NCBI RefSeq assembly: GCF_030186535.1
Contig: NZ_JASNVW010000009.1
Span: forward strand, 1 to 47,048
DNA from: Ignisphaera cupida
GTDB lineage: Archaea; Thermoproteota; Thermoprotei_A; Sulfolobales; Ignisphaeraceae
Direction of reading: 5' to 3'
DNA length: 47,048 bases
The position numbers and the translations under genes are program-made. Below the pieces are notes generated by a model. It was not told where the DNA came from. It searched no databases and saw nothing but the letters and a program-made list of their open reading frames with translations. Below, in pieces: positions 1 through 47,048 of this stretch. The stretch's first letter is position 1; the number at the start of each line of letters is the position of its first letter.

Positions 1-119
1 GATGTATTCTACGACTATTCTACTTGACCAATATTCTGCTAGCATGGCTAACTCATTACACATAACTTTTTATTATTGTGCATTTAGGTTTTGTATTCAC
101 AGAAAGTTGGTGTTGTTAT

Positions 120-791
120 ATGAGGAAATTATTTGTTTTTACGTTTTCAGCTGACTATAGACATAGCTATATTGTTACAGCTATAGAGGTTTTGACTAGG
201 CTAGGTGAAAAAACTAGGTTGTTTGATGTTTATGCAACTGAGGAGATGGCGGATTTTAATAGAAATTTTCTAAGGAATTTTGATGGTGTTATGTTTTTAA
301 TTTCTGGTGATGTGCCTTTTTCAGATGAGCAAAAAGAGCTTCTAATTGATTTCGTTACGTCTGGAGGAGGCTTTGTTGGTGTTCACAATGCAGCTGCTGC
401 ACTATATTCCTTTGCTAGATATGGTGAAATGCTTGGTGGCTATTTCCATTCTCATCCATGGGTTCAAGAAGCTCTTTTCATTGTTGAGGATCAGAATCAT
501 CCATCAACAAGGCATTTGCCAAGGAGGTTCAAGGCATTTGAGGAAATTTACTTGTTTAAGAATTGGATAGGTAGAAATAGAACAAAGGTGTTGATAAGTC
601 TTGACATATCATCTGTTGATCTGAGTAAAGCTCCTAAGGAAATTCAGGACTATCCCATTGCCTGGTGCCATAGGTATGGTGGTGGAAAAGTGTTTTATAC
701 TGCTTTTGGCCATTTATCGTCTAGGTGGAGAGAAGAATGGTTTCAAAAACATGTTTTAGGTGGAATTCAATGGGTTTTGGAAAAAGAGTAG
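120..791 (+). CDS. ThuA-like domain protein
   Basis: A 223-residue protein resembling the ThuA (trehalose utilization) family, which adopts a glutamine-amidotransferase-like fold and is found in sugar-handling loci. The typical features visible are an N-terminal beta strand (MRKLFVFTFSADYRH), a DGVMFLISG strand near residue 53, the GGGFVGVHNAAAA segment near residue 82, a GGYFHSHPW motif near 106 and the late GGGKVFYTAFGH strand. I chose the ATG at 120 because a GGTG ribosome binding site lies just upstream and the family usually starts with this beta strand; an upstream in-frame start at 78 would add 14 residues. It stands alone on the plus strand, so no operon partner points to a substrate. 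The family is clear; the biochemical activity is not known. Confidence 0.8.
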   Translation: MRKLFVFTFSADYRHSYIVTAIEVLTRLGEKTRLFDVYATEEMADFNRNFLRNFDGVMFLISGDVPFSDEQKELLIDFVTSGGGFVGVHNAAAALYSFARYGEMLGGYFHSHPWVQEALFIVEDQNHPSTRHLPRRFKAFEEIYLFKNWIGRNRTKVLISLDISSVDLSKAPKEIQDYPIAWCHRYGGGKVFYTAFGHLSSRWREEWFQKHVLGGIQWVLEKE

Positions 792-819
792 AAATTTATT
801 GGCAACTTCCTGAACACAT

Positions 820-1089
820 TCATGGTATTATGAAAAACTCATTGTAGTTTTTAATGCTTGTCTCCTTTATCTTAACCTCCCATATATCAAATTCTCTAAG
901 ACTTTTTATAGTCTCTACGAAAGCATTAACTCTATCATCATCTCCCTCAACATGTATTTCCACACTACCATCAGGCAAATTCCTTACATATCCAAAGACC
1001 CCAAATGCAAGTGCAATGCTCTTTATCCTAGCTCTAAAGCCCACACCTTGCACATCACCATAAACATGCATCATCACAGCTTTAGCCAT
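820..1089 (-). CDS. acyP: Acylphosphatase
   Basis: An 89-residue acylphosphatase, which hydrolyses carboxyl-phosphate bonds such as those of acetyl phosphate or 1,3-bisphosphoglycerate in the cytoplasm. The signature GDVQGVGFR occupies residues 11-19 and supplies the phosphate-binding loop and the catalytic arginine (R19); the catalytic asparagine is N37 in YVRN. Length is normal for the family (about 90 residues). I placed the start at the internal ATG (MAKAVMMHV) because family members begin just before this strand; a start at 1101 would add four residues. It is convergent with the upstream ThuA-like gene, with only 28 nt between the stops. Confidence 0.92.
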   Translation of the reverse strand: MAKAVMMHVYGDVQGVGFRARIKSIALAFGVFGYVRNLPDGSVEIHVEGDDDRVNAFVETIKSLREFDIWEVKIKETSIKNYNEFFIIP

Positions 1090-1221
1090 GCAAATCACCA
1101 ATTTACTTTATAGCTAAACAACTCTGAAAACACATTTAGACAATTTAATTAAAAAGCTATTCCTCACAGAGTTTTGTCTCCATTAACTCGAGAGAATCTT
1201 TATCTTCGCTTTTTCAAGCTT

Positions 1222-1584
1222 CTAAACCTTCTTAACTCTCCTCGTAGCTATGATATCTGTGCCACACACATTCCTTATTATAACATCACCAACCTCTACA
1301 GGTGCTTCAACCTCAATTCTTGCCAGCATCTTCATTACTTGCCAAATACAGTCTTTGGGTACAGGATCGCGAGTAATGACAGATACTGTTGGCATATCCC
1401 CTCCCCTTACTTTAACAACACTCATAACATATCTTACAGGATTTGAGATTTCGCTTTTTGCAAATTCGATTCCACGTGGACAAAGAGCTCCTTCAACACT
1501 TTCAATCGAGTTGTCCTTTATGGTTACTCTCAATGTGCAACTAGCTGGACAGCGTATGCAAACCATCTCCACTATCTTATTCAT
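1222..1584 (-). CDS. DUF1667 protein, Glp accessory cysteine protein
   Basis: A 120-residue DUF1667 protein, last gene of the glycerol operon. It begins with a CIRCPASC cluster (CxxCxxxC, residues 9-16) and has a further cysteine in the CPRG motif near residue 35, an arrangement like the N-terminal iron-sulfur segment of molybdopterin oxidoreductases, so metal or cluster binding is likely. Its start overlaps the stop of the preceding oxidoreductase by 4 nt, which suggests translational coupling. In bacteria such as Thermotoga the same three-gene set (GlpA-like dehydrogenase, NAD(P)/FAD oxidoreductase, DUF1667) follows glycerol kinase. A role in passing electrons from glycerol-3-phosphate oxidation is inferred from this context; no direct function is established. 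Confidence 0.8.
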   Translation of the reverse strand: MNKIVEMVCIRCPASCTLRVTIKDNSIESVEGALCPRGIEFAKSEISNPVRYVMSVVKVRGGDMPTVSVITRDPVPKDCIWQVMKMLARIEVEAPVEVGDVIIRNVCGTDIIATRRVKKV

Positions 1585-2840
1585 CTAGGCTTCACCTGTA
1601 TTGTAATTTTATCAGCATTTTCATTGATTTTGTTAAGAATATTCCTTCCTATTTTGAATCTAATCATTTCAGCTGGTCTTACACCAAAGTGAAACATTCT
1701 AAAGTTTAGCTCAGGTATTTCAACAAAAACATTTCTCTCTGGTTGAGCTACCCTAGCATATATTACAACATCTCTTTCTCCACCAATCATTTGTGGAACA
1801 ACTAGCCTGATGTTTCTACCCTTCTTAACATATTTCCAATTCTTTGTAGGCATACCACCATTATCAACAAAGACCTTTGCTCCTTCTGCCGCAATTTCAC
1901 CTTGCTCAACAGCATAATCAACAAGATCGTTTATCACCAAAGCATTTCCAGCAACAAATACACCAGGAATGCTAGTCTCTAGATACTCATTTACAACAGG
2001 TCCTCCAGTAGAAGGATCTACGACAACCCCGAGTTTCTCCAGTAAATCGATATTGGGTCTGAGACCAGCAGATACCACAACAGTATCACATGGTATTTCA
2101 AATTCTGTTCCATCTATAGGCCTCAAATTCTCATCTACTTTCGCCACAACTACTTTCTCAACTCTCTTCCTCCCAACAATTCTCACAACAGTATGCTGCA
2201 AAAGCAAAGGTATGTTGAAATCAACTAAACACTGCAGTATATTTCTCATTAACCCTCCTGGATATGGAAGTATTTCTACAACTGCTTTTACCTTAGCACC
2301 CTCTAGCGTAAATCTTCTAGCCATTATCAATCCAACATCGCCAGAACCTATAATCACTATCTCCTTTCCTGGTAAAACACCATAGATATCCATAAGCGTT
2401 TGAGCCTCGCCTGCTGTATATATCCCATCTGGTCTATCCCCAACAACACCTATTTCAAAAATGTGTCTTTCCCTAGCCCCAGTTGCATATATTATTGTTT
2501 TAGCATATATTCTCATTACTCCTTGAGGTGTAATAACATTTACTAGTTTCTTGTCATAGTCTATATACTCAATGCTATGAACATGTGCTCTCAACAAATA
2601 CTCAACCTTTAAGCTCTCCAACTTGTCTAATAGCCTTGTTATAAATTGCGTACCTGTTAAATCCTCTCTAAAATAGTGTAAGCCAAAACCTGGATGAATA
2701 CATTGAAGTGGTATTCCCCCAAGTAGATCCCTATTCTCAACTAAAATCGGTTTTAAGCCTAATTCAGTTGCCTTTATAGCTGCTGCAATACCTGCGGGGC
2801 CTCCACCTATAATAACTGTGTCATACTTTAGAAACTTCAT
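1581..2840 (-). CDS. NAD(P)/FAD-dependent oxidoreductase of the glycerol operon
   Basis: A flavoprotein of 419 residues with the two-dinucleotide-binding-domain fold. An FAD site near the N terminus (VIIGGGPAGIAAA), a second Rossmann motif around residue 165 (EIVIIGSGDVGLIMARR) and a late FAD-contact segment (PGVFVAGNAL) around residue 300 are visible. Homologous genes follow GlpA-type dehydrogenases in bacterial glycerol operons and are thought to move electrons from the dehydrogenase to an acceptor. The ATG at 2840 was preferred over the GTG at 2849 because a GGTGA site lies six bases before it. The start overlaps the upstream dehydrogenase by 20 nt. It could be named GlpB-like by position, but the exact electron acceptor cannot be read from sequence. 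Confidence 0.82.
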   Translation of the reverse strand: MKFLKYDTVIIGGGPAGIAAAIKATELGLKPILVENRDLLGGIPLQCIHPGFGLHYFREDLTGTQFITRLLDKLESLKVEYLLRAHVHSIEYIDYDKKLVNVITPQGVMRIYAKTIIYATGARERHIFEIGVVGDRPDGIYTAGEAQTLMDIYGVLPGKEIVIIGSGDVGLIMARRFTLEGAKVKAVVEILPYPGGLMRNILQCLVDFNIPLLLQHTVVRIVGRKRVEKVVVAKVDENLRPIDGTEFEIPCDTVVVSAGLRPNIDLLEKLGVVVDPSTGGPVVNEYLETSIPGVFVAGNALVINDLVDYAVEQGEIAAEGAKVFVDNGGMPTKNWKYVKKGRNIRLVVPQMIGGERDVVIYARVAQPERNVFVEIPELNFRMFHFGVRPAEMIRFKIGRNILNKINENADKITIQVKPR

Positions 2841-4338
2841 TTTCTTCACCTACTTTCTTACTCCACAAAATCTTTATCTCACCTATGCCATAGCTACTCT
2901 TCTTCACAACAACATCATAATATGGAATACTCAGCTTATCAGATACCACTTTTGCTACTCTCCATCGACAGAAAGAGCCTTGGCATTTTCCAAAACCTGT
3001 ATAGATTCTGAACTTCAACCCATCTAAAGTAATTGTCTTAATACCAATTTTCATCATTCTATCAATTGCTTCCAGCACTTCTGCTTTAGACACCATTTTG
3101 CAATAGCAAACTATTTCACCATAGTCAGGATTCTTTCTTATCAAATCATCTATTTCACTCAATGATTTGCCACTTAACCTAGTTATGTCATGTCTGTAGG
3201 GATTCCAACTACCTTTCCTAATCAACTTCACATCATATGTATTTGCAACTAACTCAACTACGTATTCAGCAATTGCTGGTGCTGCTGTTAGTCCTGGTGA
3301 TCTAATACCAGCTACATTTACAAATCCCCATGGATTAGAATATGCTTTGATAAGCCATTGACCATTTGGAGGCTCAGGTCTTAAACCTGCAAATGTTCTT
3401 ATGATCTTCGACTTTGGTGGTAACTTCTTTAATAGTTTAGTTGCTTCTCTATAGACATAGTCCAAGCCCTTTACAGAAGTTGATGCATCATCTCTAGCTT
3501 CAAGAGGTAAATCCTCAGCTGTTGGCCCAATTAAAACATTGCCATGAACTGTTGTTATGGCATAAACACCTTTTGTTATATGCGTTGGAACTGTGTGAAG
3601 TATTTTCAATGGCTTGGGTTCAATGTTTTCATCAAATAAAATATACTCTCCTTTGCGAGGTCTTATATAAAAATCTAGTTCTACCCCTGCTAAATGACTA
3701 ATTTTATCTGCATACAAACCAGCTGCATTAATAACAATATCTGCTTCTACAAAGCCTTGAGTTGTTTCAACACCTTTTACTGTACTATTATAAACCCTTA
3801 TCCCAGTCACCTCAGCTTCTGTTAAAAGCTTAGCCCCATTTTCAACAGCGTTTTCTACAATAGCTATTACAGCTTCAAATGGCGAAATTACTCCAGCTGT
3901 GGGTGCATATACTGCACCCTTTGCATCATCCCCTATACTGGGCTCCAAAAACCTTAGCTCCTCCCCGTACACCACTCTGACTCCTGGAACACCATTTAAC
4001 TGTGCTAATTTAATATATTCTCTAGCCTGTTTCTCCTCATCCTCATTTGTAAAAACCATTAATTCTCCAGGCCATTTCACAGGTATCTCCAGTTCCTCAG
4101 CCCATGTTCTCCACATCTGATTTCCTTTAACACATAGCTTAGCTCTTAAAGGATATTTATTTGGGTCTTCTTCATGCCCTGGATGAATTATTGATGTATT
4201 TGCCTTGCTAACACCCCATCCAACATCAGGTTCTTTCTCAACAATAACAACATCAAAATTCTCATACATGCTGAGAATTCTTGCAATAGATGCTCCAACA
4301 ATACCAGCTCCAATGATAACCACACGAAACTTCTTCAA
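2821..4338 (-). CDS. glpA: FAD-dependent glycerol-3-phosphate dehydrogenase (GlpA-like)
   Basis: A protein of about 505 residues that should oxidise sn-glycerol-3-phosphate to dihydroxyacetone phosphate. It opens with an FAD-binding motif (VVIIGAGIVGASIAR), continues through a DAO-type oxidoreductase domain with the FAD-proximal VINAAGLYAD strand and the late GIRSPGLTAAPAIAEYV motif, and ends in a BFD-like [2Fe-2S] domain with C-x-C (EIVCYCK) and C-x4-C (GKCQGSFC) pairs. This is the GlpA layout rather than the single-domain GlpD one. I favour the TTG at 4338, six bases after a GGTG site; a GTG at 4347 is also in frame. It follows glpK by about 60 nt and overlaps the next gene. The GlpA assignment rests on domain layout and operon. 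Confidence 0.87.
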   Translation of the reverse strand: MKKFRVVIIGAGIVGASIARILSMYENFDVVIVEKEPDVGWGVSKANTSIIHPGHEEDPNKYPLRAKLCVKGNQMWRTWAEELEIPVKWPGELMVFTNEDEEKQAREYIKLAQLNGVPGVRVVYGEELRFLEPSIGDDAKGAVYAPTAGVISPFEAVIAIVENAVENGAKLLTEAEVTGIRVYNSTVKGVETTQGFVEADIVINAAGLYADKISHLAGVELDFYIRPRKGEYILFDENIEPKPLKILHTVPTHITKGVYAITTVHGNVLIGPTAEDLPLEARDDASTSVKGLDYVYREATKLLKKLPPKSKIIRTFAGLRPEPPNGQWLIKAYSNPWGFVNVAGIRSPGLTAAPAIAEYVVELVANTYDVKLIRKGSWNPYRHDITRLSGKSLSEIDDLIRKNPDYGEIVCYCKMVSKAEVLEAIDRMMKIGIKTITLDGLKFRIYTGFGKCQGSFCRWRVAKVVSDKLSIPYYDVVVKKSSYGIGEIKILWSKKVGEENEVSKV

Positions 4339-4399
4339 AATCAGCACCTAGATGGCCACACATGTTAGTGTAAAGAAAAATAAGTTTCAAGTAAAAAAG

Positions 4400-5992
4400 T
4401 TATTCGTAGCCATACGCCCATGGAACTTCCTTTGCCCATCCAAGTGCTCTTTGAACTGCTGCTTTCCACCCTTTGTATAGCCTCTCCCTCGTTTTTTCAT
4501 CCATTCTCGGTATAAACTCTTTCTCCATTCTCCAATTCTTTCTAACTTCATCAAGGCTCTTCCAGAATCCCACAGCTAAACCAGCTAAATAGGCCACGCC
4601 AAGTGATGTTGTTTCAAAAACTACTGGTCTAACAACTCTAACATTGAGTATATCAGCCTGGAACTGCAATAGGAAATCGCTTTTTGCAGCTCCACCATCT
4701 GCTTTCAAAACAGTTATATCTCTACCTGTATCAGCCTTCATAGCCTCAATAACATCTCTAGTTAGATAGGCTATTGCCTCAAGCGTTGCTCTAGCTATGT
4801 GCTTTCTCTCAGTTCCACGCGTAATACCAATTATCAATCCTCTTGCATAGTGATCCCAGTAGGGAGCCCCCAAACCAACAAATGCTGGAACAAAGTAAAC
4901 ACCACCAGTATCAGAAGCTGATTCAGCCAATGGGTTTATCTCAGCTGATACCTCAATTAGCTTCAACCCATCTCTTAGCCACTGAATAGCTGCACCAGTT
5001 ATGAATATACTTCCCTCAAGAGCATAGACAGCTTTCTTTGGCTCTAAAGAATAGTATACAGTGGTCAATAGATTGTGTTTAGAGGGCACAGGAGCTTCGC
5101 CAGTATTGAGAAGTATGAAGTTTCCTGTTCCATAAGTACACTTAACATCTCCAACATCAAATCCAACTTGGCCAAAGAGAGCTGCTTGCTGATCACCAGC
5201 ATCGCCAGTAACCGGAATACTTACTCCACCCATTAGCTCCTGCACCTCGGGACCTGTATACCCATAAACTTCTTTATCACTAGATGGTCGAGGCAATGGA
5301 AGAATTTCTCTTGGTATCTTGCCTTGAATTTCAAGCAACTCGTCATCCCAATCAAGTTTGTGTATATTAAATATCATCGTTCTAGAGGCATTGCTATAAT
5401 CTATCACATGAGCACCATACCTCTCCGGCGTTAAAACATCTTTAGAACCCTTAGTCAAATTCCAAATAATCCACGTGTCAATTGTTCCAAAAAGCAGCTC
5501 TCCCTTCTTAGCCCTTTCTCTAACACCTGAAACATTATCTAAAATCCACCAAATCTTTGTACTAGAAAAGTAGCAATCTGGAACCAAGCCACTTTTACCT
5601 TGAATAACCTTGAAGTAGTGTTCACGAAGATAATCAATTTCCTTAGCTGTTCTTCTATCCTGCCAAACAATAGCATTGTAAACAGGTTTACCAGTTTTTG
5701 GATCCCATATAATAGTTGTTTCCCTTTGATTTGTAACACCAATAGCAGCAATTTCTCTTGGATTAATTTTCGTTTGCTCAAGAACCTCCTTAATGCACTG
5801 CTTTGTTTTTTCCCATATCTCCAATGGGTCATGCTCAACCCAACCAGGTCTTGGATATATTTGCCTATGTTCATGATAAGCCCAACCACCTTTAACAGGA
5901 AGACCATCATATGTAAACAGCATTACCCTAGTACCAGTAGTTCCCTGATCTATCGCCATAACATACTTTTTCTCAGCCAAAGAAATCCCCAC
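4400..5992 (-). CDS. glpK: Glycerol kinase
   Basis: Glycerol kinase of the FGGY sugar-kinase family, about 530 residues against the usual 500. It converts glycerol and ATP to sn-glycerol-3-phosphate. Visible hallmarks are the N-terminal phosphate loop [10 protein letters not shown], the GVTNQRETT and VWQDRRT glycerol-site motifs, the [13 protein letters not shown] motif in the middle and the [17 protein letters not shown] adenosine motif towards the end. It is the first gene of the minus-strand glycerol operon. The GTG at 5992 is the longest supported start; a TTG at 5980 following GTGGGGAT is an equally good candidate and would remove four residues. A TATA box lies at 6011-6018, so the transcript may have almost no leader. 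Confidence 0.95.
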
Positions 5993-6010
5993 TATATTGA
6001 TTAAGGAACA

Positions 6011-6018
6011 TATTTAAA
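6011..6018 (-). promoter_or_regulatory. TATA box of the glycerol operon
   Basis: On the minus strand this reads TTTAAATA, preceded by an A-rich BRE-like stretch. Its centre is about 23 bases before the first glpK start codon, which predicts transcription beginning at or within a few bases of the start codon. It lies in the 249-nt divergent gap before the IolB-like gene. Confidence 0.5.
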
Positions 6019-6241
6019 ATTTTTAATAAACTATGGCAAAATAATAAACGTTGCTAAATCAAGAAACTGTAGATCCTAGATTTTACCTGTACAAAATGTT
6101 TCATTAGAATGCTTTCCAAATGAGTATGTTTATGAAAACAGAAATGAAAATAAATGCTGTAAGGCCATGTCAGCCATGCTCTATAAACATTTAAACTTTT
6201 GTTTCAATATCAATTAGGAAATTATAATCTGCTATTCTTAG

Positions 6242-6970
6242 GTGTTGAATGTGCTTTTCAAAAAGCCAAATGTGTTTGACAAACCCATTAAATTGTTTGA
6301 TGTAGATGATGTTGCGCTTCACATTGTTATTTCTAAAACCATTAATAATGTTGTTGTTCACACTAGAGATGATAGTGAAAAATTGTTAATTCCATTGAGG
6401 GGATGCGCAAAATTTGGAAATATGCATGCATATTCAAAGGACATAATCTATATTCCAAGAGGTTTTGAGGATATTTCCATAGATTTAGAACTGGGCTCAA
6501 TAGTGTACATTGTTGAAGCTCCTTCAAACACTGTTTACAAACCATACATCAAGAGATTTGAAAATGCAAAAACTATTCATGTTGGCGATGAGCATTCTAG
6601 AAGAACAAGATATGTGATGATAGATGTTGATGACTCTTCTGAAAAATTTTTAGCTGGATACACATTTTGTTGCCCTGGGTGTTGGGGTTCCTATCCACCA
6701 CATAGACATGATGATAAATATGAGATATTTATTTATTTTGATGTTGAACCTGGTTTTGGTGTTCAGCTACTAATTGATGATGATAAAGAAGAGGCTTATG
6801 TAGTTAAAGATTTTGACGTATTTCTAGTTACTCGCGGATACCACCCAAATGTATCAGCACCTATTAAAGGTCTTAAATATTTGTGGATTATGGTAGCTGT
6901 TAAAGGGAGTAGAAACTTTTCAATGAGTGTTAACAAAGCCTTTGTCGAAACACAAACAATGAAAATGTGA
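6242..6970 (+). CDS. IolB/KduI-like cupin (sugar-acid isomerase family)
   Basis: A 242-residue two-cupin protein of the 5-deoxy-glucuronate isomerase (IolB) / KduI family. The diagnostic segment is in the second half: GSYPPHRHD, then EIFIYFDVEPGFGVQ, the acidic loop with EEAYVVKDFDVFLV, and GYHPNVSAP, which together carry the His/Glu metal ligands of IolB. IolB acts in inositol catabolism and KduI in pectin-derived uronate catabolism, but no other inositol or uronate gene is present here, so the substrate is open. The gene starts with GTG at 6242, with a second GTG at 6251. It is divergent from glpK and followed 87 nt later by the deacetylase-family gene. Confidence 0.75.
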   Translation: MLNVLFKKPNVFDKPIKLFDVDDVALHIVISKTINNVVVHTRDDSEKLLIPLRGCAKFGNMHAYSKDIIYIPRGFEDISIDLELGSIVYIVEAPSNTVYKPYIKRFENAKTIHVGDEHSRRTRYVMIDVDDSSEKFLAGYTFCCPGCWGSYPPHRHDDKYEIFIYFDVEPGFGVQLLIDDDKEEAYVVKDFDVFLVTRGYHPNVSAPIKGLKYLWIMVAVKGSRNFSMSVNKAFVETQTMKM

Positions 6971-7057
6971 AATAAGGCTAGCAAGTTTAATGTGTTAAGC
7001 ATTTTTGAAAATACATAAAAAGGTTGTTAAATAGTGGATTGAGTTATTGGTGTAATT

Positions 7058-8128
7058 ATGTCTAAAAGTGAGATAATTATTTTATTTGACAAGGATTTTT
7101 ATCTTCACAAACCTCCTTATGGGTATCATCCAGAAAATCCTTCAAGATTAGACATTGTGTTGAGGGGGTTGAGAGAACATGGATTATTAGATAAAGTTGT
7201 TTTTGTTGAAGGTATAGAGTTTTCTGATGTTCTAAAAAGTGTTCTCATGGTTCATGAGAAAAGCTATGTGGATATGGTTATCGATTTCTGCAATTCTGGT
7301 GGTGGATACATAGATCCAGATACATATATTGTTAGAGAGTCTTGTGTTGTTGCTCAAAAAGCTGTTGCAGCATCTATAAAAGCTGTTGAAAATGCTTTAG
7401 AGGTTAGAGAAAAGCTTTTCTTTGCTTTGGTGAGACCGCCAGGGCATCATGCTGGTTTTAGTGGAAAAGCTTTTGAGGCTCCAACACAAGGTTTTTGCAT
7501 ATTCAACAATATTGCTATAGCAGTTAACCATATCATGGAAAAGTATAGGATAAGCCCAGTAGTAATAGTTGATATAGATGTTCACCATGGTAATGGAACC
7601 CAGGAGATTTTTTGGAACAACCCAAATGTTATTCACATCGATATTCATGAGCATGGGATTTACCCAGGCACTGGCCATATAAACGATGTTGGGGGTTCAA
7701 ATGCTAAGGGAACCAAGATCAACATACCACTACAGCCTTTTAGTAACGACGATGACTATCTCTATGTTCTCAACAAAATTATTCACCCAATTATATCACA
7801 CTACAAACCCAGGCTAGTAGCAATTTCAGCAGGTTTCGATGCATATAGAGATGATGGCTTGGCTAATATGATGCTCACAGAAAGATTTTACTCCATTTTT
7901 GGAGCATATCTGAGATCATTATCTAAATTAGGAATTAGCATAGCAGCAATTCTAGAAGGGGGCTACACCCATGGACTTCTCCATGGATTACCATCAATGC
8001 TAAAGGGATTCATAGAATACAACAAGGATTATTTAGAAAAAATCTTGAGCTCAGCCACCCCAAGAAATAACACAGTTAAGGTTGTAGATGAGTTGATTAA
8101 GATATTAAGAAGCTACTACACCTTATAA
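7058..8128 (+). CDS. Histone deacetylase-superfamily hydrolase
   Basis: A 356-residue zinc amidohydrolase of the histone deacetylase / AcuC / acetylpolyamine amidohydrolase superfamily. The catalytic His pair is H130-H131 in RPPGHHAG; the metal ligands are D174 and H176 in DIDVHHGNG and D261 in SAGFDAYRDD; the transition-state tyrosine is Y303 in LEGGY. All catalytic positions are therefore intact. Likely substrates are acetylated lysines (for example on chromatin protein Alba) or acetylated polyamines, both abundant in thermophilic archaea; sequence alone does not decide. The ATG has a GGTG site eight bases upstream and a TATA-like GTTAAATA about 28 bases upstream. Confidence 0.9.
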   Translation: MSKSEIIILFDKDFYLHKPPYGYHPENPSRLDIVLRGLREHGLLDKVVFVEGIEFSDVLKSVLMVHEKSYVDMVIDFCNSGGGYIDPDTYIVRESCVVAQKAVAASIKAVENALEVREKLFFALVRPPGHHAGFSGKAFEAPTQGFCIFNNIAIAVNHIMEKYRISPVVIVDIDVHHGNGTQEIFWNNPNVIHIDIHEHGIYPGTGHINDVGGSNAKGTKINIPLQPFSNDDDYLYVLNKIIHPIISHYKPRLVAISAGFDAYRDDGLANMMLTERFYSIFGAYLRSLSKLGISIAAILEGGYTHGLLHGLPSMLKGFIEYNKDYLEKILSSATPRNNTVKVVDELIKILRSYYTL

Positions 8129-8285
8129 TTTGTTTTCTCTAAATCGATAATGATATGGCTATAAAAACCTCACATTCTTCTCATTTTCTTGTGCATCATA
8201 CTTTAAATTTTGAAAAGCCATTAAGTTGACTTTAATCTGTAGATAGAGTTGATAGAGTTGAGAGTAAGGAACATACCTAATTTGT

Positions 8286-8364
8286 TGGTGCGGCGGCCGG
8301 GATTTGAACCCGGGATCTCCGGCTTGGCAGGCCGGCGTCCTAGACCAGGCTAGACGACCGCCGC
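8286..8364 (-). tRNA. tRNA-Gly (anticodon GCC)
   Basis: Reading on the minus strand from 8364, the seven-base acceptor GCGGCGG pairs with CCGCCGC at the 3' end. The D arm is followed by a five-base anticodon stem (CCGGC/GCCGG) around loop CTGCCAA, giving anticodon GCC for glycine GGC/GGT codons. The T arm is CCGGG-TTCAAAT-CCCGG. The discriminator is A, and a CCA end is encoded at 8286-8288. No intron is present. Nearly all stem pairs are G-C, as expected of a hyperthermophile. Confidence 0.97.
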
Positions 8365-8413
8365 TTGTGTGCTTCTGTTACTTTTTTGTGGTTGTGGTTA
8401 AAAATTGTTTTGC

Positions 8414-9664
8414 TTATATCCAGTTTGTTTTTACTATTGTTTTTGATGGAACATCTCTATATACTGTAACTCCTGGGTATATTATTGAGTATGAACCTAT
8501 TTTTACTCCTGGCATTATTGATACATTTATGCCTGTTTTTGCGTATCCCCCTATTACTGCTCCTAGCTTTACTCTTTCACTATCTACACGCTTGCCTTCT
8601 ATCATCATTTTCACTATTTGATTGTCAAATCTTAGATTCGCTATTTTTGTTCCTGCTCCTAGATTAACGTTTTCAGCTATTATGCTATCCCCGATGTAGG
8701 TCAAGTGTTCTGCATGTGTATTCTCCATTACTATACTCTCCTTAACCTCTACCGAGAATCCTATGTGTACTTTGCTTAATATTGTTGTGTATGGTCTTAT
8801 GTATGAGTTTGGCCCTATAACTGCTTCTTTCCCTATGTAGACAGGCCCCTCAATGTATGTAGCTCCTTTTATTGTTGCCTCCTCATCTATGTATACATGC
8901 CCCTTTATTGTTGCATATGGTGATACATCGCCCATTACTTTTCTTAATGCAAGCTTTTCTAAAGCTATTTTGTTTGCTTTTAGCAAGTCCCATGGATATC
9001 CAATATCCTGCCAATCACTTAAGCTTATTGATACATATTTGAATTCCTCTCCTTTGCTTCTGGCAATAGAGATTATGTCTGTTAGCTCATACTCTCCCCT
9101 GGGAGACTTTCTCAACTCATTAACAAGTTCAAGAACCTTTGACTTAACAAAGTAGATACCGGCATTAGCAACACCAGTGCCGTTTTCAGAAGGTTTTTCA
9201 ACAATTTCCAAAACCTTTTCACCATCAACAACAAGCTTTCCATACTTAGAAATGTTGGAAACAACAACACCAACAACCACATTAAATCTCTTTTCAACAG
9301 CTTTTTTCAAAGCATTTGAAACAGTAGAAGAGTTTAAATAGAGATCACCATAGATAATAACAGCATCATCCAAAACATTCTCAACAACTTTTTTCACAGC
9401 ATGTCCAGTGCCCAAAGCATTGCCTTGATCAATAAACTTTACATTAATTGAAAGCTCATCGGTAATTTCCTTAACATTTTCAATAACCACATCCTTCATA
9501 TACGACACAACAACATAAACTTCTTCAATACCTAACCTACTTAACACATCAAGTGGATAATAGATCACAGGTTTGCCAGCAACAGGCATTAAAACCTTTG
9601 GTTTTGTTTCAGTTAATGGTCTAAGCCTTTTACCATCTCCAGCAGCTAAAACAATTCCTATCAA
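8414..9664 (-). CDS. GlmU-like sugar-1-phosphate nucleotidylyltransferase / acyltransferase
   Basis: A bifunctional-type protein of about 416 residues. The N-terminal half is a sugar nucleotidyltransferase: LAAGDGKRLRPLTETKPK gives the nucleotide loop and catalytic Arg/Lys, followed by GNALGTGHA, the DLYLN metal site and a VEKP motif. The C-terminal half is a left-handed beta helix of hexapeptide repeats (from about residue 250, such as IKGHVYI, IKGATYI), ending in the NLGAGT and GGYAKTG motifs of acetyltransferase domains. Archaeal homologues make UDP-N-acetylglucosamine or dTDP-glucose-type products. I favour the TTG at 9664 after a GGGGTTAG stretch; an upstream TTG at 9676 adds four residues. 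It lies about 60 nt after the eS1 gene on the same strand. Confidence 0.88.
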   Translation of the reverse strand: MIGIVLAAGDGKRLRPLTETKPKVLMPVAGKPVIYYPLDVLSRLGIEEVYVVVSYMKDVVIENVKEITDELSINVKFIDQGNALGTGHAVKKVVENVLDDAVIIYGDLYLNSSTVSNALKKAVEKRFNVVVGVVVSNISKYGKLVVDGEKVLEIVEKPSENGTGVANAGIYFVKSKVLELVNELRKSPRGEYELTDIISIARSKGEEFKYVSISLSDWQDIGYPWDLLKANKIALEKLALRKVMGDVSPYATIKGHVYIDEEATIKGATYIEGPVYIGKEAVIGPNSYIRPYTTILSKVHIGFSVEVKESIVMENTHAEHLTYIGDSIIAENVNLGAGTKIANLRFDNQIVKMMIEGKRVDSERVKLGAVIGGYAKTGINVSIMPGVKIGSYSIIYPGVTVYRDVPSKTIVKTNWI

Positions 9665-9672
9665 GACTAACC

Positions 9673-9686
9673 CCAAAATATTTTGG
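9673..9686. promoter_or_regulatory. 14-bp perfect palindrome at the nucleotidyltransferase start
   Basis: The sequence CCAAAATATTTTGG is a perfect inverted repeat. It lies just after a TATA-like GTATTTTAC (9698-9706, minus strand), that is, where transcription of the GlmU-like gene should begin. Its position suits a repressor operator, but a chance AT-rich palindrome cannot be excluded. Confidence 0.3.
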
Positions 9687-9726
9687 TGAACCAGAATGTA
9701 AAATACAAAGTAAGAAGAATTTAAAG

Positions 9727-10404
9727 TTATAGCGATGTTCCATATGGAGCTTCTAAAACACCTGGCTTGGGGATTATAACAGCTTTTTTAAGTCCCTCTG
9801 GCGTTGGCACTGCTATTAGTTTGGATTTTGCAAACTCTACTTTTCTCAATGGATATATCTTCTTAGCTTCATTAAATATTGCCTGGTTATAGTCTCCAAA
9901 AACCATTCCAACAACAAATTCTCCAAACGTTTTCTCAGATGCTATTTTAGTTGCTTGCTCCATTAAAATTTTTCTAATTGCATGCCTTTGGCTAGTGCCA
10001 CATCTATACGTGGTCCAAGCCATAATATTCAACCTAAGAACATAGCCATCCTTTGTTGTTACATTTAGTATTGCTGAGACCTTGCTACTTTTTCTTCTCG
10101 TCAAACTTCTTAAATAGTCTCTTGCAAGTTCATGACCCTTAAATATTGTGTATGCATTTTCCCCCTCAATCTTCCATATCTGGAAATAGATATTGATGTG
10201 AACCTGGGTAATGTCACCAGTTAAATCATATAGCGTTACAGCAACTCTTCTTCCAAGCAATTTCCAAGGCTCATCGGCAGGCGTTGTAGCTATGGCTACA
10301 GATCCAAAATACTCTGGCGCTACAACATTGAACCACTTCTTAAGTCTCCACCTCTCTCTTCCAGTTAACCTAAATTTTTGTGCTGACGACAAAGAGCTAA
10401 ACAC
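9727..10404 (-). CDS. rps3ae: Small-subunit ribosomal protein eS1 (S3Ae)
   Basis: Ribosomal protein eS1 (archaeal S3Ae), 225 residues, a component of the small subunit near the mRNA exit platform. Recognisable segments are KKWFNVVAPEYFGSVAIATT near residue 23, the LYDLTGDITQVHINIYFQI strand near 58, the RDYLRSLTRRKSSK motif near 91 and the YRCGTSQRHAIRKILM motif near 132. Length is standard for archaea. The start is taken as GTG at 10404; a TTG a few codons later is possible. An AT-rich TATA-like element (CTTTTAAG on the minus strand) is about 40 bases upstream. It appears to be transcribed before the GlmU-like gene. Confidence 0.95.
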   Translation of the reverse strand: MFSSLSSAQKFRLTGRERWRLKKWFNVVAPEYFGSVAIATTPADEPWKLLGRRVAVTLYDLTGDITQVHINIYFQIWKIEGENAYTIFKGHELARDYLRSLTRRKSSKVSAILNVTTKDGYVLRLNIMAWTTYRCGTSQRHAIRKILMEQATKIASEKTFGEFVVGMVFGDYNQAIFNEAKKIYPLRKVEFAKSKLIAVPTPEGLKKAVIIPKPGVLEAPYGTSL

Positions 10405-10807
10405 CCATTAACTTAACAAAAACCACTAACTGAATACCCAAACTTAAAAGCTTTTAAAAACATTTACCAATCAAATTATTTTGTAAGCAATGATGTAGAG
10501 ACTTTCCACAATACGACTCATAACATGATACTAAATTGCCAAGTTTCAATACATCAAAATTTTGCTAAAATCTCTCAAATTTTGAACCTAGCAACATACT
10601 GCAGTTAACATAGCAAAACATATTGAAAAGGTATAACATCTTAACGAAGCTCAATAAAATGCAAGTGATATATACAAGTCCATGCCATGGTCTGTCTTTC
10701 CATAAACTTGGAGATAAAGGTATTGCTAATGTGAATAACAAGACTTTGAGCATGTACAAAAACTTTAATATTTGAGAACCAAATGAGTAGATTATGGTGT
10801 AACAAAA
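10405..10807. other. 403-nt intergenic stretch between eS1 and the PAC2-family gene
   Basis: This divergent gap holds the eS1 promoter on its left side (TATA-like sequence near 10441-10448 on the minus strand) and the PAC2-family promoter on its right (CTTTAATATTT near 10763-10773, with a GGTG site at 10796-10799). In the middle I see no convincing gene, tRNA, box C/D RNA, repeat or strong hairpin. A minus-strand open frame that runs from 10999 down to 10565 lies antisense to the next gene and looks spurious. Confidence 0.5.
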
Positions 10808-11584
10808 ATGTTTGAAGTTTTTAGAGAAGAGGTTTTTGGAGATTTTACAATTATTGAGTATAAGCCTATAGAGCTTGAAAAGCCAAGTTTTGCATTGGTA
10901 TCGCTTCCTGATGCAGGTCTTGTAAGTGTTATTGGTGCTTGGCACATAATTAAGACTCTTAACCTTTCTGAAGTGGGGGGTATAGACTCTTACATTCATT
11001 TGCCTCCAGTAGCTGTGATAAGTAATAAGCTTCTTAGAACTCCTATAAGGATTTTCTCAAGCAATACTCTACTCATTGTCTATAGCGAATTCATGCCTTC
11101 TCAACCAGGAATAGTGAAGTTATCAAAGCTTTTAGCAAATTATCTGGAGAGAAAAGGCATAGACTATGTGTTTCTCATGACTGGAATGCCAATTCCAAAT
11201 AGATTTGAGATTGAGAAATTAAGAACATTTTATCTAGCAACATCGCAGAAAGCACTAGAGCTCATAAAAAGCTATGATTTGATACCCTTTGAAAATGGGT
11301 TTTTTGCAGGACCCTATGCAGTGCTTTTAAAGGAATTTGTCAAGGCTAGACTAAATACTGTTCTCCTACTTACAGAATCATTTTTAGAATTTCCAGATCC
11401 AGAAGCTGCAGCTAAAAGCATTGATATAGTTTCAAAAATAGTAGGGAAGCCTATAGATGTTAAGGAGCTTCTTGAAGAAGCAGAAACTATCAGGATCAGA
11501 GCTAGAGATGCTATGAGAAATGTTGTTAGGGGATTAGCTCAAATGAGAAAAGATGTTGAATATGCCCCACCTCTATACACATAA
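10808..11584 (+). CDS. PAC2-family protein (proteasome assembly chaperone-like)
   Basis: A 258-residue member of the archaeal PAC2 family, related to eukaryotic proteasome assembly chaperone 2. The recognisable core is the N-terminal ALVSLPDAGLVSVIGAWHII segment (residues 29-48), the middle VFLMTGMPIPNR segment and the ENGFFAGPYAVLLKEF segment near residue 160, followed by a LNTVLLLTESFLEFPDPEAAAK strand-helix unit. The C-terminal part is a charged helix. In archaea these proteins have been proposed to help proteasome assembly, but the role is not settled. The Hsp20 gene follows after 11 nt, which fits a protein-quality-control operon. The ATG has a GGTG site nine bases upstream. Confidence 0.82.
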   Translation: MFEVFREEVFGDFTIIEYKPIELEKPSFALVSLPDAGLVSVIGAWHIIKTLNLSEVGGIDSYIHLPPVAVISNKLLRTPIRIFSSNTLLIVYSEFMPSQPGIVKLSKLLANYLERKGIDYVFLMTGMPIPNRFEIEKLRTFYLATSQKALELIKSYDLIPFENGFFAGPYAVLLKEFVKARLNTVLLLTESFLEFPDPEAAAKSIDIVSKIVGKPIDVKELLEEAETIRIRARDAMRNVVRGLAQMRKDVEYAPPLYT

Positions 11585-11595
11585 GGAATGAGAAT

Positions 11596-12042
11596 ATGAT
11601 TGATGAAGAATTTGAAAAACTCTTTAGAAAAATTCGAGAAGTAGAGAGAAGTGTTAAGGATTTTGTTGAAAGTGAATTTAAAAGAATTTTAGATAGTGTT
11701 GAAGATGTGATGCATATTAGAAGAGTTTTATCTCCAACATGGTACCACGAAGGATATTTAAGACCTTTGTATACAGTCTATGACAGAGGTAGTTACTATG
11801 AAATTTTAATAGACTTGCCAAAAGTTGATGAAGGGTCAATAGATGTGAGATTTCAAGACAATCTCATATACATTAGGGCAAGACTTAAAGAAGAGATTAG
11901 ATTTAGTAATTGGAGTGGTGTAGGAGGAGAAACTAGATTTCATGAATATAGAGAAGTTATAGAAATACCAATAAGGATTAACCCTGAAAAAGTTAGGATT
12001 CAAACTAGGCGCGGACTAGTTAAAATACTAGTATATAAGTAA
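11596..12042 (+). CDS. hsp20: Small heat-shock protein, Hsp20 family
   Basis: A 148-residue Hsp20/alpha-crystallin protein, an ATP-independent holdase for unfolded proteins. The first 50 residues form a charged helical region, then an alpha-crystallin domain begins near residue 55 (YTVYDRGSYYEILIDLPKV) with the strands SIDVRFQDNLIYIRARL and YREVIEIPIRINPEKVRI, ending in a short strand (GLVKILVYK). The family's usual C-terminal I-x-I anchor is replaced here by the VKILVY end, so oligomer packing may differ. It sits 11 nt after the PAC2-family gene and 19 nt before the Ntn hydrolase, implying one transcript devoted to protein maintenance. Confidence 0.87.
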   Translation: MIDEEFEKLFRKIREVERSVKDFVESEFKRILDSVEDVMHIRRVLSPTWYHEGYLRPLYTVYDRGSYYEILIDLPKVDEGSIDVRFQDNLIYIRARLKEEIRFSNWSGVGGETRFHEYREVIEIPIRINPEKVRIQTRRGLVKILVYK

Positions 12043-12061
12043 CAATGTTTTGTTTAGGGTT

Positions 12062-12982
12062 ATGAAATTGGGTGTTGTTTTAGCTGTTCATGGTGGTGCT
12101 GGTGGTTGGAAAGTTGATAAAGATGTTTTGGAGAAGGTTAGAAATGTGATTAAGGAGGCTTTGGAAGAGGGGTTCAAAGCTTATCAAAATGGTTCAAGTC
12201 TAGACATGGTTGTAACAGCTATTGAGGTTTTGGAGAATTCTGGGGTTTTTAATGCAGGTATTGGAAGCACTGTTGATTTAAGTGGTTCTATTTCAATGGA
12301 TGCTGGCATAATGTTTCGTGGTAAAGCTGGTGCAGTTGCATATGTTAAGTATCCTAAAAACCCAATAAAATTAGCAAGATTTGTTCTTGAGAAAACAGAT
12401 CATGTAATAGTTGCTGGTGATGCTGCTGATTTGCTGGCTAAGAAAATTGGTTTAGAGCCTCATCCAGGACCTTTGAAGAGGATTCTCGAAACATATAGAG
12501 AATACATAGCTAAGATTGTGAAAGGCGAGGCAAAGAGTGTTCCATTTGCTAAAAGCATTGCCACATGGCTTTCCATAGGAGATACTGTAGGAGCTGTTGC
12601 AGTAGATAAAAATGGTGATTTTGCAGCAGCAGTAAGTACTGGTGGCGTGTTTTTAAAAATGCCTGGAAGGGTTGGCGATTCTCCAATACCAGGTGCTGGA
12701 TTCTATGCAAATGAATGTGGAGCTGCTGCTGCAACTGGTATTGGAGAATATATTATATTAACTCACTCAACTCTTAGAATAGTTGATGATATGTGTAAAG
12801 GAAAAAGTGCTGAAGAAGCAACAAAAAATGTGTTAGAAACTATAACAACTATCTATGGAAGTGGTACAGCAGGTTTCATAGCATTGGATAGACTTGGCAG
12901 AGTTGCTGGGCTTTTTAACACACGCGCAATGCCATGGGGTTTTATAAACAGCTATGGAGAGTTGAAAGTGCTTGGACTATAG
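12062..12982 (+). CDS. Isoaspartyl peptidase / L-asparaginase (Ntn hydrolase)
   Basis: A 306-residue Ntn-hydrolase of the plant-type asparaginase family. It begins with the AVHGGAGGW substrate loop, has the SLDMVVTAIEVLENSGVFNAGIGS stretch near residue 48 and the nucleophile Thr175 in GDTVGAVAVD, where autocleavage should create alpha and beta subunits. GGVFLKMPGRVGDSPIPGAG and the late AATGIGE motif complete the active site. It removes isoaspartyl residues from damaged peptides and hydrolyses asparagine, useful at high temperature where isoaspartate forms fast. I used the ATG at 12062 because the family starts immediately before the HGGAG loop; an upstream TTG at 12050 is possible. It closes the PAC2-Hsp20 operon. 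Confidence 0.92.
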   Translation: MKLGVVLAVHGGAGGWKVDKDVLEKVRNVIKEALEEGFKAYQNGSSLDMVVTAIEVLENSGVFNAGIGSTVDLSGSISMDAGIMFRGKAGAVAYVKYPKNPIKLARFVLEKTDHVIVAGDAADLLAKKIGLEPHPGPLKRILETYREYIAKIVKGEAKSVPFAKSIATWLSIGDTVGAVAVDKNGDFAAAVSTGGVFLKMPGRVGDSPIPGAGFYANECGAAAATGIGEYIILTHSTLRIVDDMCKGKSAEEATKNVLETITTIYGSGTAGFIALDRLGRVAGLFNTRAMPWGFINSYGELKVLGL

Positions 12983-13001
12983 CAGTTGCGAGCAGGTGTG
13001 T

Positions 13002-13011
13002 AATATATATA
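13002..13011 (+). promoter_or_regulatory. Predicted TATA box of the XPB gene
   Basis: The AATATATATA tract is the best TATA candidate in the gap after the asparaginase gene. Transcription would begin near 13035 and leave a leader of about 75 nt before the helicase, long for this genome, which would include the tiny reading frame at 13058. Confidence 0.4.
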
Positions 13012-13057
13012 CTAGCTTAAGTTTATGTAATAACTACAACTAAGAATTTAGAGGACC

Positions 13058-13117
13058 ATGAAAGTAATAACGCTAAATGATTTAGAAAACTTGGTAGGTG
13101 TTTATTGTCGTGAATAA
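13058..13117 (+). CDS. Possible 19-residue upstream reading frame
   Basis: A short frame starting with ATG behind a GAGG ribosome binding site encodes 19 residues (MKVITLNDLENLVGVYCRE) and stops at 13115-13117. Its end overlaps the GTG start of the XPB helicase at 13110 in another frame. It may be a leader peptide that couples translation to the helicase, or simply a chance frame. No homology is recognised. Confidence 0.25.
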   Translation: MKVITLNDLENLVGVYCRE

Positions 13118-14789
13118 AAATGTGATAGTTTTTTATGTTAAAGAATGGATAGATGAGGAAGATTTTGAAACATTTCTAAAGTTTGCAAAATATCTAGGCA
13201 AAGATAATCGTGGATCAAAGTTTGTGATAGACGTTAATAAGCTTTCTCAATCCCTTAGAGATAAAAAGTTGAGCTCTGCAGATGTTATTGACTTGATGAT
13301 GGGATATGAAATAGAGTTTGTGAATGGCTCATTAGAAGATGTTAAAAAACTTATTGCTAGCTATACCCCAACAGTAGTTTTTGAGAGAGGTTTGGATGGG
13401 GTATATCTAAGACCAAATTTCTATATTAGTGATTTGATTAAGGATCTTCGGGAAAAGCATATAGTTGATTATGATAGAGAAAAGAAGGTATTTAGAATAA
13501 CTAAGCCAATGTATTTTTTCGATGTTCTAGAGACATTGAAAAGAAGAGGTGTTGAGGTTGAGAATAGAGCTGGTATTGAAAAAGAGCTGAAACTGCCAAT
13601 AAGAATTTCTTTCAAGGGTAGTTTAAGAGATTATCAGAAAGAAGCTTTAGATGCTTGGAGAAGCAATGGATTCAAAGGCATCATAGCTCTTCCAACTGGT
13701 ACTGGAAAAACAGTTATAGCAGTAGCAGCTATTGCTGAACTTAGCGTAAGAACATTGGTTGTTACATACACTAAGGAGCAAATGTTTCAATGGGGAGAGA
13801 AAATAGTTGAGTTTACAGATATTCCAAAGAGTTTTATAGGGTTTTTCTATGGTGATGAGAAGAGGATTGCACCAGTAACTATAATAACATATCAATCAGC
13901 TTATAGATACATAGATTCTCTCTCCCACCAGTTTTCTTTTCTAATTGTTGATGAGGTTCACCATCTCCCAGCAGAGAAATTTAGGTTTATAGCAGAAAAC
14001 ACATATGCTGCTATGAGAATGGGTCTTTCAGCAACAGTTGTTAGAGAAGATGGTAAACATGTTGATTTGTTTCCATTAATGGGTGGAGTAGTCTATGCGA
14101 AAACACTTCAGGAGCTTGCAGATAGAGGATATATAGCACCATTTAAAGTTATAACAGTTAGGGTTTCTCTAACTGAGGAGGAGAAAAAGAAGTATAAAGA
14201 GTTGATGGATAGGTATAGAAAGCTGGCTTTGGGAAGAGAGTTTCAACAAATTTTGGCAGATGTGAAAAAGGGTGATGCAAGTGCTATGGAGGCTCTTAAG
14301 ATAAGAAGTGAAATAAGAATGCTTATTGCCAATGCGAAACAAAAAATTGATGCTATAAAGAAAATTGTTGAGGATGAACTTGAGAAAGGAAGTAAAATAC
14401 TCATTTTCACACAGTATATTGAGCATGCTAAGAAGATTGCTGAAAGCATAGGAGCTCAATATGTAATTGGTGAACTAGATGAAGGCACCAGAAAGAGAAG
14501 GTTAGAGCAATTCAAAAGCGGACTGGTGAAAGTATTGGTTTTAACAACTGTTGGTGACGAGGGTATAGATATACCAGATGCTAATGTTGGTATAATTGCA
14601 ACTGGTACTGGATCTAGAAGACAATTCATTCAGAGACTGGGTAGAATCCTTAGGCCCCTGCCTGGGAAAGAGGCTAGACTTTATGAGGTAATAGTCAAAA
14701 ACACTTTTGAAGAAGCTGAATCGAGAAAGAGAAGAGAAGCACTAAAAATGTTGTTTGAAGATCTAATAGCAATAGGTGAAGCTTATTAA
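13110..14789 (+). CDS. xpb: XPB/Rad25-family DNA helicase
   Basis: A superfamily 2 helicase of 559 residues matching archaeal XPB. An N-terminal damage-recognition-like domain is followed by helicase domain 1 with Walker A ALPTGTGKT (about 193-201), the DEVHH box near 281 and the SATVVRED segment holding the XPB-specific RED motif near 312. Helicase domain 2 carries TQYIEHAKKIAESIG, the TTVGDEGIDIPDANVGI motif and QRLGRILRP. In archaea XPB works with the nuclease Bax1 in repair or transcription-linked DNA opening. No Bax1 gene lies beside it here; instead it precedes herA by 47 nt. The GTG at 13110 was chosen for its well-spaced GGTAGG site; GTG at 13098 is also in frame. Confidence 0.93.
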   Translation: MNKNVIVFYVKEWIDEEDFETFLKFAKYLGKDNRGSKFVIDVNKLSQSLRDKKLSSADVIDLMMGYEIEFVNGSLEDVKKLIASYTPTVVFERGLDGVYLRPNFYISDLIKDLREKHIVDYDREKKVFRITKPMYFFDVLETLKRRGVEVENRAGIEKELKLPIRISFKGSLRDYQKEALDAWRSNGFKGIIALPTGTGKTVIAVAAIAELSVRTLVVTYTKEQMFQWGEKIVEFTDIPKSFIGFFYGDEKRIAPVTIITYQSAYRYIDSLSHQFSFLIVDEVHHLPAEKFRFIAENTYAAMRMGLSATVVREDGKHVDLFPLMGGVVYAKTLQELADRGYIAPFKVITVRVSLTEEEKKKYKELMDRYRKLALGREFQQILADVKKGDASAMEALKIRSEIRMLIANAKQKIDAIKKIVEDELEKGSKILIFTQYIEHAKKIAESIGAQYVIGELDEGTRKRRLEQFKSGLVKVLVLTTVGDEGIDIPDANVGIIATGTGSRRQFIQRLGRILRPLPGKEARLYEVIVKNTFEEAESRKRREALKMLFEDLIAIGEAY

Positions 14790-14836
14790 CTATTTTTCAC
14801 AAAAGCTGCTACTTAGGAAATTAGTGGGTTTTTATA

Positions 14837-16546
14837 ATGAGCTATTCCTTGTGTAAATCTGAAATAGTTCTTGGAAGAGTTGGTGAGGAGTCTTATCCAA
14901 ATATTGTTCAAATAATTTCGAAGCTTCCCATACCACTTGGCACATACATTTCAATACCTTTTGAAGCTTATGATATTTCAACAGGCAATAGAAAAAGCCA
15001 CTGTGCAGTAGGCGTGGTTAGTGTAACATCGTACAAGAAAATCATATCTACTACACCAACATTTATAGCATCAATATCAACAAGTATAGGTATTGATGAT
15101 GAGAACTTGAGGTATGCACCATCAAAGGCAAGAATATTTGCCGATATTATTAATGACTATGTTGAAACCCCAACAGTGCCTCCACCACCAGACTCGGAAA
15201 TTTACCTAGCCCCATCACATATTCTAACAAGAATATTTGGCTCCATCAAACCAAGTAGCATTAGAATTGGGCATCTTCTTGGTAGAAGCGATGTTGAGAT
15301 AAGTGTTGATGTAAATGCGCTCTCAAAACATCTATTCATTACAGGTACTACAGGTTCTGGAAAAAGCAATACTGTTGCAATACTTGCAGATAGAATAGCA
15401 TCTATTGGTGGAACAATACTTATATTTGATGTTCATGGCGAGTATGGAAATTTGGAGCCACAATCACCAGGTGTTGAAGTTCAGAAAATTGACTATAAAC
15501 TCAATCCACTGAAAATACCAACGCGAATGTTAACAAGAATGATAATTCCAGAAGCTGGGGCATCGAGACAAAGAGCTTTGGCTTCCAAGGCTTTTGAAAT
15601 ATCTAAAAAAGTTGTTGATGGTCTTATTAACAATTTTGGAACTGGCCAAGAACTTGTTAACGTAATTAGAAATGGCAAGCTAAATGAGATACTTGCAAGC
15701 AATGTTGGGTTGAAGCAATATCTTAGTGTTTTGAATTTGGGAAGCATATCTATGGTTGACTATGAGAATAGAAGTGTTGATGATATTTTGCTAGAGCTTT
15801 TCACTAATATTGTTGTTGAAGTATTGAAAAGGGAGAAGGAGGAGAGGGAGGCTGCATTAAAAGCAATTTCTAAAATAGAAGAGTTTTTTGGAACTGTTTC
15901 AGTTAGTTTTACATCACCAGATGTAATAGACTATCTAAGACCCTCATCTATAATTGTTTTGAATGTTTCTGAGCTTAGTGATGAGCAAAAGGATTATAGT
16001 TTGAAAAGCATATTGGATGAGCTTTTATCCTATGCAAGACAAAAACTGCTTTCTGGAAATCCCCACCCAATTCTGGTATTTATTGAGGAGGCCCACCTAT
16101 TTCTTTCAGTATCTAGACAAACCATCTCTAGAAGCTCGATAGAAAGAGTTGCTAGAGAGGGAAGAAAATTTGGTTTGTCCTTGGCAATAATATCTCAAAG
16201 ACCTAGAAACATAGACCCTAATACTGTTAGCCAAGTGCAGAACTTTGTGTTTATGAAGCTTGTTCAAGAAGCTGATCAGCAGGCCATAATGAACATATCT
16301 GATATGTTAACAGATGATATAGCAACATCACTTGCATCTCTCAATACTGGAGAGGCTATAGTTCTTGGTGAATGGATTGGCAAATTCCCTGCCTATGTGA
16401 AAATAGATAGACATGTTGGGAAGAGAACTGGGTCAACACTTGATATGGTAGCTATTTGGAGTGGTATGAAGCTAAGAAAGGACATGTACACCAAGTTAGC
16501 AGCATCAAGTGAAGAGGCATACAAAGAGTTTTCTAGTTTGTTATAG
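14837..16546 (+). CDS. herA: HerA hexameric DNA translocase
   Basis: A 569-residue HerA/FtsK-superfamily ATPase that pumps DNA for end resection together with the NurA nuclease and Mre11-Rad50. The N-terminal HAS-barrel begins with a VLGRVGEESYPN segment. The ATPase core has Walker A ITGTTGSGKSNT (G170-S177), an ILIFDVHGEYG strand and Walker B LVFIEEAH near residue 415, followed by a REGRKFGLSLAIISQRP sensor region and a GEAIVLGEW late motif. It is somewhat longer than Sulfolobus HerA (about 500 residues). It precedes mre11 by 61 nt in the usual archaeal order herA-mre11-rad50, but nurA is not in the cluster. Confidence 0.95.
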   Translation: MSYSLCKSEIVLGRVGEESYPNIVQIISKLPIPLGTYISIPFEAYDISTGNRKSHCAVGVVSVTSYKKIISTTPTFIASISTSIGIDDENLRYAPSKARIFADIINDYVETPTVPPPPDSEIYLAPSHILTRIFGSIKPSSIRIGHLLGRSDVEISVDVNALSKHLFITGTTGSGKSNTVAILADRIASIGGTILIFDVHGEYGNLEPQSPGVEVQKIDYKLNPLKIPTRMLTRMIIPEAGASRQRALASKAFEISKKVVDGLINNFGTGQELVNVIRNGKLNEILASNVGLKQYLSVLNLGSISMVDYENRSVDDILLELFTNIVVEVLKREKEEREAALKAISKIEEFFGTVSVSFTSPDVIDYLRPSSIIVLNVSELSDEQKDYSLKSILDELLSYARQKLLSGNPHPILVFIEEAHLFLSVSRQTISRSSIERVAREGRKFGLSLAIISQRPRNIDPNTVSQVQNFVFMKLVQEADQQAIMNISDMLTDDIATSLASLNTGEAIVLGEWIGKFPAYVKIDRHVGKRTGSTLDMVAIWSGMKLRKDMYTKLAASSEEAYKEFSSLL

Positions 16547-16607
16547 CCTCATAGTTTTTAACATCTATTAGCTCTATAAAAAACCATTTGAGTACAGGCT
16601 GTAGATA

Positions 16608-17804
16608 ATGTTTGCTCTTCATGTTAGTGATACACACTTGGGGTCTATGCAATATAGTCTTCTATCTAGAGCTAAAGATGTGTATGCAGCTTTTGGAGAA
16701 ACCATAGAAATAGCGCTAAGGGAAAGAGTTGACTTCTACATACATTCTGGGGATTTTTTCGATTCCCCAAACCCACCACCTGAAGCATATATTGTTGCAT
16801 ATAAAGGGTTGAAGAAGCTTAGAGAAAGAAACATAAGGGTTGTTGCTATTGCTGGTCAGCATGATATTCCAAAGAGGTACTCGGTTTCACCTCTACACAT
16901 TTTGCATGATCTTGGCTTATTGGATTTAGTTGCTGTAAGCGAGGCAACTCAAAAGGAATTTGATTATGGGCAGAACAAGATGGTTTTTGTAGCTATTCCA
17001 TATTCTCAAAGATTCTCAATTTTGAAATTGCAAAAGCCATTAACTAAAACTGGTAAAGCTGTGTTGGTTGCTCATCTTCTTCTCAAAGAGCTTGGCATTC
17101 CCAGTGAATATGCTGATATCTCAATTAAGCAACTACCAGAATGGTTTAACTACATAGCTCTCGGAGATTATCACATAAAAACTGAGTTTAGACATGGCCC
17201 ATGCTACGTTGTTTATCCCGGGGCTACAGAGGTTTTTAGAGTTAATGAATGTTGTGAAAAATATGTAGCATTAGTTGATTTGAGTATTGATTACCCCAAG
17301 CCAGAGTACATTAAATTATCTAGTACAAGACCATGGATTAGGATTACATACAGTGATTTTCAGAAGTTTGTAAGTGAGCTTAGTTCCACGCTTCTAGAGA
17401 TTAAAAAGAAAAACTTGAAGCAGCCAATTGTTTTTGTGGAAATGCATGGTTCTGGTATAGAACAGTTGGAAAGATACTTACTGTCTTTGCGAGTAAATGG
17501 TGAAATAGAGTTTTTTAGAATAGTATATTCTGATGAAAAAGTAAAGGAACAGCCAATTATTGAATCCATTGCTGAAAACATTGAGTATATAGATTTGCAG
17601 AAAATTGTGGAAACTGTTGTAAAAGATCGTGAACTTGCAGCATTGTTAACAAGTCTTGCTAAAGAACCTTCAAAGAGCTTGGCACAAAAAATTGTTGATT
17701 ATTTAAAGGAGAAGCCAGATGTTGTGAAAAGGCTTGAATCAGAGTTTCTGGCAAATAAATTAACATCGTTTGTTAAGAACAAGGTGAATTCATTGAAAGT
17801 TTGA
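16608..17804 (+). CDS. mre11: Mre11 double-strand break repair nuclease
   Basis: A 398-residue metallophosphoesterase of the Mre11/SbcD family, partner of Rad50 in DNA end processing. Metal ligands visible are D8 and H10 (VSDTHLG) and D49 (HSGDFFD), and the catalytic histidine is H85. Two family positions differ: the normal GNHD is GQHD (Q84) and the usual GHIH is GDYH (D187-Y188-H189). VLVAHLL supplies the remaining histidine near residue 162. The C-terminal part is helical and should contain the Rad50-binding region. The stop codon overlaps the possible TTG start of rad50, so the two subunits are coupled. The identity is firm; whether the nuclease is fully active is uncertain. Confidence 0.93.
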   Translation: MFALHVSDTHLGSMQYSLLSRAKDVYAAFGETIEIALRERVDFYIHSGDFFDSPNPPPEAYIVAYKGLKKLRERNIRVVAIAGQHDIPKRYSVSPLHILHDLGLLDLVAVSEATQKEFDYGQNKMVFVAIPYSQRFSILKLQKPLTKTGKAVLVAHLLLKELGIPSEYADISIKQLPEWFNYIALGDYHIKTEFRHGPCYVVYPGATEVFRVNECCEKYVALVDLSIDYPKPEYIKLSSTRPWIRITYSDFQKFVSELSSTLLEIKKKNLKQPIVFVEMHGSGIEQLERYLLSLRVNGEIEFFRIVYSDEKVKEQPIIESIAENIEYIDLQKIVETVVKDRELAALLTSLAKEPSKSLAQKIVDYLKEKPDVVKRLESEFLANKLTSFVKNKVNSLKV

Positions 17805-17815
17805 GGATGAGAATA

Positions 17816-20128
17816 ATGAGTGAAACTATTCTGGTAAAAAGAGTTAAGATAAGAAATATACTCTCCCATGAGAACACTGAAATAACTTTACCAAGTGGTT
17901 TAATAGCTTTTGTAGGGCCTAATGGTGCTGGCAAGAGCTCGATAATAGACTCTATAATTTATGCATTATTTGTAACACCCTCTGCTGCTAAGGGAATTAG
18001 AGGTGAAGGAAAAAAGGGTATTCTGAGAATAGGTGCTTCAGAAGGGTTTATAGAGGTGGAGATGAATGTAGGTGGCAAAACATATATTGTACAAAGATTT
18101 GTTAGTAGTCAAAAGCCGGACATGGCCTATCTTATAGAGGTGCAAGAAAATGGTATGAAAAGAACTTTGGCTACAGGCGTTCAAAGTGTTATAAGTGCTG
18201 TTGAAAAGCTTTTGTCAATACCATCAACAGATGCTGTGAGATTCTCAATAATTTCTAGACAAAATGAGTTAACAAAATTTATTGATGCACGTGAAGCTGA
18301 AAGAAAGGAAATAATTCTGAAGCTTCTTGGGCTTGATGAACTTGAGAAAGCAAAGGATATTCTAAAGGAGGTATTAAATGATATAAGTAAAGCTAAGACT
18401 CTGTACGATGAGAAAAAGAGATTGATTAGTGATGCACAAAAAGAGTTTGAATACATTGAGAAGGAGCTGAGCAATCTCTATAAAAAGAAAAGTGATCTTG
18501 AAAAAGAATTAGCTGAGTTAAATACTAAGATCTTGGTACTTGAAAAGGCAAAAGATGCTTTGTATAAATATGAAAAGCTTAAACAAGCAGAAAGAGTTTT
18601 CAATGAAATTGCTAAGTATGAAAGAATAGAAGGTATTTGCAAAGAAATATCAACCTTTGATATAAGCTTAATGATGTCTAAGCTAGAGATATATAAAAAC
18701 CTCAAGAAAAAAGTTGATGAAGTTTCTAAACAATTAGATGATGAGATAAGAAAAATTCAAGCAGTAGTTCAAGGCCTGAAAGAGTTTTTGCCATTGGATC
18801 AGACAAGTGTTGAGAATTTAGATGCATATATTAAGCTTGTGGAAAATAAAATTGATGAAATTAGAGAAAAGAAGCAATTGAAAAAAGCAGAAATTGAAAT
18901 AAATGAAAAGTCTATTAACATAATAGCATCTTCTTCAACATGCCCAGTTTGTGAAAGACCCTTAGATGAACAACTGAGAAAAGCGATATTAGCAGGTATT
19001 GGAAATAAAATTAGAGATGCTAAGAAGATTATAAATGAGTTTGAAAAGATGGAGAGTAGGCTAAGAGAATATGTAAATTCTTTGAAAAACTCAAAGGAGA
19101 TTATATCTCGATTGAATCTGGCTCTAGAAACATTGAATGAACAAATTAACAAGGCTTTAGAAGAATATGAAAAGTTTAAACAATTTAGCATGGGTATTAT
19201 AGAGAAGGCTAAGCTCTATGATGAATTTAGAGAATGTGTTGAGTTGAATGATTTTGGTGTTATAAAAACAATGCAGTGTCTTCATAGAAGAGCCATAGAA
19301 AGTATGAAGATTTTAAGTGATAGAAGAAATATGCTTGGAAAAATATTGAATGAATTGAATTTAGATGTTTCAGAACTTCAAAACTACTTGCAGAAAATTC
19401 AAAAAACTCTTCTAGAGCTAGGCATAGACATTGAGAAGACAAGATATGAAGACTTAGAGATGGAGTATAGGAAGTATACTTCTGCTTTACAGAGGATTAG
19501 GGATGAGTTAAAATTTATTGAGGGGCAAATAAAGGAGCTTGAGAATCGCAGAAACAGTTTAGCAACTAGAATGGAGAATCTTAGAAATGAGATTAAGAAG
19601 CTTGAAAAGGATGTGGAAATTCTTGATGTGCTTAGTTTTATAACAAATAATGTTATGGGTAGAGATGGTCTCATAGCAAGGACCTTGACAAAAGAGGCTA
19701 GAAGGCTTATGGAGCTTTACACAAATGCTATTCTAAGTGAGTTTGGAATGGATTTTCAGATAAGAATTGATGATGATTTTGGTATAGATGTTCACAGCCC
19801 ACTGGGTAGAATGGATTTGAGGGGTTTAAGTGGTGGCGAAACAATTGCTCTTGCTATAGCATTGAGAATAGCTCTCGCCTATACGATATTTGGTAGATTA
19901 CCAGGTTTCTTCATATTGGATGAGCCTACACAGTTTCTTGATGAGGAGAGGAGAAGAGTTGTGTTTGAAATAATAAAGAGGCTTTCTCAGAGAATGCCAC
20001 AGGTAATTGTTGTTACTCATGATAGAGAGGTTATAGATCTTGCTGATAGAGTATTCTACGTGGTTAAGGAAGGTAATAAATCTATTATAAGAGAAAAAAG
20101 TCTTGTTATTGAAGAGATTATTCCTTAG
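17816..20128 (+). CDS. rad50: Rad50 SMC-like repair ATPase
   Basis: Rad50, about 770 residues and thus shorter than the 860-880 of Sulfolobus or Pyrococcus. The N-terminal ATP site is GPNGAGKSS (about 34-42), with a Q-loop region ISRQNELTKFIDA. Long coiled coils flank the zinc hook CPVC at about 376-379. The C-terminal half has the ABC signature LRGLSGGE and the Walker B/D-loop FILDEPTQFLDE. Rad50 binds and hydrolyses ATP to open Mre11 and tether DNA ends. The ATG at 17816 follows a GAGG site at 17803-17806; in-frame TTG and ATG codons at 17801 and 17807 overlap the end of mre11. The shortening is in the coiled coil. Confidence 0.95.
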   Translation: MSETILVKRVKIRNILSHENTEITLPSGLIAFVGPNGAGKSSIIDSIIYALFVTPSAAKGIRGEGKKGILRIGASEGFIEVEMNVGGKTYIVQRFVSSQKPDMAYLIEVQENGMKRTLATGVQSVISAVEKLLSIPSTDAVRFSIISRQNELTKFIDAREAERKEIILKLLGLDELEKAKDILKEVLNDISKAKTLYDEKKRLISDAQKEFEYIEKELSNLYKKKSDLEKELAELNTKILVLEKAKDALYKYEKLKQAERVFNEIAKYERIEGICKEISTFDISLMMSKLEIYKNLKKKVDEVSKQLDDEIRKIQAVVQGLKEFLPLDQTSVENLDAYIKLVENKIDEIREKKQLKKAEIEINEKSINIIASSSTCPVCERPLDEQLRKAILAGIGNKIRDAKKIINEFEKMESRLREYVNSLKNSKEIISRLNLALETLNEQINKALEEYEKFKQFSMGIIEKAKLYDEFRECVELNDFGVIKTMQCLHRRAIESMKILSDRRNMLGKILNELNLDVSELQNYLQKIQKTLLELGIDIEKTRYEDLEMEYRKYTSALQRIRDELKFIEGQIKELENRRNSLATRMENLRNEIKKLEKDVEILDVLSFITNNVMGRDGLIARTLTKEARRLMELYTNAILSEFGMDFQIRIDDDFGIDVHSPLGRMDLRGLSGGETIALAIALRIALAYTIFGRLPGFFILDEPTQFLDEERRRVVFEIIKRLSQRMPQVIVVTHDREVIDLADRVFYVVKEGNKSIIREKSLVIEEIIP

Positions 20129-21088
20129 CTACTCAACAACAGGTCCTATAACTTCCTTTCCAACCATTTTATTGATTCTTTCAACCTCTTTATCAACATA
20201 CTTCTGAATTTCTTCTATATCAGCATCAGTTAAATGGTTGAACCTCCCCTGAAGTCTTAAGTAGTGCTTCACATGCTTTCTCTTAGGCACTGAAACAGTG
20301 ACTCTGAACTCTCCATGGTCAAGCTCCCAGTTTATCCACATAGCAGTTTCAGTAGCTAGTCTAGCAAGTTTTATTCCCATTCTTGGATCAAATCTCCAGC
20401 CAGTTGTGCAAGGCTGCAGCACATGGATAAATGATGGGCCTTCTACCTCGAGACCTCTTCTAAACTTGTTCATCATGTCTAGGAAGTGTGCAGGATTTGC
20501 TGTAGCAACATAGGGAATTCTATGAGCAGCCGCTATTTCAGCCATTGGCTTCTTTATTTGTAGTTTACCCTTCAAAATCTTTCCAACAGGTGTTGTTGTG
20601 GTCCATGCAAATTGTGGTGTTGTTCCACTTCTCTGAATACCCGTATTCATATATGCTTCATTATCATACATTACATACATTACTTTATGACCTCTTTCAA
20701 GCATTCCACTAAGAGCTTGAATACCAATATCAGCTGTGCCACCATCACCAGCAAACACAACAACATTTATTTGCTTGTTGGAGTCTATGACACCTTTCTT
20801 CTTCAAAATCTTTATAGCAGCTTCCACACCACTTGCAACTGCTGCTGCATTTTCAAATGCTACGTGAATATATGGCACTCTCCATGATGTGAATGGAAAT
20901 GTTGTTGTTGATACCTCAACACAGCCTGTGGGGTTAACAACTATTGTGTTGGGGCCTGCAACTTTAAGCAAGAGTCTAACAATGGTTCCTGCTGTACATC
21001 CAGCACAAAGACCGTGGCCTGGAGCAAATAGTTCATCTCTTGGAATATCAAATACTGTTTTATAGCCTGGTTTAGTTGGGGAGCTCAT
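20129..21088 (-). CDS. porB: 2-oxoacid (pyruvate) ferredoxin oxidoreductase, beta subunit
   Basis: The thiamine-diphosphate-binding beta subunit, 319 residues. It has the early GHGLCAGCTAG motif (two cluster cysteines), NPTGCVEVS (a third), the ThDP/Mg motif FAGDGGTADIG near residue 110 with YDNEAYMNTGIQRSG after it, and LQPCTTGW (the fourth cysteine). These four cysteines hold a [4Fe-4S] cluster. With the other subunits it decarboxylates pyruvate to acetyl-CoA, reducing ferredoxin. It overlaps porA by 4 nt and is the last gene of the operon; its stop abuts that of rad50 in convergent orientation. Pyruvate is the likeliest substrate by subunit organisation, though other 2-oxoacids are possible. 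Confidence 0.92.
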   Translation of the reverse strand: MSSPTKPGYKTVFDIPRDELFAPGHGLCAGCTAGTIVRLLLKVAGPNTIVVNPTGCVEVSTTTFPFTSWRVPYIHVAFENAAAVASGVEAAIKILKKKGVIDSNKQINVVVFAGDGGTADIGIQALSGMLERGHKVMYVMYDNEAYMNTGIQRSGTTPQFAWTTTTPVGKILKGKLQIKKPMAEIAAAHRIPYVATANPAHFLDMMNKFRRGLEVEGPSFIHVLQPCTTGWRFDPRMGIKLARLATETAMWINWELDHGEFRVTVSVPKRKHVKHYLRLQGRFNHLTDADIEEIQKYVDKEVERINKMVGKEVIGPVVE

Positions 21089-22290
21089 GCTCTAACACCC
21101 CAATAAATGGATTTATCAGTAATTCTTACACCTTTTTCAAGAAGATTCATACTATTCTTCACAATAGCTACTATATCCTCTTCTGTTACAGCTCTTTGAC
21201 CAATCGATGCTATGTAGCTGTGAATTGGTATGTCCACACCCTTCTTAAATGCTATAGACATTGCTTCCAAGGCTACAGTGCCCTCTACTGGTGCTCCAAA
21301 GCTTATTGCTCTATCAATTACTATTAGCGCTTCTAGATTTTTAATTATTTTGAGAAGTTCTTCCTGTGGGAATGGTCTGAAAACCCTAAGCTTAATAGCT
21401 GCTACATTCAAACCTGATGTCTTCTTCAAATAATCCACAGCCTCTTGAACTGTACCATACAGTCCTCCATAGGTTAGTACTCCAATTTTGCTATTCTCTA
21501 GGTTATATGTTTCTATGAAGCCATATTTTCTGCCAAATCTTTTCTCAAACTCTTGAAACGCTTCTCTCATAACATCAAATGAATTTTCTATTGCTACAAC
21601 TTGCTGATATTTGAATTCATAGTACCAATCGGGATTGCCTACAGCACCTATTGTAATTGGTTTTTCAACATCAAGAACATTCCACACAGGTTTTTTCTTA
21701 GGTATGTAATCCAGTATTATAGACCTGTTTTGAGCAACATAAACAGGTTCATAGGTGTGACTCATTATAAAACCATCATATGCTACCATAGCAGGTAGCA
21801 AAACATTTGGATTTTCAGCTATTTTATACGCTTGAATAACACTATCATAAACCTCTTGAGCTGTTGAAGCTATCATTATAATCCATGAGGTATCTCTAAC
21901 GTTCATAACATCACTATAGTCTCCCCAAATGCTTATGGGAGCTGAAAGAGCTCTAGCGGCTATTGCCATAACTATTGGTAGTCTCAAACCAGATGCTATA
22001 TGGAGAATCTCATGCATAAGTTCAAGTCCTTGAGCAGATGTTGCTGTAAATGTTCTTGCACCAGTTGCAGCTGCACCTACACATGCACTGAGAGCCGAGT
22101 GCTCGCTTTCAACATGAATCATTTCAGCATCTAGTTCACCATTTGCTATGAATTCTGCAATTTTTTCTACAACTGGTGTTTGAGGTGTGATTGGATAAGC
22201 TGCAACAACATCTACATCAGCATCTTTAGCTGCGTAAGCAGCTGCATAGTTTGAGCTTAAAGGTATTCTAATCCACAACTCTTTCTCCAT
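21085..22290 (-). CDS. porA: 2-oxoacid (pyruvate) ferredoxin oxidoreductase, alpha subunit
   Basis: The 401-residue alpha subunit. It carries the AYPITPQTPVVEKIAE motif (about residues 35-50) typical of domain I of pyruvate ferredoxin oxidoreductase, followed by VESEHSALSACVGAAATGARTFTATSA-type sequence that lines the thiamine pyrophosphate. A second, C-terminal transketolase-like domain contains KIGVLTYGGLYGTVQEA and AIKLRVFRPFPQEE. The ATG is preceded by a GAGGTGA site. The gene lies 3 nt after porD and overlaps porB by 4 nt. Separate alpha, beta, gamma and delta genes are the four-subunit form usual in archaea. Confidence 0.93.
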   Translation of the reverse strand: MEKELWIRIPLSSNYAAAYAAKDADVDVVAAYPITPQTPVVEKIAEFIANGELDAEMIHVESEHSALSACVGAAATGARTFTATSAQGLELMHEILHIASGLRLPIVMAIAARALSAPISIWGDYSDVMNVRDTSWIIMIASTAQEVYDSVIQAYKIAENPNVLLPAMVAYDGFIMSHTYEPVYVAQNRSIILDYIPKKKPVWNVLDVEKPITIGAVGNPDWYYEFKYQQVVAIENSFDVMREAFQEFEKRFGRKYGFIETYNLENSKIGVLTYGGLYGTVQEAVDYLKKTSGLNVAAIKLRVFRPFPQEELLKIIKNLEALIVIDRAISFGAPVEGTVALEAMSIAFKKGVDIPIHSYIASIGQRAVTEEDIVAIVKNSMNLLEKGVRITDKSIYWGVRA

Positions 22291-22293
22291 ACA

Positions 22294-22620
22294 CTACTTC
22301 ACCTCCTCAACAAAATCAATTGCCTTAACAGGACATTCCTCAACACATATTCCACATCCTTTGCAAAAAGCGTAATCAACTTCAAAAGTGATCTTCCACT
22401 CTCTACCACTTGCTGTTTTATAGGGCTTATCCAAAATCTTTATTGCTGGTTCTGGGCAGAAAACCCAGCAAAGATAACATCTAACACATTTATCTTGATT
22501 TATCACAGGCTTGAATACTCTCCAATCGCCAGTTGGTCTATTAATACTGTTTCCAGGCTCTATAATCGCTCCTCCAATTGGCATTTCTCTCCAACCTAAT
22601 TTTTTGAAGCTTGTGCTCAT
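22294..22620 (-). CDS. porD: 2-oxoacid (pyruvate) ferredoxin oxidoreductase, delta subunit
   Basis: A 108-residue ferredoxin-like subunit with two [4Fe-4S] binding motifs, CVRCYLCWVFCPE (around residues 42-54) and CKGCGICVEECP (around 86-97). It carries electrons from the thiamine site to external ferredoxin. The ATG overlaps the stop of porC by 4 nt and the gene ends 3 nt before porA. The N-terminal GWREMPIGGAIIEPGNS segment is also typical of PorD. Confidence 0.94.
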   Translation of the reverse strand: MSTSFKKLGWREMPIGGAIIEPGNSINRPTGDWRVFKPVINQDKCVRCYLCWVFCPEPAIKILDKPYKTASGREWKITFEVDYAFCKGCGICVEECPVKAIDFVEEVK

Positions 22621-23177
22621 GAGAGCTCCACCTCGTTATATGCTCTTCTCATAGCCTGTATATTTGCCTCTGCTATCTTAGGTCTAAAGTTCTCCTTTAT
22701 AGCTTCTTCAATATAGGCAATATCAACAATTGGAATGGCCTTCACAAGCGCCCCTAGCATTGCCATGTTAACAAAAGGTGCTTTCAAAACCTCTAAAGCA
22801 ATTTTTGTTGCATCAACACGAGCAATTTTCACATCGCTTCTCTCAATATCTTTCAAAATATCGCCAATACTTTTCTTAGTGTTTATAACCAAAATTCCAT
22901 TTCTTTTCAAACCCTCCATATAAATTGATTTATTTAGCGAAGGATCCAATACAACAACAACATCTGGTTCGATAATAGGTGCTCTTGTGAGAATAGGCTC
23001 TGTAGATACCCTTGTGTAAGCTGTTACTGGCGCTCCTCTTCTCTCAGCACCAAACTCTGGATATGCCTGGGCATATTTACCTTGATATATCGCAGCTTCA
23101 GCAAGAATCATCGACGCTGTAACAGCTCCTTGGCCACCTCTACCATGCCACCTAATTTCAACACGTTTTAAATTCAC
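22617..23177 (-). CDS. porC: 2-oxoacid (pyruvate) ferredoxin oxidoreductase, gamma subunit
   Basis: A 186-residue gamma subunit, first in the porCDAB operon. It starts with VEIRWHGRGGQGAVTAS (residues 6-22), the hallmark of this domain, followed by AQAYPEFGAERRGAPVTAYTRV near residue 37 and VVVLDPSL near 75, all seen in coenzyme A-contacting gamma domains. The start is GTG with a GGTGAG site a few bases upstream. Confidence 0.93.
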   Translation of the reverse strand: MNLKRVEIRWHGRGGQGAVTASMILAEAAIYQGKYAQAYPEFGAERRGAPVTAYTRVSTEPILTRAPIIEPDVVVVLDPSLNKSIYMEGLKRNGILVINTKKSIGDILKDIERSDVKIARVDATKIALEVLKAPFVNMAMLGALVKAIPIVDIAYIEEAIKENFRPKIAEANIQAMRRAYNEVELS

Positions 23178-23198
23178 TTAGCTCACCTAGTTACGATG

Positions 23199-23207
23199 CT
23201 TAAAAGT
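23199..23207 (-). promoter_or_regulatory. Predicted TATA box of the por operon
   Basis: On the minus strand this reads ACTTTTAAG, centred about 26 bases before the porC start codon. A GGTGAG ribosome site lies between the box and the start, so the true transcription start may be slightly further upstream than this spacing implies. Confidence 0.4.
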
Positions 23208-23292
23208 ATTTGGTTGGAAATATAAAAGTGTTAATGGTTTAATTTTTAATGTTTATGAATATATAATGAAGTGTGATAAGGTGTTTTGAAGA

Positions 23293-23823
23293 GTGTTGAA
23301 AGAGGTTATTACTATTGTTTGGCTTCTTTTACCTGCATATTTTGCAAATGGTTCTCCAGTTATAATTTCTAAGATTATTCTAAAGCTAAGGCTAAAGAAA
23401 CATCCCATGGATTTTGGAAAAAACTTTATTGATGGCAAAAGAGTGTTTGGTGATAGTAAAAGTTGGGAGGGGTTTGTAGGTGGGGTACTAACAGGTACTT
23501 TAACAGGATTTATACAGAGCATCTACATGCATGAAATGCTTGCAAAAGGAGCTTTAACAGGGTTTGTCCTCGGAGTTGGAGCCATGCTTGGCGATTTACT
23601 TGGAGCTTTCATAAAGAGAAGACTTGGGTTAAAACCAGGTGATCCTCTTCCAGTACTAGATCAGCTACTTTTTATTGTAGTTGCATTGGTGTTAGCCTCG
23701 AAGCTTAACTTGATTATATTGAGCATTGAGGAATGGGTTTATGCAATAGTGATAACTTTTCTGCTTCATATTTTAACAAATCTTATTGCATATCTCTTAA
23801 ATTTAAAGAGTGTGCCGTGGTGA
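23293..23823 (+). CDS. carS: CDP-archaeol synthase (CarS)
   Basis: A 176-residue membrane protein of the CarS family, which transfers CMP from CTP onto 2,3-di-O-geranylgeranylglyceryl phosphate, the activating step for archaeal polar lipids. The conserved block HPMDFGKNFIDGKRVFGDSKSWEGF (residues about 37-61) and the acidic GDLLGAFIKRRLGLKPGDPLPVLDQ block (about 97-121) are diagnostic. Hydrophobic segments at the N terminus, around 65-80, 85-95, 123-140 and 145-170 suit a five-helix membrane topology. The start is GTG with GGTG about ten bases upstream. It belongs to the sn-glycerol-1-phosphate lipid route, distinct from the glycerol-3-phosphate catabolism encoded earlier. Confidence 0.93.
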   Translation: MLKEVITIVWLLLPAYFANGSPVIISKIILKLRLKKHPMDFGKNFIDGKRVFGDSKSWEGFVGGVLTGTLTGFIQSIYMHEMLAKGALTGFVLGVGAMLGDLLGAFIKRRLGLKPGDPLPVLDQLLFIVVALVLASKLNLIILSIEEWVYAIVITFLLHILTNLIAYLLNLKSVPW

Positions 23824-23932
23824 AAGTTTCGGTGCAACGGGTATAGCGATTGTTTTTGTCATCTACTGGGTTTTATAGTCAAGCATAATAATATTGTCAT
23901 TGAGTCTTTATAGCTATAAGGGTGTGGGTACA

Positions 23933-24373
23933 GTGAAACTAAAAATATTTGTATATCTATGTATAGGCTTTGCAACAGCAATATTCACATCTAGAGCCAT
24001 GGACTCTACACAAACTCTTATTGCAATGATTTCTCTTCCATTCATGGGCTTGTTACATGAATTAACTCATCTCATGGCAATTAACATTATTGGTGCTCAA
24101 CACAAATTCATGTTCAGAGGACTCTACATAGGATTTAATGTAGTCGTTGAGAAAGTTGAAGATTTCATCGCAATTGCGTTAGCACCACAACTACTCACCA
24201 TAGCGCTTGCAATGCTATATCTATTACTACGTTCAGGTATTGCATTAGCACTGGCAATAGTTCACATATCTGTTTCAATAGAAGATTTGCAGAAAGTTAT
24301 TAAGTATTCCAAACCATTTATATACAATAGTATTAAAGCGTGTATAAGGATTTTACAAAATGATTTTAGATGA
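23933..24373 (+). CDS. Small membrane protein with HExxH motif
   Basis: A protein of about 146 residues with hydrophobic segments near 5-22, 28-42, 85-105 and 108-118. Within the second segment lies LLHELTHLMAI, a zincin-type HExxH motif (H42, E43, H46), and the ALAPQLLTIAL segment follows about 45 residues later. This pattern recalls DUF3267 and M50-like membrane metalloproteases, but I cannot assign it firmly and a third zinc ligand is not obvious. I preferred GTG at 23933 because an AGGGTGTGGG stretch precedes it; a TTG at 23894 would add 13 residues. The next gene overlaps its stop by 14 nt, so both are probably one operon with carS possibly upstream. Confidence 0.6.
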   Translation: MKLKIFVYLCIGFATAIFTSRAMDSTQTLIAMISLPFMGLLHELTHLMAINIIGAQHKFMFRGLYIGFNVVVEKVEDFIAIALAPQLLTIALAMLYLLLRSGIALALAIVHISVSIEDLQKVIKYSKPFIYNSIKACIRILQNDFR

Positions 24374-24818
24374 CATAGCTAACTACTTGCCTAGAAAAAT
24401 TGATAGAGAGAAACATAGAAGGCTGTACATCAATAAAGAGTATATCGATAGTGATAAGCTAAAAAGAATAGAGGATTTAGTAATAAAAGCATTTAGAAAA
24501 ACTATAATTGAGATATTGATAAGCAAGGGGTATGTGATACAGAAAGAATTTATGAAAAATCCAGAAAACCTTGGTCCTGATCCAGACATGCTTTGGTTTA
24601 TAATTTACGGTGATAATGATATAGGAGTTGTTATTGCTGATTCACTATTCCATACACTAAATGAAAACGATGTGAATAATTACGTAAATCAATTCTCAAA
24701 AAATATCAAACTTGCAGGATTTGAACCAATATTCTGTGAATTTACATCATTAGAAAGCCATTCTAGAGAATATCTAATGAAAAGAGTTTTCTATGCCAAG
24801 TTAAAGTATTTGAAATGA
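24360..24818 (+). CDS. Conserved-looking protein of unknown function
   Basis: A 152-residue soluble protein not recognised. It opens with a charged helix region (PRKIDREKHRRLYINKEY), has a predicted helix from about 40 to 65, and then a beta-rich half with PDPDMLWFIIYGDNDIGVVIADS around residues 73-95, followed by a second helix-strand portion ending in VFYAKLKYL. Such alternating strands resemble small alpha/beta domains. It overlaps the HExxH membrane gene by 14 nt, and the Dph6 gene starts 19 nt later, suggesting cotranscription of all three. Confidence 0.6.
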   Translation: MILDDIANYLPRKIDREKHRRLYINKEYIDSDKLKRIEDLVIKAFRKTIIEILISKGYVIQKEFMKNPENLGPDPDMLWFIIYGDNDIGVVIADSLFHTLNENDVNNYVNQFSKNIKLAGFEPIFCEFTSLESHSREYLMKRVFYAKLKYLK

Positions 24819-24837
24819 AAAATGGATGTGTGTAGAA

Positions 24838-25530
24838 ATGGGCAAAGCAATTGCAATGTTTAGTGGAGGTAAAGATAGTACATTTGCTGTTCACATAGCT
24901 CTTCTCCAAGGCTTTGACATAGCAGCTCTGGTTACATTCAAACCATCTTCTAGTCATCCATGGTATATTCACAGACCGTTTGTAGAATACACAAATTTGC
25001 AGACAAGTTTGCTTCCTCTTAAAAGTAAACATATCATCATAGATGTTGCAACTAATGATAAGAAGGAAGAAGTACAAGAAATAAAGAAAGCTTTAGAAAC
25101 TCTTTACACGAAAATTGAATTTGATTACATTGTTCTAGGGGTTATTTCAAGTGATGCACAACGAATGCTCTTTACAGAAATTTGTGATAGTATAGGGATT
25201 AAGCTGTATACACCCTTCTGGGGTAAAGACCCATCACAACATCTTCTAGATATTGTATCAAGCAATATAGAATTCATAATAACATCTATTAATGCATGGG
25301 GCTTACCAACAAAGTTTCTTGGACATGTTATAGACTCTAAGCTTGCTTCAGAAATTATTGCTCTTTCTAAAAGATATGGCTTTAACCCATCTTTTGAAGG
25401 AGGTGAAGCAGAAACATTTGTTATTTACACACCTCTCTTCAGAAACCACAGAATTTGCGTAGAATATGATGTTACTATTGTAAGTGAGTATGAAGGTTAT
25501 GTAAAGCCAAAAAATGTTTATGTATGTTAG
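24838..25530 (+). CDS. dph6: Diphthine-ammonia ligase (Dph6-like ATP pyrophosphatase)
   Basis: A 230-residue member of the PP-loop ATPase family matching Dph6, which amidates diphthine to diphthamide on elongation factor 2 using ATP and ammonia. The PP-loop AMFSGGKDSTFAVHIA is at residues 7-22. GVISSDAQRMLFTEICDSIGIKLYTPFWG in the middle and the late GFNPSFEGGEAETFVIYTPLF motif are family hallmarks. I chose the ATG at 24838 because the PP-loop follows directly in relatives; an upstream ATG at 24826 adds four residues. Dph2, the first-step enzyme, is encoded at 36984-37973 in the same window. Confidence 0.88.
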   Translation: MGKAIAMFSGGKDSTFAVHIALLQGFDIAALVTFKPSSSHPWYIHRPFVEYTNLQTSLLPLKSKHIIIDVATNDKKEEVQEIKKALETLYTKIEFDYIVLGVISSDAQRMLFTEICDSIGIKLYTPFWGKDPSQHLLDIVSSNIEFIITSINAWGLPTKFLGHVIDSKLASEIIALSKRYGFNPSFEGGEAETFVIYTPLFRNHRICVEYDVTIVSEYEGYVKPKNVYVC

Positions 25531-25662
25531 CTCTATTTAATACATTATCAGTTGTCTTATTTACCTTTATTTATGTTTATTATAAGGAAAGTTAAGGAGT
25601 AAAAGCTTCTCATTTCTGCATTAGCTTTAAGGAAAATTGGCGAACTCTACTGAATTGTTGTT

Positions 25663-26010
25663 TTAAGAGGATTTCTGGTTACAAATTTGCGTAACCTCTT
25701 CGCAAAGCTCAATACCACTAATATCATATCTGTGAACGCATAGGCAATACCTGTTATTGTTAGCAGCATAAACTATTACCTTGCCTTTTCTAACAAATTT
25801 TATGGTTTCTACACGAATGTTATTAATGTCAATGCCTGTTACATCAGCTAGGCATGTGCTATATATTTCCAAGGCACATGCATAATCATTACACTCAAGA
25901 ATTTCTTCAGGATCACAATAAACTGCATATACACTATCTCTAGTGATAAGCTCTGTTTTTAGGCTTGCTCCCTCAGCTTCCGGAATGTTTCTATACATGA
26001 ACCTCGCCAA
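25663..26010 (-). CDS. Unknown cysteine-rich protein
   Basis: A 115-residue protein I do not recognise. It has eight cysteines, at 32, 40, 45, 53, 89, 91, 103 and 110, in two clusters: C-x7-C-x4-C-x7-C and C-x-C-x11-C-x6-C. No signal peptide or membrane segment is evident; a beta hairpin (VETIKFVRKGKVIVYAANNN) separates the clusters. Disulfides are common inside hyperthermophilic crenarchaeal proteins, and metal binding is the alternative. It lies in the minus strand before the UPF0216 gene's transcript end, with 41 nt between them. It is probably real, since codon use and spacing match the neighbours. Confidence 0.55.
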   Translation of the reverse strand: MARFMYRNIPEAEGASLKTELITRDSVYAVYCDPEEILECNDYACALEIYSTCLADVTGIDINNIRVETIKFVRKGKVIVYAANNNRYCLCVHRYDISGIELCEEVTQICNQKSS

Positions 26011-26051
26011 TAGATTAGTTCTAAGTTTTATGGTATATAAAACATTACAAG

Positions 26052-26510
26052 CTATTCACTAAACGATACCTGTGGTTCTTCCTCGCTTAGATTTATGGAG
26101 ATTGCAAATTGAAATATCGTGTCAAAAAATCTTCTTAAATATGCCACATGCGGTCTATACAAAACCAGCTTATTGATTTTAGTATTTCTAATATCTAGAA
26201 TTTTTGCTACAACATGAGCTGCTATAGAATCTTCTATGATTGCTGCTCCCTCACCAATATCAGGTCTTAAAATGATTATTATAGGAAGAAGTAGTTTTTT
26301 AGCTTCTTCATCACTTAAGTAAGTTCTTAATTTCTCAAGTTCTGCTTTTTTGAATGTGTGTAAAGTTCCATCGCGAAGCTTAACACATGGAAACTCCATT
26401 TTTAATAATTCTTCTATTGGTATTCTCTGAATTGGTAAGTGTTTATTAACTATTCTTAATTCTAGTTCTAGTAATTTCTCAATTTTATAATCACTTGAAA
26501 ACATTTTCAT
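26052..26510 (-). CDS. UPF0216 (DUF61) family protein
   Basis: A 152-residue protein of the archaeal DUF61/UPF0216 family, function unknown. The diagnostic pattern is LPIQRIPIEELLKMEFPCVKLRDGTLHTFKKAELEKL in the first third (residues about 25-61), a LLLPIIIILRP strand near 75, and GAAIIEDSIAAHVVAKIL towards the end of the core. The start is uncertain among TTG 26516, ATG 26510 and ATG 26504; the middle one puts a TATA-like ATTTTAAGTA element about 25 bases upstream, consistent with a nearly leaderless transcript. Confidence 0.82.
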   Translation of the reverse strand: MKMFSSDYKIEKLLELELRIVNKHLPIQRIPIEELLKMEFPCVKLRDGTLHTFKKAELEKLRTYLSDEEAKKLLLPIIIILRPDIGEGAAIIEDSIAAHVVAKILDIRNTKINKLVLYRPHVAYLRRFFDTIFQFAISINLSEEEPQVSFSE

Positions 26511-26645
26511 CCACAATATTATTTGTTTTAGTTACTTAAAATACTTTATTATGCGATTCTAAAATTTGGTTTATAGAACTAGAAACAATAAAATTTATTA
26601 ACTTGGATTGCCTTTTTCTTAAAATAAGAGTTGAAGGTGTTAAAC

Positions 26646-27026
26646 ATGTCGGATATAATGATAGAAAAGAGAAGAAGAAAAAAGAGAAAGCTGATGATAA
26701 CAGACAACAAGGTTGTTTTTAGAAAGAGGCTTGAGCATCAAGTTGAGTTATCGCCAGAGGTAAGTGAATGGGCCAAAGCAAATCTTGACCTACTTGACTG
26801 GCTTGTATTCGACTCTGCTATAGCTTCTTCCCTCAGACATCCTCATAGTGTAAGAACTTTAATATACCTTCTCTATGCTAGAGCCAATGGCATTCCAATA
26901 GCTCAAATAGCTAAAGCAATTGATGTTGCACATGAACAGCTTTATAGATTAGAGAGATTATTAAGCAGAGCAGGCATTAAAGACTTTGTATATAAGATGC
27001 TGAAGCCTCTACCAAAACAACAATAG
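26646..27026 (+). CDS. Small basic protein with helix-turn-helix-like segment
   Basis: A 126-residue protein, unrecognised. The N terminus is strongly basic (KRRRKKRK from about residue 8), followed by a helical core. Residues about 85-110 (NGIPIAQIAKAIDVAHEQLYRLERLL) look like a helix-turn-helix: a short helix, a turn and a second helix, with the typical IAQIAKAI spacing. DNA or RNA binding is therefore plausible, possibly as a transcription regulator. The ATG at 26646 follows a GGTG site by six bases; a TTG at 26631 would add five residues. It is divergent from the UPF0216 gene and followed by T-rich sequence. Confidence 0.65.
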   Translation: MSDIMIEKRRRKKRKLMITDNKVVFRKRLEHQVELSPEVSEWAKANLDLLDWLVFDSAIASSLRHPHSVRTLIYLLYARANGIPIAQIAKAIDVAHEQLYRLERLLSRAGIKDFVYKMLKPLPKQQ

Positions 27027-27048
27027 CAATCACCATATAAAATCAAAA

Positions 27049-27071
27049 ATAGTTTTTTACCTATTTTTATT
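27049..27071 (+). terminator. T-rich putative terminator
   Basis: Two T-runs, TTTTTT and TATTTTTATT, follow the stop of the HTH-like gene by about 20-45 bases. Archaeal polymerase terminates at such oligo-T tracts without a hairpin, so this is a reasonable candidate, though the genome is AT-rich. Confidence 0.35.
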
Positions 27072-27096
27072 CTTGATGTGTATTGGTGTATAGAAA

Positions 27097-27513
27097 ATGT
27101 GTAGAGTTTACTATGAGTCGATAAGAATTTCAACAACCAAACAATTTGAATTAATAGATATAACAGATAATGTTGAGAAAATAGTTAGAAAAAGTGGCAT
27201 TAAGAATGGTATTTGCCTTGTTTTTGCACCTCATGCTACAGCAGCTATTGTTGCCAACGAGAAAGAGCATGGGCTTATGAGTGACATCATAACATTTGTA
27301 AAAGAGCTTGTAAAGCCTGAAAGAGAATGGAGACATAATATCATAGATTCTAATGCTCATGCTCATATAGGCTCATCTGTTATAGGAGCTGATAGAGTTT
27401 TTCCAGTTGTTAATGGCGAACTTGTTAGAGGTACATGGCAAAACATATTCTTAGTTGAAATGGATGGGCCTAGAAGCTCTAGAAATATTATAGTTGTTGT
27501 TATTGGAGAGTAG
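27097..27513 (+). CDS. YjbQ family protein (UPF0047, thiamine-phosphate synthase activity)
   Basis: A 138-residue YjbQ/UPF0047 protein. The hallmarks are FAPHATAAIVANEKE (residues about 44-58), with the conserved histidine, NAHAHIGSSVIGADRVFPVVNGELVRGTWQNI (about 87-118) and the late FLVEMDGPRSSRNIIVVVIG strand. Bacterial YjbQ shows weak thiamine-phosphate synthase activity, hence the common name secondary thiamine-phosphate synthase, but the main function is unknown. It is a single-domain protein of normal length. The RAM-domain gene follows after 54 nt on the same strand. Confidence 0.9.
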   Translation: MCRVYYESIRISTTKQFELIDITDNVEKIVRKSGIKNGICLVFAPHATAAIVANEKEHGLMSDIITFVKELVKPEREWRHNIIDSNAHAHIGSSVIGADRVFPVVNGELVRGTWQNIFLVEMDGPRSSRNIIVVVIGE

Positions 27514-27567
27514 GTTTCATAATAATATATAGGCTAAATAATTCCAAATTTAACTTGGGGGTTTAGG

Positions 27568-27801
27568 GTGGCAAAGGCAATAGTTTTATTAAATACTGAT
27601 GTTGGTATGGAAGAAGAGGTTGTGAAACTATTATCACAAATTCCAGAGGTTAAAGAAGTTCATATAGTCTATGGAATATATGATGTTGTAGCTATTATCG
27701 AGGCTGAGAATTTTGATAAGCTAAGAAATGCTGTTATATCAAAAATTAGGAGATTGCCACACATCAAAGCCACAACAACACTAATTGTTGTTGAGAAGTA
27801 G
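27568..27801 (+). CDS. Lrp/AsnC-type ligand-binding (RAM) domain protein
   Basis: A 77-residue stand-alone RAM domain, the ligand-binding and oligomerising module of Lrp/AsnC regulators, without the DNA-binding helix-turn-helix part. The pattern AIVLLNTDVGMEEEVVKLLSQIPEVKEVHIVYGIYDVVAIIEA with the later RLPHIKATTTLIVV strand is typical. Such small proteins are thought to bind amino acids and may modulate full-length Lrp partners by forming mixed oligomers. The start is GTG after a GGGGGTTTAGGG stretch. Confidence 0.92.
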   Translation: MAKAIVLLNTDVGMEEEVVKLLSQIPEVKEVHIVYGIYDVVAIIEAENFDKLRNAVISKIRRLPHIKATTTLIVVEK

Positions 27802-27855
27802 GAATATATGTGTGGAGGAACTCGTTATGTTTTATTGACATAAACTTGTTATTAT

Positions 27856-27872
27856 AAATTTTTTAGTCTTTT
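27856..27872 (+). terminator. T-rich putative terminator after the RAM gene
   Basis: The tract ATTTTTTAGTCTTTTCC is the strongest T-run following the RAM-domain gene and lies about 55 bases after its stop. It is a candidate oligo-T terminator only. Confidence 0.3.
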
Positions 27873-27907
27873 CCTCAAACATATTGCTAGAAGTGTTTTA
27901 GTGATAT

Positions 27908-28741
27908 GTGATGAGTTTAATTAGCTATAATGACCTTATGGACATTGTACTTAAGTTGCATAAATGTTATAGACTTCAAGGAATTCTAGGCAGTGATGTG
28001 ATAAGCAAAGTAGACTTTCTTACAAAACCATATGCCACACTAGCTATTGCAGTGGCTTTGCATGGTATTAATATTACTAAAAAACATGGTATAAGCTATA
28101 GCGATGTTGTTTCATTGCAAAGAAAAATAGCACATTTTTTGCTTAAGGCAGATAAAAATGAGGTTGAGTTTTTGGAGAAACTTGTAAGTTTAACTCCATC
28201 TAAGTTGGGCTTCGATGTTGCAACAGTTTCAAGAAGATGCTTGATAGATTATCAGAAAATTACTGATCTAATTAAGTTATTAAACATGCTGAAAGAGTCT
28301 ATTTCTCTAGCTTCTCTTGCTTCGCAACAAACATTTACTGAGGTTCAGAAGAAGCCTAGAGTTATATGCTTAAGTAATACTGAAATGCTTCCACCATTGA
28401 ATGTTATTGCAGAAAGCATTACAAGAATCATTTTAATGGATTTAGAAAATTCGAAAGAGATAAATGAAGATCCTTACTTCACACAATTAATGGATTCAAT
28501 AAAGAGAAAGCTAAATGAATCAAAATTAACTAGCAACGATATTGCAGCTTTTTCACTTGTGCTAATAACTATTATGCGCCACTATAAGGATTCTCAAATA
28601 TGTGTTGAACCAGGAATAGATGTAGAAACCCTGGCCAGAAAAATGTATAATGACTTAACATCTGTAAATGCCGATCCATCAAAATCGGACATTTATGCCA
28701 TATATCAGGAAATAGCTTCTAGAAGTGTTATGAAGAGGTGA
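27908..28741 (+). CDS. Unknown helical protein
   Basis: A 277-residue protein that I do not recognise. It is predicted to be mostly helical, with no membrane segments, signal peptide or catalytic motif that I can see. It has two similar-length halves, joined by a linker around residues 145-165, with a KCYRLQG segment near 18 and a late MYNDLTSVNAD helix. The GDPD gene starts 27 nt after its stop, in the same direction, so they may share a transcript; this does not reveal its role. It could be an archaeal lineage-specific protein. Confidence 0.55.
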   Translation: MMSLISYNDLMDIVLKLHKCYRLQGILGSDVISKVDFLTKPYATLAIAVALHGINITKKHGISYSDVVSLQRKIAHFLLKADKNEVEFLEKLVSLTPSKLGFDVATVSRRCLIDYQKITDLIKLLNMLKESISLASLASQQTFTEVQKKPRVICLSNTEMLPPLNVIAESITRIILMDLENSKEINEDPYFTQLMDSIKRKLNESKLTSNDIAAFSLVLITIMRHYKDSQICVEPGIDVETLARKMYNDLTSVNADPSKSDIYAIYQEIASRSVMKR

Positions 28742-28768
28742 TGTGGAATAAACTGGAAGGATAAGTTT

Positions 28769-29467
28769 TTGATCATTGCACATAGAGGTGCATCAGCCTA
28801 CGCACCTGAAAACACATTAAAATCTTTTAGAAAAGCTTTGGAGATGCATGCAGATGCAATTGAGTTTGATATACGAAGAACTTTTGACAACATACCCGTG
28901 GTTGTTCATGATGAGGATTTGAAGAGAGTTGCGAATATAAATAAAAAGGTTTCTGAGCTTACATTGGAGGAGCTGAAAAGGATTAAGGTTTTTGGAGAAG
29001 AGAATATACCTACATTTGAAGAGGTTTTACAGGAATTTGGAAACAAGATTTTGATGTTTATCGAGATAAAGGATGAGGGACTTGAGGAAGCTGTTGTATC
29101 ATTAATTAGCAAATACAACATTAAAGATAATTGCCTGGTAATATCATTTAACTACAATATTTTAAGGAAGATAAAAAGCCTGGATAGCAAATTAGAGATT
29201 GGGCTATTAACATATTCACATTCGATGCCAATAGACATTGCATTAAAAAGCAAGGCGTTTGCCATATTACCACGATTTAACACAATTACTCCTCGAATAG
29301 TTAAAGAAATACATTCAAAGAATCTAAAGGTTTACACATGGACTATCAACGATGTTTCAACAGCACTTAAAGTTATTGGTTTTGGTGTTGATGGAATAGC
29401 TACTGATGATCCTCACATAAAGAATTCCATATCAAAGCAAGTAACTCTGCAAAAGTTTTTTGATTGA
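28769..29467 (+). CDS. Glycerophosphodiester phosphodiesterase
   Basis: A 232-residue GDPD-family enzyme, which cleaves glycerophosphodiesters to sn-glycerol-3-phosphate and an alcohol. The metal/catalytic residues are in place: H5 and R6 in AHRGASAYAPENT, E32 and D34 in EFDIRRT, and H47 in VVVHDEDL, followed by MFIEIKDE near residue 94 and a late VYTWTIND motif. The start is TTG at 28769, seven bases after a GGAAGGA site; an upstream in-frame stop near 28739 limits the choice. Its product would feed the glycerol-3-phosphate dehydrogenase encoded at 2821-4338. Length is typical for short archaeal and bacterial GDPDs. Confidence 0.9.
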   Translation: MIIAHRGASAYAPENTLKSFRKALEMHADAIEFDIRRTFDNIPVVVHDEDLKRVANINKKVSELTLEELKRIKVFGEENIPTFEEVLQEFGNKILMFIEIKDEGLEEAVVSLISKYNIKDNCLVISFNYNILRKIKSLDSKLEIGLLTYSHSMPIDIALKSKAFAILPRFNTITPRIVKEIHSKNLKVYTWTINDVSTALKVIGFGVDGIATDDPHIKNSISKQVTLQKFFD

Positions 29468-29477
29468 ATTCTTGGCT

Positions 29478-29532
29478 AGGTGATGAAACTCCACCCCTAA
29501 TGAAGAGATGATAGAAATTCCTTTAACTGATT
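29478..29532 (+). ncRNA. Candidate box C/D guide sRNA targeting 16S rRNA
   Basis: Between two convergent genes lies a box C/D layout. C box GTGATGA is at 29480-29486, a ten-base guide at 29487-29496, a weak D' (CTAA) at 29497-29500, a C'-like ATGATAG at 29508-29514, a twelve-base guide at 29515-29526 and D box CTGA at 29527-29530. The flanks pair over seven bases (29467-29473 with 29535-29541). The D guide AATTCCTTTAA is complementary to UUAAAGGAAUU, the universal 16S rRNA segment around position 911-921 that the standard archaeal 915 probe overlaps. The D' guide CTCCACCC complements GGGUGGAG near position 940-947. The length of about 55 nt is normal for archaeal sRNAs. Expression is not shown. 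Confidence 0.72.
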
Positions 29533-30520
29533 AAAAGAATTTCAAAGTTGTTCCAATACCTTTTTTAACAGCCTCACTATACACATACCAAGCTGTTATA
29601 GCATCTTGTATCGCTAAACCTGTTGATGTAAATACTGTAATTTCCTTCTCAGATTCCCTACCCTTCTTCAACCCAGCTACTATCTCCCCCAATTCAGCAT
29701 ATATTTCACTTGGTTCTAAAATACCCATAGATATTGGAACATTAATTTCCCCACTATGTATAGCCTGCTCATAGTCGTCAACAACAATTTTTGCTCTTTT
29801 CAAGATTCGTGGATCTAGCTCTTGTTTACCTGGAGCATCAGCACCCATAGCATTTATATGAACACCTTCTTCAATCCATTCATTTTTAACTATGGGACTT
29901 CTAGATGGAGTTGCTGTGACAATGACATTAGCTTCTTTAACAGCTTCATGAGGAGACTCAACAGCTTTTGCATCTAAACCTAATCCTTCTCTCAAACTTT
30001 GTGCAAGATTCTTTGCCTTTTCAGTAACAATATCATAAATCTTTACAGAGCTTATACTAACTACATACCTCAAACCTTCAACAGAATATGATGATACCAT
30101 TCCAGCTCCTATAAGACCAACTGATGCCTCTTTCAATCCCCATAAATACTTTGTTGCTATAGCTGCTGCAGCACCTGTTCTATACCTTGTTATCACTGTT
30201 CCATCCATGATAGAAAGTGGTTTTCCAGATGAGGGATCTACTAATAGAATAACAGCCATTACAGTAGGTAGTCCATGTATTTGCGGATTCATGGGATGAG
30301 AATTAACTATCTTAACAGCTGCAACATCTAAAGTCTCTAGATATGCTGGCATTGTTCGTAAGTCTCCATTGTATTTTTTAAAGAATAGATAGGATTTAGG
30401 AGGCATTTGAACTTTTTTCAATCCCTTTTCTCTAAAAGCTATTTCAACTAATTCTATGACTTTCTTCATATCAATAACTTTTTCAATATCATTCGCACTT
30501 AGAAATAAAACATTAACCAT
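29531..30520 (-). CDS. Ornithine cyclodeaminase / alanine dehydrogenase family protein
   Basis: An NAD(P)-dependent enzyme of the ornithine cyclodeaminase/mu-crystallin family, about 329 residues. It has the MPPKSYLFF substrate-lysine segment near residue 35, a TGAAAAIATKYL helix, and the Rossmann motif VGLIGAGMVSSYSVEGL near residue 130. Further hallmarks are VTATPSRSPIVK, and NAMGADAPGKQELD, with the conserved Asp region around 220. In archaea members act as alanine dehydrogenase, ornithine cyclodeaminase or reduce imino acids. Substrate cannot be fixed from sequence. The ATG at 30520 is preceded by GGTGA at a better distance than the first ATG at 30535. Confidence 0.87.
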   Translation of the reverse strand: MVNVLFLSANDIEKVIDMKKVIELVEIAFREKGLKKVQMPPKSYLFFKKYNGDLRTMPAYLETLDVAAVKIVNSHPMNPQIHGLPTVMAVILLVDPSSGKPLSIMDGTVITRYRTGAAAAIATKYLWGLKEASVGLIGAGMVSSYSVEGLRYVVSISSVKIYDIVTEKAKNLAQSLREGLGLDAKAVESPHEAVKEANVIVTATPSRSPIVKNEWIEEGVHINAMGADAPGKQELDPRILKRAKIVVDDYEQAIHSGEINVPISMGILEPSEIYAELGEIVAGLKKGRESEKEITVFTSTGLAIQDAITAWYVYSEAVKKGIGTTLKFF

Positions 30521-30608
30521 TCCCAGCTTCACCATTGTTATTTGCTGTGCATGAAAATTATAAGTTTATATGGGTTAAAACACTAATATCGTAAGCTATA
30601 GCTTATGT

Positions 30609-31112
30609 CTATACAGAAACATAGTCTAGTTCATATCTATTTATAGATATTTTTACATTCTTTTTAAAGATTTTTGATATGAACATAGGCAAAAAATTCT
30701 CCAAAACATTCTTAATGTCGCTGATTTCTAATAGAGGAACTAATATGCCAGTTCTCGATTGAAGACCAAAAATATATCCCCCTACATCATTTAACATATT
30801 TGCTATAGAATTAATCCTAAGCTCTTTAGAGATGTTTTCATTAAACTCCATTATAAAAGCAATTGGAATTAACTCATTGTTTGCTGAAATATATTGAAAT
30901 GAAATGAAACATTTAATATCATCTACATCCAAATCGACTAGAAAATGTATCATGTTATAGCCCAAGGTATTTGCTTCTTCAATAGCCATAAAAACTACTT
31001 CGTTTCTCTCTAAAAAACCTTGAAATAACTCTATAACTTCTTCAGGTTTCGTAAGATCTTCACCTATCCTTATAAAGTCTTTAAAGTAGATTTTTAGGCT
31101 ATACAACAGCAA
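30609..31112 (-). CDS. Unknown protein
   Basis: A 167-residue protein not recognised. It has alternating short strands and helices: VVFMAIEEANTLGYNMIHFLVDLDVDDIKCFISFQYI around residues 39-75, NELIPIAFIMEFNEN around 79-93, and GGYIFGLQSRTGILVPLLE near 112-130. The C-terminal part (FLPMFISKIFKKNVKISINRYEL) is basic. There are no clear membrane helices. It starts with TTG and no obvious ribosome site, in a divergent arrangement with gatC only 28 nt away. A role linked to the neighbouring amidotransferase is possible but unsupported. Confidence 0.5.
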   Translation of the reverse strand: MLLYSLKIYFKDFIRIGEDLTKPEEVIELFQGFLERNEVVFMAIEEANTLGYNMIHFLVDLDVDDIKCFISFQYISANNELIPIAFIMEFNENISKELRINSIANMLNDVGGYIFGLQSRTGILVPLLEISDIKNVLENFLPMFISKIFKKNVKISINRYELDYVSV

Positions 31113-31140
31113 GCTATATTATTATTGAAGGTGCTGATTA

Positions 31141-31449
31141 GTGACTGCCGTAGATAAAGTTAGTGTAGATATTGTAAAGCATTTAGAGAAACTAACTCTT
31201 ATACGATTTACTGAAGAGGAAAGAGAGAAGATTGAGAAAGAAGTTAGAAAGGTTATGGAGTTATTTAATGAGATAATGAAGGTTGAAGGTCTTGACAATA
31301 TTGAGCCTCTATATCATGTAGTGGAGATAGAATTGCCTTTGAGAGATGATGAAGTGTTAGACAAAATTGATGAAAATCATGAGTTTCTTAAAGACAATGC
31401 CATATTAGAGAAAGACTATGTTAAGGCTCCTAAAACTGTTGGTGCATGA
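31141..31449 (+). CDS. gatC: Glutamyl/aspartyl-tRNA amidotransferase subunit C
   Basis: GatC, 102 residues, the small subunit that clamps GatA to GatB. It shows the typical LEKLTLIRFTEEEREKIEKEV helix, the VEGLDNIEPLYHV segment around residue 57 and the LRDDEV motif near 76. The start is GTG with a GGTG site at 31130-31133. The gene overlaps gatA by 4 nt. In archaea GatCAB mainly amidates Asp-tRNA(Asn), while Glu-tRNA(Gln) is handled by GatDE. Confidence 0.9.
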   Translation: MTAVDKVSVDIVKHLEKLTLIRFTEEEREKIEKEVRKVMELFNEIMKVEGLDNIEPLYHVVEIELPLRDDEVLDKIDENHEFLKDNAILEKDYVKAPKTVGA

Positions 31450-32924
31450 AATTGGGCAAACCCGTTAATATACCTGTCTATAAACTTGTTCATGAGTTTA
31501 GATCTGATCCATCAAAAGTCTTTGAATATATTGATTCTGTTTATGAAGTCATAAAAAAAGTTGAGGATAAGATAAAGTCATTTATTACTATTACCCCAAT
31601 TGAAACTGTGTATAACTATGTTGATAATTTGATTAAGAGCAATAAACATAGAATTGATAGGTTAAAACTTTTTGGTGTACCTATAGCCATTAAGGATAAC
31701 ATTTCAACAAAAGGTATTAGAACAACATGTGCTTCGAAAATGCTTGAAAACTATGTTCCACCATATAATGCAACTGTTATCGAAAAGATAATGAATGAAG
31801 GAGGTGTAATAATAGGCAAAACAAATATGGATGAATTTGCAATGGGTTCAACAACCGAGACAAGTGCTTTTTATCCAACGAAAAATCCGTGGGATTTAAC
31901 GAAAGTTCCTGGAGGATCATCTGGAGGTAGTGCTACTGCCATAGCTTCTGGTGAAGCTCCTCTTGCACTAGGCTCAGATACCGGTGGATCAATAAGAAAT
32001 CCAGCTTCATTTTGTGGAGTCTATGGGTTAAAGCCAACTTATGGTCTTGTTAGTAGATATGGTTTGATAGCTTATGCTAGTAGCATGGATCAAATAGGTC
32101 CCATGGCCAGAAATGTAACAGATTTAGCAATGCTTCTAAATGTTATTGCAGGTTATGATCCTCGTGACTCAACTTCCGTACCAATAAAGCAAGGAGTTGA
32201 TTATGTTGATGAACTTTATAAACTCTACTATAAAGAGCCTAAGCTTAGAATAGGCATTATCAAAGAATTTTTCGATGGTTCTGAAGAACCTGTTAGAAAA
32301 GCTGCTCTAAAAGCTGTAGATGTCTTGTGTTCTCATCATAAGTGTAGCGATATCTCATTGCCATTCCCTAGACAAATTATTGCATCGTATTACATAATTG
32401 CAATGGCTGAAGCAAGCTCAAATCTTGCTAGATTTGATGGTGTTAGATATGGCATTAAAATTAATTTGGATAATAAAAGCTGGGATGAGGCATTTGCTGA
32501 GGTTAGGACAAGAGGCTTTGGATACGAGGTTAAGAAAAGAATAGCTGTTGGTGCATACATATTGAGTGCTGGCTATAGAGACATGTACTATATTAGAGCT
32601 CTCAAGTTTAGAAGATTGCTCAAAGAGAAGTTCGATCAAATATTCAAATCATTTGATGTTGTTGTAAGTCCTACAATGCCTATCTTACCACCAAAACTTG
32701 GAGAATTTTTTGAAGATCCAATAAGGATTTACTTGGCAGATGTAAACACTGTTGTAGCTAACTTAATCGGTTCTCCAGCTATTAGTATTCCAATTGATTT
32801 TTACAATGGTCTTCCAATAGGTCTTCAAGCAATAGCTAAACAGTTTTCTGAGCCCATACTATTATACATAGCTAAGCAACTAGAGGATAGAACTGGTTTC
32901 AAAGACATTATCGCCTCTGTATAG
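31446..32924 (+). CDS. gatA: Glutamyl/aspartyl-tRNA amidotransferase subunit A
   Basis: GatA, 492 residues, the amidase subunit that releases ammonia from glutamine. The Ser-cisSer-Lys triad is visible: the lysine in PIAIKDNI (near residue 82) and the serines in the GGSSGGSATAIASGEAPLALGSDTGGSIRNPA block (around residues 157-188). The STKG-type substrate loop and the C-terminal GLPIGLQAIAKQF motif are also present. Length agrees with the family. It is the central gene of gatCAB. Confidence 0.95.
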   Translation: MKLGKPVNIPVYKLVHEFRSDPSKVFEYIDSVYEVIKKVEDKIKSFITITPIETVYNYVDNLIKSNKHRIDRLKLFGVPIAIKDNISTKGIRTTCASKMLENYVPPYNATVIEKIMNEGGVIIGKTNMDEFAMGSTTETSAFYPTKNPWDLTKVPGGSSGGSATAIASGEAPLALGSDTGGSIRNPASFCGVYGLKPTYGLVSRYGLIAYASSMDQIGPMARNVTDLAMLLNVIAGYDPRDSTSVPIKQGVDYVDELYKLYYKEPKLRIGIIKEFFDGSEEPVRKAALKAVDVLCSHHKCSDISLPFPRQIIASYYIIAMAEASSNLARFDGVRYGIKINLDNKSWDEAFAEVRTRGFGYEVKKRIAVGAYILSAGYRDMYYIRALKFRRLLKEKFDQIFKSFDVVVSPTMPILPPKLGEFFEDPIRIYLADVNTVVANLIGSPAISIPIDFYNGLPIGLQAIAKQFSEPILLYIAKQLEDRTGFKDIIASV

Positions 32925-32939
32925 GGGGGTGAAATTCAC

Positions 32940-34403
32940 ATGAGTAGTGACTTGAATTTGAAAACAATAATAGGTCTCGAAATTCATGTGCAATTAACAA
33001 AGTTAAAAACAAAGCTTTTTTGTGCAACATCAGCTGATTACAGAGGAGGTAAGCCAAATACTCATGTCTGCCCTGTTTGTTTAGGGCTTCCCGGGACATT
33101 ACCTGTGGTAAATAGAAAGGCTATTGAATATGCCATAGCTGTTGCTAAAGCACTTAACTGTGAGATAAGCGATAAAATAATGTTTGTACGTAAACATTAT
33201 TTCTATCCTGACCTTCCAAAGAATTATCAGATATCACAGTATATAGGACCTGGTTTTGAGTCTATAGCTAAAAACGGCTATGTTAAAATATCTGTTGATG
33301 GCAAATCAAAAATCGTGAGAATTAGAAGAATAAATGTTGAGGAGGATCCGGGTAGGATAGTGTATATTGGGAGTATTGAAAAAAGCCCCTATAGCCTGAT
33401 AGACTATAATAGATCTGGTGTGGCTTTACTCGAAATTGTTACAGAACCTGATATTGAAAGCCCTAAAGAGGCTAGGGCATTTCTGGAAAAACTCATGGCA
33501 ATACTAGAGTATCTAGGTGTTACAGATCCTGGACTAGAAGGTGCCTTTAGAGTTGATGCAAATATTTCTTTTGAGGGATTTGGCAGAGTTGAGGTTAAGA
33601 ATATAGGATCAATAAAAGATGTTGAAAAGGCGTTAAACTATGAAATAATTAGACAGAAAAGAATAATTCTACAAGGTGGTAAAATAGAAAGGGAAACAAG
33701 ACATTGGGATGCAGATAAAGGCATAACAATATCTTTAAGATCTAAAGAATTTGAAGAAGACTATAGATATTTTCCAGACCCCGATCTACCCCCACTAAAA
33801 ATAAGCAAAGAATTCATAGAGAAAATTATAAGTTCTCTTCCAGAGCTACCAGATGAAAGAATAAGAAGGTTTTTGAAGCAATATGGTTTAGATGAGTATA
33901 GAGCAACCGTTCTAGTGTTAAACAAATGGCTTGCTGACTTTTTTGAAGAAGCTGCAAAGATTTATGGTAATTATAAGAAGCTTGCTGATTTACTAATAAC
34001 AGATTTTCTGAGATGGATAAATGAATACAACATAGATTATAGAAAACTAAAGGTAAAACCAGAACATGTTGTGAAGATTCTAAAGCTATGGGATGATGGG
34101 ATATTATCGGTAAAAATGGTTAAGGAAATACTGCCACATGTTGTGAGGGATGGTGTAGATGTTGAGGAATATATTAAGGAGCATGGATATATAAGAATAG
34201 TAGATAAAAACTATATACAAGAGGTGGTTGCTGAAGTATTCAATGAGAATCCAAAGGCTGTTCAGGACGCAATTGAGAATCCAAAGGCAATAAACTACTT
34301 AATAGGATTAGTTATGAAGAAGACAGGTGGAAAAGCCGATCCTCAAATTACTAGAGAGATTGTTTTAGAGATGCTTAATAAGAAGAGAGATACTGGATCA
34401 TAG
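32940..34403 (+). CDS. gatB: Glutamyl/aspartyl-tRNA amidotransferase subunit B
   Basis: GatB, 487 residues, which activates the tRNA-bound Asp or Glu with ATP and binds the tRNA. The N terminus has GLEIHVQL, then the zinc-site CPVCLGLPGTLPV, a KHYFYPDLPKNYQISQY segment near residue 83, and GVALLEIVTEPDI near 158. The C-terminal helical/YqeY tail ends in MKKTGGKADPQ. The ATG follows an unusually strong GGGGGGTGA site 15 nt after gatA, so efficient separate initiation is expected. Confidence 0.95.
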   Translation: MSSDLNLKTIIGLEIHVQLTKLKTKLFCATSADYRGGKPNTHVCPVCLGLPGTLPVVNRKAIEYAIAVAKALNCEISDKIMFVRKHYFYPDLPKNYQISQYIGPGFESIAKNGYVKISVDGKSKIVRIRRINVEEDPGRIVYIGSIEKSPYSLIDYNRSGVALLEIVTEPDIESPKEARAFLEKLMAILEYLGVTDPGLEGAFRVDANISFEGFGRVEVKNIGSIKDVEKALNYEIIRQKRIILQGGKIERETRHWDADKGITISLRSKEFEEDYRYFPDPDLPPLKISKEFIEKIISSLPELPDERIRRFLKQYGLDEYRATVLVLNKWLADFFEEAAKIYGNYKKLADLLITDFLRWINEYNIDYRKLKVKPEHVVKILKLWDDGILSVKMVKEILPHVVRDGVDVEEYIKEHGYIRIVDKNYIQEVVAEVFNENPKAVQDAIENPKAINYLIGLVMKKTGGKADPQITREIVLEMLNKKRDTGS

Positions 34404-34442
34404 CGTGGGTTTTTCATCAATAATCAGATCTTAAAACCCTAA

Positions 34443-34792
34443 TCATCTCCACAAATAATCACTGTTTTTAATTCTTAAAAACTTTATTTTAATTAGGTTT
34501 ATAGCATTAACAACGTCAATTATGACTTCCCTCAGTTGACTATTCTCAACATCATCAATACTTATTATTTTCATACCAGAAAGTTTTATGTCAACGCATT
34601 TACTTGTTAAATCAATTATGTAGTTTATTTCACCTGCAATACCCTGTTTGCTATGCAAAAATTTTTTAGTGCTTCACAATCGCTAAGAATTATTGTTTCT
34701 TCAATACCTGCTAGCCCCCTCAGGACAACACCTATTACCTTATCATTTAAAACATCAACTATTAGAATTCTACTTTCTTTCTTTAAATGCAT
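34443..34792 (-). CDS. Small gene interrupted by a -1 frameshift at an A-AAA-AAT site
   Basis: An ATG at 34792 opens a frame of 55 codons that stops at 34625. A second frame then stays open from 34658 to 34443. If the ribosome slips back one base at the run of six A and five T (A-AAA-AAT at 34661-34667), both join into one protein of about 116 residues, starting MHLKKESRILIVDVLND and ending KIKFLRIKNSDYLWR. A slippery heptamer of exactly this type has been reported to drive programmed -1 frameshifting in a Sulfolobus fucosidase gene. The alternative is a sequencing error or a decayed gene. The start overlaps the end of the Rpo11 gene by 23 nt, as expected of an operon member. I recognise no family. 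Confidence 0.5.
34661..34667 (-). other. Slippery heptamer A-AAA-AAT
   Basis: Read on the minus strand in the zero frame, this heptamer is followed by TTT and TGC. Slipping back one base lets both tRNAs re-pair on AAA-AAA and continues the frame through TTT-TTG-CAT. It sits where the two halves of the small gene overlap. I see no strong stem-loop immediately downstream. Confidence 0.45.
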
Positions 34793-35078
34793 TTCTTAAT
34801 GCCTCCTCAAATTTTTGTGAAAATTCCTCAACAAGTTTTTGTGCTTCATTTACAACTTCCTCAAAAACGTCTAGTGGATTTCTGCTTCCATCAGTTAATA
34901 TGACAATTTCTGGATATGATGTTATTGGGTGTTCGAGAATATATGCTGCATAAACTACGCCAGGCTTTTTTATTGCTAATTTTGCTATTAAATTTGGTAG
35001 TGAGTGCTTATCCTCATCATAAATAACTATTCTTAGCTCTCTCTCTGTAAGTTTTTTCAGCTCAAGTCGAATTGACAA
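34770..35078 (-). CDS. rpo11: RNA polymerase subunit Rpo11 (RpoL)
   Basis: Rpo11, about 102 residues, the partner of Rpo3 in the assembly platform of archaeal RNA polymerase (counterpart of eukaryotic Rpb11). The core shows the family pattern EDKHSLPNLIAKLAIKKPGVVYAAYILEHPI (residues about 25-52), then PEIVILTDGSRNPLDVFEEVV and a helical tail. The start is taken as TTG at 35078, six bases after a GGTG site; an upstream GTG at 35087 adds three residues. It follows the DUF2067 gene and overlaps the next gene by 23 nt. Confidence 0.85.
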   Translation of the reverse strand: MSIRLELKKLTERELRIVIYDEDKHSLPNLIAKLAIKKPGVVYAAYILEHPITSYPEIVILTDGSRNPLDVFEEVVNEAQKLVEEFSQKFEEALRNAFKERK

Positions 35079-35146
35079 GTAAATCACCTTAAATATTATT
35101 GTAATATCTTAGACAAGGCTTTAATACCTAATCAAAGCTTAAATTT

Positions 35147-35764
35147 TTATTGAGTTATCAAAACCTTTTCCTCGATATAGTTTAACGCTTCTTGCCATGG
35201 AACTTTAAGCTCCATTTCATCACTAATGACATTGTTTTCTGAAAGCACATCTAAAATCTCATGAACATCAACATTGTAAAGGGTTATTGCTGTGATTATG
35301 AGTTTCTTTAGATTATGTGAATATCTCATATTAGATACTTTTTCCATTGCTTTTGCTATACGCTGAGCATACATTTGTATTGTTTCTAAATCAGTATCAG
35401 CATAAATCATAGCACCTCTTAATGTTACATTTGCTATTCCTTGTCTTTTAAGAACCTCAGCTAAAACATCTAGTGGTATTGTTTTACGAATTACTTTAGC
35501 TAATTGCTCAGCTGATATTCCATTCTTTGGATTAAGTGTTTTCAGCATTAGAAACTGGTTTATATAATCTCTAATCCTCTTCATAGCAGATTCAACAGCA
35601 GGCTCAAAGCCAATCACTCTAAAAATCAGCTTATTATGTTTAAATTCCGCAAACAATTCTACATCCAGGGAAAGATCCTCATCTATTTTTTCAAGAAGTT
35701 CTATACATAGGTTTCTCGATGTGCATGTATATGAAAACGTTCTTTCTATAAACACTTTGCTCAT
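35147..35764 (-). CDS. DUF2067 family protein
   Basis: A 205-residue archaeal protein of the DUF2067 family. It has an N-terminal mixed domain (residues about 1-70), a helical middle part with GISAEQLAKVIRKTIPLDVLAEVLKRQG and an AMIYADTDLETIQMYAQRIA helix, and a C-terminal helical end. The position between Csl4 and Rpo11 is typical for crenarchaeal RNA-metabolism operons. The function is unknown, though RNA binding would fit. The ATG at 35764 lies 4 nt after the Csl4 stop and follows a GGTGA site; an upstream GTG/ATG frame would overlap Csl4. Confidence 0.78.
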   Translation of the reverse strand: MSKVFIERTFSYTCTSRNLCIELLEKIDEDLSLDVELFAEFKHNKLIFRVIGFEPAVESAMKRIRDYINQFLMLKTLNPKNGISAEQLAKVIRKTIPLDVLAEVLKRQGIANVTLRGAMIYADTDLETIQMYAQRIAKAMEKVSNMRYSHNLKKLIITAITLYNVDVHEILDVLSENNVISDEMELKVPWQEALNYIEEKVLITQ

Positions 35765-35768
35765 GAAA

Positions 35769-36341
35769 TCACCTTCTGCTCGCAAATGCATAGTCCGGAA
35801 CTATTTTTCTTGTTTCAATATTTCCACAGTTACTACATTTCAAAACCTCCTTGTCTTTTTCCTTTATTAACGGAGCTCCGCATTTAGAGCAGTAAGCAGC
35901 TATAACACCTAGCTTTGTATCCTTCATTGTAACTAGATATGGTATATAGCTATTGAGAATCTTAACCCTTACAACATCACCTAGTCTAACAGCTTCGTAA
36001 AGACTTTGAATTCTTGAATTAGATGCTTGTGAAACATGCAACACCCCCTTAAACTCATGCTTAAACACCTTGTTTATATCATACCCCAAGAGCTTGATCA
36101 CAGCAATTTCATCTCTCATTTGCTTCACAACACCTATCACCACATCCCCATTCTTAGGCATTTTAACATCTTTTACCGGCTTTACATAAACCCTTCTGTT
36201 GATGAAATCAAATATGGGTTTTCCTATAACAGTTGCTCTAACCACACCATCTTCTACATATGTATTTGTGTATGGTATGAACTCCTCCTCTGCACACAAA
36301 AATTCTCCTGGCACCACAATCTTTTTGTTGTCTTTACTCAT
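35769..36341 (-). CDS. csl4: Exosome RNA-binding subunit Csl4
   Basis: Csl4, 190 residues, one of the two RNA-binding caps of the archaeal exosome that feed RNA to the Rrp41-Rrp42 core. The N-terminal domain (VVPGEFLCAEEEFIPYTNTYVEDG) is followed by an S1 domain (GDVVIGVVKQMRDEIAVIKLLG and DVVRVKILNSYIPYLVT), then a zinc ribbon with paired cysteines (CSKCGAPLIKEKDKEVLKCSNCG) near residue 153, the layout of archaeal Csl4. It follows the METTL5-like gene by 5 nt in the same operon. Translational start is the ATG at 36341. Confidence 0.93.
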   Translation of the reverse strand: MSKDNKKIVVPGEFLCAEEEFIPYTNTYVEDGVVRATVIGKPIFDFINRRVYVKPVKDVKMPKNGDVVIGVVKQMRDEIAVIKLLGYDINKVFKHEFKGVLHVSQASNSRIQSLYEAVRLGDVVRVKILNSYIPYLVTMKDTKLGVIAAYCSKCGAPLIKEKDKEVLKCSNCGNIETRKIVPDYAFASRR

Positions 36342-36346
36342 TCCCG

Positions 36347-36976
36347 TTACACCCTCACAATTTTTAAAGCTACAATAGGAAATCTGTAAACGTTTCTTCT
36401 GTGATGCACATATGTTGCATGAATTATCATCATATCTAAAAACAGTGGTAGCATCTTAAATGCATCTCCATATAGCTTGAGTTTATTCTCAACAATATTA
36501 AGTAACTTGTGAGAGTATTTATGTATTGTGTATATTGCTGCTGGTTTTATTTTCAAGGCGCTTTCTAGAAATACCATATCAATTCCACGTTTATAAACAC
36601 CAAATGGTGGATTCATAACAACTGTATCCACACCTCTAAGATTCAACAATTCAACATCTGAACATAGGTAATTGATGTTAAAAGCATTTTTACTATCTAA
36701 AAAAGATTTTGCAGTAGAAAGCGCTTCACAATCAATATCAATACACATTACCTCTCTAGAGCCTAGAAGATATGCAGCATATGCAAATAAACCTGTTCCA
36801 CAACCAAAATCTGCAACAATCTTATCCTTTATATCACCAGAAATATAAGCATGCCACATAACCTCACTAGCAATTCTACTATCACACACATATTGTTCTA
36901 GAAATTGTTTTGGCTTTGGAAACCTGGGTACGTTGCTCAATAATACCTCAAGCTCTTTCTTATTCTTTATAATCAT
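36347..36976 (-). CDS. METTL5-like RNA N6-adenine methyltransferase
   Basis: A class I S-adenosylmethionine methyltransferase of 209 residues. The SAM-binding GCGTGLFAYAAYLLGSREVMCIDID (about 58-81) and the catalytic VMNPPFGVYKRGIDMVFLESAL (about 119-140) give the NPPF motif of adenine N6 methyltransferases. An N-terminal FPKPKQFLEQY segment, seen in METTL5, precedes the domain. METTL5 methylates one adenosine near the 3' end of small-subunit rRNA, so a 16S target is expected in archaea. Its operon with Csl4 and Dph2 supports a translation role. It would act in the cytoplasm on rRNA. Confidence 0.83.
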   Translation of the reverse strand: MIIKNKKELEVLLSNVPRFPKPKQFLEQYVCDSRIASEVMWHAYISGDIKDKIVADFGCGTGLFAYAAYLLGSREVMCIDIDCEALSTAKSFLDSKNAFNINYLCSDVELLNLRGVDTVVMNPPFGVYKRGIDMVFLESALKIKPAAIYTIHKYSHKLLNIVENKLKLYGDAFKMLPLFLDMMIIHATYVHHRRNVYRFPIVALKIVRV

Positions 36977-36983
36977 TCCTTTA

Positions 36984-37973
36984 CTACCATGGATACATGT
37001 ATCTATTGAGATCTTTGTTAATAGCCATTAGAGCTTCTCCAACAGTTAAAACAGGTTTTTCATAATCTGTTAAATCAAATGCTATATAGGGACAAGAAAC
37101 AACTACTATTGCATCAAACTTTTTCTCTGCATTTATATTATCTAGAAGGCTTCTATCAACTTTCAATGCTTTAACAACCAAATATTGTTTTCCATGCTCC
37201 TTCAATGCATTCGTCAAAAAGTTTATTAATTGTTGTCTATGCTGCCCATAGAAGCCATCTATAATAAGCCAGTTTTTAGCGTCAAAGGCTTCTCTAACTT
37301 TCCATAGTCTAACACGAAGAATCTTCTCAACATCTTTCTTAGGATCCCAAATACTGTTTATGTATGGATCTATACAAATTGTTTTTAAATAGCCATATCT
37401 GGCGTAGTTTCCCAATGCCTGTGCTATGCAATGAAACCTTCCACCAGCTATAACAACATCAATACCACAATCACTTGTTTCAGGCAGTAAACAACCAAGA
37501 ATTATTCCTTTGAATTCAAATCTACAATTTTGCATATTTTTAACAATATTATGTATTTCCATTGAATGTTGAGCTGTTGTGGTAATGCATATTGGTTTAA
37601 AGCTTTCTCTACATATCTCATTTAGTAACATCTTAATTCTTTCTACATCAATTTTTCTATAGCCTCCTCTAACAAAAAGCGTTGGTGTTTTTGGTTTATA
37701 TAGCGGATATTCTAGATGGCCCACATGAATTATTGCTTCAGCACTAAGTTCTGCTGCACTATAGTCATCAACTAGGCAAGAACCATATGAAGGGTTTTGA
37801 GATAGGTAAATCTCTATTTCATTACCAAACTTCTTTCTCAAAAAATCAACAATTAGAGAAACACATGTTTGCAACCCCTCTGGCAACTGTAAAACAATTT
37901 TCCTAGCTTTTCTATCTTCAATGAATTTAGCAATACTATCTAATTCAAAATCATAGTCATTACAAAAACTCAT
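36984..37973 (-). CDS. dph2: Diphthamide synthase subunit Dph2
   Basis: Dph2, 329 residues, a radical-SAM-like [4Fe-4S] enzyme that transfers the 3-amino-3-carboxypropyl group of SAM to a histidine of elongation factor 2. The three domains each supply a cluster cysteine: NPSYGSCLVDDYSAAELSA (first), LGCLLPETSD (second) and VVVSCPYIAFDLTDY (third, near residue 295). The N-terminal QLPEGLQ motif is characteristic. Archaea use a single Dph2 homodimer. Dph6, for the final amidation, is at 24838 in this window; the intermediate methyltransferase Dph5 is not in it. Confidence 0.93.
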   Translation of the reverse strand: MSFCNDYDFELDSIAKFIEDRKARKIVLQLPEGLQTCVSLIVDFLRKKFGNEIEIYLSQNPSYGSCLVDDYSAAELSAEAIIHVGHLEYPLYKPKTPTLFVRGGYRKIDVERIKMLLNEICRESFKPICITTTAQHSMEIHNIVKNMQNCRFEFKGIILGCLLPETSDCGIDVVIAGGRFHCIAQALGNYARYGYLKTICIDPYINSIWDPKKDVEKILRVRLWKVREAFDAKNWLIIDGFYGQHRQQLINFLTNALKEHGKQYLVVKALKVDRSLLDNINAEKKFDAIVVVSCPYIAFDLTDYEKPVLTVGEALMAINKDLNRYMYPW

Positions 37974-37980
37974 AGTATTG

Positions 37981-38487
37981 CTACTTCAACTTTCTTACTT
38001 CTATAGTACATTTAATTGGAAGTTTCGATGCTGCTCTTCTCAATGCCTCTTTTAAAATCTCTACGTGCTGCACCATACCCCTAACCTCTATTACCTCATC
38101 TAATGGCTCTACAACAGCTCCAACACCAACAGGTTTTCCAAATGCTCTTCTCATACCTTCTTGAAGTCTATCAGCACCTGCAAACGCCATCATTTTATGT
38201 TCTCTCAAAACCTGATGAGGATACTTCCTGATTACCAACATAAAGTTTTGTTCGCCAATTTCGGTACTTAAGAATTTGTGTGAAATAACTCTTGCAGCCT
38301 CTAAGGCATTGTGTCTCACAATTCCTTTTTCAATAGCTTTCAAAACTACTACTACTTCAGCATCAAGCTTTGTATTTCCCATTACAAACTTTGTTATTTT
38401 TGGAGGTGGAACGCCATGGATATATTCTTTTCTAGTATATGGAGGCTTTTTTTGATTAGTGTAGCATCTAGCTGGTTTTTGAGGCAT
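37981..38487 (-). CDS. rpl10e: Large-subunit ribosomal protein L10e (uL16)
   Basis: Ribosomal protein L10e/uL16, 168 residues, at the large-subunit surface near the peptidyl transferase and A-site tRNA. Recognisable segments are RCYTNQKKPPYTRKEYIHGVPPPKI at the start, EQNFMLVIRKYPHQVLREHKMM around residue 80 and GADRLQEGMRRAFGKPVG around residue 105. Length is standard. It is 7 nt upstream of dph2 and 13 nt after the TrmJ gene in the same transcript. Confidence 0.96.
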   Translation of the reverse strand: MPQKPARCYTNQKKPPYTRKEYIHGVPPPKITKFVMGNTKLDAEVVVVLKAIEKGIVRHNALEAARVISHKFLSTEIGEQNFMLVIRKYPHQVLREHKMMAFAGADRLQEGMRRAFGKPVGVGAVVEPLDEVIEVRGMVQHVEILKEALRRAASKLPIKCTIEVRKLK

Positions 38488-38500
38488 TTTAAAAACCTCT

Positions 38501-39217
38501 TTAGCTCTGCCTCAGTATTTTGTTTGCCAACCTCCTTATAAATGTTACTAGAAAACCTATCTCAGCTTTTGATAATGGGGCTTTTCTCAGCAGTCTCTTG
38601 AATGTTAGTGAAAACATTTCATATTGTCTATCATCACTTGCAACAGCTTTTGCCAAGGCATCTATATATTTTTCAGCTATTTTCAAGCTATCTTCATCAG
38701 CTTTATCAATTTTTTCTGCAAGTGAAGCTTTCTTAATAGTTTTGTAGAGTTCATAAAGAACAATTGCAACAGCATGGCTAAGATTTAACACAGGGTATTC
38801 AGGATTTGAAGCAATATGCACAAGAAGATTGCACTTCGAAATTTCTTCTCTTGTTAAACCAACGCTTTCTCTTCCAAAAACCACGGCAATGCTTGTATAA
38901 GACTGTGCTATTTTAACAAAGTCTTGTAACTCAATGGCTTTTCTAAGCACATCACCACTTCTAGTATCTATAACAGCTGATGTACAAGCAGATATGCCAA
39001 CATCTTTTAAACTATCTTCAATACTTTGATAAATCCTGACTTTACCACTAAAAAGATAATCAACACCATTTGCTGCAAATCTCTTGACCTCATCAGAAAA
39101 CACATTGATTTGAGGAGATACAACAGCAAGCTCATCAACATCAAAATTCTTGCAAAGTCTTACAATAAATCCTAGATTGACCTCCCCCTCAATTCCTACA
39201 ACAACAACCTTAAGCAT
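38501..39217 (-). CDS. trmJ: SPOUT RNA methyltransferase, TrmJ-like
   Basis: A 238-residue SPOUT-class 2'-O-methyltransferase matching TrmJ, which methylates nucleotide 32 in the anticodon loop of tRNAs. The SPOUT knot is visible in VVVGIEGEVNLGFIVRLCKNF, VVFGRESVGLTREEISKCNLLVHI and YPVLNLSHAVAIVLYEL. The C-terminal region after residue 165 is helical. The gene begins just 1 nt after the upstream methyltransferase and ends 13 nt before rpl10e. Other SpoU targets (rRNA) are possible, but TrmJ is the usual archaeal form. Confidence 0.86.
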   Translation of the reverse strand: MLKVVVVGIEGEVNLGFIVRLCKNFDVDELAVVSPQINVFSDEVKRFAANGVDYLFSGKVRIYQSIEDSLKDVGISACTSAVIDTRSGDVLRKAIELQDFVKIAQSYTSIAVVFGRESVGLTREEISKCNLLVHIASNPEYPVLNLSHAVAIVLYELYKTIKKASLAEKIDKADEDSLKIAEKYIDALAKAVASDDRQYEMFSLTFKRLLRKAPLSKAEIGFLVTFIRRLANKILRQS

Positions 39218-39218
39218 C

Positions 39219-39839
39219 TTAAATACTCACCATGCATTCAACTGAGCATATTGTTTCAAAAAAGAAATTTTTACACATGTGAACATCTATAGACAAACAT
39301 TTACTTTCCATAACATAAAAAATTTTCTCCATGTTCTGCAGACTCGACAAAACAAATAGTATTGAGCACTTGGATTTACACTTATTTATAGAATCCTTAA
39401 AGAATTTACTCCAAATTGAAAAGCCATTAGCTCCACCACTCCATGCCTTTGAAATCCATGAACCAGAGTCTTCCACAGGTAGATAAGGAGGGTTAAACAC
39501 CACCATGTTTGCTATTGAATCACGAAAGCATGTTAAGGAATCACACTGAACAATATCTAAATACATATCTAAGTTGTTGAGTTTAGCAGAGCTCCAAGAA
39601 CTTTTCATTGCACAAGGTGAAATATCTGTGGCTATTGCATAAACGTTGTTAAACTTGGTTAAAATTGTTTTAACTAGGCTAATTATTATGTAGCTTGTGC
39701 CTGACCCTATTTCAATAACAATAATATCCTTGTTTTCTAGTCTAGATAAAACCTCTTTAGCTGTATCAGTAAGAATGTATGTATCATCAGAAGGCTCATA
39801 AACTTCTTCATTCAAAGCTATTTTTATGTTGTTAATCAC
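39219..39839 (-). CDS. HemK/Mtq2-like protein methyltransferase
   Basis: A SAM methyltransferase of about 206 residues of the HemK2/Mtq2 type, which methylates the glutamine of the GGQ loop in release factor aRF1. The VYEPSDDTYIL motif near residue 15, the SAM site VIEIGSGTSYIIISL around 40, and the catalytic VVFNPPYLP around residue 117 are visible; NPPY is the Mtq motif. I used the GTG at 39839, nine bases after the KsgA stop, because the longer frame from 39926 would overlap ksgA by 79 nt and the family starts near here. It could be another N-methyltransferase. Confidence 0.82.
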   Translation of the reverse strand: MINNIKIALNEEVYEPSDDTYILTDTAKEVLSRLENKDIIVIEIGSGTSYIIISLVKTILTKFNNVYAIATDISPCAMKSSWSSAKLNNLDMYLDIVQCDSLTCFRDSIANMVVFNPPYLPVEDSGSWISKAWSGGANGFSIWSKFFKDSINKCKSKCSILFVLSSLQNMEKIFYVMESKCLSIDVHMCKNFFFETICSVECMVSI

Positions 39840-39847
39840 TACAATGC

Positions 39848-40702
39848 CTAGCTCTTTTGCTTTGCAAGTGTATAAACTATCTTCTCCAATTCCTCTACCG
39901 ATAACTGATAAACTCTCTTTCCCCATACCTCTTTTAACCCATTAAAATATTCAACAACATTTCCATCCAGACATTTAGTTAGTGCTTTACTAATAACCTT
40001 TCTTCTAAAGGAAAATAAGCATTTGACTACATTTTCAAAAAGCTTTGAAAAGTCATCATAAACACGCTTGCGTTTGAGAATAACTACTGCAGAGTGAACC
40101 TCTGGTTTTGGATAAAACTTGTTTAGAGATATTGTTTTAAGGTACTTAACATGGAACAGATGCTGCAAAAACACAGTTAATTTTCCATAGTTTCTGCTAC
40201 CAGGTTTGGAAATAATTCTTTCAGCAACTTCTTTTTGTACAGTTACCAAGGCTATATCCGCATTTCCTTTAGCAATTGTTACCAGAAGTTGTGATGTTAT
40301 ATGGTAAGGCAAATTGCCTACAACAGCATTACAGTCTCTTATACTATTCAAGATAAGTTTAGCATCTCCTATGATAAAGTCAATGTTTGGAAAATCGTCT
40401 TGCAATTCCTTCAAAAAATCAGTAAATTGCTTATCTATTTCTATAGAAACAACAACCTTGTCACTATTCTCAAGTGCTAAGAATATCGATAAATTTCCTA
40501 TACCAGCACCAATTTCTATAATACATGGGGTATTTACTGCTTCATTTTTAATTGTTGTAGCAATGTATTTAAGCTCGTTTAAATCGATTAAGAATGTTTG
40601 ACTTAGTCTCTTTTTTATTTTTACTCCTTTCTCAGATAAGACTTTTTTTAGCCATTCTATAAAATCATGTCTAGACGCAAAATCTTTAATATTTTTTACC
40701 AT
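39848..40702 (-). CDS. rsmA: 16S rRNA dimethyladenosine transferase (KsgA/Dim1)
   Basis: KsgA/Dim1, 284 residues, which dimethylates two adenosines in the 3' terminal helix of 16S rRNA. The SAM site is CIIEIGAGIGNLSIFLA (about residues 60-76), followed by VSIEIDKQFTDFL, the catalytic NLPYHITSQLL segment near 132 (NLPY motif) and the VQKEVAERII block near 157. The C-terminal domain carries FYPKPEVHSAVVIL. It overlaps the DUF655 gene by 7 nt and precedes the HemK-like gene, the order seen widely in archaea (L21e, Rpo4, DUF655, KsgA, HemK). Confidence 0.95.
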   Translation of the reverse strand: MVKNIKDFASRHDFIEWLKKVLSEKGVKIKKRLSQTFLIDLNELKYIATTIKNEAVNTPCIIEIGAGIGNLSIFLALENSDKVVVSIEIDKQFTDFLKELQDDFPNIDFIIGDAKLILNSIRDCNAVVGNLPYHITSQLLVTIAKGNADIALVTVQKEVAERIISKPGSRNYGKLTVFLQHLFHVKYLKTISLNKFYPKPEVHSAVVILKRKRVYDDFSKLFENVVKCLFSFRRKVISKALTKCLDGNVVEYFNGLKEVWGKRVYQLSVEELEKIVYTLAKQKS

Positions 40703-41349
40703 GGCTCACTATATCCAATTCTTCTATATAGCAATTCTAAATAGTTGAGAAACTTGTATTCTGGTGATGGAGGGTAGGGCTCGACAAACAGATAATACCT
40801 CTCAATTCTTTGCAATTCAGTTATAATTCTATCAACAAAAAGTTTAACAGGATCTGATATCTTCAATCTCTTTTTAACATCTTCAAAATTTGTGAAAAGG
40901 CTTTTTCTTCTCTCCTCTAAAATCATACTCAAAGTCTTTTTTCCTATGCCAGGCAATAGCTCTAGACTATGCAACCTTATATTTATTGGTTCAGCAACAT
41001 TGAAAAATTCTACAAAGACCCTCTCCTTCTCCTCAACAATTCTAGTAATAACCTTGCCTAAGTTTTCCTTAGCAATGGTAGTTAAATCCTCATACAACAA
41101 CCTCTCAAATACTCTCAGCCCTGGCCTATCAGGTGCTGAGGAAATGGGAACTCTCTCACCAATTGCTAAAACCTGACTTCTGCCAGGCACAATCTCAACA
41201 AGAGAAAAATACTTTGTGCCAATACCCTGGGCTATGGGCATTGTTCTATGATGGGCATGCTTATCATATGGATTGCCCATTGGCATGTAATCAAGGATAA
41301 TGGCAAATTCATCAGGAACTATTTGAAATCTTTTGTATCGAGGTTTCAT
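40696..41349 (-). CDS. DUF655 family protein
   Basis: A 217-residue archaeal DUF655 protein. The family pattern includes FAIILDYMPMGNPYDKHAHHRTMPIAQGIGTKYF at the N terminus and, near residue 131, a helix-hairpin-helix-like LELLPGIGKKTLSMILEERR. This is followed by the C-terminal RIITELQRIERYYLFVEP helix. The helix-hairpin-helix suggests nucleic acid binding. The gene lies in the conserved cluster between Rpo4 and KsgA. No activity is known. Confidence 0.88.
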   Translation of the reverse strand: MKPRYKRFQIVPDEFAIILDYMPMGNPYDKHAHHRTMPIAQGIGTKYFSLVEIVPGRSQVLAIGERVPISSAPDRPGLRVFERLLYEDLTTIAKENLGKVITRIVEEKERVFVEFFNVAEPINIRLHSLELLPGIGKKTLSMILEERRKSLFTNFEDVKKRLKISDPVKLFVDRIITELQRIERYYLFVEPYPPSPEYKFLNYLELLYRRIGYSEPW

Positions 41350-41382
41350 AGATTCAAAGCCTGCTTATCAAACATTAAATAG

Positions 41383-41724
41383 CTATTCTTTACAATTATT
41401 TAAAATCATATCAATAATTGTTTTCAGTACATCATCATCTGGAATTTTCTCCTCGAAAACTAGAAGAGTTCTAAGTTCATCAATAGATTTAGGAACAATG
41501 TTGAGAATCATAGATATTGTTACTTCTTTAAAACCAAGCTTTTTCAATTCATTATACATATAATCTATTTTCTCATAATCACACTTCTCCACTTTATCCA
41601 AGTATTCAAGTGTTACCTTAACAATTTCAGAAACCCCACCTCTAAGATTTGCAACATATTTTTCAAGAATTTTCTTAGCTAATGAATTGGGAATATCATG
41701 ATACTCTATAATTTCATATGACAT
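41383..41724 (-). CDS. rpo4: RNA polymerase subunit Rpo4 (RpoF)
   Basis: Rpo4, 113 residues, the archaeal counterpart of Rpb4, which forms the stalk of RNA polymerase with Rpo7. The VKVTLEYLDKVEKCDYEKIDYMYNELKKLGF segment and the later VTISMILNIVPKSIDELRTLLVFEEK segment, with the two-helix packing typical of the family, support the call. The ATG at 41724 was preferred; two further in-frame starts at 41748 and 41745 would add about eight residues. It lies 55 nt after the L21e gene and 33 nt before the DUF655 gene. Rpo7 is not in this window. Confidence 0.83.
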   Translation of the reverse strand: MSYEIIEYHDIPNSLAKKILEKYVANLRGGVSEIVKVTLEYLDKVEKCDYEKIDYMYNELKKLGFKEVTISMILNIVPKSIDELRTLLVFEEKIPDDDVLKTIIDMILNNCKE

Positions 41725-41779
41725 AAACCAATCCCCAGCTAACATCATATAAAGACTTCTTATCTATATTATGTAGAAA

Positions 41780-42175
41780 CTACTTTTTCAAAAGCTTTAA
41801 CAAAGCCACTCTTTGCTCTCTTCTTATCTTTGAAATTTCAGCAAGCTTCTTTAGCAATTCATTAACTCTTTCTTTAACATCAAATGCAGGTCTTACATGT
41901 TCAGGTAACAAGAAAAGCTTCTTCACCTTTGACCCAACCTCTACCTCAACTATTAAAGCTCTACCTCTAAACCCAACTACCTTACCCACTTTTCCAATGT
42001 ATCTTCTATGCGGCATTCCACCATGTATTGCCGGATCAACATCTATGTAAACCTTGTCACCAACTTTATAATCAATAAGTATTTTACTTAGTGAAGGAAC
42101 TGCTCCCCTCTCCCTAATACTTTTTCTCATTAACTTTCTTGTTCTATGCCTTAATCCTCGTGGTGCTTTAACCAT
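41780..42175 (-). CDS. rpl21e: Large-subunit ribosomal protein L21e
   Basis: Ribosomal protein eL21, 131 residues, a basic SH3-like large-subunit protein. The family signature GLRHRTRKLMRKSIRERG at the N terminus, then KVYIDVDPAIHGGMPHRRYIGKVGKVVGFRGRALIVEVEVG, is visible. The C terminus carries about 30 extra residues beyond the short archaeal form, ending in KIRREQRVALLKLLKK. It precedes rpo4 in the conserved cluster and lies 53 nt after pus10. Confidence 0.95.
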   Translation of the reverse strand: MVKAPRGLRHRTRKLMRKSIRERGAVPSLSKILIDYKVGDKVYIDVDPAIHGGMPHRRYIGKVGKVVGFRGRALIVEVEVGSKVKKLFLLPEHVRPAFDVKERVNELLKKLAEISKIRREQRVALLKLLKK

Positions 42176-42228
42176 AGTTTAAACAACCTGCAAAAATCTT
42201 CAACTACATTAAGACTATTTGAATACCC

Positions 42229-43533
42229 TTATATATATTCATGAACATATATAACATCGAGCATTAAACACTGCAACTCAGTATTTAGATAACTTGAAAA
42301 ACTTGGTGTTGTTCTGCCACCATCTCCGGTTATCAACTCCTTTACGTATAAACCACCATCACATTTTATTATCGCGGCAAACACATGTGGCGAAATATAC
42401 AATGTTTTTACTTGATACACAACTTTATTGCGAAGTCTATCAGGTTTCCTTCTAAGAATACGTGTTGGAGTTCTTTGCACAATCATCCTGTTGTTAAAGA
42501 ATTCCTCAAGCATATGCAATTTTTCTGGCTCGACCTCTTGTTGAGAATATATCAAAGCTCTATATATTTTATAAGTTAGGCTACCAGGACCTTTCAGCCT
42601 TGAAACAAACTCTCTTCTAACCTTCATCTCCATTTCAAATTGTATCCATGGAGTAAAAGAATTGAGTACTTTATTCAGAGACTCTATATTAATATTGCTA
42701 TTTTGAGGAGATTTATATTCTATCACCAAAGGCCTTCCACTAAGAACTCTGACATCAACATCCTCTCTGCCACCAATATGCAAAACAACATCAGAAGCCT
42801 TAACATAGCTTAGAGAATGTTTCACAACATCTTCAACTGATAGATGATATCTCCTTTCTCCACTTTTCCTAATCCATACATTTTGCGATATTAATCTACC
42901 AAGCTTTCTGTATTTGCCATATAGGAAAAGTGATCTAATCTCCTCTTTCACAGTATTGTTAATCAAATCAATTATGTATGTAACATGAGGATTCTCAAAA
43001 TCAACTTTAATATTTGTCAGGCTTTGAACTCTTTTTCCAATCTCTCTTTTAATTTCCCTTTTGATGCTTTCCCAATAGGGTATGTGGTATTCTTTCACAA
43101 TATTACTTTCTCTCTCAAGCACATCATCTGCAATGATAACGCCTATAAGAAAACTCCTAACATTCTTCTCCTTCACAAGTTTTGCAACAGTTTCTGAAAA
43201 GGTGATAATAATGTTATCTAGTTGATCTCCACATATGTAGCAACTTGGAAAAGCCTGTGGATAATCCATTCCCAGTTCTTTGAAAAAATCTTTAAAATTT
43301 AGCTTACTATTTAACACAACCTTTCTTAAGATATCTAATGATTTTGAATCTCCACTCAAAACTCTTCTATGCAAATCTAGTATCGTTGCTATTTTTAGTG
43401 CTTTGCCTCTTTCATTGTTTCCAAGACCTTTACCAAGATGTGCAAAAAGCCTTCCTAAGCATCTATCACATAGCGGATACTTCTCCAGTATCTTAGCTAC
43501 AGTATCTATAATGTTTTCCACATTTTTCCCCAT
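42229..43533 (-). CDS. pus10: tRNA pseudouridine synthase Pus10
   Basis: Pus10, 434 residues, which in archaea makes pseudouridine 54 and 55 in the T loop of tRNA. The N-terminal part has a zinc-binding region (CDRCLGRLF and CYICGDQL) and a THUMP-like domain. The catalytic domain shows GREDVDVRVLSGRPLVIEYKSP, with the catalytic aspartate, followed by the HMLEEFFNNRMIVQRTPTRILRRKPD segment and a late GDGGRTTPSFSSYL. It is 8 nt downstream of the SRP54 gene. Confidence 0.94.
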   Translation of the reverse strand: MGKNVENIIDTVAKILEKYPLCDRCLGRLFAHLGKGLGNNERGKALKIATILDLHRRVLSGDSKSLDILRKVVLNSKLNFKDFFKELGMDYPQAFPSCYICGDQLDNIIITFSETVAKLVKEKNVRSFLIGVIIADDVLERESNIVKEYHIPYWESIKREIKREIGKRVQSLTNIKVDFENPHVTYIIDLINNTVKEEIRSLFLYGKYRKLGRLISQNVWIRKSGERRYHLSVEDVVKHSLSYVKASDVVLHIGGREDVDVRVLSGRPLVIEYKSPQNSNINIESLNKVLNSFTPWIQFEMEMKVRREFVSRLKGPGSLTYKIYRALIYSQQEVEPEKLHMLEEFFNNRMIVQRTPTRILRRKPDRLRNKVVYQVKTLYISPHVFAAIIKCDGGLYVKELITGDGGRTTPSFSSYLNTELQCLMLDVIYVHEYI

Positions 43534-43541
43534 TTAATGCC

Positions 43542-44900
43542 TTATTGTTCTTGACTTATCTTCGCTAAATCAATTCCAAATTTCTTAAATAATGTCTTTC
43601 TTCTTTTAATATTCTTTATCATTGTATTTACAAGCTCATAGTATTTTAACAGCTCCTTAACATCTTCAATTGTTGTTCCAGATCCTATAGCTATTTTCAC
43701 CATTCTATTCTTATCAATAATACTTGGGTTTCTGAGCTCTTCATAAGTCATGGAATCTATTATAGCTAACCACTTTCTCATTTTTTCTTCTGTTATCTTC
43801 ATTTGCTTATCATCTATTGGCATCATGGAGAGACCAGGTATTAGCTGAACTATTTTTGCTAGTGGGCCAAGTTTTCTCATTGTCTGTAATTGAAGGTATA
43901 TATCAGCTAAGGTGATTTTGCCTGTTGACAGGGCTTTTGCAAATCTTTTCTCAACTTCCTCGCTATGCTCAATGGACTTGAGCTTCTCTATTAACGTAGA
44001 TATATCTCCGAGACCCAGCAATCTACCAACGAATCTTCTAGGCTCAAAAACCTCTATCTCTGGAATCTTTTCACCTACTCCAATAAACTTTATTATTGCT
44101 TTTGTTGCTGCAACAGCTGATAAAGCTCCACCACCTTTTGCTGTTCCATCAAGTTTTGTTATTGTTATTGAGCCTATGGGGGTTGCGCTATGAAATCTAA
44201 GTGCGAGTTCATAGGCTTTCTGTCCCATTGAAGCATCTAGAATCATCATTATTTCATCAGGGTTAACAGATTTTGCTATTTCCTGCATCTCCTTTAACAA
44301 TGCTTCTTCTTCTCCATAACCATGTCTACCAGCAGTATCTATAATCACAATGTTGGAGTTTTGATTTATACACCACTCAGTGCATTTCTTAGCAATATTC
44401 ACAGCATCTGTTGACTTTTGTTCTCCGCAAAATGGAACATCTATTTGCTTGCTCAACTGACTAAGCTGGTCATAAGCAGCTGGTCTATATGTGTCAGCAC
44501 ATACAAGACATGGTCTATACCCATATCTTTTGTAGAAATACGCTATTTTAGCAGCTGTTGTTGTTTTTCCTGAGCCTTGAACTCCAACAAGCATTATTAT
44601 GTAGGGTGTTTTTTGTGGAAATACCTGTGGTTTTACATCTCCTCCAAATAGATTTGATAATTCATCATATACTATTTTAATGAACCATTCGTTTCTAGAA
44701 ACAAGTGGAGGTGGTTTTTCCTTTAAAGCTCGTTCTCTAATAGAATTTGTTAATTGCAGAACAAGCTTAACATTTACATCTGCTCTTAGAAGAGTTTTTT
44801 GAAGTTCCTTAATAAAATTTTCAACAGCAACTTCATAAGGGTCTTTTCCACGTAAAAAATCTACCACAAGTTTTTTTAAAGAATCTAGTACTGTGCTCAT
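43542..44900 (-). CDS. srp54: Signal recognition particle GTPase SRP54
   Basis: SRP54, 452 residues, the GTPase and signal-sequence-binding subunit of the signal recognition particle. The N domain is followed by the G domain with P-loop GVQGSGKTTTAAKIAYFY (about residues 106-123), CADTYRPAAYDQL, the VIIDTAGRHG switch and the TKLDGTAKGGGALS motif. After the GDISTLIEKL linker, the methionine-rich M domain carries GPLAKIVQLIPGLSMM, which binds 7S RNA and signal peptides. It starts 19 nt after the aIF5A stop. Confidence 0.96.
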   Translation of the reverse strand: MSTVLDSLKKLVVDFLRGKDPYEVAVENFIKELQKTLLRADVNVKLVLQLTNSIRERALKEKPPPLVSRNEWFIKIVYDELSNLFGGDVKPQVFPQKTPYIIMLVGVQGSGKTTTAAKIAYFYKRYGYRPCLVCADTYRPAAYDQLSQLSKQIDVPFCGEQKSTDAVNIAKKCTEWCINQNSNIVIIDTAGRHGYGEEEALLKEMQEIAKSVNPDEIMMILDASMGQKAYELALRFHSATPIGSITITKLDGTAKGGGALSAVAATKAIIKFIGVGEKIPEIEVFEPRRFVGRLLGLGDISTLIEKLKSIEHSEEVEKRFAKALSTGKITLADIYLQLQTMRKLGPLAKIVQLIPGLSMMPIDDKQMKITEEKMRKWLAIIDSMTYEELRNPSIIDKNRMVKIAIGSGTTIEDVKELLKYYELVNTMIKNIKRRKTLFKKFGIDLAKISQEQ

Positions 44901-44919
44901 TTTACAATCCTATCGCTAT

Positions 44920-45315
44920 TTACCTAACCCTGACTATAAATCTTCTTCCCATGGCACTCCAATACTCAACCTCAACTCCTGGAGCTATCTTAGATCTTAC
45001 TCCTTCATCTGTTGGCATGTCGACTTCAAAAGTTTCAAACGTTTCTGTATCCATCACCTGTACTTTATCAGCTAGAACAGCTACAACTTGCCCAATTCTC
45101 TTATCTATTATTGGCACTTCAACTCTTTGATCAGCCGGGCCTACAAGAGTTTTTCTAGCACCCGTAAATATGCTTATCGCTACCAAATGAACCTTTGCAC
45201 TACCATGCTTACCTGTCTTAGCTCTTGAAATTTCTACTACTCTACAAGGCTCTCCATCTATAACCACGTAACTACCCTCTTTTAAATCTCCAAGCTCTGC
45301 ATAGTCTACGCTCAT
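44920..45315 (-). CDS. eif5a: Translation factor aIF5A
   Basis: Archaeal initiation factor 5A, 131 residues, which promotes peptide bond formation at difficult sequences. The hypusine/deoxyhypusine site is lysine 36 in [13 protein letters not shown]. The SH3-like N domain ([23 protein letters not shown]) and the OB-fold C domain ([25 protein letters not shown]) are clear. It starts a large minus-strand cluster; a TATA box at 45348-45355 and a GGTGG site just upstream mark initiation. Confidence 0.96.
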
Positions 45316-45347
45316 AAAACCACCAAAACATGTTATATTGCATAGAG

Positions 45348-45355
45348 ATATAAAC
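45348..45355 (-). promoter_or_regulatory. TATA box upstream of aIF5A
   Basis: GTTTATAT on the minus strand is preceded by the purine-rich GAAGA, a plausible BRE. Its centre is about 36 bases before the ATG, so transcription should start near 45325 with a short leader containing the GGTGG site. It would serve aIF5A and probably the genes behind it. Confidence 0.55.
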
Positions 45356-45401
45356 TCTTCGCTTAGTTAATAAGATTTTGTGAAGCTATAGTGATTTAAA
45401 G

Positions 45402-45731
45402 ATGAATTTAAAAGAAATTAGGAAATCTATTGAAAGTCTCATAGACAAGGATAGTGTTGATGTAGATGTTGTATATGATCTTTATGTAGAGTTTGTTAAG
45501 GAAATGTCTAAGAATATAAGCCATAAATATAAAGATGTTGATGCATGGAATATTGAAATGCTTGACGAGGCTGTGGATCTCATCTGTGATTATTTAAATG
45601 GTAGTAGCAAAGTTATAGAGGTTTGGGATGCTATATGGGATGCTAAAATTGATAAAAGGAAAATTAGTGGTGATGTTGTGCTAAAGTTTTTAGATGTTGT
45701 GAAAATGGCTGAGAAACTCTATGGAGTCTAG
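45402..45731 (+). CDS. Unknown small acidic protein
   Basis: A 109-residue acidic helical protein not recognised. It has a run of charged helices, KDSVDVDVVYDLYVEFVKEM, AWNIEMLDEAVDLICDYL and VIEVWDAIWDAKIDKRKI, and no obvious motif. It is divergent from aIF5A, and its stop overlaps the start of the Nip7-like gene by 11 nt, so they are probably cotranslated. It might be a partner of that rRNA-processing factor, but this is only a context inference. Confidence 0.6.
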   Translation: MNLKEIRKSIESLIDKDSVDVDVVYDLYVEFVKEMSKNISHKYKDVDAWNIEMLDEAVDLICDYLNGSSKVIEVWDAIWDAKIDKRKISGDVVLKFLDVVKMAEKLYGV

Positions 45732-46299
45732 CAAAAAAGTTGATGAAGTTCTAAAAGATTTGATAGAGTTTACCACATTTTGTTTTGATTATTCTGCTGC
45801 AAATAGTATCTCCAAAAACTTTCGCATAATGTTGTTTCCTTCTTTCAAGAGTTGGACAAAGATTATGCTCTATCCTGCTATACACGAAACTGCTTTAACA
45901 AAGGTTTTCAGCAAACTAAAAACTATTGGCTCAGGTGTACTAGCTGGGTGGTTGTGGGGTGGTAGATTTATGCCATCACCACATTTCTACAACTTTGTGA
46001 AAAGTTTTACCAACAGTATTGGATGTGCTATTGTTGCTAAAACTCAAGGTGTTAAAGCATTTCTTTATGGCAATGATCTTTTGTTAGCCTCATTCGAAAA
46101 AGCCTTGCCCCCTGTTTCAAAAGGTAAACCTGTTGCAGTTCTAGATTCTGAAGACTATATGGCTATTGGTATAGGCATAGCTTTGTTTGAGTTAAGGGAA
46201 ATTGAAATGCTTTTAAAAAGTGGAAAAATGCTTACTCCAATAGTTAAAAATGTTTTTGATTTGGGAATGCATATACGTGATGAAGAATTCTTTTACTAA
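45721..46299 (+). CDS. Nip7-like ribosome biogenesis protein
   Basis: A 192-residue protein resembling eukaryotic and archaeal Nip7, a pre-PUA plus PUA-domain factor in large-subunit rRNA processing. The strongest match is the FLYGND segment near residue 118 (the human protein has FLYGNH at the matching place). The surrounding order agrees: KTIGSGVLAGWLWGGRF before it, KGKPVAVLDSEDYMAIGIGIA after it, and a C-terminal FDLGMHIRDEE, which compares with the ADIGEYVRHEE end of Nip7. The assignment is by eye. It overlaps the preceding acidic gene by 11 nt, and TFS follows after 61 nt. Confidence 0.7.
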   Translation: MESSKKVDEVLKDLIEFTTFCFDYSAANSISKNFRIMLFPSFKSWTKIMLYPAIHETALTKVFSKLKTIGSGVLAGWLWGGRFMPSPHFYNFVKSFTNSIGCAIVAKTQGVKAFLYGNDLLLASFEKALPPVSKGKPVAVLDSEDYMAIGIGIALFELREIEMLLKSGKMLTPIVKNVFDLGMHIRDEEFFY

Positions 46300-46360
46300 A
46301 TAAAGCTTTTTAGTCTTAGAAAGAAATACTATAGCCTTCAAAAGTGTAGGTGATTAAAAA

Positions 46361-46693
46361 GTGTTTTGCCCAAAATGCGGAACTCTACTTGTGTTTGACA
46401 AGGTTAAGAGAGTATATAGATGCCCAAAATGTGGTTACGAAGCTAGCAATTTAGGAAATAGAATCGTTATGTCAAAAGCCATATTACATAATGAGAAAGA
46501 GAAACTAACAGTTGTTGATTCATCTCAAGTTTCAGCACCTCCAACAGCAACACTTGTAAAAGGACATGTAAGATGTCCAAAATGTGGCAATGAAGAAGTA
46601 TATGCATGGCAAATGCAAACAAGAGCAGCTGATGAACCACCAACAACATTTTATAAATGCACTAAATGCGGTCACACCTGGAGAGAATACTAG
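46361..46693 (+). CDS. tfs: Transcription factor S (TFIIS-like)
   Basis: TFS, 110 residues, an RNA-cleavage factor that rescues backtracked archaeal RNA polymerase. Two zinc ribbons are seen: CPKCG...CPKCG at residues 2-5 and about 22-25, and CPKCG...CTKCG towards the C terminus. The catalytic acidic tip RAADEPPTTFYKC lies between the last two pairs, with the D-E pair intact. The start is GTG, with an AGGTGA site about 10 bases upstream. The N-terminal ribbon is of the Rpb9 type, the C-terminal one of the TFIIS type. Confidence 0.95.
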   Translation: MFCPKCGTLLVFDKVKRVYRCPKCGYEASNLGNRIVMSKAILHNEKEKLTVVDSSQVSAPPTATLVKGHVRCPKCGNEEVYAWQMQTRAADEPPTTFYKCTKCGHTWREY

Positions 46694-46778
46694 CATAGCG
46701 GCTATAGCACAACCATAGTAAATATTTGAAAAAGCTAATAACCCCAACCACAAACAAAAAGTTTATTTAGAAATAAAA

Positions 46779-46853
46779 GGGCCCGTCGTCTAGTCTGGTT
46801 AGGACGCCGCCCTTACAAGGCGGAGGTCCGGGGTTCAAATCCCCGCGGGCCCA
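46779..46853 (+). tRNA. tRNA-Val (anticodon TAC)
   Basis: Acceptor GGGCCCG (46779-46785) pairs with CGGGCCC (46846-46852), followed by the discriminator A at 46853. The anticodon arm CCGCC/GGCGG frames loop CTTACAA, so the anticodon is TAC for valine codons GTA. The T arm is CCGGGG-TTCAAAT-CCCCG. CCA is not encoded: the following bases are CTA. No intron is visible. All stems are GC-rich. Confidence 0.97.
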
Positions 46854-47048
46854 CTAATACAATAGATCTTGAACCAATTCTAATTACTCAATCAACAAAG
46901 CTACAAACAGTTAATTGGTTTTTACTTCATCACATGTTTTCAATCACAAAAAGAAATGTTTATACACAACAAAATTACTTTCCCACAGTATCGATAAAAT
47001 TACAACAGTTCTTAACATATGATTCAAATCTATAACCTGTTAGCTTGT

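Follow-up and report, generated by a model that had tools for sequence, protein, structure and literature searches.

We found that positions 29480-29530 (+ strand) of the window, the whole 47,048-nt stretch of Ignisphaera cupida DNA analyzed here, very probably encode a guide RNA of this heat-loving archaeon for two neighboring sites in the core of the small-subunit rRNA. Judged from the sequence, we are highly confident that this RNA is a C/D box sRNA whose D and D′ guides are predicted to be directed to A915 and G941 of 16S rRNA (E. coli numbering), respectively, and that it represents the form taken in Ignisphaera by a more widespread A915 guide.

The predicted sRNA gene and its boxes

The archaeal C/D box sRNA gene is 51 nt long from the C box through the D box, within the 50-70 nt expected of this class, and reads GTGATGA AACTCCACCCCTA ATGA AGAG ATGATAG AAATTCCTTTAA CTGA. 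As the initial annotation had stated, all boxes are contained in the 63-nt gap between two convergent ORFs. These were assigned to families from their sequences: a glycerophosphodiester phosphodiesterase-like (GDPD) ORF lies directly upstream (28769-29467, + strand) and an ornithine cyclodeaminase-like ORF is the convergent neighbor (29531-30535, − strand). The proposed C box GTGATGA (29480-29486), C′ box ATGATAG (29508-29514) and D box CTGA (29527-29530) were borne out by the sequence and by their conservation in congeners. The C and D boxes correspond to the RUGAUGA and CUGA motifs of archaeal C/D box sRNAs; the first reads RTGATGA or ATGATGT in most homologs, the last is invariant within the genus, and the C′ box aligns with ATGATTG, GTGATGA and ATGATGA of congeners. 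The internal C′ (ATGATAG) and D′ (ATGA) boxes, the latter with the GA of a k-loop, would form an imperfect motif owing to an A-A opposition of D′ base 1 and C′ base 6. They are separated by a loop AGAG (29504-29507), the letters and length of which vary among homologs. The full four-box motif was matched once in the window and in none of 60 Markov-simulated windows of the same dinucleotide make-up.

Pairing flanks had also been proposed. A terminal stem of about three base pairs, one of them G-U, can indeed bring the C and D boxes together, but it is weak and not conserved among relatives. No stable single-strand fold was detected, the sRNA folding no better than shuffled sequences (z 0.14). 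No promoter or terminator above chance was found at the sRNA with the scanned patterns, which are of the bacterial type only. Most archaeal C/D sRNAs are processed out of longer transcripts (PMC7994747); read-through from the GDPD gene is the simplest source, and a read-through transcript trimmed to the RNP-protected body is probably the sRNA precursor. The statement that the sRNA is unannotated holds as far as Rfam is concerned: no family reached its gathering score for the sRNA or for ten relatives. The archaeal match of lowest E-value, sR18, obtained 16.0 bits against a cut-off of 45; this and other weak archaeal matches covered the same strand and span as the sRNA, far under threshold.

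Predicted pairing of the guides with 16S rRNA

The assembly of the window's genome (G000) contains no 16S rRNA gene, although it is rated 99.9% complete, and the targets were therefore taken from the 16S of congeners (G001 to G010, ten Ignisphaera genomes). The target stretch was found in four of the ten and not in the other six; at the D site these four share one and the same 24-mer. Both guides were scanned against 14 kb surrounding the rRNA operon of G003, a guide being understood as a segment of roughly 10-12 nt that forms nine or more consecutive rRNA pairs including N+5. The D guide AAATTCCTTTAA (29515-29526), which fills a 12-nt spacer, has a single perfect site there, UUAAAGGAAUU. This is its best match, with 11 bp, in agreement with the number of complementary bases initially reported. 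Ten of its bases (−2 to −11) are complementary to UAAAGGAAUU, and the fifth base upstream of box D faces A915, as had been predicted. Across the family, positions −1 and −12 are free to vary while the core from −2 to −11 is held. This pairing with congeneric 16S predicts 2′-O-methylation of A915.

The D′ guide AACTCCACCCCTA (29487-29499), read in the register of an ATGA box with a 13-nt spacer, likewise has one perfect site in the same 14 kb, AGGGGUGGAG, with ten Watson-Crick pairs at positions −2 to −11. Its base 5 lies opposite the third G of AGGGGUGGAG, which corresponds to E. coli G941, archaea having one extra base before it; the spacing from A915 to G941 is 27 nt when counted on Ignisphaera 16S. 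The best sites of the two guides share one 37-nt stretch of 16S. Shuffling of the guide cores gave perfect rRNA matches at most 60 nt apart in one of 100,000 trials. High methylation has been cited at 8-10 bp of guide pairing (PMC7089733).

Assignment of the D′ box

The D′ box is most likely ATGA (29500-29503), a reassignment from the CTAA (29497-29500) of the initial annotation, which had led to G944 as the second site and to spacers of 10 and 12 nt. CTAA is one base away from CTGA, and its 10-nt spacer agrees with the 10-12 nt stated in PMC7994747. However, it has no GA for the sheared pairs, and its position reads CTCA, CTAG, CTAT or CTCT in congeners. It also allows only eight pairs, with other sites scoring better, against the ten uninterrupted Watson-Crick pairs obtained with ATGA. 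All congeners with the sRNA have a tetramer ending in TGA 11-14 nt past box C (the canonical CTGA in G001, G003, G007 and G008), and a GA-ending box lies exactly 12 nt past box C in 45 relatives, most of which belong to other genera of the order. Furthermore, D′ base 1 usually matches C′ base 6: the 45 relatives comprise 27 C-G, eight T·G, three T-A and one G-C combinations, and the congeners show C-G (G001, G003), A-T (G002, G005, G006) or T·G (G004, G010). The copy of G000 itself opposes A to A, without a pair. CTAA was ruled out on these grounds, and it is very unlikely that the box originally chosen, with G944 as its site, is the right one. With ATGA as the D′ box, the D spacer of 12 nt stands while that of D′ becomes 13 nt, and the second site is still a neighboring 16S position, about 27 nt away, the exact base moving from G944 to G941.

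Conservation and probable origin of the two guides

We looked for the same gap in relatives, as had been suggested. In eight of the ten congeners, an ortholog is positioned at the GDPD 3′ end; in a ninth, G003, the sRNA is located elsewhere, away from GDPD. The remaining genome, G009, has an empty site (G009:C1:1047233-1047919), at which the GDPD gene and the cyclodeaminase gene run toward each other without an intervening sRNA. Counting G000, the sRNA immediately follows the GDPD gene in nine of the ten genomes that bear it, and the cyclodeaminase gene also adjoins it in most congeners. BLAST identified homologs in six of the ten congeners and a further match, covering part of the query, outside the genus (G020). 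A profile of seven sequences (R1) then recovered a strong eighth in G001, together with divergent homologs in G008 and G007. The sRNA pattern is present in the Ignisphaera records JAPWTX010000001.1 and JAJHQM010000011.1. The boxes are kept, not lost, in these close relatives.

The core of the D guide, AATTCCTTTA, is identical in eight of the ten sRNA-bearing genomes. The orthologs of G007 and G008 have lost the A915 guide and retained the D′ guide (G942); the changed D guides read TAATTCCCTTGG in G008 (L029) and TATTCCCCTGA in G007 (L030). This loss indicates that A915 is not indispensable, and the retention of D′ beside a changed D indicates that either half can be re-aimed alone. As a separate observation, the 16S gene of G008 (L128, contig C10) has an apparent intron near E. 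coli position 908, just before the target of the A915 guide. A tie between this intron and the loss of the guide was not supported, since G007 has no intron there and yet has lost the guide.

Among 214 genomes from the order, 57 contain the C′-AATTCCTTTA-D pattern; a reversed control gave five matches. Parsing of 59 distinct matches yielded 45 of a G886 type, eight of the Ignisphaera type and six others, likely chance matches among them. A recognizable guide pair is thus present in 53 of the parsed sRNAs, 45 of which combine the A915 guide with a D′ guide to G886. In these 45 the D′ guide, (A/G/C)TACTYCCC, is exactly 12 nt long and is aimed at CUGGGGAGUA, with G886 at N+5. The G886 and A915 guides span positions 883-892 and 912-921 of 16S, around helix 27. 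These order-wide genes are not adjacent to GDPD. Six matches outside the order (L144-L149) have the G886 partner as well. The A915/G886 sRNA of many Thermoproteota has the same D guide core and layout as the Ignisphaera sRNA, but its D′ guide TACTCCCCAG is directed upstream to CUGGGGAGUA, whereas that of Ignisphaera is directed downstream to AGGGGUGGAG.

The occurrence of the G886 partner in the 45 sRNAs and in the six outside the order argues that its combination with the A915 guide is old, and the D′ guide of Ignisphaera looks derived, re-aimed downstream from G886 to G941/G942. Moreover, TACTCCCC and TACTCCACCCC (G005, G006) are a short insertion apart, which suggests that the Ignisphaera sRNA descended from the A915/G886 type. 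The re-aiming possibly proceeded via a small insertion that used the likeness of the targets GGGGAGUA and GGGGUGGAG. A G886-type guide with the canonical core was not found elsewhere in Ignisphaera; one candidate match, TACTCCCCAGGAGGA, was seen in G009.

Other C/D box sRNAs were noticed in these genomes. G000 has a second one, L035 (G000:C1:523142-523178, minus strand), with L033 and L034 in two congeners. Its type has the D′ guide region ACCTCCACCGC and the D guide AAGAGAATTGCG, which match in part at closely spaced positions downstream of 16S, presumably in the 23S gene, in congeneric operons. L036 (G003:C3:229376-229436) and L037 (G010:C17:2933-2993) form a likely C/D sRNA pair; their D′ guide reads TACGCAGG(T/C)C, and their D guide ends in CCTTTA ahead of the D box CTGA.

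Discussion

In the mechanism that we propose, the C and D boxes would form a k-turn and the C′ and D′ boxes a k-loop, both bound by L7Ae, and the L7Ae-bound sRNA would be joined by Nop5 and fibrillarin. The genes of these two proteins are located side by side in the host genome (G000:C1:83708-85255). The D guide, with 10-11 bp, would direct the 2′-O-methylation of 16S A915, beside the central pseudoknot. The D′ guide, with 10 bp, would target G941, 27 nt downstream, for methylation. The sRNA may possibly help the folding of 16S as well. Given the location of A915 by the central pseudoknot, either this methylation or the transient pairing may be important when the 30S subunit is assembled at high temperature.

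C/D boxes consist of few bases, and TGA is frequent where genes end, so that boxes might be arranged inside an intergenic gap by chance. Yet boxes and guides are kept in ten genomes in which the neighboring GDPD proteins have 57-76% identity; a chance origin, to which we attach a vanishingly small probability, is refuted by this conservation. It is more conceivable, though still unlikely, that only the D half is productive, A915 being the sole methylated site and the D′ half serving as an anchor or having degenerate boxes. The A-A mismatch of the G000 ATGA with C′ base 6 and the 13-nt spacer could make the D′ half weak, and the D′ target would shift by one across species (G941 versus G942). 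Against this, in most congeners the D′ guide still forms 9-10 pairs, G001 showing one mismatch, and it survives in G007 and G008 despite the altered D guide. Somewhat less probable again is a putative role in which the sRNA mainly chaperones the folding of the 16S core and methylation comes second. A chaperone role of paired guides is proposed in PMC4644070, the order-wide relatives extend over the 5′ arm of helix 27 as well, and U3 has been modeled on this arm in the yeast 90S particle (PMC5354517). The exact N+5 geometry and the 10-bp pairing are, however, those of an ordinary methylation guide, and a methylation guide for both A915 and G941 is the reading that we prefer.

Archaeal C/D sRNAs are under-annotated, and conserved ones help to ask why given rRNA sites are methylated. 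An A915 guide that is fixed across a wide archaeal range while its partner changes offers a clean case for guide re-aiming.

RNA-seq of seven archaeal species has revealed double-guide C/D box sRNAs (PMC4644070). These share with the Ignisphaera sRNA the four boxes, guides of about 10-12 nt, the N+5 rule and a pair of sites no more than 100 nt apart in a single rRNA; the seven species, in contrast, include no Ignisphaera member. Our literature search returned no paper joining Ignisphaera and sRNA. The C/D class, the double-guide layout and the methylation hot spot at helix 27 are already known (PMC4644070), and one point of interest is the switch beside a fixed A915 guide. A close case by site positions is sR56 of Pyrobaculum calidifontis, listed with U894 and G925 of 16S in pan-archaeal numbering (PMC4644070, Table 3). 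From the helix 28 and 30 assignments in the same paper we infer a numbering offset near 18, which would place the sites at about U912 and G942. These converted positions fall in the same two 16S stretches as those of the Ignisphaera sRNA, the D site being about three nucleotides off A915. Because PMC4644070 numbers on a pan-archaeal alignment, the 'A915' that it gives for N. equitans differs from the A915 considered here. The eukaryotic U3 snoRNA is likewise modeled to pair with helix 27 of 18S rRNA near the central pseudoknot, and a second point of interest is that the G886-type relatives would sit, by analogy only, on the region contacted by U3 in yeast (PMC5354517). The sequence of U3 differs from that of the Ignisphaera sRNA. 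To our knowledge, U3 is not a methylation guide. The likeness is thus one of analogy, closer for the G886-type relatives than for the Ignisphaera sRNA itself.
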